A stretch of 33,293 nt of DNA from the IMG/VR virus record IMGVR_UViG_3300023184_000345, positions 1 to 33,293 of that record. One strand, given 5' to 3'. Shown in pieces: positions 1 through 33,293 of the stretch. The stretch is from a virus. Position numbers and translations under genes: made by a program. How positions within the stretch are numbered: the first letter of the stretch is position 1; each line of letters opens with the position of its first letter. Below the pieces are notes generated by a model. The model saw only the letters and a list, made by a program, of their open reading frames with translations, did no database searches and had not been told where the DNA came from.

Positions 1-131
1 GTTCAGTCTCCAAGTGGCTCGGCTGCAAGTCTGACCTCTTTCCCAACTTTCAACCAAAACACCACTGGTACAGCATCTAATGTGACGGGTACTGTTGCGG
101 TTTTGAATGGTGGTACAGGTGCAACCACTAC
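1..131. repeat. Terminal direct repeat, left copy (assembly overlap of a circular genome)
   Basis: Bases 6-131 are identical to 33168-33293; bases 1-4 also match and base 5 differs (a here, t at 33167). An overlap of this size at both ends of a contig is typical of a circular or circularly permuted genome assembled from short reads. The mismatch changes CAG (Gln) to CTG (Leu) in the fibre; the internal repeats favour Leu. Confidence 0.9.
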
Positions 132-402
132 ATCTGGGGCCAGGACAAACCTTGGATTGGTGATTGGTACTGATGTTTTGGCTCCTACGGGATCAGCAGC
201 ATCTTTGACATCATTCCCAACATTCAATCAGAACACTACTGGAACTGCGGCATCTACTCCTAAACTCTTGACTACAAACTTCACGATTGAAGAAAGTGGT
301 GGAAAGTTAATATTCAAGTATGGGGCAACGACAATTGCATCAATGTCTTCAACTGGATTGATTACTTCTTCTGCAAACATTGTCTCCAATGGAACACCTT
401 AA
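1..402 (+). CDS. Tail fibre protein, C-terminal part (continues from 32191-33293)
   Basis: This is the 3' end of the tail fibre whose start lies at the other end of the window; the frame is open from base 1 and ends in TAA. It carries tail-fibre repeats of the type NGGTGATTTSGARTNLGL followed by VIGTDVLAPTGSAAS and FPTFNQNTTGTA, about 57 residues per unit; the same unit occurs in the N-terminal piece. Counting back through the terminal overlap, the frame matches the reading frame opened at ATG 32191, so the joined product is about 457 residues (324 codons plus 133). The last 40 residues form a beta-rich tail ending IVSNGTP that resembles the end of the 91-residue protein at 8656. Role: trimeric adhesin or fibre that contacts the host surface (family knowledge). 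A truncated reading from ATG 82 is only the window-internal part. Confidence 0.85.
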   Translation, partial: VQSPSGSAASLTSFPTFNQNTTGTASNVTGTVAVLNGGTGATTTSGARTNLGLVIGTDVLAPTGSAASLTSFPTFNQNTTGTAASTPKLLTTNFTIEESGGKLIFKYGATTIASMSSTGLITSSANIVSNGTP

Positions 403-411
403 AGGAAAATT

Positions 412-1293
412 ATGGCAACCTCAACACTAGGTTCTGGAACACTTGTTCTTGCTGGAACCACATCAGGGACTACTACAGTCACGGCAACTGCTGTAGCTGG
501 TACTACCACTTTGACGCTTCCTGCGGCTACTGACACTTTGGTTGGTAAAGCAACCACTGACACACTGACCAATAAGACGCTGACGGGTGCGGTAATGAAT
601 GGTACTTTGGGAGCAACTACTCCAAGTACAGTAGCGGCAACCACACTAACCACATCATCTACTGTTACGCACAATGGCGGCACAGCCAATGGTGTGGGAT
701 ATTTAGATGGCTCCAAGGTGCTGACCACGGGTAGTGCGCTGGTGTTTGATGGCACGAATTTCAGCACTACGGGAACAATAAAAGGATCAACAACCATTGG
801 CGTTGGTGCAGCAACCCCCTCAACCTCTGGTGCTGGCATCACCTTCCCCGCAACTCAATCAGCATCCACTGATGCAAACACGCTGGATGATTATGAGGAG
901 GGGTCGCATACAACAACAGCAAATGCCAACACTACACTTGATAATAGTTATAAAGCATTTAAATACACAAAGGTTGGTAATGTTGTTAATGTTGTTGGGC
1001 TATTGCAAATAACTGGTTCTACTGGCTCAACCACACTAACTTTTACATTGCCTTTTACTGCCGCCGCAGACCAAACAAATGGACAAAATAGAAGCGTTGG
1101 AGGTTGTTTGCCTGGAAGTGCAACCACAGGCACGGGTGGCATGGTTCCATTTGTGCAAAACAATACTGCCGTTATGAATTTATACAAAATAACGCTCGGT
1201 GTTGCAACAAACTCTACTTATGCTGCCGCCACAAATGCGGATGTGATTAATGGCTCAAGCATAAATTTCAACATCACATATTTGACAACTTGA
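412..1293 (+). CDS. Fibre-like virion protein, probable receptor-binding or tail-spike component
   Basis: A 293-residue protein almost wholly of Thr, Ala, Gly, Ser, Val and Asn, with repeated TLT/TTT strands typical of beta-structured phage fibres. The N-terminal half has the pattern AGTTTLTLPAATDTLVGKA and TLTNKTLTG, a motif common in phage tail fibres after the collar. The C-terminal half (from about residue 165, YEEGSHTTTAN onward) looks like a separate globular beta domain of the sort used for receptor binding. The start follows AAAGGAAAATT and lies 9 bases after the stop of the collagen-like fibre, so the two are co-translated. Fibre function is inferred from composition and position; I cannot name a close family. 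Confidence 0.7.
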   Translation: MATSTLGSGTLVLAGTTSGTTTVTATAVAGTTTLTLPAATDTLVGKATTDTLTNKTLTGAVMNGTLGATTPSTVAATTLTTSSTVTHNGGTANGVGYLDGSKVLTTGSALVFDGTNFSTTGTIKGSTTIGVGAATPSTSGAGITFPATQSASTDANTLDDYEEGSHTTTANANTTLDNSYKAFKYTKVGNVVNVVGLLQITGSTGSTTLTFTLPFTAAADQTNGQNRSVGGCLPGSATTGTGGMVPFVQNNTAVMNLYKITLGVATNSTYAAATNADVINGSSINFNITYLTT

Positions 1294-1306
1294 TTAAGGA
1301 ACCACC

Positions 1307-1567
1307 ATGTCACTCACTAAAATCACCAATATCGACCAAATCACAGTAACTGAGAACGGCACTATTCTTTACCGTGAAGCCACTCGCATTATGGAAGATG
1401 GCAAAGAACTGAGCAAAACTTACAATCGTTCAACTCTTATTCCCGATCAAGACTTGACGGGCATTCCTGCCAATGTTGCGGCAATCTGCAATGTGGCTTG
1501 GACTGCTGAAGTCATTGCGGCTTATCAAGCACAGGTGGCGGATCAAGCTGAAAGTATTGGCGCATGA
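1307..1567 (+). CDS. Conserved small phage protein of unknown function, tail-fibre-adjacent
   Basis: 86 residues beginning MSLTKITNIDQITVTENGTI. A clear Shine-Dalgarno (AAGGA) precedes the ATG, and the last four bases overlap the next gene (ATGA). The sequence is mixed beta and alpha with no membrane segment; the C-terminal stretch AAICNVAWTAEVIAAYQAQ looks helical. Small proteins with this opening often follow fibre genes in tailed phages and may be minor virion parts or chaperones for fibre assembly; that role is inference. Confidence 0.7.
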   Translation: MSLTKITNIDQITVTENGTILYREATRIMEDGKELSKTYNRSTLIPDQDLTGIPANVAAICNVAWTAEVIAAYQAQVADQAESIGA

Positions 1568-1803
1568 CACCAGAACTCCAGAAATATTATGAAGATCGCT
1601 TCTCAATGATGGGAAGTGATGGATGGAAAGACTTGGTGGAGGATATTGACTCCATGATTACATCCTTGAATAATATATCTGTGATTTCTGATGAACAAAG
1701 CCTACAATTCAAAAAAGGTGAACTTTCTATACTAACTTGGCTTAAAACCTTGAAAGAGGCAAGCGAGAGAGCATACGAGGAACTCAATGAAAAGAATGTT
1801 TGA
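1564..1803 (+). CDS. Conserved small acidic phage protein, unknown function
   Basis: 79 residues, MTPELQKYYEDRFSMMGSDG at the N-terminus, then VEDIDSMI, ISDEQSLQFKKGELSIL and a helical tail. The pattern (aromatic-rich start, DGWK, then DEQxLxFxKG) is one I recognise from small proteins that sit beside the zinc ribbon and scaffold genes of marine and freshwater podoviruses; its function is not known to me. It overlaps the gene before by 4 bases (ATGA) and the next by 17, so the three are translationally coupled. Confidence 0.7.
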   Translation: MTPELQKYYEDRFSMMGSDGWKDLVEDIDSMITSLNNISVISDEQSLQFKKGELSILTWLKTLKEASERAYEELNEKNV

Positions 1804-2014
1804 TTTTGCCTGTGCAAACGGGCATAAAACCGAAAGACTGACTGATTATGAGTCGATCAGTTTTAGGTGTGAATGTGGTGAAACAGCCAACCGCATTCTT
1901 TCTGCTCCAAACTTCAAACTAGAAGGGTGGTCTGGTTCTTTCCCATCAGAGCATGGAAGGTTCGAGAAAAAACACCTAGATCAGTTGAAGTGGGAGCAAA
2001 AGCACAACTCATAA
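1787..2014 (+). CDS. FmdB-type zinc-ribbon protein
   Basis: 75 residues with a short zinc ribbon: FACANGHKTER near the start and CECGE about 20 residues later, then a conserved tail SAPNFKLEGWSGSFPS. This is the layout of FmdB-like putative regulatory zinc ribbons found before scaffold and capsid genes in many podoviruses. Only three cysteines plus His are visible, so metal binding may use the His or be weakened. ATG 1787 has GAGGAA upstream at good spacing; ATG 1796 is an alternative. It overlaps the 3' end of the preceding gene. Possible role: transcription or assembly factor for the head module (inference). Confidence 0.75.
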   Translation: MKRMFDFACANGHKTERLTDYESISFRCECGETANRILSAPNFKLEGWSGSFPSEHGRFEKKHLDQLKWEQKHNS

Positions 2015-2069
2015 ACAGTAATGTCGAGTTGATTCTCCTATAACCGAAACGGCAGGAAAAAGGGATAAT

Positions 2070-2828
2070 ATGTTGATTGACCAAGAACCTGAGATGAAGA
2101 GTGAGTTAGAAGCTGAAGAATCCAAGCTATCTGACACTATTGCGCCAGCAAGCCCTGGACTCCCTGACAAGTACAGGGATAAAAGTCTAGAAGACATTGT
2201 TCGGATGCACCAAGAAGCTGAGAAGTTGATTGGCAAGCAAGCGCAAGAAGTGGGAGAGGTTAGGAAACTAGCTGACGAACTCATAAAGCAGAACCTCAGT
2301 TCAAAGCAACAGACTATTAAAGAGGAAGAGCCAGAGGTAGATTTCTTTGAGAATCCACAGAAGGCAGTTCAGAAGACTATTGATAACCATCCTGATGTTC
2401 TCGCAGCCCGTCAAGCGGGTGTGGATTTCAAAAGGATGCAGATTCAGCAAAAGCTAACGCAAGAGCACCCTGACTACACTCAGATTGCTCAAGATCAGGA
2501 CTTTGTGAATTGGGTGAAATCCTCACCTATTCGCCTTGGTCTGTATGCAAGAGCTGATGGTGAGTTCGATTACGATAGTGCCAATGAGTTGCTGTCTACT
2601 TACAAGCAGTTGCGTGGTGTCAAGTCAAAGCAGACTGAACAAGCGGGTGAAACCGCCAGGAAGCAGAACATGAAGGCCGCACAAGTGGATGTTGGTGGAA
2701 CTGGAGAGAGTTCAAAGAGGGTATACAGACGGGCTGACCTGATTCGGCTGAAGATGACAGAACCTGACAGATACGATGCTTTGAGTGGTGAAATCATGCA
2801 AGCATACGCAGATGGACGGGTTAAGTAA
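2070..2828 (+). CDS. Capsid assembly scaffolding protein
   Basis: 252 residues, strongly charged and rich in Glu, Gln and Lys, with long predicted helical or coiled-coil stretches (residues about 45-85 and 100-135) and almost no hydrophobic core. It lies immediately before the major capsid gene, the standard place for a podovirus scaffold. The N-terminal 30 residues are acidic and disordered, and the C-terminus is basic (YRRADLIRLK), as expected for the coat-binding end. Role: guides procapsid assembly and is released before or during packaging. The ATG is preceded by AAAAGGG. Confidence 0.8.
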   Translation: MLIDQEPEMKSELEAEESKLSDTIAPASPGLPDKYRDKSLEDIVRMHQEAEKLIGKQAQEVGEVRKLADELIKQNLSSKQQTIKEEEPEVDFFENPQKAVQKTIDNHPDVLAARQAGVDFKRMQIQQKLTQEHPDYTQIAQDQDFVNWVKSSPIRLGLYARADGEFDYDSANELLSTYKQLRGVKSKQTEQAGETARKQNMKAAQVDVGGTGESSKRVYRRADLIRLKMTEPDRYDALSGEIMQAYADGRVK

Positions 2829-2857
2829 CTTAACTTTCGTTTCTAAGGAGAAACAAC

Positions 2858-3811
2858 ATGGCAACAGCATTTTCCCCCAGTGGCTCAGTCACTACCACGA
2901 CAGCAGACAAATTCATTCCTGAGATTTGGAGTGATGAGATTGTTGCTGCTTACAAGAAAAACTTGGTTCTTGCTAACCTAGTTATGAAGATGAACTTTAA
3001 AGGTAAGAAGGGCGATACGATTCATATCCCCGCACCTACCCGTGGTTCAGCTTCTGCCAAGGCCGCAGAAACAGCAGTCACTTTGATTGCCGCTACTGAG
3101 TCTGAAGTAACTGTGTCTATCAACAAGCATTACGAATACTCTCGTTTGATTGAAGATATTGTCGAGGCTCAAGCCCTGAACAGCTTGCGTAACTTCTACA
3201 CCTCTGATGCTGGTTACTCCCTGGCTAAACAAGTCGATACCGACTTGGTTCAATTGGGTCGTTCTACCAATGGTGGTGCTGGTACTAATGCTTACGCAAC
3301 TGGTGCGTTCATTGGTGGTGATGGTACGACTGCTTATGTTGCCGCAAACAACAATGAGTCAGCATTGACCGATGCCGCCATTCGCCGCACTATTCAGCGT
3401 TTGGATGACACCGATACCCCTATGGATCAGCGTTTCTTCTTGATTCCTCCATCAAGTCGCAACACCCTGATGGGTCTGGCTCGTTACACTGAACAAGCCT
3501 TTGTAGGCGGTACTAACAGTACCATTCGCACTGGTGAGATCGGTAACTTGTATGGCATCCCTGTGTTTGTCTCAAGCAATTGCGATACAGCATCAGGCAC
3601 TGGTGCTGCACGGGTTTGTATCATGGGTCACCGTGATGCAGTAGTTTTGGTTGAGCAAATTGCTGTTCGCTCACAAGTTCAGTACAAACAAGAGTATTTG
3701 GCTACTCTGTTTACCTCTGATACCTTGTATGGCGTTCAGATTCTGCGTTCAGCCGCAAGCGTAAGTGCAGCCAAATCTGCATCTATGTTTGCTCTTTTGG
3801 TTCCAGCCTAA
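2858..3811 (+). CDS. Major capsid protein (HK97-fold, podovirus type)
   Basis: 317 residues, start after AAGGAGAAACAAC, 29 bases downstream of the scaffold gene. The N-terminal arm reads TADKFIPEIWSDEIVAAYKK, followed by GDTIHIPAPTRG and SINKHYEYSRLIEDI, motifs I associate with podovirus/N4-gp56-like major capsid proteins. The middle has PMDQRFFLIPPSSRNTLMG and the C-terminal part LYGVQILR, again typical of the P-domain and A-domain ends of HK97-fold coats. Many copies form the icosahedral shell. A strong terminator follows directly, consistent with high expression of this gene relative to those downstream. Confidence 0.9.
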   Translation: MATAFSPSGSVTTTTADKFIPEIWSDEIVAAYKKNLVLANLVMKMNFKGKKGDTIHIPAPTRGSASAKAAETAVTLIAATESEVTVSINKHYEYSRLIEDIVEAQALNSLRNFYTSDAGYSLAKQVDTDLVQLGRSTNGGAGTNAYATGAFIGGDGTTAYVAANNNESALTDAAIRRTIQRLDDTDTPMDQRFFLIPPSSRNTLMGLARYTEQAFVGGTNSTIRTGEIGNLYGIPVFVSSNCDTASGTGAARVCIMGHRDAVVLVEQIAVRSQVQYKQEYLATLFTSDTLYGVQILRSAASVSAAKSASMFALLVPA

Positions 3812-3820
3812 TTGCAGTTG

Positions 3821-3854
3821 CGCCCCCTGCCCTAGTGGTGGGGGGACTTTTTTA
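3821..3854 (+). terminator. Intrinsic terminator after the major capsid gene
   Basis: A C-run (3823-3827) pairs with a G-run (about 3840-3845) around a short loop, followed by ACTTTTTTT. It lies 10 bases after the capsid stop codon, so some transcripts should end here and capsid mRNA be enriched. Confidence 0.75.
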
Positions 3855-3875
3855 ACCTAATTAGGAGAAATCAAA

Positions 3876-4199
3876 ATGGCTGCTGCTACCGCTGTTGTTT
3901 CCGTAAGGGACAACGAAACTTTCCGTGGGCTTTTTAGCGACACTTGGTCTGTTGTTGCAACGCTTGATGCTGGTTCTTTGGCTGATGGTGCGGGTGAAAC
4001 CGAAACTGTTGCCGTTCCTGGCGTGGTGTTGGGCGATATGGTCTTGGGTTGTTCTTTTGCTGTGGATGAAGTTGGCATGAGCGTCACTGCTTATGTCTCT
4101 GCTGCAAATGTTATTAGCATTCGTGTTCAAAACGAATCTGGTAGCACTGTGGACTTGGCATCCTGCAAGATTCGTCTTGTAGCTGCTCGTCTGGTGTGA
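3876..4199 (+). CDS. Small beta-rich virion protein, possible head decoration or minor capsid protein
   Basis: 107 residues made of alternating Val, Ala, Thr and Gly strands, ending SVTAYVSAANVISIRVQNES and LASCKIRLVAARLV. No membrane segment. It is the only gene between two intrinsic terminators and follows the coat gene, a position often held by decoration or minor head proteins; a similar beta-rich protein lies at 6114. Start supported by TTAGGAGAAATCAAA. Function is inferred from position only. Confidence 0.65.
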   Translation: MAAATAVVSVRDNETFRGLFSDTWSVVATLDAGSLADGAGETETVAVPGVVLGDMVLGCSFAVDEVGMSVTAYVSAANVISIRVQNESGSTVDLASCKIRLVAARLV

Positions 4200-4204
4200 G
4201 GATT

Positions 4205-4230
4205 GGGGGGCTAGTCCCCCCTTTCTTATT
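4205..4230 (+). terminator. Intrinsic terminator
   Basis: Six Gs (4205-4210), loop CTAGT, six Cs (4216-4221), then TTTCTTATTT. The hairpin sits between the stop at 4199 and the next start at 4242. It is the second terminator in 400 bases, so the capsid and the 107-residue protein are each followed by one. Confidence 0.75.
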
Positions 4231-4241
4231 TAGGGGTTTTA

Positions 4242-4448
4242 ATGGCTACTTTTCGTTGTCTTCAGTCTGGTAACACAGTGAGTTTTACCTTGCAACATGA
4301 CATTGACTCTATGAAGGGTCATCAGGGTTATGTGAGGATTGACGAACAAGAAGTGTCTGACATTCCTGATGAAGTGAGGACAGATACTCCCTTCATGCCG
4401 CCAGTTGTACGGCGCATGGGTCGCCCAAGGAAAGTTGCAAATGTCTGA
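4242..4448 (+). CDS. Small conserved phage protein, unknown function
   Basis: 68 residues: MATFRCLQSGNTVSFTLQHD at the start and a basic, proline-containing tail MGRPRKVANV. The first half looks like a small beta fold and the last 15 residues like a nucleic-acid-binding or AT-hook-like patch (GRPRK). Preceded by TTTAGGGGTTTT. Its end overlaps the next start by 8 bases. I do not recognise a function. Confidence 0.65.
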   Translation: MATFRCLQSGNTVSFTLQHDIDSMKGHQGYVRIDEQEVSDIPDEVRTDTPFMPPVVRRMGRPRKVANV

Positions 4449-4644
4449 TATAGACGCTAGAGATTTTGGGAAACTGGAGGCTCAAGTCGAGGCTCTCCAG
4501 AATGAGGTGCATTCACTTAGCAAAGATGTTAAAGAATTGCTTGAACTTGCCAACAAAGGCAAGGGTGGATTTTGGATGGGCATGACGATTGCCTCTGCTG
4601 TGGGTGGTGTTTTTACCTTTATTGGTGAAAGGTTGCTCAAATGA
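4441..4644 (+). CDS. Coiled-coil plus single transmembrane protein, XhlA-like or holin-like
   Basis: 67 residues starting MSDIDARDFGKLEAQVEALQ. Residues about 8-42 form a heptad-type coiled coil (LEAQVEALQNEVHSL), then a linker NKGKGG and one membrane helix FWMGMTIASAVGGVFTFIG near the C-terminus. This plan matches XhlA-type haemolysin or holin accessory proteins of phages. It is far from the lysis genes at 15.5-17.4 kb, so a structural or membrane-anchoring role is also possible. ATG 4441 is chosen because AAGGAAA precedes it at 8-9 bases and it overlaps the previous stop. Confidence 0.7.
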   Translation: MSDIDARDFGKLEAQVEALQNEVHSLSKDVKELLELANKGKGGFWMGMTIASAVGGVFTFIGERLLK

Positions 4645-5051
4645 AAGGCTTGCTCTCAGGGGTATCGTGCCCTATTGCTACTCAAGATGTATCTGTTAAT
4701 TTAAAAAACAGGAATAACGCATTCAAGAAATTTGGTTATGGCCCACCCAACCCTGATGAAGTAAATGATGCTTTCTGGTTAAAAAAAGCCAAGATGTATA
4801 ACGCTCCCACCTCTACCATCAAGGGCATGAGATGTGGGAACTGTGCCGCTTTTATCCAGACTCCTAAGATGATGGAGTGCATCCTTGGTGGACTAGAAAA
4901 GGATGAAAAAGCGGATGAGTTGTCCTATGACGAGAACTTTGTCAAGGCGGCAAATCTGGGATACTGTGATCTGTTTCAATTCACCTGTGCAGCGGCCCGT
5001 ACTTGTGATGCCTGGAAGTCTGGTGGGCCAATAACCAAGGAAAAACCATGA
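4641..5051 (+). CDS. Cysteine-rich conserved phage protein
   Basis: 136 residues overlapping the previous gene by ATGA. The N-terminal part is basic (NNAFKKFGYGPPNP); residues from about 65 carry GMRCGNCAAF, then MMECILGG, LGYCDLFQFTCAAARTCDAW and a final GGP motif. Six or so cysteines in this arrangement could bind zinc or an Fe-S cluster. I have seen this pattern (CGNC...GYC...F.C...RTCDAW) in unnamed proteins of aquatic tailed phages, near head and tail genes, but know no tested function. Confidence 0.7.
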   Translation: MKGLLSGVSCPIATQDVSVNLKNRNNAFKKFGYGPPNPDEVNDAFWLKKAKMYNAPTSTIKGMRCGNCAAFIQTPKMMECILGGLEKDEKADELSYDENFVKAANLGYCDLFQFTCAAARTCDAWKSGGPITKEKP

Positions 5052-5206
5052 TGTACGGTAAGCCAATGAAAGAAGAAAAGTCTCCTTCAAAGAAGAAAGG
5101 TGTTCCTGTCACCATTATGGTGGCTATTGGGAAACCTAAGATGCTCCCCAAAAAGGGTCAGCGCACTGCTACCAACATGATGAAGAAATCTGGGAGAGGT
5201 AAATGA
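5048..5206 (+). CDS. Tiny lysine-rich protein (52 aa), unknown
   Basis: Reads MMYGKPMKEEKSPSKKKGVP at the N-terminus and ends KKSGRGK. It begins at ATG 5048, overlapping the previous stop (ATGATG), and its TGA overlaps the next ATG at 5203, so it fills the gap exactly with coupled starts on both sides. Net charge is strongly positive, as in the neighbours at 5489, 5656 and 5815. A role in binding packaged DNA is possible but unproven. Confidence 0.65.
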   Translation: MMYGKPMKEEKSPSKKKGVPVTIMVAIGKPKMLPKKGQRTATNMMKKSGRGK

Positions 5207-5487
5207 GTTCATTATCTGGGGCTAAAACCCTTTTAAACGCAGTTGTTGCAACTGGTGCATCTCAAGCTGTCCAGGCAGATGCTGGGCAACCTGCATTTCT
5301 GCAAGTTGTGGGCATCACCACCGCTACTGTTGCTTTCCAAGGTAGCTTGGATGGGACAACTTTTGCCACAATTGGCACTGCTTTGACTGCTGATGGCATC
5401 GTAACCATTGCCAATGCTCCTAAATATTTGAGAGCCAATGTAACTGCTTGGACTTCTGGAACCATCACAGCTAAAGTGTTGTACTGA
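5203..5487 (+). CDS. Small beta-rich virion-type protein
   Basis: 94 residues, Ala, Thr, Val and Gly rich, with FLQVVGITTATVAFQGSLDG and LRANVTAWTSGTITAKVLY. The pattern fits a small Ig-like or jelly-roll-like structural protein (a measured value with mean and noise terms, as in short proteins found among phage head-tail genes). Overlaps the preceding gene by ATGA. Function unknown; structural role inferred from the surrounding genes. Confidence 0.65.
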   Translation: MSSLSGAKTLLNAVVATGASQAVQADAGQPAFLQVVGITTATVAFQGSLDGTTFATIGTALTADGIVTIANAPKYLRANVTAWTSGTITAKVLY

Positions 5488-5488
5488 T

Positions 5489-5659
5489 ATGAAAATGACC
5501 AAAGCGGCTAAAAAGGTTGGAAAAGTCATGCGTGAGTACAAAGAAGGCACTTTGCATTCTGGGTCTAAAAAGGGGCCAGAAGTGACTTCCCGTAAGCAAG
5601 CAATTGCCATTGCCTTGTCTGAAGCTGGCATGGCAAAACCTAGAAAGAAGAAGAAATGA
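5489..5659 (+). CDS. DUF6496-like small basic protein (56 aa)
   Basis: Begins MKMTKAAKKVGKVMREYKEG and continues TLHSGSKKGPEVTSRKQAIA, the signature I recognise as DUF6496: a short lysine-rich family with the line 'K-E-GTLHSGSK-G--V-SRKQAIAIALSEAG'. It ends in PRKKKK. ATG 5489 is one base after the previous stop and its own stop overlaps the next ATG. The family is common in phages and bacteria and has no known role; basic charge suggests nucleic acid contact. Confidence 0.75.
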   Translation: MKMTKAAKKVGKVMREYKEGTLHSGSKKGPEVTSRKQAIAIALSEAGMAKPRKKKK

Positions 5660-5814
5660 AGCCTGGACTTTATGCCAACATCAATGCCAAACAAGCCCGT
5701 ATCAAAGCTGGTTCTGGCGAGAAGATGCGGAAGGTAGGGGCCAAGGGTGCGCCTACTGCTGCTGATTTTAAACAAGCTGCAAAGACTGCAAAGAAGGTTA
5801 AAAAGGTGAAGTAG
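5656..5814 (+). CDS. Tiny lysine-rich protein (52 aa)
   Basis: MKPGLYANINAKQARIKAGS at the N-terminus, then a lysine and alanine rich helix ending KKVKKVK. The opening 'MKPGLYANIxAKxxRIxAGSGEKMRK' is a pattern I associate with short phage and bacterial proteins that travel with DUF6496 and DUF6321 genes. It starts by ATGA overlap and ends directly against ATG 5815. Function unknown. Confidence 0.75.
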   Translation: MKPGLYANINAKQARIKAGSGEKMRKVGAKGAPTAADFKQAAKTAKKVKKVK

Positions 5815-6117
5815 ATGAAATCTCCTGTTTGGCAAACAAAAGCTGGGCAAAATCCAAAAGGTGGGTTGAATGCTAAGGGGAGATCATCTTATAATGCAGA
5901 AACTGGTGGCAATCTCAAAGCACCAGTAAAGTCGGGGGACAACCCTCGCAGAGCAAGTTTCTTGGCTCGAATGGGTGGAAATGATGGCCCTGAGTTCAAG
6001 AATGGTGAACCAACGAGACTGCTTCTTTCGCTAAAGGCATGGGGTGCAAACTCTAAGGCTGACGCAAAGGCAAAAGCTAGAGCAATTTCCGCAAGGAACA
6101 AGGCAAAGGCGAAATGA
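5815..6117 (+). CDS. DUF6321-like small basic protein
   Basis: 100 residues. Residues 2-50 hold the family pattern: SPVWQTKAGQNPKGGLNAKG, then RSSYNAETGGNLKAPV and RRASFLARMGG, followed by a shortened LKAWGA and a basic tail AKAKARAISARNKAKAK. This is the layout of DUF6321, found in phage genomes beside DUF6496. Three such genes in a row suggest a functional set, perhaps virion DNA-binding proteins; that is inference. Starts immediately after the previous stop and overlaps the next start by ATGA. Confidence 0.75.
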   Translation: MKSPVWQTKAGQNPKGGLNAKGRSSYNAETGGNLKAPVKSGDNPRRASFLARMGGNDGPEFKNGEPTRLLLSLKAWGANSKADAKAKARAISARNKAKAK

Positions 6118-6449
6118 GAGCATTATCAGTTGGTTTTAGTCCTACAGCGGCAGTAGACACAACAGTCTATACCTGTCCAAAGGGCTATTACGCCAAATTC
6201 ACTGTAATGTATATACACAATACAGGTGGCTCTACCAAGCATATAACTGTTCAATGGTATGACGCAAGTGCTAATACCACGCTTGATATATTGACCCAAT
6301 ACAATTTCCAATCAAAATCCTATTTGCAATTTGATGGCAATGCCTACATTGTTTTAGAAGAAGATGACAAGATCAAAATAACTACTGAAGCAGGAAGCAC
6401 CTTCAGTTTTATAGCAACATTTGAACAAGAAGGGTTGACTAGAGCATGA
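6114..6449 (+). CDS. Small beta-rich structural protein
   Basis: 111 residues with strands such as TVYTCPKGYYAKFTVMYIHN, HITVQWYD, YLQFDGNAYIVLEEDDKIKI and FSFIATFEQEGL. The pattern 'CP.GY.A....I.N...' and the sandwich-like repeats suggest a small virion protein of the head-tail region. It overlaps both neighbours by 4 bases. I cannot assign a precise role. Confidence 0.65.
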   Translation: MRALSVGFSPTAAVDTTVYTCPKGYYAKFTVMYIHNTGGSTKHITVQWYDASANTTLDILTQYNFQSKSYLQFDGNAYIVLEEDDKIKITTEAGSTFSFIATFEQEGLTRA

Positions 6450-7093
6450 CACTACTAGAACTTGTCAACGATGTGTTGATCCGCTTGCGTGTGCCTGTTG
6501 TAACCACTTACAACGAAACCGACTATTCCACTCTTATTGCAAAGTTTGTCAACGATGCAAAAAGACAGGTAGAAGATGCCTATGCGTGGAATTCGTTGGG
6601 GCAAACTGTTACTGTAACTACTGTTGCTTCAACTCCATCATATTCGCTGACTGGTGCTGGTCAGAAGTTCCAGGTTCTTGATGCCATTAACACAACCAGT
6701 AATGTTGGTTTGACTAACATTACATTTGTGGACATGAATCGTAAACAGAACTTTACGCCCTTGGTCAACGCAATTCCAACAGAATTTACCTTTGATGGAG
6801 TAGATGCTTCTTACGATACAAAGGTCAGTTTGTTTCCGATTCCTGATGGCGTATATACACTGAAATTCAGTCTGACCATACCCCAGGCAACATTGGTATC
6901 AGGAAGCACTGTTGTTCTTGTGCCTGATGTAGTTGTTGCTCAAGGTGCGTATGCCAGAGCATTGGTTGAGCGTGGAGAAGATGGTGGATTGTCTTCATCA
7001 GAGGCATACACACTATTCCGATCCATGCTCTCCGATTACATTGCTTTAGAGTCAAATCGGTATCCAGAAAATCAGCAATTTGTACCACGATGA
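6446..7093 (+). CDS. Head-to-tail adaptor, tail tubular protein A-like
   Basis: 215 residues. Opening MTLLELVNDVLIRLRVPVVT, then FVNDAKRQVEDAYAWNSL, which is the helical start typical of podovirus adaptor proteins (T7 gp11 or P22 gp4 type), followed by beta strands and a C-terminal helical part with VVVAQGAYARALVERGEDGG. Length fits T7 gp11 (about 196). It would form a ring below the portal and receive the tail hub encoded next, with which it overlaps by ATGA. Assignment is from pattern and gene order, not a search. Confidence 0.65.
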   Translation: MTLLELVNDVLIRLRVPVVTTYNETDYSTLIAKFVNDAKRQVEDAYAWNSLGQTVTVTTVASTPSYSLTGAGQKFQVLDAINTTSNVGLTNITFVDMNRKQNFTPLVNAIPTEFTFDGVDASYDTKVSLFPIPDGVYTLKFSLTIPQATLVSGSTVVLVPDVVVAQGAYARALVERGEDGGLSSSEAYTLFRSMLSDYIALESNRYPENQQFVPR

Positions 7094-8646
7094 GCCAACA
7101 AATCCAGACCTTCTCTGTCTCAGCCCCAGGCTTTTATGGGTTGAACACACAGGACTCTCCGCTTGATTTAGCGGCTGGATATGCTGCGATTGCAACAAAC
7201 TGTGTGATTGACCAGTACGGGCGCATTGGATCTCGCAAAGGCTTTTCAAGGATTAACACATCTTCTGGCAACCTTGGTGCAAACAATGTAACAGTCATCC
7301 ATGAGTTGGTGCAGACTGATGGCACTTTGACTGTTCTGTTCGCTGGAAACAACAAGCTGTTTAAACTGAGTGGTGCGAGTGTTGTTGAGTTGACCTATGG
7401 GGGGGGAGGCACTGGCCCCACCATTACTGCAAGCAACTGGCATTGTGCTTCTTTGAATGGGATCACATATTTCTTTCAGTCAGGTTATGACCCACTGATC
7501 TATGACCCTGCTGTAAGTACCACCACATACAGGCGTGTGAGCGAGAAAAGTGGTTATGTTGCGACTGCTCCACAAACCAACATTGTTATCTCTGCCTATG
7601 GTCGGTTATGGACTGCTAGTAGCACTGCTGACACTGTAACTGTCTATTTCTCTGACTTGCTGGCAGGGCACATCTGGTCAACAGGAACTGCTGGTTCTTT
7701 GGACATTTCACGGGTATGGCCCAATGGGTCTGATGAGATTACAGGGTTAGCGGCTCACAATGGATTCTTGTTTATCTTTGGCAAGCGTCAAGTATTGATT
7801 TATGCAAATGCGACTACCCCATCAAGCCTGTCTCTGAGTGACACCATCAGCAACATTGGTTGCATTGCAAGGGACTCTATTGCCAACACAGGTAGTGATG
7901 TAGTTTTCTTGTCAAACAGTGGTGTGCGTTCATTGCTGAGAACCATTCAGGAGAAGTCTGCACCTTTGCGGGACTTGTCTAAGAATGTGCGTGATGACTT
8001 GATGACGATTGTGAATGCTGAGACATTGGCAAACATCAAGGCAATCTATTCAGAATCAAATGCCTTCTACCTGATTAACTTCCCAACTGCCACCCAGACA
8101 TACTGCTTTGACACAAAGGCGGCTTTGCAAGATGGTTCTTCACGGGTAACTGTGTGGGATTCCATCACTCCAACTGCTTTCCTTGCTAAACGCAATGGAG
8201 ACTTGTTGATTGGCAAGAATGGTTATGTGGGCAAGTATGGCACTTACCTTGACCACACAAGCACATATCGATTGCAGTATTTCACCACCTATGCTGACTT
8301 GGGACAGCCCAATGTCACTTCTATCCTGAAGCGCATTGCAGTGGTGGTGATTGGTGGCTCAAGCCAAGGTTTCATCATCAAGTGGGGATACGACTTCACG
8401 GGTCAGTATTACTCCACCACATTGCAAATTCCTCAGTCTACTGTTGCTGAATATGGGACTGCTGAGTATGGGGCAAATGGTGTTCCTGTTGCTTACTACT
8501 CAGATGGCATTTCCTTGCAGACTTTGGTTGGTCAAACATCAGGTTCTGGCAAGACTGTGCAGACGGGTTATGAAGTGCAGATCAATGGGTATCCTGTGAG
8601 CATTCAAAAGATTGAGATTCAAGCCAAGAATGGCAAACTGGTTTAA
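7090..8646 (+). CDS. Tail hub / DNA stabilisation protein (P22 gp10-like)
   Basis: 518 residues with a beta-propeller-like look: N-terminal TQDSPLDLAAGYAAIATNCV with DQYGRIGSRKGF, then repeated blocks such as YGRLWTA, FSDLLAGHIWS, ITGLAAHNGFLFIFGKRQVL and VVFLSNSGVRSLLRT. The start motif (source of initial conditions for 'DQYGRIGSRKG') is shared by many podovirus tail hub proteins that plug the channel under the adaptor. Its position right after the adaptor supports this. Length is close to P22 gp10 (about 470). Confidence 0.75.
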   Translation: MSQQIQTFSVSAPGFYGLNTQDSPLDLAAGYAAIATNCVIDQYGRIGSRKGFSRINTSSGNLGANNVTVIHELVQTDGTLTVLFAGNNKLFKLSGASVVELTYGGGGTGPTITASNWHCASLNGITYFFQSGYDPLIYDPAVSTTTYRRVSEKSGYVATAPQTNIVISAYGRLWTASSTADTVTVYFSDLLAGHIWSTGTAGSLDISRVWPNGSDEITGLAAHNGFLFIFGKRQVLIYANATTPSSLSLSDTISNIGCIARDSIANTGSDVVFLSNSGVRSLLRTIQEKSAPLRDLSKNVRDDLMTIVNAETLANIKAIYSESNAFYLINFPTATQTYCFDTKAALQDGSSRVTVWDSITPTAFLAKRNGDLLIGKNGYVGKYGTYLDHTSTYRLQYFTTYADLGQPNVTSILKRIAVVVIGGSSQGFIIKWGYDFTGQYYSTTLQIPQSTVAEYGTAEYGANGVPVAYYSDGISLQTLVGQTSGSGKTVQTGYEVQINGYPVSIQKIEIQAKNGKLV

Positions 8647-8655
8647 GGAAGAAAC

Positions 8656-8931
8656 ATGGCAAATTACACCAAAACCACCAACTTTGCGGCTAAAGATGCT
8701 TTGTCGCCAGGGAATGCAAGCAAGGTTGTCAAGGGAACTGAGATTGATACTGAGTTCACCAACATTCAGACTGCTATTGCAACCAAGGCAGATGGAACAT
8801 TCACCAACTTCAGCTTTGTTGAGAGTGGGTCTAATCTACTTATTCGTCACTCAGGAACTGATGTAATGAAGATTGACAGTTCTGGCAACCTGACTGTGTT
8901 GGGTAACATTGTGGCTAACGGCACTGTGTAA
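8656..8931 (+). CDS. Small fibre-like protein sharing the tail-fibre C-terminal motif
   Basis: 91 residues: MANYTKTTNFAAKDALSPGN at the start, a T4-like fibre attachment motif (TEIDTEFTNIQTAI), then ESGSNLLIRHSG and the end GNIVANGTV. The last 42 residues align without gaps to the end of the 457-residue tail fibre with 17 identities (my count), for example TNF, ESG, NIV and NGT. TAAGGAAGAAAC precedes the ATG; the stop overlaps the next start (TAATG). It may be a short fibre or a base that joins fibres to the tail; inference. Confidence 0.65.
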   Translation: MANYTKTTNFAAKDALSPGNASKVVKGTEIDTEFTNIQTAIATKADGTFTNFSFVESGSNLLIRHSGTDVMKIDSSGNLTVLGNIVANGTV

Positions 8932-11309
8932 TGGCTCAATCCATACAAACCTCAAAGTTTGGAACGCTAGATACTAGCGGGAGAGTCCCTGTTTCATTAA
9001 CTGGCGTAGGAAGTGATCCTGCGCTTGGGCTAGGACTTAGTTTTAATGTTGGTGGAAAAGAATACACATTTATTCCTGAAGACCGCATAACTAAAGGCGC
9101 GGTGTCTGGTGATAGTGGTGCTTTATTTACTGGATTTCTTGACCCAAAATTACTTTCTACACTGCAAAGTTCAGCAGAATATATTGATTTATCTGGCACT
9201 CAAATTGGTTCTTCATTTCAAGTTGGGAGCTTTATTTCTGACAAAATGGGTGGTTCAACCAAAGGTTATCTTGCCCCAAAAGAAGTTGTTGACCCTGTTT
9301 TAGCATCTGGGATAACACTATATAACCCTTCATTTGCTGGCAAAGCAAGTGGGATTGGAAATGCCAACGGGAAACCAGCATACATATTGCCAAGTGGTTA
9401 TGCAGACAACAGTGGACAAGTAACTAAATCAGAAACAAAAATTACTGGATACACTTATAGCAGTGGTGGTGGATTTCTTGCTGGTCTTGGCAAAGAAATA
9501 TTAAGTGCTGGCCCACTTCCTTTGTTGGCATTGGATATTGTTGGCGCAGCTTATGGACTGCCTGGGATTGGGACTGCTATTGCTGGTGGCGTTACTGCTG
9601 GAGCAATTGCTAGTGGTGACGAAAAGACTGCAACAAATTATGCGGCTCAATATGCTGCTGGTCAACTAGGAGTTGGCTCTGCTGTTGCTGGTGCAACTGG
9701 CTCCACTGTTGCTGGACAGGTTGCTCAAGGAACTGCTGGCGGATTGCTTGCTGGAAAGAATCCAGAACAGGCTGTTACTGGTGCTGTCAAAGGCGTTGCA
9801 CTTGATTCACTTAGACCAGACTCAGGCGCAACTGTTCCCACTGAACAACAAGCAACTGTTAGTCAACAAGAATTGCAAGGAACGCTGTCTCCATTTGAGG
9901 CGGGAGTTCCGGCAGATACAACCAAATCTGGGTTTGATATACCCACACCACTACCACAAACACCGATTACTGGAAATACTGGAGGAAATATGGCAACCTA
10001 TGATGATGAGATGAATGCTCCTGCGACTGAGTTACAGGACACAACTCCTTTCAATTATTCTCCTGAAGAACAGCAATTGATTTATCAGTTGGCTCAAGAG
10101 GCTGGTGGTACTCAAAATATCAGTGATGCGTATGCCGCACTTACTCAAGCGGCACAACAAACTGCAACTCAATCTGGCTTAAAAGTTGGTGATGTTCTTA
10201 GTTTCTTTAAGAAAAATCCAACCCTGACAAAAGGATTGGTTACTGCTGGTGTGAGTGCTGCTGGTGGTTTGTTGAGCAACCAAGCTAATGTGCAAGCGGC
10301 TCAAATATCTGCTCAAGCAATCAGAGATGCAGCGGCAACAGCGGCAGAATCACAAAGGTTTCGTCCTGTTGGCGTTACTACTCGTTTTGGCGCATCACAG
10401 TTTGGGTTTGATCCTACAACTGGTCAATTGACAAGTGCTGGCTACACAGTTAGCCCAGAACTCAAGGCGATGCAAGATCGCATCATGGCTTTGTCTGGTC
10501 AAGGCTTGACTGAGGCAGAACAAGCCGCAGGTCGTTATGCTCCTTTGACTGCTGGCGCACAAGGCTTGTTTGGTTTAGGTCAGCAATATCTGGCTCAGTC
10601 TCCAGAACAAGTTGCCGCTGACTACATGGCAAAGCAACAGAACTTGTTGGCCCCTAGTCGTGAGCGTCAGTTTGCTCAGTTGCAAAACCAGTTGTTTAAT
10701 ACTGGTCGTGGTGGCTTGTCTGTTGGTGCTACTGGTGCCCGTCCAAGTGGTGCGGCTGGTTTGGGTGCGGCATCTCCTGAGATGGAAGCCTATTACAACG
10801 CTTTGGCTCAACAAGATGCGGCATTGGCTGCACAGGCAACTCAAGCTGGTCAACAACAAGTGCAGTTTGGTGCTGGTTTGCTAGGCTCTGGTGCTAACTT
10901 GCTTGGAAGCTACACACAAGGCTTGACGGGTGCTTACTCGCCATTCAGCACTGGAATTGGCGTAGGTTCATCACTTGAGTCTTTGGGTCAAGCACCTTTG
11001 GACATTGGCGCACAGTTGGGTGGCAGGTCTGCCCAGGCTGGTGGCAATGTTGGACAATCTTTGTTGCAAGGTGGTTTGTTGGGTGCTAGAACGACTCAGG
11101 CGGCATCAGGATTTAGTCCTGCTGGAACCGCAATAACAGGTTTGGCAAATAGTCCTCAATTTGGCGAATTTGTTACTGGACAATTAAACCCATTAACACC
11201 TGAAGAACGACAAGTGCAAGATGCGGCGTTAAAAAATTATCAAGATCAAGCGGCGGCATATCGTGCTAGAGGTGGTCAAGGGGTGTATATCCCTGGCGTT
11301 ACAGGTTAA
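8931..11309 (+). CDS. Large internal virion / ejection protein
   Basis: 792 residues. The N-terminal 170 residues form a soluble beta-rich domain. Residues about 185-290 are a Gly-Ala-rich hydrophobic block (LALDIVGAAYGLPGIGTAIA and GVTAGAIASG) that could insert in membrane. The middle has acidic MATYDDEMNAPATELQDTTP, then long Ala-Gln helical stretches (AQISAQAIRDAAATAAESQR) and Gly-rich segments. Ala/Gln/Gly-rich large proteins between tail hub and lysis genes are the usual ejection proteins of podoviruses, which leave the head with the DNA and build a channel across the envelope. No lysozyme motif seen. Confidence 0.7.
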   Translation: MAQSIQTSKFGTLDTSGRVPVSLTGVGSDPALGLGLSFNVGGKEYTFIPEDRITKGAVSGDSGALFTGFLDPKLLSTLQSSAEYIDLSGTQIGSSFQVGSFISDKMGGSTKGYLAPKEVVDPVLASGITLYNPSFAGKASGIGNANGKPAYILPSGYADNSGQVTKSETKITGYTYSSGGGFLAGLGKEILSAGPLPLLALDIVGAAYGLPGIGTAIAGGVTAGAIASGDEKTATNYAAQYAAGQLGVGSAVAGATGSTVAGQVAQGTAGGLLAGKNPEQAVTGAVKGVALDSLRPDSGATVPTEQQATVSQQELQGTLSPFEAGVPADTTKSGFDIPTPLPQTPITGNTGGNMATYDDEMNAPATELQDTTPFNYSPEEQQLIYQLAQEAGGTQNISDAYAALTQAAQQTATQSGLKVGDVLSFFKKNPTLTKGLVTAGVSAAGGLLSNQANVQAAQISAQAIRDAAATAAESQRFRPVGVTTRFGASQFGFDPTTGQLTSAGYTVSPELKAMQDRIMALSGQGLTEAEQAAGRYAPLTAGAQGLFGLGQQYLAQSPEQVAADYMAKQQNLLAPSRERQFAQLQNQLFNTGRGGLSVGATGARPSGAAGLGAASPEMEAYYNALAQQDAALAAQATQAGQQQVQFGAGLLGSGANLLGSYTQGLTGAYSPFSTGIGVGSSLESLGQAPLDIGAQLGGRSAQAGGNVGQSLLQGGLLGARTTQAASGFSPAGTAITGLANSPQFGEFVTGQLNPLTPEERQVQDAALKNYQDQAAAYRARGGQGVYIPGVTG

Positions 11310-11323
11310 ATTAAGGAGTAATC

Positions 11324-12712
11324 ATGGCAACAGATATTGTTGGAAGTTTGTTTGGGGTAACTCCTGAGTTGTATCAGCAACAGCGTGACTTGGCAGAGCA
11401 AAGACAAGCAATGGCATTTGCTCAACAAGACCCACGCACACAAGCTACCTATGGGCTGTATCGTGCTGGTCAACAGGTTGGCGGCGCATTGGGTGGATTG
11501 ATGGGTGTAGAAGACCCTCAGATGCGTCTTATTAGCCAACGCAATGCCTTGGCAAAGCAGATTGACATGAATGACCCTGAATCCATTATGCGTGGCGCAC
11601 AGATGGCTGCACAGTCTGGTGACACAGTAGCGGCAAGCACATTGGCTGACTATGCTCGTAAAGCGGCTGTTGATTTATCTACGATTCAACAGAAAACTGC
11701 TGAGAAGATGACTTCTGAACAACGCAATGCTTTGGCTTTTGCGGCATCTGTTGGTCGCCCTGGCTCTCCTGAGTTCAATAGAGCATATCAAGATAAATTT
11801 ACTGAGTTGACAACAAAACCAGAAGCAACATCTACAGAAATGAGAAATGCTGCTGCAATTGCTGCGTCTGAGTTTCCTGTTGGATCGCCTCAATATACTG
11901 AAAGATATAGAGAAGAATTAAAGCGACTAACCACAAAAGAGCCAAAAATTGGGAATGTAAAAGAAGTTGGCGTTGCAATGGGAAGCAGAGAGCCTGTTTA
12001 TCTTGATGTAAACAATGACCAACAATATATCTACCAAAAAGGCGCAGATGGTAAACAAATGCGTGTTCCTTATTTTGGTGGCGTTGATAGAACAACGGCA
12101 ACTACAAAAGTTCAAGTAGATGCTGGAGAAAATGAATTTGTTAAAGAACTTGGAAAACTTGATGCAAAAGTTGTTGCAAATTCAATGCAAACAAAAGATT
12201 CTGCTCTTGCCGCTTTAGGTTCATTAAAGAGATTGAATCAACTTGACCAAAATGCGTTGATTAGCGGTACTTTTGCAAGCGGCAGAGTAGGAGCAACAAA
12301 TTTGCTTGATACACTTGGCCTTACAAGTTCTAAAGATAAAGATGTACTTGCAAAATCTGAAAATTACCAAAAGACTGCTGGCGATGTAATTCTTGCTACT
12401 CTTGGTGGAAGACTTGGGTCAGGATTTTCAAATGCAGATCGTGAATTTATCCAAAGTCTTGTTCCTCAACTGGAGAACAGTCCACAAGCCCGTAAACAAC
12501 TTATTGAGTTTATGGTTAAAAAGAATCAAGGAATTGTTGAAGAAACAACCAGATTGGAAACCTATGCAAGAGAAAATAAAGGACTTAAAGGATATGTTCC
12601 AACAATTCCAATTGTTAATTTAGGCGCAAATGCTCCAAAGCCTTTATCAGAATTAAGTAATGAAGAATTGATGAAGCAATTTAATGAATTGAAAGGCAAG
12701 AAAAAACCATGA
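11324..12712 (+). CDS. Internal virion / ejection protein
   Basis: 462 residues, strongly helical and rich in Gln, Ala, Glu and Lys. The start region has LFGVTPELYQQQRDLAEQRQ and QQDPRTQATYGLYRAGQQVG, a pattern I recognise from aquatic podovirus ejection proteins; the middle is charged helices; the end reads LSNEELMKQFNELKGKKKP. Good Shine-Dalgarno AAGGAGTAATC. Stop overlaps the next start by ATGA. With its two large neighbours it would form the DNA-ejection set (inference from order and composition). Confidence 0.7.
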   Translation: MATDIVGSLFGVTPELYQQQRDLAEQRQAMAFAQQDPRTQATYGLYRAGQQVGGALGGLMGVEDPQMRLISQRNALAKQIDMNDPESIMRGAQMAAQSGDTVAASTLADYARKAAVDLSTIQQKTAEKMTSEQRNALAFAASVGRPGSPEFNRAYQDKFTELTTKPEATSTEMRNAAAIAASEFPVGSPQYTERYREELKRLTTKEPKIGNVKEVGVAMGSREPVYLDVNNDQQYIYQKGADGKQMRVPYFGGVDRTTATTKVQVDAGENEFVKELGKLDAKVVANSMQTKDSALAALGSLKRLNQLDQNALISGTFASGRVGATNLLDTLGLTSSKDKDVLAKSENYQKTAGDVILATLGGRLGSGFSNADREFIQSLVPQLENSPQARKQLIEFMVKKNQGIVEETTRLETYARENKGLKGYVPTIPIVNLGANAPKPLSELSNEELMKQFNELKGKKKP

Positions 12713-14811
12713 GCAGCCTACAAGATGTTGAAGCAGAAATGCAACGCAGGGGATTGACAACATCTAGTCAATCTGTTTTTGATCCAGAAGAAGGTGGAGT
12801 CTCTGAATTCAAAAAGTTTGGCGAATCTTTGCTTAAAGGTTCAGCTAAAGGAATTGTCAGTCTTGTTGGTGGATGGGGAAACTTGTATGACTACCTAAAA
12901 GGAAGCAAAGACCCAAATGCTTTTTCTAGTGCAGGAATTGCAAATGCTGTAAAAAATCTCACTGGCGTTAACATTCAATCAATTCAAGGTTATCGTGGTG
13001 CTTATGAATTTGGAGAGGCTGGCGCTCCTGCTGCGGCATTGACTGCTGTTGGTGTGCCAGGATTGTTTGGTAGAGGAGCCAAGGGAACTCTTGGGGAATT
13101 TGGTGTTTCTGGAACAACTGGAGTTCTTGCACAACAAGTTGCGCCAGATAGTCCAACTGCTCAATTGGCCTTGCAAATGTCTCCTTATGCAGCAAAAGGC
13201 GGCCTTACTGTTGCTGGTCAACAAATGACAAAGCCAGCAGGTCTTTTCCCACAAACAGCAGAAACAAGTGAGTTAGCAAGAGTAGGAAGACTTACCCCTG
13301 GTGAACTTGGATTAGGCAGAGGGCAATTAGCAACAGAAGCAAGAATTTCTGCTGAACCATCAACAGGAGCATTGCCATCTGAGTTTAAGAAAGCACAGGC
13401 TTATGATGTTGAGTCTTTTTTAACAAACTTGTTTAACAAAGCAAGCGACAAAACACTGAGTCCACTAGATGCTGTTCAAGCAGTTGTTTCTTCTTTTAAC
13501 AACTACGGCAAATCGCTTTCTTCAAAGCTGAGAAGTGACGCTGCAAAAGACTTTAGTGCCGCAAAAGGTGCTGGTGGATTGATTGATACAACGCCAGTTG
13601 TTTCAGTTATTCAGTCTAAGTTGGGAGAAATACCAGTAGAAGTAAAAGCACTTGACCCAGTTAGAAATGCTTTGCAAAAAATTATTGATGAGTATGCAAT
13701 TCCAGCAACTCCATCAGTTACAACCCCATCGACAATTCTTGGGCCAACTGGCGCTCCAGCATCTGTAACAGTTACTCCTGCTATTCCTGCATCAAACTTA
13801 AAAATAAACATTGATCGATTGCAGAAAAACTTGTCTGCATGGGGTGAGGCAGCATATTCTGGAAAAGCAGATTTTGGCAAAGGAAACATCTTTGAGGGCG
13901 TTGCTCCTGGTCAAGCAAAAGGAATTGCAATATCGGTGTTAAACGGGTTTAAAAACTCCCTTGATGAAGCAATTGATGCTGGAGTTCCTGGCGCAGATAA
14001 ACTTGTCGATGCCCGTGATAAGTTCAGGCAAAACATTCAAAAAATTGAACAGTTTTCTGATAGACCATTGACAAAGGCATTTGATGTTCAAAATGTTACT
14101 GACTTGGTTCCAGAGGTTGAACTTGCCAAGCTAAAAAAGATGCCTCCATCTCAGCAACAGTTTCTTGTTGAAGTGATGCAAAACAGTCCAAATTCTCAAG
14201 TAAATGAAGTTTTAAACACAATTCGCAGAATGAATTTTGATGATGTTTTGTCTGCTGCACAAGCCAAAGGCGGGGCGATAAACGATCCAACATTTAATAT
14301 AAACATTGCACTCAAAGAACTTGACAAAAAAAGCAGTGATTTCGCCAATCTATTTCCAAATGCAAAAGATGCTACTGATGCAAGACTTGCAATGAACTGG
14401 ATGCGTAGGACACTTCAATCTGAATCTGCGGCTGGAGCGCCTGGGATTGCTGCTGGCGATGCTTATGGTATTACTGGTGCTTTGGGTGGAAGTGCGAGAA
14501 CAAGGCTCCAGGCAAGAGAAATTATCCCGTTAATTCGGGACATCATTGCAAGCCCAAAAGCATTTGCTGATGTTATCTATAACCCAGATTACAGAAAAGC
14601 AATGCTTGATTTGTCAAAGCCAAAAACAACTTTGGACAAGGCTATTGGGGCAACTCAAACTCTTGCAAAAGCCTTGGCTATTGGTGGTGTTCGTGCTGGC
14701 CCAATGCTTGAGACTGTTGGCCCAGAAATGCCTTCTGCAACACAGGAAACAGCGCCTATCCCATCTCTCATGGAATACGAAACTGAAATGAAGGCCCGTG
14801 GGCTAATGTAA
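12709..14811 (+). CDS. Internal virion / ejection protein
   Basis: 700 residues, mostly helical with Ala, Lys and Gly; a hydrophobic stretch around residues 105-160 (APAAALTAVGVPGLFGRGAK, then TTGVLAQQVAP) and Pro/Thr-rich linkers near 340-360. The protein has a similar short motif at both ends: LQDVEAEMQRRGL (residues 4-16) and LMEYETEMKARGL near the C-terminus, which might be docking tags. Third of three large proteins between tail hub and lysis genes, so ejection protein is the best fit. Starts by ATGA overlap. Confidence 0.7.
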   Translation: MSSLQDVEAEMQRRGLTTSSQSVFDPEEGGVSEFKKFGESLLKGSAKGIVSLVGGWGNLYDYLKGSKDPNAFSSAGIANAVKNLTGVNIQSIQGYRGAYEFGEAGAPAAALTAVGVPGLFGRGAKGTLGEFGVSGTTGVLAQQVAPDSPTAQLALQMSPYAAKGGLTVAGQQMTKPAGLFPQTAETSELARVGRLTPGELGLGRGQLATEARISAEPSTGALPSEFKKAQAYDVESFLTNLFNKASDKTLSPLDAVQAVVSSFNNYGKSLSSKLRSDAAKDFSAAKGAGGLIDTTPVVSVIQSKLGEIPVEVKALDPVRNALQKIIDEYAIPATPSVTTPSTILGPTGAPASVTVTPAIPASNLKINIDRLQKNLSAWGEAAYSGKADFGKGNIFEGVAPGQAKGIAISVLNGFKNSLDEAIDAGVPGADKLVDARDKFRQNIQKIEQFSDRPLTKAFDVQNVTDLVPEVELAKLKKMPPSQQQFLVEVMQNSPNSQVNEVLNTIRRMNFDDVLSAAQAKGGAINDPTFNINIALKELDKKSSDFANLFPNAKDATDARLAMNWMRRTLQSESAAGAPGIAAGDAYGITGALGGSARTRLQAREIIPLIRDIIASPKAFADVIYNPDYRKAMLDLSKPKTTLDKAIGATQTLAKALAIGGVRAGPMLETVGPEMPSATQETAPIPSLMEYETEMKARGLM

Positions 14812-14845
14812 GGGGCGCAAGATTGATCCTCTCACCCTTCTGGCG

Positions 14846-15523
14846 ATGGCAAATGGCTGTGTCGCAGCTATTCGCAAAGGCTGTGAACTCTATAAAGAGG
14901 TCAAGGGAACTGTTGCCGCAGCCCAAAAGACTGTTAAAGAGGTCACGGCTATTGCTGAAGAGGTTGGTGGCTTCTTTGGGTTCTTCAAGAAGAAAAAGCC
15001 CAAGCCCACAGCAACTCCAGTTGCGCCCAAAGCAAAAAAGGCTGAGGCCGAAATTTGGGATGAAGGTAGAGTTGTGGCTGATCTGGCGGCGAATCTGTCT
15101 CAGTTCTTCAAGGTTCAGCAACAGCTTGCAGACCACATTAGAGAAGAAGAAGAAAAGTCTAAGACTGTTTATGACCCGAATCAAAACATCATGGAGTCGG
15201 CGTTAAACAGAGAGTTAGCCAAAACTCAGTTTGAGAAGTTAGCCAAAGAGATTCGTGAGATTATGGTGTATCAGTCACCCCCAGAGTTGGGTAACTTGTA
15301 CACCAGGGTGAACCAGATGAGAGTAATCATCATTGCTGAACAAGAAGAAGCAAGGTTGGCTCAAGAAAAGAAACAGCGAGAGGTTGAATGGCAACGCAGA
15401 AAGGTAATAAGCGCAATTCAGGACAAGGCCATTTACGGGGCAGTTTGTTTGGTGTTCGTCCTGTACCTGATCCTATTCTTCAGCCTACTAACGATGGACA
15501 GGAAATTAAGATGGGGTTTCTAG
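14846..15523 (+). CDS. Membrane-anchored helical virion protein, unknown
   Basis: 225 residues from ATG 14846. Helical start (KGCELYKEVKGTVAAAQKTV), basic patch FGFFKKKKPKP, long charged helices with many Glu and Lys, and one membrane helix near the C-terminus (YGAVCLVFVLYLILFFSLL). No Shine-Dalgarno precedes ATG 14846. Reading upstream in frame gives IDPLTLLA, starting at ATT 14822 with AAGGGG six bases before it, so the real start may be the rare ATT codon. Possible role: minor tail or inner membrane protein between ejection and lysis modules. Confidence 0.65.
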   Translation: MANGCVAAIRKGCELYKEVKGTVAAAQKTVKEVTAIAEEVGGFFGFFKKKKPKPTATPVAPKAKKAEAEIWDEGRVVADLAANLSQFFKVQQQLADHIREEEEKSKTVYDPNQNIMESALNRELAKTQFEKLAKEIREIMVYQSPPELGNLYTRVNQMRVIIIAEQEEARLAQEKKQREVEWQRRKVISAIQDKAIYGAVCLVFVLYLILFFSLLTMDRKLRWGF

Positions 15524-15705
15524 TAGCATTAGTTGCTATGGTTTTAGTCTTTGTCCTACTGTTGCCGCTGTTGGGAAGCATTTACTATGACACATTGGCT
15601 GCACAAAGAGAGAGCAAAATGCAGATTGAGCGCATGGAGAGATTGCGCCAACAACTAGAATATGAGCGTCAACAAATGGAAAGGCAACGCAATGAGCCAA
15701 AATAG
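15511..15705 (+). CDS. Small membrane protein with coiled-coil tail, lysis-region
   Basis: 64 residues beginning MGFLVALVAMVLVFVLLLPL: one N-terminal membrane helix followed by a charged coiled coil rich in Arg, Gln and Glu (MERLRQQLEYERQQMERQR). AGGAAATTAAG precedes the ATG at good spacing, and the start lies inside the 3' end of the previous gene. The design resembles i-spanin or pinholin accessory proteins; a separate Rz is found at 16375, so its role is uncertain. Confidence 0.65.
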   Translation: MGFLVALVAMVLVFVLLLPLLGSIYYDTLAAQRESKMQIERMERLRQQLEYERQQMERQRNEPK

Positions 15706-15925
15706 GTTTTTATATGTTGTGATTACCATTTCCTTGCTGTGCGTTTTGTTATTGGCAGGGTGTGAAGATAGATACCGATATGCCTGTCAGAACCCAGATA
15801 ACTTTGAACTCAAAGAATGCCAGAAGCCTCGTTGTTTATTTACCCAAACCTGTCCTGAATACCTTGTAGCCCCTGTTTTGACAAACAAAGTTGAAGAAAA
15901 GAAGGTTGAAGATGCTAAAAAGTAA
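15692..15925 (+). CDS. Predicted lipoprotein, conserved in aquatic phages
   Basis: 77 residues with a lipoprotein signal: MSQNRFLYVVITISLLCVLL then LAGC, the lipobox Cys at residue 24. The mature part has a cysteine pattern (CEDRYRYACQNPDN, ECQKPRCLFTQTCPEYL), probably disulphide-bonded in the periplasm, and a Glu-Lys tail. I recognise this pattern from small lipoproteins in lysis regions of aquatic phages. Starts inside the preceding gene after AAAGGCAACGCA. Possible outer-membrane partner in lysis or superinfection; inference. Confidence 0.7.
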   Translation: MSQNRFLYVVITISLLCVLLLAGCEDRYRYACQNPDNFELKECQKPRCLFTQTCPEYLVAPVLTNKVEEKKVEDAKK

Positions 15926-16382
15926 ATTAACTCCAGACGAAATTGAAGTCAGGATTTGGGGCTTTGTAGTCGTGATGATTACCATCATCTTGGCTGGTAT
16001 CGTGTTTGCCTTGCTTTATTCGGTGACTTTTGTTGTCCAACCAATCAAGTCAATGGCCCCGATTGACCAAGCCTACACAAAGATGCTTAATGACATTGTG
16101 TTGTTGATTGTGGGTGGTATTGGCGGCATTGTGGGCAAGAGGGCAGTTGGTGCTGTCACTCAGGCAATAAACCCTCCTACAACGCCTCCTAGCACCTCTA
16201 CAAGCACTCCTGTCGCAACTGTCGCAGCAGTTCCATCCAATGCTATGCCTGTATGGGTAAATCCTCCTTTGGATGAAACTTGGACTCCACCACCACCTCC
16301 TACAACGCCACCTACTCACTTAGAACCTGACTCTGTGCGTGAGGAAATTGCTTTGGCAAGGAGAGAGGGTCAGTATGCTTAA
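15912..16382 (+). CDS. Putative holin-like membrane protein with proline-rich tail
   Basis: 156 residues. Residues about 15-45 give a membrane helix (FVVVMITIILAGIVFALLYS) and about 65-90 a second (NDIVLLIVGGIGGIVGKRAV). The rest is proline- and threonine-rich (TPPPPPTTPPTHLEP), a disordered cytoplasmic or periplasmic tail. Two membrane helices next to Rz/Rz1 and the endolysin suggest a class II holin, though the long Pro-rich tail is unusual. ATG 15912 is chosen because AAGGTTGAAG precedes it and it overlaps the lipoprotein end. Confidence 0.6.
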   Translation: MLKSKLTPDEIEVRIWGFVVVMITIILAGIVFALLYSVTFVVQPIKSMAPIDQAYTKMLNDIVLLIVGGIGGIVGKRAVGAVTQAINPPTTPPSTSTSTPVATVAAVPSNAMPVWVNPPLDETWTPPPPPTTPPTHLEPDSVREEIALARREGQYA

Positions 16383-16845
16383 CCCTTGGATAATTATTGG
16401 GGTGATGGTTGCCGTAGGGAGTGCCTTTGGTTATGGTCATCACAAAGGATGGGTTGATCGTGATGCTGAGATGCAAGCGGAAATTGCTAAGTTAAATGAG
16501 AAATCCCGTGAGACTGAACAAGCATTGAATCAGACCCTGAACGACAAAGATAGTGCATTGCGAAAGGCCAAAAATGAAGTTTCTAAGAAACAGTCTGACC
16601 TTAATTCTCTTGCTGATGCTGGCAAGCTGCGGCTTCCTATCCAAGCCCCCACAAGTTGCGTACAAACCGCCACAGATGCCACCCCTGCCACCAGAGATAG
16701 GGACGAAGCAAGAGACAAACTTGAGCGAGAGACTATTAAAGCTATTATTGCCATCGCAGCAGACGGGGACAGAAACACAGCCCAACTCAACTCCTGCATC
16801 GAAACCTACGAATCAGTAAGGGAGCAAATCAATGGTAAACGCTGA
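16375..16845 (+). CDS. Rz: Rz-like i-spanin
   Basis: 156 residues: one N-terminal membrane helix (MLNPWIIIGVMVAVGSAFGY) followed by a long periplasmic coiled coil (EIAKLNEKSRETEQALNQTL) and a C-terminal part with two cysteines. This is the classic inner-membrane spanin layout. A complete second frame inside it encodes an Rz1-type lipoprotein (16574-16819), which strongly supports the call. Spanins fuse inner and outer membranes in the last lysis step in Gram-negative hosts. It overlaps the endolysin start by 14 bases. Confidence 0.8.
   Translation: MLNPWIIIGVMVAVGSAFGYGHHKGWVDRDAEMQAEIAKLNEKSRETEQALNQTLNDKDSALRKAKNEVSKKQSDLNSLADAGKLRLPIQAPTSCVQTATDATPATRDRDEARDKLERETIKAIIAIAADGDRNTAQLNSCIETYESVREQINGKR
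16574..16819 (+). CDS. Rz1: Rz1-like o-spanin lipoprotein, embedded in Rz
   Basis: 81 residues in the +1-shifted frame wholly inside Rz. Signal MKFLRNSLTLILLLMLASC with the lipobox Cys at residue 19, then a proline-rich mature part (KPPQVAYKPPQMPPLPPEIG) and a Gln/Thr-rich tail. Embedded, Pro-rich outer-membrane lipoproteins are characteristic of the Rz1 class. Length is longer than lambda Rz1 (60) but within the range of other phages. Its partner is the protein at 16375. Confidence 0.75.
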   Translation: MKFLRNSLTLILLLMLASCGFLSKPPQVAYKPPQMPPLPPEIGTKQETNLSERLLKLLLPSQQTGTETQPNSTPASKPTNQ

Positions 16846-17431
16846 ACAACTCCAACGACTGCATATTGGCATTGAGTGGGTTCCTGCTCTGAACGACACT
16901 TTTGCCAAGTTTGGCATTGCCACACAGCGCCAACAAGCGGCATTCATTGGTCAATGTGGGCATGAGTGCGGTAACTTCAAAATACTTGAAGAAAATCTTA
17001 ATTACAGGGCTGAAACCCTGATGAAACTATGGAAAACAAGGTTTCCAACGATGGAGATTGCCAACCAATATGCCAGGAATCCAAAGAAGATTGCCAACAA
17101 GGTGTATTCCTCACGCATGGGCAATAGAGATGAGGCATCTGGTGATGGGTATAGGTTTAGAGGCCGTGGGTGCATCCAGTTGACGGGCCATGCTAATTAC
17201 TTCCATGCTGGTCAAGCCTTGGGAATAGACTTTGTAATGGAGCCTGACCTTGTAGCAACGCCTAAGTATGCGGCACTGACTGCTGGTTGGTTCTGGTCAA
17301 CCCACAATTGCAACAACCTTGCAGAAGTTGCTGATTGGGTTGGACTCACCAAGAAGATTAACGGTGGAACAATCGGCCTAGATGATCGCGTAAAGCATAC
17401 AAATGAGGCTTTTGCGGTTCTTGGCTCTTGA
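16832..17431 (+). CDS. Endolysin, glycoside hydrolase family 19
   Basis: 199 residues with the complete GH19 signature. The first catalytic region GQCGHECGNFKILEENLNYR holds Glu45 (general acid) and Glu53/54; then AETLMKLW, IANKVYSSRMGNRDEASGDG and YRFRGRGCIQLTGHANY, the family's sugar-binding core. No signal peptide, so it would need a holin for release. It cleaves glycan strands of peptidoglycan. Follows Rz with a 14-base overlap and AGGGAGCAAATC upstream. The gene's end is overlapped by the last 74 bases of a convergent - strand gene. Confidence 0.9.
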   Translation: MVNAEQLQRLHIGIEWVPALNDTFAKFGIATQRQQAAFIGQCGHECGNFKILEENLNYRAETLMKLWKTRFPTMEIANQYARNPKKIANKVYSSRMGNRDEASGDGYRFRGRGCIQLTGHANYFHAGQALGIDFVMEPDLVATPKYAALTAGWFWSTHNCNNLAEVADWVGLTKKINGGTIGLDDRVKHTNEAFAVLGS

Positions 17432-17561
17432 TGCTTTGAGATAGTTGCTGGCGTAGCCAAGTAACCCCTCCCAGGCGCACCCACTCCCTGTATTCAGAGG
17501 GTCTAAGTCGTGCGCTGACAGTCTTGTTTACAAAGGTTAATTCAGTCTTAGGTCTTGGCAT
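17358..17561 (-). CDS. Small RHH-like putative DNA-binding protein
   Basis: 67 residues from ATG 17561: MPRPKTELTFVNKTVSARLR then PSEYREWVRLGGVTWLRQQL. This is a ribbon-helix-helix-like pattern (VSARLRPSEYREWVRLGG..WLR) common in small phage and plasmid proteins that bind DNA as dimers. The ATG is preceded by GAGGACTGAA and lies one base after the stop of the 34-residue gene upstream. The C-terminal 24 codons overlap the 3' end of the endolysin gene on the other strand. Last gene of the - strand operon; no terminator seen. Confidence 0.6.
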   Translation of the reverse strand: MPRPKTELTFVNKTVSARLRPSEYREWVRLGGVTWLRQQLSQSIKSQEPQKPHLYALRDHLGRLFHR

Positions 17562-17562
17562 T

Positions 17563-17667
17563 TCAGTCCTCATTAAGTGCCATCCAAACCATCAGGCAAA
17601 CGCCTCCAATGGCTAACGCAATGCCAACAAAGCCTATGGCAAAGATGGTGATTACAGTTTCAATCAC
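17563..17667 (-). CDS. Micro-protein with one membrane helix (34 aa)
   Basis: GTG start at 17667 with GGGG seven to eight bases upstream. The product (read from GTG) is IETVITIFAIGFVGIALAIG followed by GVCLMVWMALNED: a single hydrophobic helix with charged ends. It fits between its neighbours with coupled overlaps (4 bases upstream, 1 base gap downstream), which argues it is a real gene although very short. Function unknown; membrane location predicted. Confidence 0.5.
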   Translation of the reverse strand: MIETVITIFAIGFVGIALAIGGVCLMVWMALNED

Positions 17668-17816
17668 ATCACACCCCGCATTTCCCAACCCATTAAAAAG
17701 TAATTCCAGCGGGTAGTAATAGCTTGGTTAGTAAACTTCTTCCCATCCCAAAAAAGCTCTTCTTGGGTGTAGCCCTTGCCCGTCATCATGGCAATGAATA
17801 CCTGTCTTGCTTTCAT
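17664..17816 (-). CDS. Small conserved phage protein (50 aa)
   Basis: Reads MKARQVFIAMMTGKGYTQEE then LFWDGKKFTNQAITTRWNYF and ends MGWEMRGVM. I recognise the pattern 'M.ARQVF..MM..KG......L..DG.KF.N...QTRW.YF.MGWEMRG' from short proteins in phages of Burkholderiales and relatives. Start overlaps the preceding stop (ATGA). Perhaps a small DNA-binding or regulatory protein; unknown. Confidence 0.75.
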   Translation of the reverse strand: MKARQVFIAMMTGKGYTQEELFWDGKKFTNQAITTRWNYFLMGWEMRGVM

Positions 17817-18151
17817 GTGTTTCCCTTTGGCGGTGTCCACCCCAATGCAGTAGCAATACGAATTGCCGCTGACTTGTCGATGACAGGCTCTGTGCGCTGT
17901 GGTGGGGAGGTGTATAGGGGTATATGTTCTATCTTTGCTCCATGCAAGTAATTGCCTTTTGTAAACTCTAACAATTTCCCCGCACCCTCAAATAAAACAA
18001 GGTACGCCACAGGCTCTTGCTCTGGCTGTGCCAAGGCTTCTTTGATGGCGGTGATGGCTTCGTTGCACTTATCAACACCGCTACCAGCCCAATTAGGAGT
18101 AGTAAACGGCTCTAGCGCCTCAAGCGCCAGCTTCAATGCTTCTTGTGTCAT
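17813..18151 (-). CDS. Conserved phage hypothetical protein
   Basis: 112 residues: MTQEALKLALEALEPFTTPN, then KCNEAITAIKEALAQPEQEP, VAYLVLF, HIPLYTSPPQRT and a C-terminal AAIRIATALGWTPPKG. This modular text (EALEALE...AIKEALAQPEQEPVA...LYTSPP) is widespread in prophages of Proteobacteria and has no known function. Start at 18151 has GGGGAATGAAGAA before it; a longer reading exists upstream but has no ribosome site. Overlaps the gene before by 4 bases. Confidence 0.8.
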   Translation of the reverse strand: MTQEALKLALEALEPFTTPNWAGSGVDKCNEAITAIKEALAQPEQEPVAYLVLFEGAGKLLEFTKGNYLHGAKIEHIPLYTSPPQRTEPVIDKSAAIRIATALGWTPPKGNT

Positions 18152-18369
18152 TTCTTCATTCCCCTGATATATGACGCAAAAGATGCCACTGTGTCTCTGC
18201 CAAATGCAAGAGTACATTCTTCAATGTGTTGAGCCACTTCTTCAATCACATCATTGCGCTCTTTATTCTCAATGTGTTGCATGATTTGATGCTTGTGTGA
18301 ACCTTGCATATTCCAATAACCTTGTCTTTTTGCAAGTTCATCAAAAGCCTCATCTTCAGGCTCTTTCAT
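18148..18369 (-). CDS. Small hypothetical protein
   Basis: 73 residues from ATG 18369, which has GAGGAG upstream. Sequence is charged and His/Gln-rich: MKEPEDEAFDELAKRQGYWN, then HKHQIMQHIENKERNDVIEE and a C-terminal FGRDTVASFASYIRGMKK. Predicted all-helical and soluble. The C-terminal 'FGRDTVASFASYIRGMK' is typical of short phage proteins in this operon type. Function unknown. Confidence 0.7.
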   Translation of the reverse strand: MKEPEDEAFDELAKRQGYWNMQGSHKHQIMQHIENKERNDVIEEVAQHIEECTLAFGRDTVASFASYIRGMKK

Positions 18370-18520
18370 GGGGAATCTCCTCATGCTTAACTGCCTTGGC
18401 CTCATCAGTCCAGATCAATCCACAGATGGTGCAACGATAGGCAACACCATCATTGACCCTTATCCTGTCATCCATGACACCAGGTTGTTGGACTGTATAA
18501 GTGTGGATTTTCTCTATCAT
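18356..18520 (-). CDS. Small CxxC protein (54 aa)
   Basis: Begins MIEKIHTYTVQQPGVMDDRI and contains YRCTICGLIWTDEAKAVKHE, a CxxC knuckle that could bind zinc with the downstream His residues. GAGGG precedes the ATG by five bases. The stop lies 14 bases inside the next gene, so the two are coupled. The sequence was read directly since it is short; the overlap pattern and ribosome site support it. Confidence 0.65.
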   Translation of the reverse strand: MIEKIHTYTVQQPGVMDDRIRVNDGVAYRCTICGLIWTDEAKAVKHEEIPHERA

Positions 18521-18528
18521 TTTTACCC

Positions 18529-18783
18529 TCAATCAACAATAAATTCATCATCATTACGCTTGATTTCATGCTTCAAATAAGCCAAATCAGCATAAGATAA
18601 CTCGTCTGTAATGTCTTTGATTTCAAGGTTGAAACGCATCCATTTAACCTTCTTTTCACAATATGAAATAAGACCAACAGAATTGTCTCCTTCATGCCAC
18701 TCATAATCGACCTCAATTCGGTCAATTTCTGGGTTGAAGTCAGCGTCATCCCACTCAAAAGGCACAAATTCAATTGTTTGCAT
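18529..18783 (-). CDS. Small acidic hypothetical protein
   Basis: 84 residues, strongly acidic: MQTIEFVPFEWDDADFNPEI then DRIEVDYEWHEGDN, YCEKKVKWMRFNLEIKD and ITDELSYADLAYLKHEIKRN. Mixed beta and alpha, soluble. Two adjacent ATGs (18786 and 18783); the second is better placed behind ATAGGAG. Overlaps the end of the 58-residue gene before it. No family recognised. Confidence 0.7.
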   Translation of the reverse strand: MQTIEFVPFEWDDADFNPEIDRIEVDYEWHEGDNSVGLISYCEKKVKWMRFNLEIKDITDELSYADLAYLKHEIKRNDDEFIVD

Positions 18784-18946
18784 CATTCACTCCTATCTGT
18801 TCAATGTCTTGTGCGGCAAGGAGGGCATCCAGAGCCACGGATTTAAGGATTACAAGGGCACTCTCTGGCAAGGATGGATTGAGAGCCTTGTGAGCCTCTA
18901 CATCCTGCCAGAAAGCGTTTAAACGGGTTGTTTGTTGTTGGTTCAT
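18770..18946 (-). CDS. Small helical hypothetical protein (58 aa)
   Basis: Reads MNQQQTTRLNAFWQDVEAHK, then ALNPSLPESALVILKSVALD and a short tail ending DANN. The ATG at 18946 has a weak site (AAGGCAG). The 3' end overlaps the next gene by 14 bases and carries that gene's ribosome-binding site, the same arrangement as the neighbouring pairs. Function unknown. Confidence 0.6.
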   Translation of the reverse strand: MNQQQTTRLNAFWQDVEAHKALNPSLPESALVILKSVALDALLAAQDIEQIGVNDANN

Positions 18947-18987
18947 GCGCCAATTCTGCCTTGTCTGACAGACATTGGAATAGGGAT

Positions 18988-19329
18988 TTACCCTACTCTA
19001 CGCATGATCCTTTGTTTGCGACCAGAAATGCCATTTCTAGTGCCAATAATCTCAATGAATCCCTTGTCGAGCAAAGCCTTGTAACGGGCTGTGACGCTGG
19101 AATAAGGAAGGAATGGCAGTTTGGATAGCACATCATCAGAGATGCAACCATCTGGCCCATAGGCTGCAATGGTTTCAAAGACCAGTGACTCCATCTTTGT
19201 GGTGTCAATTGCCTGGGCTGCCATATGGGAAGTGGCAGGGTCTTCTTTGCGAGAGAGTTTGAATGCTGGTGTTCCAAAGAACTTTTCAACCATGCCATCA
19301 AACCAAATGTTGCTTAATTTTGTCATCAT
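18988..19329 (-). CDS. Winged-helix DNA-binding protein
   Basis: 113 residues from ATG 19329 (TTG 19332 and ATG 19326 are alternatives; AGGAG lies just upstream). Pattern: KEDPATSHMAAQAI, a helix MESLVFETIAAYGPDG, then SSVTARYKALLDKGFIEIIG and TRNGISGRKQRIMRR, the recognition helix and wing of the winged-helix class frequent in phage early operons (DPxTSHxAA ... TxRxxxLxxxGxI...G.R...SGR). Likely a regulator of phage genes. An AGGGATTTACCCT palindrome overlaps its stop codon. Confidence 0.75.
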   Translation of the reverse strand: MMTKLSNIWFDGMVEKFFGTPAFKLSRKEDPATSHMAAQAIDTTKMESLVFETIAAYGPDGCISDDVLSKLPFLPYSSVTARYKALLDKGFIEIIGTRNGISGRKQRIMRRVG

Positions 19330-19350
19330 CAACTCCTATCAAATAAAAAG

Positions 19351-19611
19351 TTACACATTTTCGTTTTGTAATGCAAGAAAACCTTTTTTTGCGCCATCCA
19401 CTAAAGACCCTTTCGCGCCACAAGACAAACAATGAAAGTTTCCTTTGCTATGGTCAGCCAATAAACTAGCCGTAATTTCTTTATGCCAAGGGCATCTGGC
19501 AATTGAGTTCACCATGCGACTATGGTTTGGCATGGGTTTTTCAATCAAATCCCCTTTATATTTGTTTGGGCCGTAAAAGGTACTTAAAATCTTAGAAAAT
19601 TTAGTTTCCAT
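19351..19611 (-). CDS. Stand-alone CHC2 zinc-finger protein (primase N-domain-like)
   Basis: 86 residues with ARCPWHKEITASLLADHSKG and NFHCLSCGAKGS: Cys-x2-His and Cys-x2-Cys spaced as in the CHC2 finger of DnaG-type primases (CPxHxExTPSxx...CxxCxxxGd). The catalytic TOPRIM part is absent here and no other primase domain is seen in the window. It may help recognise initiation sites with the host primase or act as a modifier. Start behind GATAGGAGCATAGT. An intercistronic hairpin lies just upstream of that site. Confidence 0.75.
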   Translation of the reverse strand: METKFSKILSTFYGPNKYKGDLIEKPMPNHSRMVNSIARCPWHKEITASLLADHSKGNFHCLSCGAKGSLVDGAKKGFLALQNENV

Positions 19612-19629
19612 ACTATGCTCCTATCAAAT

Positions 19630-19643
19630 GGGGCCGCAGCCCC
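19630..19643 (-). other. Intercistronic hairpin, copy 1
   Basis: GGGGCCGCAGCCCC, a perfect 5-bp stem with a CGCA loop, just after the stop of the SSB-like gene and before the ribosome site of the CHC2 gene. The same 14 bases occur at 27184-27197 in the same relation to two genes of the other - strand operon. Confidence 0.7.
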
Positions 19644-19653
19644 GTGAGGTTTA

Positions 19654-19893
19654 TCAAAAGGGAATATCCGAGTCATCAATGTCTTTTGCCTTGCGTGGAT
19701 TAGACGCTGGAGGTTGTGCATCCTTGGGATTGACTGCCAAGCCCATGAACTTGCCACTCTTGCCCTCTTTGATCCATGCTGAGAGCCAATATTCTTGACC
19801 ATCAACAGTGATGTTGCCTTTGTAGTCAGGCTGGTTAGCTGATTCCTTTTTGTCGTTCTTAAACAAAACGCCAGAGTTGTCTTTCTTTTCCAT
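19654..19893 (-). CDS. SSB-like small protein with acidic C-terminal tail
   Basis: 79 residues. Core: GVLFKNDKKES, DYKGNITVDGQEYWLSAWIK, EGKSGKFMGLAVNPKD, a small OB-like beta sheet pattern found in many phage and bacterial proteins of the DUF736 style. The end is DIDDSDIPF, the acidic peptide with terminal Pro-Phe typical of single-stranded DNA-binding proteins, which recruits replication partners. It sits between ERF and the CHC2 finger, as expected for a replication accessory protein. Start after AAAGG. Confidence 0.75.
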   Translation of the reverse strand: MEKKDNSGVLFKNDKKESANQPDYKGNITVDGQEYWLSAWIKEGKSGKFMGLAVNPKDAQPPASNPRKAKDIDDSDIPF

Positions 19894-19894
19894 A

Positions 19895-20506
19895 TTAGCC
19901 TTTCAAAGATTCGCCATGTTTCTTCAAAGCACTACGAACATTGCTTGGAAGCAATGCCCATAACGCCACCTTTTCCTCCTGGTCGGTGATTCCAGAATAC
20001 TCATCATAAGCCCCGATCATGTCATCTGCATTGATTCTGTCGGCAATGGCAATCGCAACATCTGCAATGATGTTTTGTCTATCCTTGGAGACAATAGCGC
20101 CATCTGTGGGCTTGATAACCTTCTTGTCTGAACCAACAGTACCATCCAAGGCATCATGCTCAACAATCTCAAGCGCAGCCACCCAGAGATAACGGCGCAG
20201 ATAGGTCTGAACAGCGCCCAGATTCTGCACTTCATGGCAACCCTTGAGGGCTGCTGAAGACATTGGGCTTGTCAGAACAATCTTTTCTTCTGGCTTATCG
20301 TTGTTCACAATCGTCATACTGGCCTCATCTTTGCCAAAGCTGATAATGGAAGTAAGACCAATTTGCTTGAAGATTTCTAGTGCGGGTATTACAAAGTCAC
20401 CAAGTTCAAAATAGTAGTAATTTGCAAACTTGTTGTGACCTGATTTCTTGAGTTTGGCTTGGTGAAATTCATCACGAGCCTCGTTCAGTTTTTGATATAC
20501 ATTCAT
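19895..20506 (-). CDS. erf: ERF-family single-strand annealing protein
   Basis: 203 residues. N-terminal VYQKLNEARDEFHQAKLKKS, then GHNKFANYYYFELGDFVIPA (the ERF core), and AVQTYLRRYLWVAALEIVEH, the conserved GxxxTYxRRYxLxxxLxIxxxD block, followed by D-x-D and a charged linker to a helical C-terminus. ERF proteins anneal single strands and promote recombination or genome circularisation, as in P22. It lies one base upstream of the SSB-like gene. AACAGGAGTCACGA precedes the ATG. Confidence 0.9.
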   Translation of the reverse strand: MNVYQKLNEARDEFHQAKLKKSGHNKFANYYYFELGDFVIPALEIFKQIGLTSIISFGKDEASMTIVNNDKPEEKIVLTSPMSSAALKGCHEVQNLGAVQTYLRRYLWVAALEIVEHDALDGTVGSDKKVIKPTDGAIVSKDRQNIIADVAIAIADRINADDMIGAYDEYSGITDQEEKVALWALLPSNVRSALKKHGESLKG

Positions 20507-20537
20507 TCGTGACTCCTGTTAGTGAGATTTAATTGTG

Positions 20538-20750
20538 TCAGACTTTGTTGAGAATTCTATAGGTGTTTTCCCTAATTTGCTCTCCTTGTGCTTGTGTGAT
20601 CCACATTGTCAGCATCGTTAGTTCATGATGGATTGAAGTAATGTCACCCGTGAACCCTGCGAAGTTTTTGTTTAGGCACTTGTGTGACAGTGCTTTCGTC
20701 CTGTTTTCGATTGCCATCAGCATCGTGCTGTAGTCGTTGAAGTCGCTCAT
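20538..20750 (-). CDS. Small hypothetical protein
   Basis: 70 residues from ATG 20750, with AAAAGGC upstream: MSDFNDYSTMLMAIENRTKA, then LSHKCLNKNFAGFTGDITSI and a helical end. Predicted helical. It overlaps the gene at 20644-20844 by 107 bases in another frame. Near its 3' end the DNA holds the 16-mer ATAGGTGTTTTCCCTA (20559-20574 on the + strand), also found in the divergent control region at 21422. Function unknown. Confidence 0.6.
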   Translation of the reverse strand: MSDFNDYSTMLMAIENRTKALSHKCLNKNFAGFTGDITSIHHELTMLTMWITQAQGEQIRENTYRILNKV

Positions 20751-20844
20751 TTTTTGCCTTTTCAAATGTTTGAGTTATGTCTGTGCAAGCTGCACTCTGA
20801 TAGACAAACTTAGGGTCTGTGATTGAGATTGTTGGTAGGGTCAT
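20644..20844 (-). CDS. Small hypothetical protein with long gene overlap
   Basis: 66 residues from ATG 20844: MTLPTISITDPKFVYQSAAC then TDITQTFEKAKNERLQRLQH and a basic Gln-rich tail. The part 'SITDPKFVY...TDI..TFEKA' resembles short phage proteins I have seen in early operons. Its ribosome site (AGCAAAG) is weak and it overlaps the gene before by 35 bases and the one after by 107, so the far C-terminal tail is less certain than the first 40 residues. Confidence 0.5.
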   Translation of the reverse strand: MTLPTISITDPKFVYQSAACTDITQTFEKAKNERLQRLQHDADGNRKQDESTVTQVPKQKLRRVHG

Positions 20845-20995
20845 CTTTGCTGGTGTTTTGTCTTTCAGCAAGATAGGCAAGCTGGGTTGCAAAGTCACAA
20901 TCTCGAAATAGGATAGGACTCGTTTGATCGCAATCGTCAAATGTTTCATCTGAATTGTCTCCAATGATTTCTTGTAAGCGTGATTTCATTTTCAT
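20810..20995 (-). CDS. Small hypothetical protein
   Basis: 61 residues: MKMKSRLQEIIGDNSDETFD then DCDQTSPILFRDCDFATQLA and YLAERQNTSKDD. Start at 20995 behind GAGGACAAC, seven bases after the previous stop. The motif DFATQLAYLAERQN looks like a helix. Longer in-frame readings upstream cover the neighbouring gene and have no site. No family recognised. Confidence 0.6.
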   Translation of the reverse strand: MKMKSRLQEIIGDNSDETFDDCDQTSPILFRDCDFATQLAYLAERQNTSKDDPTNNLNHRP

Positions 20996-21002
20996 GTTGT
21001 CC

Positions 21003-21353
21003 TCACTCATCAAACATTTGTTGAAAAGGGCCATCCATTTTAGCCGCTGTGATCTTTCGTTCATCAAGTGCTTTTTGAACTCGCTCAATGCGAAGATTGC
21101 GGTACTCATGCAGTTCATCAATGTCATCCACCCAAGGGGTTTTGACAACATCAAAGACCCGTAGTTCAGCAAGGCGGCGCACCTTGAGTTCCACTCGCTT
21201 CATCACGATTGATGCAACATCTTCAGCATGGTTTGCTTTGATGGCCTCCACCAGGGCAACGCTGTCCACAATGGAATCAGCTATATCATCTGGATCAAGT
21301 TCTTGGACAATCGCCCAACACTCGTATTTGAATTTTTCCTCATCAGTTGGCAT
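21003..21353 (-). CDS. First gene of the - strand early operon, hypothetical helical protein
   Basis: 116 residues, acidic and helical: MPTDEEKFKYECWAIVQELD, then DIADSIVDSVALVEAIKANH, VELKVRRLAELRVFDVVKTP and a C-terminal MDGPFQQMFDE. CAACAGGAGTTACGA precedes the ATG. As the promoter-proximal gene it should be expressed first; I do not recognise a function. The divergent operator region lies directly upstream. Confidence 0.7.
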   Translation of the reverse strand: MPTDEEKFKYECWAIVQELDPDDIADSIVDSVALVEAIKANHAEDVASIVMKRVELKVRRLAELRVFDVVKTPWVDDIDELHEYRNLRIERVQKALDERKITAAKMDGPFQQMFDE

Positions 21354-21365
21354 TCGTAACTCCTG

Positions 21366-21470
21366 TTGACCACTGCGGTATTGCAGTGATAGGACTGTCG
21401 CACAGAAAAAAGATGCAGGGAATAGGTGTTTTCCCTAGTGCAAAAAACTATAAATACCATCATACTGGCG
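21366..21470. promoter_or_regulatory. Divergent control region between the two early operons
   Basis: The 134 bases between the start at 21353 (-) and 21488 (+) hold an inverted repeat CACTGC...GCAGTG (21371-21376 and 21383-21388), a second inverted repeat AGGGAA...TTCCCT (21417-21422 and 21431-21436) and an AT-rich ACTATAAAT (21448-21456) that may be a -10 element for the + strand. Such paired repeats between divergent operons are typical operator sites. Which protein binds is not known; the winged-helix proteins at 18988 and 21488 are candidates. Confidence 0.6.
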
Positions 21471-21487
21471 TTTTTGGAGACAAGCAA

Positions 21488-21859
21488 ATGCGTTTAAACC
21501 AGACCCATCGAATCATCTTGAAACGGCTGTCTAGTGGCCCAAGGTCAATGCTCGACATGACCCACAGCGCAACAGATAACAACGCTGTGTCCTTTCACTA
21601 TGCCAAGTACCTACCAGAACTGGAGCGTTTTGGTTATGTGATCTTCCATGATGACAAGTGGCATCTGACCCAATATGGGCGCATGGAGATGAATCGGGCT
21701 GTGTCAGGTGCAGCCATGCGGATTGAAAATGGGTCAACCATAGAAAAGTATGATGGCAAGGAACTGCGTAGGAATGTGTTTCGCAGAGGTTGTTACGACT
21801 TCTTACAACTTCCTAGCAGGTTTGGAGATAATTTTGTACTCAGGAAAACCCCTACTTGA
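21488..21859 (+). CDS. Winged-helix DNA-binding protein, likely regulator
   Basis: 123 residues from ATG 21488 (GGAGACAAGCAA before it): MRLNQTHRIILKRLSSGPRS then FHYAKYLPELERFGYVIFHD and DKWHLTQYGRMEMNR. Helix-turn-helix followed by a wing fits the MarR-like or PadR-like winged-helix plan; the tail is basic and could add contacts. First gene of the + strand middle operon and next to the divergent operators, so an autoregulator is plausible. Longer in-frame readings start inside the operator and are rejected. Confidence 0.65.
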   Translation: MRLNQTHRIILKRLSSGPRSMLDMTHSATDNNAVSFHYAKYLPELERFGYVIFHDDKWHLTQYGRMEMNRAVSGAAMRIENGSTIEKYDGKELRRNVFRRGCYDFLQLPSRFGDNFVLRKTPT

Positions 21860-21885
21860 CAACCTGTTTTTCTATGGTGTACATT
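21856..21885 (+). promoter_or_regulatory. Candidate sigma70-type promoter
   Basis: TTGACA (21856-21861), 18 bases, TACATT (21880-21885). It lies at the very end of the winged-helix gene and would start a transcript near 21892 for the operon that holds the transglycosylase and transporter. Confidence 0.6.
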
Positions 21886-22038
21886 CCGTTTGTCAAAGCG
21901 ATTGCCCCGCATAGACGAAACATGAGGCCATTTACTCATGCGTTTACCCGTAAGGGACAGTGGGGCAATCACTGGAGCGCAGCAGTAAGTGGCCTTTTGC
22001 GTTCTAGACCGTACTCCACACGATAGTAACGAGTCTGC
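21886..22038 (+). other. Structured leader / possible RNA element upstream of the dpdA operon
   Basis: GATTGCCCC (21900-21908) and GGGGCAATC (21962-21970) form a perfect 9-bp closing stem. Inside is CATGAG...CTCATG (21921-21926 with 21935-21940), and after it AGCGCA...TGCGTT (about 21976-22013). The stretch has no good open frame until 22039 and starts right after the candidate promoter, so it reads like an RNA leader. It does not match a preQ1 riboswitch by eye. Confidence 0.45.
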
Positions 22039-22209
22039 ATGGACTGCATGGAAGAAAACACCGCACCCTACACACCCAAGGGCAAAAGGCGAACAGCGTT
22101 GGTTGAGCGACTGTTGAAGCATCTGGTACACGGTGGAAAACAAGGCCAGATGTATAAGCGAATCAACCCGTCAAGCGCACTTGGGGCTTTTCTAGTTTTT
22201 CAATCTTAA
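22039..22209 (+). CDS. Possible small basic protein (56 aa)
   Basis: Reads MDCMEENTAPYTPKGKRRTA then LVERLLKHLVHGGKQGQMYK and ends FLVFQS. The stop is one base before the AATAGGAG site of the next gene, and the composition (Lys, Arg, His rich helix) looks protein-like, but the start has no clear ribosome site. A second ATG lies at 22048. Might bind nucleic acid. Real gene less certain than its neighbours. Confidence 0.4.
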   Translation: MDCMEENTAPYTPKGKRRTALVERLLKHLVHGGKQGQMYKRINPSSALGAFLVFQS

Positions 22210-22221
22210 TAGGAGTCAATA

Positions 22222-22455
22222 ATGAACACTGACAAGTCTGGAGAGGGAAGGATACTCAGTCTATCCACCCTTGGAGAACCTATGTCTGAAGAAGAGTTTG
22301 AGGACAAAATGAACACCTACGAACTCGACCAACAGTATGCTGAGTACATCATGGAGCGCAGAAATGTTGGCAATGGAGAGATGCTAATCCGATTGATGGA
22401 GAGAGGCGAACTCTATGAGGATTTCAAAGAACACATCATGTTTGGCAGCAAATGA
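22222..22455 (+). CDS. Small acidic protein, paralogue of the gene at 23973
   Basis: 77 residues. After a 20-residue leader (MNTDKSGEGRILSLSTLGEP) the core reads EEEFEDKMNTYELDQQYAEY, IMERRNVGNGEMLIRLMERG and ELYEDFKEHIM. The same core, changed at many positions, is in the 60-residue protein at 23973 (EHQFEAAMRSF..., YIMDRASLENGDGIFRLMNS, YYEGFKEKM), so the two are paralogues. TTAATAGGAGTCAATA precedes the ATG. Overlaps the next gene by ATGA. Function unknown. Confidence 0.75.
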   Translation: MNTDKSGEGRILSLSTLGEPMSEEEFEDKMNTYELDQQYAEYIMERRNVGNGEMLIRLMERGELYEDFKEHIMFGSK

Positions 22456-23132
22456 TTCACTATCATGGAACCCCAATATCACCCATCAAAGCCATAGAAA
22501 CAATGGGTGGCAAGCATTTCTGTGTGTCCTATGCCAGACCTGATGACTTACAGAGATGTTTGCGCTTGGGACAGTCTTTGATGCTGGACAACGGCGCTTT
22601 TAGTGCAAAAACCCGTGGTTTGACCTTTGATATCAATGGATTCTACGAATGGGTTGAGCCTTTGCTGGTGCATCCACACTGGGCTGTAGTGCCTGATGTG
22701 ATTGATGGGACTGTTGAGCAACAGAAGGAAATGGTCAAAACTTGGCCCTTTCGCAAAGAGTTTGGCATTCCTGTCTGGCATCTAGGATTGCCAATTTCAT
22801 ACCTTCTTGAACTTTGCGACACCTGGGGACGAGTTTGCTTTGGATCGGCTGGTGAATTCTGGCAAATCGGCACTACCAAGTGGTGCGGCAAGATGGATGA
22901 AGCGTTCAATGCCATGACAAACACCTTTGGGCGGCAATTGCCTTGGGTGCATGGACTGAGGATGCTAGGACTGTCTTCTGGCCCTTGGCCCTTGGCTAGT
23001 GCAGATTCCACCAATGTGGCGCTACACCATGCCGAAAAACAGGTTTGTGCGGGTTGCATGGCAAAGCGCATAGATTCCACCAATCCACCAACCCTCTGGG
23101 AACAAAAACCATTACAGGAGATTTTGATTTGA
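22452..23132 (+). CDS. dpdA: DpdA-like 7-deazaguanine DNA transglycosylase (TGT-like)
   Basis: 226 residues. Motifs in TGT order: YHGTPI (4-9), LMLDNGAFS (43-51) with Asp46 matching the DSGGFQ aspartate, VVPDVIDG (79-86), WHLGLP (109-114), FGSAGEFW (130-137) matching GGLAVGE, WVHGLRMLG (165-173) matching the RYLMGVG block, and SADSTN (183-188) with Asp185 in place of the nucleophilic Asp. H192/H193 with C199 and C202 may be a remnant of the zinc site. TGTs exchange guanine for preQ bases in tRNA; DpdA relatives do this in DNA. It directly precedes a VUT-type transporter, TTGA-overlapped, which points to deazaguanine modification of phage DNA. Short for a TGT (about 370), normal for phage versions I know. 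Confidence 0.75.
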   Translation: MIHYHGTPISPIKAIETMGGKHFCVSYARPDDLQRCLRLGQSLMLDNGAFSAKTRGLTFDINGFYEWVEPLLVHPHWAVVPDVIDGTVEQQKEMVKTWPFRKEFGIPVWHLGLPISYLLELCDTWGRVCFGSAGEFWQIGTTKWCGKMDEAFNAMTNTFGRQLPWVHGLRMLGLSSGPWPLASADSTNVALHHAEKQVCAGCMAKRIDSTNPPTLWEQKPLQEILI

Positions 23133-23614
23133 TTTATCCAGCAATTTACATAGCCGCCCTAGTTACTGCCAATCTGTTGGTGGCATGGTTTGGCCCTTGG
23201 TTTAGCCCTATAAACGCCTTTGTTCTCATTGGATTGGACTTGTCATTGAGGGACAAACTCCATGAAGAATGGAAAAACGACAAACTGGTCTTGAAAATGG
23301 GTGGATTGATTGCGACAGCAAGTGTGGTTTCCTACTTGTGGAATCCAGCGGCAGGGCCAATTGCTTTGGCCTCATTTCTGGCATTTGCCCTTGCCATGAG
23401 TGCCGACACAATCGCCTATCATTTCTTGCGTGATAAGCCTTGGATGATTCGCTCAAATGGGTCAAATATTGCTGGGGCTGCCGTTGATTCATTGGTGTTT
23501 CCCACAATTGCTTTTGGCGGGTTGTTGTTGCACATTGTTGCTTTGCAATTCGTTGCCAAGATTGTCGGCGGGTTGATTTGGAGCAAAATTCTAAGCAGGA
23601 GACAAGATGTTTGA
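23129..23614 (+). CDS. VUT/YhhQ-family queuosine-precursor transporter
   Basis: 161 residues from TTG 23129, with AGGAG eight bases upstream; the stop of the transglycosylase overlaps it (TTGA). Five to six membrane helices. Motifs: AALVTANLLVAWFGP (residues 9-23), GLDLSLRDKLHE (35-46), AMSADTIAYHFLR (89-101) and RSNGSNIAGAAVDSLVFPTI (108-127), which fit the VUT (YhhQ) family of preQ0/preQ1 importers, where the last motif is the conserved core. It would bring the host-medium or host-derived precursor into the cell for the enzyme encoded just before. The ATG-initiated longer reading starts inside dpdA and lacks a site. Confidence 0.8.
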   Translation: MIYPAIYIAALVTANLLVAWFGPWFSPINAFVLIGLDLSLRDKLHEEWKNDKLVLKMGGLIATASVVSYLWNPAAGPIALASFLAFALAMSADTIAYHFLRDKPWMIRSNGSNIAGAAVDSLVFPTIAFGGLLLHIVALQFVAKIVGGLIWSKILSRRQDV

Positions 23615-23957
23615 AGACTTTTGGAAGGCTTGGCCTAGTAGTCCCAGAAAAGGGGCTAAATCGGCCTGTAAGAAGGTTTGGGACAAGTCCTACTGCGATA
23701 CCCAAGCAGATCAGATAATGAAGCACGTTGCTTGGATGAAGACCACAGAGCAGTGGCTAAAGGCAAATGGGGCGTTTATCCCTGCTCCCTTGGTGTATCT
23801 GAACCAACAACGCTGGGATGGTGCAGAAGTGCCTGAAATAGCGTTTAAACCGCTTGTAGACCCTGCCCTAGCCAAGATCAAGGCAGACATTGCCAAGGCA
23901 ACCCCAATGCCCCAGGAAGTGCGCCAGCGATTAGCCCAACTCAGAACAAGAAACTAA
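23607..23957 (+). CDS. Phage replication protein O C-domain-like / helicase-loader contact protein
   Basis: 116 residues, ATG behind GGAGACAAG and overlapping the transporter end. Pattern FWKAWPSSPRKGAKSACKKV, ADQIMKHVAWMK, TEQWLKANGAFIPAPLVYLN and QQRWDGAE is the domain found at the C-terminus of many phage replication initiators (the 'F..YP.K..K..A...W......YIP.P..WLNQ.RW' motif), which contacts the helicase or its loader. The DNA-binding N-terminal part of a full initiator is absent, so this may be a stand-alone adaptor. Replication role is inferred from family pattern. Confidence 0.65.
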   Translation: MFEDFWKAWPSSPRKGAKSACKKVWDKSYCDTQADQIMKHVAWMKTTEQWLKANGAFIPAPLVYLNQQRWDGAEVPEIAFKPLVDPALAKIKADIAKATPMPQEVRQRLAQLRTRN

Positions 23958-23972
23958 TTAAAGCAGACAGAC

Positions 23973-24155
23973 ATGACTGAACATCAATTTGAAGCCGCCA
24001 TGAGATCATTTCGACTCGAATTGGAATATAGAGACTACATCATGGACAGGGCCAGCCTTGAAAATGGTGATGGGATTTTCCGATTGATGAACAGTGGTGA
24101 TTATTATGAAGGCTTTAAAGAAAAGATGACAGGAAACCAAAATGAACAAAGATGA
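23973..24155 (+). CDS. Small acidic protein, paralogue of the gene at 22222
   Basis: 60 residues: MTEHQFEAAMRSFRLELEYR, then DYIMDRASLENGDGIFRLMN and YYEGFKEKMTGNQNEQR. Aligned to residues 21-74 of the protein at 22222 it shares the frame F-----M-------EY--YIM-R---NG---RLM--G--YE-FKE, with no gaps beyond one or two. The pair brackets the modification and replication genes, so a duplication followed by insertion or rearrangement is likely. Overlaps the next gene by 14 bases. Confidence 0.7.
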   Translation: MTEHQFEAAMRSFRLELEYRDYIMDRASLENGDGIFRLMNSGDYYEGFKEKMTGNQNEQR

Positions 24156-24384
24156 AGCACACCATTTGCTCAACAAACGAAAACAAGGGCTTGCCGTTGC
24201 ACAGTACCTTGTCGACTATGCCCTTGTTGTATCAGGAGACATTGGCCCATCTTGTTTTAATGGCAAAAACTCCAGGCTGGAAGGGTCAGGCATGGCACAG
24301 GGCACAGGAGTTAGAGAAATGCCCAACATACCTATGGCTTGGGATTTCGACCGATTTAATCAACACCATGAAAGCCCACAATGA
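24142..24384 (+). CDS. Small phage protein, MNKDEAHxLL type
   Basis: 80 residues. The first 35 residues, MNKDEAHHLLNKRKQGLAVA and QYLVDYALVVSGDIGP, match a short phage protein type ('MN.DEAH.LL...R.G......I..AL...GD'). After that the sequence (CFNGKNSRLEGSGMAQ) is low in pattern, while another frame (24260-24403) becomes protein-like. The stop overlaps the resolvase ATG at 24381 (ATGA), which supports this frame as real. A frameshift or overlapping gene is discussed in the findings. Confidence 0.65.
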   Translation: MNKDEAHHLLNKRKQGLAVAQYLVDYALVVSGDIGPSCFNGKNSRLEGSGMAQGTGVREMPNIPMAWDFDRFNQHHESPQ

Positions 24385-24403
24385 CGATTTGGATCGGGCT
24401 TGA
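24260..24403 (+). CDS. Possible overlapping small protein (47 aa)
   Basis: From ATG 24260 in a second frame: MAKTPGWKGQAWHRAQELEK, then CPTYLWLGISTDLINTMKAH and DDLDRA. Tryptophan placement (GWKGQAWHRAQEL) and helix pattern look real, but there is no ribosome site and it overlaps the genes at 24142 and 24381 by 125 and 23 bases. It may instead be a frame that joins the first part of 24142 through a shift. Low confidence. Confidence 0.3.
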   Translation: MAKTPGWKGQAWHRAQELEKCPTYLWLGISTDLINTMKAHNDDLDRA

Positions 24404-24881
24404 CCCGGGTTCCATCAGTGGCGCAGTTGGTGCATTGGATTCAAATGGCGATTATTTGGACTCTTTTATGATCGAGCATAGAGATAAAAATATATTGCCC
24501 CTCGTATTCAAAAATATGATATTGCGGTGCATTGATCCAAGGGAAGGGGCAGAGATTTGCATGGAATCCGTCCATAGTATGCCAAACCAAGGCGTTGCAA
24601 GTAGCTTCCAATTCGGGCGCGCAGTCGGTGTTATATCAGCGGTTGCTGAATTAACCCGTTACCCTTTTCATTTGGTAACCCCCCAGAAATGGAAAAAGTA
24701 TTTCCACCTGACTAGCGATAAAAACGAAAGCCTAGACCTAGCCCGTAGTTTTTGGCCTGAAGCCAAGCTAATCAGGAAAAAAGACGGAAACAGGGCAGAG
24801 GCATTATTAATTGCACTTTATTGGCGTGAGCAGATTAATGGCAAACAAGATAAACCCATCAAGAACCCAGACGGACTTTAA
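24381..24881 (+). CDS. RuvC-like Holliday junction resolvase
   Basis: 166 residues. WIGLDPGSISGAVGAL (residues 4-19) gives the first catalytic Asp (GLDPG); CMESVHSMPNQGVASSFQFG (about 57-76) gives the Glu; FHLVTPQKWKKYF is the conserved VxPxxWK block, and NRAEALLIALYW near the end gives the last acidic site (Glu where Asp is usual: xxxADALxIA). This is the phage and organellar RuvC-like layout. It would cut branched replication or recombination intermediates before packaging, working with the ERF annealing protein. Confidence 0.85.
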   Translation: MTIWIGLDPGSISGAVGALDSNGDYLDSFMIEHRDKNILPLVFKNMILRCIDPREGAEICMESVHSMPNQGVASSFQFGRAVGVISAVAELTRYPFHLVTPQKWKKYFHLTSDKNESLDLARSFWPEAKLIRKKDGNRAEALLIALYWREQINGKQDKPIKNPDGL

Positions 24882-25062
24882 ACTGGATTTAAGCCCAGAA
24901 CAAAGGGCCATTCTGGAATTGATCGGCGGCGGTAACATGACGCAAGGGTTGAAGGTCGCTATCGACCAAGCAGGGCACTTTTACAATTGTGGGCTTGACC
25001 CTGAAATGAACCTCAATTATGTGGGCCTTGTCACCACACTGCCGAACCAAGATGATGATTGA
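24838..25062 (+). CDS. Small putative DNA-binding protein
   Basis: 74 residues from ATG 24838: MANKINPSRTQTDFKLDLSP then EQRAILELIGGGNMTQGLKV and AIDQAGHFYNCGLDPEMNLN. 'KLDLSPEQRAILELIGGGNMTQGLKVAI' has the strand-helix-helix look of ribbon-helix-helix repressors (LSPEQRAxLxxxGGGNxxxGLR). Overlaps the resolvase end by 44 bases; an earlier ATG at 24811 has no site. Last gene of the + strand operon. Confidence 0.65.
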   Translation: MANKINPSRTQTDFKLDLSPEQRAILELIGGGNMTQGLKVAIDQAGHFYNCGLDPEMNLNYVGLVTTLPNQDDD

Positions 25063-25080
25063 CCCAAAAAATACCGCTAG

Positions 25081-25162
25081 AAGGGCTTAAAAGGGGCTTT
25101 AAGGGGCTTTTCTTGGTCAACCCAATGCACCCTACATGGTAGGGCTTGCAAGGGCTTAAAAG
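25081..25162. repeat. Short direct repeats AAGGGCTTAAAAG
   Basis: AAGGGCTTAAAAG is found at 25081-25093 and 25150-25162, with AAGGGGCTTT repeated at 25091-25110 between them. They lie in the 196-base gap between convergent operons. No gene seen there. Function unknown. Confidence 0.5.
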
Positions 25163-25171
25163 TGGGCAAAG

Positions 25172-25190
25172 AAAAACCGCCCGAAGGCGG
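25172..25190 (-). terminator. Intrinsic terminator of the - strand operon (UUCG loop)
   Basis: On the - strand CCGCC, TTCG, GGCGG, then TTTTTC: a 5-bp GC stem with the very stable C(UUCG)G loop and a U-run. It lies 69 bases beyond the last - strand stop (25259) and could also slow + strand transcripts from the gene ending at 25062. Confidence 0.8.
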
Positions 25191-25258
25191 CTTAGTTAGT
25201 GGTTAATGTTATCGTTTTCTAGTCAATATGCGAAGCAAAAGGGCTAATGTGGCATATA

Positions 25259-25432
25259 TCAAGGGTTTTCCCCTATCATCTTCAATGCCTGGGCTTTGCA
25301 TCGGTTTACTTGGGTTTTGGTTAGCCCTTGGGCTATTTGCATAGCAAGGGTTGAAGCTTGGGCCGCTTTATTATCATCTGGTGCAATGATGGCTAAAACA
25401 AGGGCTTGGGTTAATGCTTGGGATTGTGTCAT
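25259..25432 (-). CDS. Small helical hypothetical protein (57 aa)
   Basis: Reads MTQSQALTQALVLAIIAPDD, NKAAQASTLAMQIAQGLTKT and ends ALKMIGENP. The ATG at 25432 overlaps the stop of the gene before (ATGA), and codon use is even. The pattern (TQALxLAIxAPxDxKAxxAxxLAxxIAxGLT) is known to me from phages, without function. Last gene before the UUCG terminator. Confidence 0.7.
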   Translation of the reverse strand: MTQSQALTQALVLAIIAPDDNKAAQASTLAMQIAQGLTKTQVNRCKAQALKMIGENP

Positions 25433-25611
25433 TGGTTGACCTCTTCAGGGTTCATAATCCCACAAAAATCGAATATTGCAGAATCATACCCTGCCCTATA
25501 TTCGGCATAATACCGATCCATAAACGGGTTATTAGGTTCATATTCCCCATATAACCCATGATAAAAACCAAGGGCATAAGCTGCCCGTTTGTCCAATGTA
25601 ATTTGATCCAT
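25429..25611 (-). CDS. Small hypothetical protein (60 aa)
   Basis: From ATG 25611: MDQITLDKRAAYALGFYHGL then YGEYEPNNPFMDRYYAEYRA and GYDSAIFDFCGI. Tyr-rich; the pattern 'AYxLGFYxGxxG....NPF...Y..GYDxGxxD' is common in small phage proteins related to conserved hypothetical families. The ATG follows the stop of the 27-residue gene by two bases. Longer in-frame readings cover that gene and are less likely. Confidence 0.7.
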   Translation of the reverse strand: MDQITLDKRAAYALGFYHGLYGEYEPNNPFMDRYYAEYRAGYDSAIFDFCGIMNPEEVNQ

Positions 25612-25613
25612 GA

Positions 25614-25697
25614 TTAACCCCACAATCCAATGATTAACCAAAGGGCAGCAAAACACCCACAACACACCCAGCACACAATTTTATCGATGGTTTCCAT
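25614..25697 (-). CDS. Cysteine-rich membrane micro-protein (27 aa)
   Basis: METIDKIVCWVCCGCFAALW followed by LIIGLWG: a single hydrophobic helix with four cysteines in C-x2-CC-x-C. It is preceded by AGAAGGGGGG, its ATG shares the A of the preceding stop (TAATG) and its stop is two bases before the next ATG. The context is that of a real coupled gene. Very short, so function and even expression are unproven. Confidence 0.5.
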   Translation of the reverse strand: METIDKIVCWVCCGCFAALWLIIGLWG

Positions 25698-25876
25698 TAA
25701 AACCCCCCTTCTAATTGGATATCTTCTAATGTATTGATCAACCCATCAAAATCCTCACTTTTGCCAAGCATGTCGGCCATGGCAAAAACAATTGATTGAT
25801 CAATCCCATAAGTATCAGCGAGATCAATTAAGTAATCCGCACGGGTATCAAACCCGTTTTCTTTATAAATTGACAT
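25697..25876 (-). CDS. Small acidic hypothetical protein (59 aa)
   Basis: From ATG 25876: MSIYKENGFDTRADYLIDLA then DTYGIDQSIVFAMADMLGKS and EDFDGLINTLEDIQLEGGF. The pattern 'NGFxxRxDYLxxLAxxYGxxxxxVxxxAxxLGxxEDFDGLxxxLED' is a common short family in phages and bacteria (helical, acidic). AATAGGTG precedes the ATG; a TTG further upstream is an alternative. Confidence 0.75.
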   Translation of the reverse strand: MSIYKENGFDTRADYLIDLADTYGIDQSIVFAMADMLGKSEDFDGLINTLEDIQLEGGF

Positions 25877-25892
25877 ATAACACCTATTCAAC

Positions 25893-25960
25893 CCCGGAAA
25901 ATGCCGGGAAACATCCTAAACACAGCGTATAGGCCAAAACACACCCCTTAGGATGTGTTT
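25893..25960 (-). other. Two intercistronic stem-loops
   Basis: CCCGG-(6)-CCGGG at 25893-25908 and AAACACA-(10)-TGTGTTT at 25937-25960. On the - strand the second ends in TGTGTTTTGG, like a weak terminator after the gene that stops at 25975. The pair fills the 98-base gap before the 59-residue gene and may tune expression. Confidence 0.5.
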
Positions 25961-25974
25961 CAGTTTATGCGCTA

Positions 25975-26229
25975 TTAAATATTGCAACACCCGAAGCATG
26001 GTGCATCGATACAGCGGCCCCCCTTGTTTTGGTAATAATCTTTCCCGGCCACATTAAAAACGTGCGAGATATAACCCGGTTTTGTTGCTGTACGCTGTGC
26101 AAAGTAAACACCCATATCGTCATGTTCGCATAACCATGCTTTACGGGTTGATGTATCGAATTTAATGGTATCACCCGGATATATAGGTGAACCCGATACG
26201 CTACAGCGGCCCGGGTATTTTGCAGCCAT
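25975..26229 (-). CDS. Small cysteine-containing hypothetical protein
   Basis: 84 residues from ATG 26229, which shares bases with the previous stop (TAATG): MAAKYPGRCSVSGSPIYPGD, then TIKFDTSTRKAWLCEHDDMG and YYQNKGGRCIDAPCFGCCNI. 'AKYPGRCxxSGxPIxPGDxIxF' resembles the small zinc-ribbon-like proteins found in phages and actinobacteria that read 'AkypGrCa.Cg..I..G..I'. The five C-terminal Cys may bind metal. Function unknown. Confidence 0.7.
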   Translation of the reverse strand: MAAKYPGRCSVSGSPIYPGDTIKFDTSTRKAWLCEHDDMGVYFAQRTATKPGYISHVFNVAGKDYYQNKGGRCIDAPCFGCCNI

Positions 26230-26405
26230 TATTTTTTGCATGATGCGGCCCCCTGATAATATGCCCGAACATTATCCCGGTGTTGCTGTGCTTGTTCTTT
26301 GGTATCGAATCGGCCACCGATAGGGGTTTGGTGTGGCCCCCTGACAATAAACCAGCCCCCTAGTAATTTATTGTGGACAATTTTAATTGTTTTGGTCTTA
26401 TGCAT
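26229..26405 (-). CDS. Small basic hypothetical protein (58 aa)
   Basis: From ATG 26405: MHKTKTIKIVHNKLLGGWFI then VRGPHQTPIGGRFDTKEQAQ and QHRDNVRAYYQGAASCKK. 'GGWFIVRGPHxTPIxGRFxTKExAxxH' looks like a tiny beta-beta-alpha protein known from phages. GGGGGTTCATT precedes the ATG. Overlaps the gene before by 8 bases. Confidence 0.7.
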   Translation of the reverse strand: MHKTKTIKIVHNKLLGGWFIVRGPHQTPIGGRFDTKEQAQQHRDNVRAYYQGAASCKK

Positions 26406-27156
26406 AATGAACCCCCTTAATTTGGGTGAACCCGGTGATATCCCGTTTAGCCTTACCCTTTGCATACAATGCAACAACAACGGCCTTAGGTTCAATGTGT
26501 CGCACATCGGTGTTGTCCCCATCAATGACGGGCCAGCCCCTAAAATTGTCCGGGATATCCGCTTGTTTTTGGAAAACTACAGCAACCCTAGAATTATTGG
26601 GATTAGTCAATCCCTTGATCGATATGGGTTTTGGGGTAATCGCAGAAAAACTATAGGTAAGGTCATAATTTCCCGGGGTTTTACCGTTTAGGTTTCTGCC
26701 TGGGTGTTTTGTATAGTCATAAAACTGTACATCGGGAAACAATTCGAAGATGTTTTTGCCATCATGCACAATTAAATTCTCATAAGGGATATCACTTGTG
26801 CCATTAGGTCGCACCAAAGGGATAAACCCTTGTTTTTTGGCCTTGTTTTGTAATGTCCACACATCCGCAGCCAAAGACAACAAAAACGATTGTTGATGGT
26901 CATAGTAAAACCGGGTTTTGGCTATTCGTGCGTTTTGTACGCTATTAAATGCACCACGGCCCGCCGATTCTAGGCATCCAGCCATGCAGCCAGCCAGCGC
27001 AGCCATGGCGCAGATAGTGTGATCGGGTTTTAGGTAGACAATCCCGGTAAGGTAACCTATGGTTTCCCCTTTGATTGTCTTTGCGCTTGATTCGCCTAGA
27101 ATTGTTTTGTAGGTCAATCCAAGGTTTTTGATGATGGTTTTGTACGGATTTTTCAA
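26398..27156 (-). CDS. Conserved phage protein with Cys motif, possible TIM-barrel enzyme
   Basis: 252 residues from TTG 27156, with AATAGGTG upstream. Order of motifs: AKTIKGETIGYLTGIVYLKP (25-44), C49-x7-C57-x3-C61, CLESAGRGAFNSVQNARIAK (61-80), VRPNGTSDIPYE (115-126), FPDVQFYDYTK (140-150), YDLTYSFS (164-171) and VIDGDNTDVRH (210-220). I know this set from many phage and some bacterial proteins of unassigned function: strands ending in loop motifs NGTSD, YDYTK and DGD suggest a barrel with an active site, and the Cys cluster a metal site. Earlier ATG readings overlap the next gene and have no site. Function not known to me. Confidence 0.75.
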   Translation of the reverse strand: MKNPYKTIIKNLGLTYKTILGESSAKTIKGETIGYLTGIVYLKPDHTICAMAALAGCMAGCLESAGRGAFNSVQNARIAKTRFYYDHQQSFLLSLAADVWTLQNKAKKQGFIPLVRPNGTSDIPYENLIVHDGKNIFELFPDVQFYDYTKHPGRNLNGKTPGNYDLTYSFSAITPKPISIKGLTNPNNSRVAVVFQKQADIPDNFRGWPVIDGDNTDVRHIEPKAVVVALYAKGKAKRDITGFTQIKGVHYA

Positions 27157-27183
27157 AGTAACACCTATTGAAGAATGATTGAA

Positions 27184-27197
27184 GGGGCCGCAGCCCC
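27184..27197 (-). other. Intercistronic hairpin, copy 2
   Basis: GGGGCCGCAGCCCC, identical to 19630-19643, between the stop at 27206 and the ribosome site of the 252-residue gene. Perfect 5-bp stem with CGCA loop. Confidence 0.7.
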
Positions 27198-27205
27198 GGT
27201 TAAAT

Positions 27206-27418
27206 TTAAACCTTGGAAACGGACTCAAGGCCCGATTCACCAATGCCAGCCACATACCCAATGAAGAACATTACTTCATGGTCTTTGCCAATGATTTCGC
27301 TGTTATTGGTGAATACCGCACTAGTGAAGAATTGAACCGCGCCATTAGTGGCTTGATACGCTGCCAGCCACTTGTTCAGGGTTGAAATGTCTTGAGTGAA
27401 TCGTGCTTTGATAATCAT
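27206..27418 (-). CDS. First gene of the right - strand operon, small hypothetical protein
   Basis: 70 residues from ATG 27418, with AATAGGCG upstream: MIIKARFTQDISTLNKWLAA then YQATNGAVQFFTSAVFTNNS and DHEVMFFIGYVAGIGESGLE. A small mixed fold, no membrane helix long enough to span. As the promoter-proximal gene it may be expressed early. No family recognised. Longer in-frame reading upstream crosses the palindromic motif and promoter and is rejected. Confidence 0.65.
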   Translation of the reverse strand: MIIKARFTQDISTLNKWLAAYQATNGAVQFFTSAVFTNNSEIIGKDHEVMFFIGYVAGIGESGLESVSKV

Positions 27419-27531
27419 GATATTACGCCTATTGAGTTGATTGAAGAACCGCAGCTTCTTTGCTTTGGTCACTAATATTAACGGGTTTGCCAGTTGATCG
27501 GTGAGAGGGTTTACCCTAGTTTTCCCCACTA

Positions 27532-27561
27532 TTTATAGAATGAAAACCCTATGAACTACAA
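27532..27561 (-). promoter_or_regulatory. Candidate sigma70-type promoter for the right - strand operon
   Basis: On the - strand TTGTAG (27561-27556), 18 bases, TATAAA (27537-27532). An AGGGTTTACCCT site (27506-27517) lies just downstream of the -10, where a bound protein would block transcription. Confidence 0.5.
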
Positions 27562-27671
27562 AGTACTAAATAGGATAATGCTATCAGATGGTTAATGTTA
27601 GTAGGGATTGACTATTAGGGTTTCTACTAGGTATGGCCAATATGGTGCTTATGCAATTTACGCATAAACCG

Positions 27672-27685
27672 ACCGACCGGTCGGT
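27672..27685. promoter_or_regulatory. 14-bp perfect palindrome ACCGACCGGTCGGT
   Basis: Perfect inverted repeat preceded by a further ACCG and followed by TTAATTAATT. The sequence resembles operators bound by TetR-type repressors, but no TetR-family gene is in the window, so a host protein or an origin function is possible. Confidence 0.6.
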
Positions 27686-27814
27686 TAATTAATTCTCAGG
27701 GTATTCCCTAGTAGGACTTACCCTATCAGGGTTTACCCTTACTCGTTTACCCGTAGGTAGTTACCCTATTAGGGTTTGTGCTTACGCACAATCTCTTACA
27801 GGGTTTACCCTTAA

Positions 27815-27836
27815 GGGTTTGTAGGGGGGGAGGGGG
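27815..27836 (+). other. G-rich run, possible G-quadruplex
   Basis: GGG, six bases, seven Gs, A, five Gs: enough for four runs of three Gs with short loops. It separates the repeat block from the stem-loop block. Confidence 0.45.
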
Positions 27837-27948
27837 TGTGTGTGGTGTGAGAGATTTTGTGGTGCCTCCCATCCACAAGAAAAGCCAAACTAGGATTGCC
27901 TACAAAAATGACTAGCTTTTGTTGGGAAGGAAGAAGGTGCTACAGACA

Positions 27949-27998
27949 TTAAGAAGTACAGACGATAGCCATTACCCGTGTAGGGTGGTACTTCTTAA
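27949..27998. repeat. 11-bp inverted repeat with inner stem
   Basis: TTAAGAAGTAC (27949-27959) and GTACTTCTTAA (27988-27998), with ACCC...GGGT inside the loop. The right arm also overlaps the palindrome ACTTCTTAAAGAAGT (27990-28004). No U-run follows, so it is not a simple terminator. Confidence 0.6.
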
Positions 27999-28106
27999 AG
28001 AAGTGAGCCTCTTGTTTATACGCTTATGCGTGAACTTGCGTTCCTAGGCGACAACTGTTGTTTGTCAGACAACCTTTGTACAAGCTACTTTGCCCCGTTC
28101 AGGTAG

Positions 28107-28131
28107 TCCCTGGCGCTGTCTCAGCGTTGAG
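28107..28131. repeat. Stem-loop CGCTG-TCT-CAGCG with outer CCCT/AGGG pairs
   Basis: A 5-bp GC stem with a three-base loop, extended by CCCT and AGGG across small bulges. Lies between the inverted repeat at 27949 and the terminase promoter. Confidence 0.55.
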
Positions 28132-28243
28132 GGAGTCCTACTAGAAACTCGCCTGATTTGCCATGTTTATCCCACTTGGTCGGCTCAACCGCATGGAGGG
28201 CTGGGTTATGGCCCCGTGAAGAATGTACTAGGGTTTACCCCAC

Positions 28244-28272
28244 TTGTCAAACAAAAGAAAGTGAGTTACATT
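28244..28272 (+). promoter_or_regulatory. Candidate promoter for the packaging and late operon
   Basis: TTGTCA (28244-28249), 17 bases, TACATT (28267-28272). The -10 is the same as in the promoter at 21856. An AGGGTTTACCCC site (28230-28241) lies two bases before the -35, so the same regulator could act here. Confidence 0.6.
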
Positions 28273-28302
28273 GTTGTTGCCAAGACGCATGGAGATTGAC
28301 AA

Positions 28303-28482
28303 ATGGCAAGCGAAGTGAGAATGGACGCATTCGAAGCGCCCCGCTCGACAGTCTCCAGCCGTGTTGGTGTCGTGGTTCTAGTCAAACACCCGTGTCTGCA
28401 ACGGGAGCGAATGCAGTCAAGCGCCCCAAACCAGATGACAACTGGTTCGCCAACAACCTATACTACTTCCATAACTGGGTAA
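28303..28482 (+). CDS. Possible small protein before the terminase genes (59 aa)
   Basis: From ATG 28303 with GGAG eight bases upstream: MASEVRMDAFEAPRSTVSSR then VGVVVLVKHPCLQRERMQSS and a Thr-rich end. It stops three bases before the small terminase ATG and starts about 30 bases after the candidate promoter, which supports it. A competing frame over 28390-28499 ends in RPKPDDNWFANNLYYFHNWV, which looks more protein-like, so which frame is used is open. Confidence 0.4.
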   Translation: MASEVRMDAFEAPRSTVSSRVGVVVLVKHPCLQRERMQSSAPNQMTTGSPTTYTTSITG

Positions 28483-28485
28483 AGT

Positions 28486-28878
28486 ATGAATGTGATTGAT
28501 GCACTGCCAAACAACCTGAAGAAAAAAGGTCGGCCCAAGGGTGCTGTGAACAAGAAGTTCACTATGTCTACCTATGCCGATAGGCCAGCAACACTTCTGC
28601 CAAAGACTGAAGTTCAGCGCATCAAAGAACTCAAAGACCTCCTGATAAACAGCGCAGGTTCCAATGTCGTTCACAAAGCAATTGAGATTGCTATGAATGA
28701 TGAACACCCAGCACAGGCCGCTATGCTCAAACTCTGTATGGATCGGATGCTTCCTGTCAGTCTGTTTGAGAAAGAAGGTAAGCAAAGGAATGCTGTCACG
28801 ATCAATATCACTGGAATCGGTGGCGTAGAGATAGAACCCTTGCAAGATGTGACTGATGTAGAAACAAAAAATGTCTGA
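28486..28878 (+). CDS. Putative terminase small subunit
   Basis: 130 residues directly before the large subunit, overlapping it by 8 bases. N-terminal basic KKKGRPKGAVNKKFTMSTYA, then helices (VQRIKELKDLLINSAGSNVV, HKAIEIAMNDEHPAQAAMLK) with LCMDRMLPVSLFEKEGK. The helical core with 'HPAQAAMLKLCMDRMLP' is a pattern I know from small proteins (DUF5681-like) that take the small-subunit place in podoviruses. DNA recognition for packaging is inferred from position. Confidence 0.7.
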   Translation: MNVIDALPNNLKKKGRPKGAVNKKFTMSTYADRPATLLPKTEVQRIKELKDLLINSAGSNVVHKAIEIAMNDEHPAQAAMLKLCMDRMLPVSLFEKEGKQRNAVTINITGIGGVEIEPLQDVTDVETKNV

Positions 28879-30130
28879 CCTCAACTTCTCACTCCTTCCT
28901 TGGCAACAAACAGTATTTGCTGACAAAACAAGGTTTAAGGTTGTGGCTGCTGGTCGGCGTTGTGGCAAGTCTAGGTTAGCGGCTACTACGCTAATTATTG
29001 AAGCATTGCGTTGCCCAGCAGGAAGTGCAGTTCTCTATGTGGCTCCCACCAATGGACAGGCAAGGCAAATCATTTGGGATGTGCTGTTAGAGATTGGACG
29101 GGATGTTATCCAAGCTAGTCATATCAACAACATGGACATAACCATGATAAATGGTGCAAAGATTTATGTTCGTGGTGCTGATAGACCAGATACCCTGCGA
29201 GGTGTGTCTCTGACCTATGCAGTGCTAGACGAGGTTGCGGACATTAAGCCTGAAGCCTGGGAGCAGGTGATTCGTGCTTCTTTGTCAGACAAAAAAGGCA
29301 GAGCCATATTCATTGGCACTCCCAAGGGTCGTAACTGGTTCTATGATCTGTTCAAGATGGGCCAAGAGGAATCTGACCCAGATTGGAAGTCGTGGCACTT
29401 CACAACCCAAGACAACCCATTGATAGACCCAACTGAGATTGAGTCTGCCAAGAAAACGCTAAGTTCCTTTGCTTTCAAGCAAGAGTACTTAGCATCCTTT
29501 GACAACGCAGGAAGCGATGTTTTTAAAGAAGATTGGATCAAATATGGTGTGGAACCTGAGTATGGTAGTTACTTCATTGCAATCGACTTGGCAGGATTTG
29601 AAGAAGTGGCTAAACAAGCTGCTAACGCGAAAAAAAGACTAGATGAGAGTGCCATTGCAGTGGTCAAGGTCACTGATGATGGCAAGTGGTTTGTCAAAGA
29701 GATTGACCACGGGCGGTGGGATATTCGGGAAACTGCCGCCAAAATCTTGATGAAGATGCGGGATTACAGGCCAATTTCGGTGGGAATTGAGCGTGGGGCG
29801 TTAAAAAACGCTGTTTTGCCCTACCTCAGTGACCTGATGCGGAAAAATAATGTATATTCGCACATAGTTGACCTAACGCATGGCAACAGGAAAAAGACAG
29901 ACAGAATTATCTGGAGTCTCCAAGGGCGGTTTGAGCATGGGCGTATTGTGCTGAACTCTGAAGAAGATTGGGATGACTTCACTGACCAACTCTTGATGTT
30001 TCCTGCCAATGGCGTACATGATGATCTTCCTGATGCTTTGAGTTATATTGACCAATTGGCTGTCACATCTTACTTTGAGGGTGAAGAAGATGATGAGTGG
30101 GAGCCTGTAGACATCATATCGGGGGTTTAA
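28871..30130 (+). CDS. terL: Terminase large subunit
   Basis: 419 residues. ATPase: adenine-binding LPWQQTVFADKTRFKVVAAG, Walker A AAGRRCGKS (26-34), Walker B TYAVLDEVADI (115-125) with catalytic Glu121, coupling motif GTPKG (149-153). Nuclease: Asp239 in FIAIDLAGFEE, a second acidic site around GIERG and HDDLPDALSYI near the C-terminus. It powers DNA packaging and cuts the genome. Length is normal for the short podovirus type. The stop overlaps the portal start (TAATG). Confidence 0.95.
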   Translation: MSDLNFSLLPWQQTVFADKTRFKVVAAGRRCGKSRLAATTLIIEALRCPAGSAVLYVAPTNGQARQIIWDVLLEIGRDVIQASHINNMDITMINGAKIYVRGADRPDTLRGVSLTYAVLDEVADIKPEAWEQVIRASLSDKKGRAIFIGTPKGRNWFYDLFKMGQEESDPDWKSWHFTTQDNPLIDPTEIESAKKTLSSFAFKQEYLASFDNAGSDVFKEDWIKYGVEPEYGSYFIAIDLAGFEEVAKQAANAKKRLDESAIAVVKVTDDGKWFVKEIDHGRWDIRETAAKILMKMRDYRPISVGIERGALKNAVLPYLSDLMRKNNVYSHIVDLTHGNRKKTDRIIWSLQGRFEHGRIVLNSEEDWDDFTDQLLMFPANGVHDDLPDALSYIDQLAVTSYFEGEEDDEWEPVDIISGV

Positions 30131-32190
30131 TGGCAACAGATAAGCAAGAAAAGCTAGAGCAAAATGAGTTTTATGAGCCTACTGAGGCTGATAAAGAACT
30201 GACTGATTTTGTTACTGACCATTGCAACCGCTGGCGTGACTACAGAGATACCAACTTTCTCCCAGATTGGCTTGAGTACGAGCGAATCTTTCGTGGTCAG
30301 TGGGCATCTGAAGACAAAACCCGTGAGTCTGAGCGTTCACGCATCGTAACCCCTGCCACCCAACAAGCTGTAGAAACCCGCCATGCTGAGATCATGGAAG
30401 CTATCTTTGGTCAGGGCGAATTCTTTGATATTCAAGATGACATTCGGGATGTGAACAACAACCCAATTGATGTTGGAGTCCTAAAAGCCCAGTTGATGGA
30501 GGATTTCAAGCGGGACAAGATTCGTAAATCCATTGATGCCATTGAGTTGATGGCAGAAATCTACGGCACAGGCATTGGCGAGATTGTCGTTAAGACTGAA
30601 AAGCAGTTTGTGCCTTCTACCCAAGCGATTCCTGGGCAAATGGGCCAAGCCGCCATTGGGGTAGTGGAAAAAGATCGTATTTCGGTCAAGATTTCACCTG
30701 TAAATCCAAAGAACTTCCTTTTTGACCCCAATGGAACCTCAGTTGATGACTGCATGGGGGTGGCAATTGAGAAGTACATCTCTATTCACAAGATTGTTGA
30801 GGGCATTGAGCGTGGCATCTACCGAAAAGTAGACATTACGCCCACCTATGAAGACACTGACCTAGAACCTACCCAAGAGGTAAGCCAGTATCAGGATGAA
30901 AAGGTATTGTTGCTGACCTACTATGGCTTGGTTCCCCGTGAGTACCTAGAGAACCTTGAAGAAAACAAGAACATTGTTGATTTGTTTCCTGAGAGTTCTG
31001 CTGCTGAAGAATATTCAGACATGGTTGAGGCCATTGTCGTAATTGCCAATGATGGGCAGTTGCTCAAAGCAGAGGCAAATCCTTACATGATGAAGGATCG
31101 CCCTGTTCTAACCTACCAAGATGACACTGTTCCCAATCGTCTGCTTGGGCGTGGCACAGTGGAAAAAGCCTTCAATATGCAAAAGGCTATTGATGCTCAG
31201 ATTCGTTCCCACTTGGATTCATTGGCGCTGACCACCAGTCCCATGATTGCAATGGATGCAACCCGTCTGCCCCGTGGCGCTAAGTTTGAAGTCAAGCCTG
31301 GGAAAGCCATTCTTACCAATGGCGCACCTTCAGAGATTCTGTATCCCTTTAAGTTTGGGCAGACTGATGGCAACAACCTAACCACCGCCAAGGATTTTGA
31401 GCGTATGCTCCTGCAATCCACGGGAACTTTGGATTCTCAAGGGATGGTCAGTGCTGGTGCTAGGGACATGGGCCAAGGCGGTATGTCTATGGCAGTTGCC
31501 ACCATCATCAAGAAGTACAAGCGTACTCTGGTGAACTTCCAAGAAGACTTCCTGATTCCATTCATCCAGAAGGCGGCTTTCAGGTATATGCAGTTTGACC
31601 CAGAGCGTTACCCCTCTGTGGACATGACCTTCATTCCTACTGCTACCTTGGGCATCATCGCCCGTGAGCATGAGCAACAGATGTTCATTGGCTTGCTCCA
31701 GACCCTTGGCCCCAACACCCCTGTGTTGCCACTGATTCTGAAGGGTGTTTTGGCTAATTCTTCATTGACCAACCGCTATGAACTGATGGAGCAGTTGGAC
31801 AAGATGAGCCAGCCTAACCCGCAAGCAGAGCAAATGGCTCAGATGCAACAGCAGTTGGCTATGCAAGCTGCCCAGGCTCAGATTGCTGTCAATACGACTC
31901 AAGCTGAACAAAATCGTGCAGAAGCACAGAAACTGTCAATTGAGGCTCAGTTGATGCCCCAAGAAGTGCAAGCAAAGAATATGGCGGCAATGACTAAGAA
32001 CCTGCCAAACCAAGATGATGCTGGTTCAAAAGAGTTTGACAAGCGGGTTAAGATTGCTGAATTGATGCTGAAAGAAGCTGACATTAAGAATAAGTCCAAG
32101 ATTGTCGAGTTGCAAATGGCTGACAAGAAGGGCAAAATGTCGAGCGTTGAAGATGAGTTTCTCAATCGTCTTTCAAGGGAATTGACCTAA
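30130..32190 (+). CDS. Portal protein
   Basis: 686 residues from ATG 30130. N-terminal CNRWRDYRDTNFLPDWLEYE and RSRIVTPATQQAVETRHAEI, then IMEAIFGQGEFFDIQDD, a pattern typical of P22-like and marine podovirus portals. The long C-terminal third is Gln/Ala/Glu-rich coiled coil (MAQMQQQLAMQAAQAQIAVN), which may form the barrel. Twelve copies make the DNA gate at one vertex and hold the packaging motor. A longer reading from ATG 30097 overlaps terL and has no ribosome site. Confidence 0.9.
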   Translation: MATDKQEKLEQNEFYEPTEADKELTDFVTDHCNRWRDYRDTNFLPDWLEYERIFRGQWASEDKTRESERSRIVTPATQQAVETRHAEIMEAIFGQGEFFDIQDDIRDVNNNPIDVGVLKAQLMEDFKRDKIRKSIDAIELMAEIYGTGIGEIVVKTEKQFVPSTQAIPGQMGQAAIGVVEKDRISVKISPVNPKNFLFDPNGTSVDDCMGVAIEKYISIHKIVEGIERGIYRKVDITPTYEDTDLEPTQEVSQYQDEKVLLLTYYGLVPREYLENLEENKNIVDLFPESSAAEEYSDMVEAIVVIANDGQLLKAEANPYMMKDRPVLTYQDDTVPNRLLGRGTVEKAFNMQKAIDAQIRSHLDSLALTTSPMIAMDATRLPRGAKFEVKPGKAILTNGAPSEILYPFKFGQTDGNNLTTAKDFERMLLQSTGTLDSQGMVSAGARDMGQGGMSMAVATIIKKYKRTLVNFQEDFLIPFIQKAAFRYMQFDPERYPSVDMTFIPTATLGIIAREHEQQMFIGLLQTLGPNTPVLPLILKGVLANSSLTNRYELMEQLDKMSQPNPQAEQMAQMQQQLAMQAAQAQIAVNTTQAEQNRAEAQKLSIEAQLMPQEVQAKNMAAMTKNLPNQDDAGSKEFDKRVKIAELMLKEADIKNKSKIVELQMADKKGKMSSVEDEFLNRLSRELT

Positions 32191-33293
32191 ATGGACATCG
32201 CCGATCTTGAGCGTAAGCTAGGAATTGATGGAATCTCTGCTGAACAGCAGATGGAGATCATTACTGCTTTGCAACAGTCTGCCGCAGAGAAGATTGCCAA
32301 GGCCAAGAGCGAGTCTATTGGCAAGGGCGCTGAACTTGTTATCCAAGGCTTGAAGAAGATCAAGTCAGACATGGAGCAAAAGTTTGCTCAATTGAATGGC
32401 GAGATTCAGAGCAAAGTTGCCTCTGTACAAGATGGACAGGATGGCAAGAATGGAAAAGATGGACGAGATGGAAAGCAAGGGCCAGCAGGGTCAACGGGGC
32501 CAGCAGGACGAGATGGTGTTCCTGGGCGTGATGGAGTTGATGGTTCTGACGGCACTGGTGTTTCCGCTGCTCGCATTGATTTTGATGGTAGCCTTGTCAT
32601 CACTCTTGATGATGGTCGTGAGATTAATGTTGGTGAGGTTGTTCCTTTTGATGTTGCTGAACGCATCAAAGTTATTACCAATGGTGGCGGTACTTCTCAG
32701 TCTGTACTTGATACTCTAACAAGCCTTCAGGCTCAAATCAGTGCTATCAGTGGTGGTTTAAGCTATCAGGGAACTTGGAACGCATCCACAAATACGCCTA
32801 CGCTTACATCAAGTTCAGGCACAAGCAACTATTACTATGTTGTCAGCGTTTCTGGCTCAACCAATCTCAATGGCATCACTGATTGGGTGGCAGGAGATTG
32901 GGCAATCTACAACGGCACTGCTTGGCAAAAGATTGACCAGACAAACTTGGTTATTTCAGTTGCAGGGCGTACTGGTGCTATTACTTTGACCACTGCTGAT
33001 ATTAGTGGTTTGGGGACAATTGCTACCCAAGCGGCAAGCAGTGTCTCTATCACTGGTGGTTCAATCACAGGTATCACAGATTTGGCAGTTGCTGATGGCG
33101 GTACAGGTGCTTCTACTGCTTCAGGGGCTAGGACAAACCTTGGTTTGGTCATAGGAACAGATGTTCTGTCTCCAAGTGGCTCGGCTGCAAGTCTGACCTC
33201 TTTCCCAACTTTCAACCAAAACACCACTGGTACAGCATCTAATGTGACGGGTACTGTTGCGGTTTTGAATGGTGGTACAGGTGCAACCACTAC
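32191..33293 (+). CDS. Tail fibre protein with collagen-like segment, N-terminal part
   Basis: Open from ATG 32191 (one base after the portal stop) to the window end; continues at 1-402. Residues 1-75 form charged helices (AEQQMEIITALQQSAAEKIA). Residues about 82-122 hold some 13 Gly-X-Y triplets (DGKNGKDGRDGKQGPAGS, GRDGVPGRDGVDGSDG), a collagen-like triple helix. Then a beta domain (IDFDGSLVITLDDGREINVG), LSYQGTWNAST with YVVSVSGSTN and GDWAIYNGTAWQKID, the usual phage fibre module, followed by GGTGASTASGARTNLGL repeats. Trimeric fibre that binds the host (family knowledge). Confidence 0.9.
   Translation, partial: MDIADLERKLGIDGISAEQQMEIITALQQSAAEKIAKAKSESIGKGAELVIQGLKKIKSDMEQKFAQLNGEIQSKVASVQDGQDGKNGKDGRDGKQGPAGSTGPAGRDGVPGRDGVDGSDGTGVSAARIDFDGSLVITLDDGREINVGEVVPFDVAERIKVITNGGGTSQSVLDTLTSLQAQISAISGGLSYQGTWNASTNTPTLTSSSGTSNYYYVVSVSGSTNLNGITDWVAGDWAIYNGTAWQKIDQTNLVISVAGRTGAITLTTADISGLGTIATQAASSVSITGGSITGITDLAVADGGTGASTASGARTNLGLVIGTDVLSPSGSAASLTSFPTFNQNTTGTASNVTGTVAVLNGGTGATT
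33163..33293. repeat. Terminal direct repeat, right copy
   Basis: Matches 1-131 at 130 of 131 positions (mismatch t33167 versus a5). Removing one copy gives a circle of about 33,162 bp and keeps the fibre frame intact. Confidence 0.9.

Follow-up and report, generated by a model that had tools for sequence, protein, structure and literature searches.

At the locus examined here, within a 33,293-base IMG/VR virus record that was analyzed in full (the window), two open reading frames (ORFs) overlap on the same strand, the first coding for a predicted base-exchange enzyme and the second for a predicted membrane transporter (Table 1). Both frames, the overlap that joins them, and every motif listed for their products in an earlier, sequence-only reading (LDNGAFS, FGSAGEFW, VHGLRMLG, and SADSTN in the 226-amino-acid protein; RSNGSN and VDSLVF in the 161-amino-acid protein) were recovered. 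Matches to phrog_887 (queuine tRNA-ribosyltransferase; E, 8e-46) for the first product and to phrog_4899 (E, 2e-38) for the second place both ORFs beyond chance. A 4-nt NTGA junction was the dominant arrangement among relatives, in which the VUT gene begins with either TTG or ATG, and the Shine-Dalgarno sequence ahead of VUT was kept as well. Among the relatives compared, dN/dS was ~0.03 for dpdA and 0.07 to 0.17 for VUT, values that point to purifying selection on both genes. Given the conserved Shine-Dalgarno sequence, junction, and starts, together with the low dN/dS ratios, we conclude that both ORFs are real, selected genes. PADLOC identified no defense family.

Table 1 Features of the window discussed in the text, with positions counted from its first base
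Feature	Position	Strand	Description
dpdA-like ORF	22452..23132	+	ATG start, 226 aa; predicted DpdA-like (TGT-superfamily) base-exchange enzyme
VUT-family (QPTR/YhhQ-like) ORF	23129..23614	+	TTG start, 161 aa; putative 7-deazapurine importer
Shine-Dalgarno sequence, AGGAG	23116..23120	+	Within the 3' end of dpdA, 8 nt ahead of the VUT TTG
TTGA stop/start overlap	23129..23132	+	dpdA stop TGA and VUT start TTG; translational coupling
Gene product 88 family protein	26398-27261	-	PF17338, 8.5e-37; phrog_1617
Stand-alone primase zinc domain	19351-19611	-	86-aa ORF; DnaG-type CHC2 zinc ribbon alone, PF01807, 1.8e-8

The 226-amino-acid protein had been placed in the TGT/DpdA family, and both its phrog_887 match and the signature residues that it shares with DpdA of phage 9g agree with that placement. 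It matched no Pfam and no NCBIfam profile. A tblastn search with this protein matched 120 phage records, and phmmer identified DpdA of Salmonella phage 7-11 as a homolog (E, 2.6e-29). When a profile of the family was aligned with 9g DpdA using hhalign (probability, 96; E, 3.5e-9), window residue D46 was paired with D72 of 9g (in LDSGAFSAYT), H110 with H141, H167 with H196, and D185 with D215. Across 34 viral sequences with identities down to 38%, H5, D46-N47-G48, P81-D82, H110, G131, H167, R170, and D185-S186 were invariant; the equivalents of Asp46 and Asp185, on which the family claim had been made to depend, are thus present. A 2019 survey used the conserved H196 to divide 9g-type DpdA from DpdA2 (PMC6884629). 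DpdA2 proteins (nt-1 type) are missing that histidine, whereas the window protein retains it as the invariant H167; this residue, the catalytic aspartates D46 and D185, and homology to an experimentally supported DpdA place the protein with the 9g type.

An AlphaFold2 model of the DpdA-like protein formed a complete (beta/alpha)8 barrel (pLDDT, 82.4; pTM, 0.81) in which the invariant residues H5, S26, D46, D82, H110, G131, H167, and D185 end successive strands. We take TGT to carry D102, D156, Q203, G230, and D280 in the same order as these strand-end residues. In Foldseek searches, the model resembled phage queuine tRNA-ribosyltransferases (probability, 1.00; E, 3e-7; TMq, 0.66), consistent with a fold of the TGT type. 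Against the PDB, it retrieved barrels in general, with TGT (1q2r) ranking 36th, so the structural check proposed along with the sequence-only reading was favorable for the viral enzymes and unfavorable for the PDB. No match was obtained when hhalign was run against ten bacterial TGTs, a weak negative, because some frames in the small TGT alignment were over-long. The protein had neither a profile match to bacterial TGT (PF01702) nor a conserved zinc site. A CxxC at residues 199 to 202 was considered as a zinc site and dropped because Cys199 and Cys202 are present in close relatives only. A sequence-based profile search of the PDB returned nothing for the DpdA-like or the VUT protein. Judged by its sequence, the 226-amino-acid protein is a member of a short DpdA group, and the comparisons made here give it no direct tie to bacterial TGT.

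The downstream product scored 55.2 bits against Pfam Vut_1 (PF02592; 1.4e-14), above the gathering cutoff of 27.2, so its proposed VUT/YhhQ affiliation holds at the level of that family. Its Vut_1 membership and six predicted helices are shared with YhhQ/QPTR (COG1738, PF02592), from which it differs in being only 161 amino acids long and in scoring under the equivalog cutoffs of TIGR00697 (39.4 bits; cutoff, 50.95) and NF008406 (23.5 bits; cutoff, 252). The AlphaFold2 model consisted of six long helices (pLDDT, 95.3). A Foldseek comparison of this model with the PDB, also part of the proposed checks, came out negative: there was no significant match, and RibU S-components appeared weakly. The protein is a short Vut_1 member and, by extension from its family, a putative queuosine-precursor transporter for preQ0 or preQ1.

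No genes for making such a precursor were seen in the window. A Pfam six-frame search of the window and 20 related records, which detected its controls and in which some of the 21 records may be fragments, gave no hit above cutoff for FolE (GTP cyclohydrolase I), QueC, PTPS/QueD, radical-SAM, or QueF domains; as there was no radical-SAM match in the window, QueE was not found there either, and the earlier remark that FolE, QueC, QueD, and QueE are missing agrees with this search. In Caulobacter phage DMCA, a 98-amino-acid ORF directly 5' of dpdA (L104, 3705 to 3998) is annotated as a 6-carboxytetrahydropterin synthase; it had no match in PHROGs, and the annotation looks doubtful.

Several known systems come close to this arrangement. 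Enterobacteria phage 9g has a DpdA of the same enzyme family, although of 317 rather than 226 amino acids, and it carries a FolE-QueD-Gat-QueC-QueE operon where the window has a transporter. Pantoea phage Vid5 and Enterobacter phage EC151, like the window, combine a Vut_1 transporter and a DpdA in one phage, but their transporter supplements a biosynthesis operon, whereas VUT is the sole supply gene in the window; import (salvage) of preQ0 or preQ1 alongside the operon was proposed for both phages (PMC6266253, PMC8310023). The singleton-DpdA systems of Salmonella phage 7-11 and Pantoea phage MED16 (group 3 of Hutinet 2019) resemble the window in having a short homologous DpdA (39% identical to the window protein in the case of MED16) and no preQ0 genes. 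Unlike the window, MED16 has no VUT beside dpdA, and none is annotated beside dpdA in 7-11.

A search for the same gene pair in related phages, suggested in the sequence-only reading, found it to be recurrent and in both gene orders. Among near relatives in IMG/VR, all 60 distinct informative VUT loci had dpdA immediately 5' of VUT, in the same orientation. Counted from dpdA, VUT lay beside it at 102 of 114 distinct informative viral loci (88 downstream and 14 upstream); the 60-locus and 114-locus sets sample nearest relatives and not all phages. With the pair present in no fewer than 100 distinct viral sequences, its description as an unusually lean form of the system does not hold. VUT and dpdA are adjacent in the annotated phages PEAT2, Tbat1_6, AB3P2, Opt-719, and RCIP0319, are close together in Pam5 and X2_30, and, by coordinates, adjoin in ECO111 5-P, LHE71, Phc, and Lg3. 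In Pectobacterium phage PEAT2, Acinetobacter phage AB3P2, and others, the two genes share a strand and have no further pathway genes annotated nearby, as in the window; these pairs differ in that VUT often comes first and is 39 to 49% identical to that of the window, and the literature searched does not discuss them as a cassette. The VUT partners of dpdA were of clearly different sequence types, with identities down to ~25%. On a DpdA tree of 91 rows scored for VUT downstream, upstream, or none, at least 23 changes of arrangement were required, some of which may be losses; the well-supported branches forced at least 11 changes for VUT downstream and at least 9 for VUT upstream. Because it recurs in many unrelated phages, the pair is probably a compact salvage kit.

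We consider a two-gene salvage cassette, coupling precursor import to DNA base exchange, to be the best explanation of the locus and a likely one. It draws together what can be read from the sequences, namely, both family memberships, the tight coupling, the selection on both genes, the missing biosynthesis genes, and the repeated pairing. The VUT protein would sit in the host membrane and make more of a 7-deazapurine base, of the preQ0 or preQ1 class, available to the cell. The short DpdA would then swap guanine for that base in DNA, with the phage genome as the most likely target. We infer the substrate, the inward direction of transport, DNA as the target, and the benefit of the pair.

The association of dpdA with VUT is strong but not obligatory. 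VUT was missing at 12 of the 114 viral dpdA loci, including one with a 92% identical DpdA (L028), and, at informative cellular dpdA loci, which are probably prophages for the most part, it was present at 10 and absent at 56 of 66. Phages mEp021 and MagusPhagus have VUT next to a DNA methyltransferase gene without dpdA, and QueC was found in most host genomes searched. These observations would favor a model in which DpdA uses preQ0 made by the host and VUT has a separate role, whether in supplying another nucleobase, in export, or in a membrane or superinfection function. We regard this model as unlikely, since the pair has formed repeatedly, with either gene first and with VUT proteins of plainly distinct sequence types, and since a function is known for characterized Vut_1/QPTR proteins (PMC11130926). 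A VUT gene that is not obligatory also fits the salvage cassette: a supply gene would matter only in hosts with too little precursor, and the fact that a preQ0-making host could supply DpdA alone would explain why VUT is optional.

Two observations on neighboring methyltransferase genes are recorded here. In mEp021 (L258, 2490 to 4226) and in L259, VUT, a phrog_474 "phosphofructokinase"-like ORF, and a DNA methyltransferase gene form a tight operon, for which a different use of the imported base is possible; the gene directly 3' of VUT in L258 (3468 to 4223), annotated as a DNA cytosine methyltransferase, does code for a methyltransferase (phrog_757, 8e-87) and is not a mislabeled dpdA. A C5-cytosine-type methyltransferase gene lay just upstream of dpdA in 6 of 12 VUT-less loci (L028, L036, L037, L050, and L060 among them) compared to 8 of 100 VUT-bearing loci; we treat these counts, which were not deduplicated, as a lead.

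Cellular genomes offered a further comparison. Full QueC was found in 6 of 10 genomes with the dpdA-VUT pair and in 46 of 50 with dpdA minus VUT (Fisher P = 0.02, with taxonomy uncontrolled); stated conversely, QueC was lacking in 4 of 10 and 4 of 50, with few genomes in all. All four QueC-lacking hosts with the pair are metagenome-assembled genomes (MAGs) (L271, L272, L274, and L295, each without full-length QueC), so we treat this contrast as a lead only. One of them, L271, a Devosia MAG, encodes a full TGT, in line with what a queuosine-salvaging host should have. The closest cellular locus, on a 9.7-kb contig of a betaproteobacterial MAG, has the pair at 83% identity; the match was too weak to name a host, and an assignment on this basis was rejected.

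RNA could be the target instead, with VUT bringing in a precursor of queuosine and the DpdA-like protein serving as a small TGT of the phage that modifies tRNA while infection is under way. PHROGs and viral records do label the family queuine tRNA-ribosyltransferase, and characterized VUT proteins serve tRNA queuosine (PMC11130926). However, the nearest measured relatives, phages 7-11 and MED16, contain dADG in their DNA, at 0.02% of G in 7-11 (PMC6884629) and 0.13% of G in MED16 (PMC8306585). In addition, the 9g DpdA histidine is retained, no zinc site is conserved, the CxxC being limited to close relatives, and 14 of 15 sampled cellular genomes already encode a full TGT. An RNA target is thus improbable. 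Hitchhiking of the two genes in a moron or replication-recombination cassette, with no joint function, is very unlikely: NinB, RusA, and VRR-NUC type genes also recur near dpdA, but VUT was the commonest family within 1.5 kb of it (39 of 90 dereplicated loci by BLAST, against 14 for the second commonest, a nearly threefold difference), overlaps dpdA by 4 nt, and has re-paired with it many times.

For the salvage cassette, the low dADG content of the singleton-DpdA relatives also bears on what the modification might achieve. Most of the restriction enzymes tested still cut MED16 DNA (PMC8306585), and, with so little dADG in 7-11 and MED16, restriction resistance cannot be assumed. Of the salvage proposal as originally made, the two families, their coupling, and the idea of a functional pair have stood, while its rarity and the replacement of guanines so as to block restriction have not. 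More tentatively, and with somewhat less than even confidence, we propose that the pair is a widespread "import and insert" module in which a translationally coupled VUT enables a DpdA that has no biosynthesis genes to bring about substantial modification of phage DNA, using a 7-deazapurine that is environmental or host-salvaged, even where the host is unable to make preQ0, and that this module has been assembled repeatedly, in either order and with different VUT types.

The component parts and the idea of uptake were already published between 2018 and 2021. The 2019 survey found singleton DpdA phages to be the largest group, left the source of their precursor open, and reported that YhhQ was uncorrelated with any phage group (PMC6884629). 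YhhQ has also been noted in haloviruses HCTV-1 and HCTV-16 (PMC8651126), and a QPTR-TGT fusion has been reported in bacteria (PMC11130926). In the literature searched, we found no description of dpdA and VUT on their own as a module; they may have been described as such elsewhere. The new element is how strong the two-gene coupling is and how often it recurs, contrary to the published lack of correlation. Across many phage lineages, the close VUT subfamily almost always adjoins a short dpdA, and this makes the precursor question for singleton phages testable: VUT-bearing phages are predicted to modify far more G than the 0.02 to 0.13% of VUT-less singletons. If they do, and if the modification depends on external precursor, protection of phage DNA would hinge on a vitamin-like nutrient exchanged within the community.

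At the ends of the window, positions 1 to 131 and 33163 to 33293 form a 131-nt direct repeat (99% identical) inside a repetitive, tail-fiber-like reading frame. A weaker copy lies at positions ~135 to 260. The repeat may mean that the genome is complete and circularly permuted, or that a tandem repeat has been collapsed.
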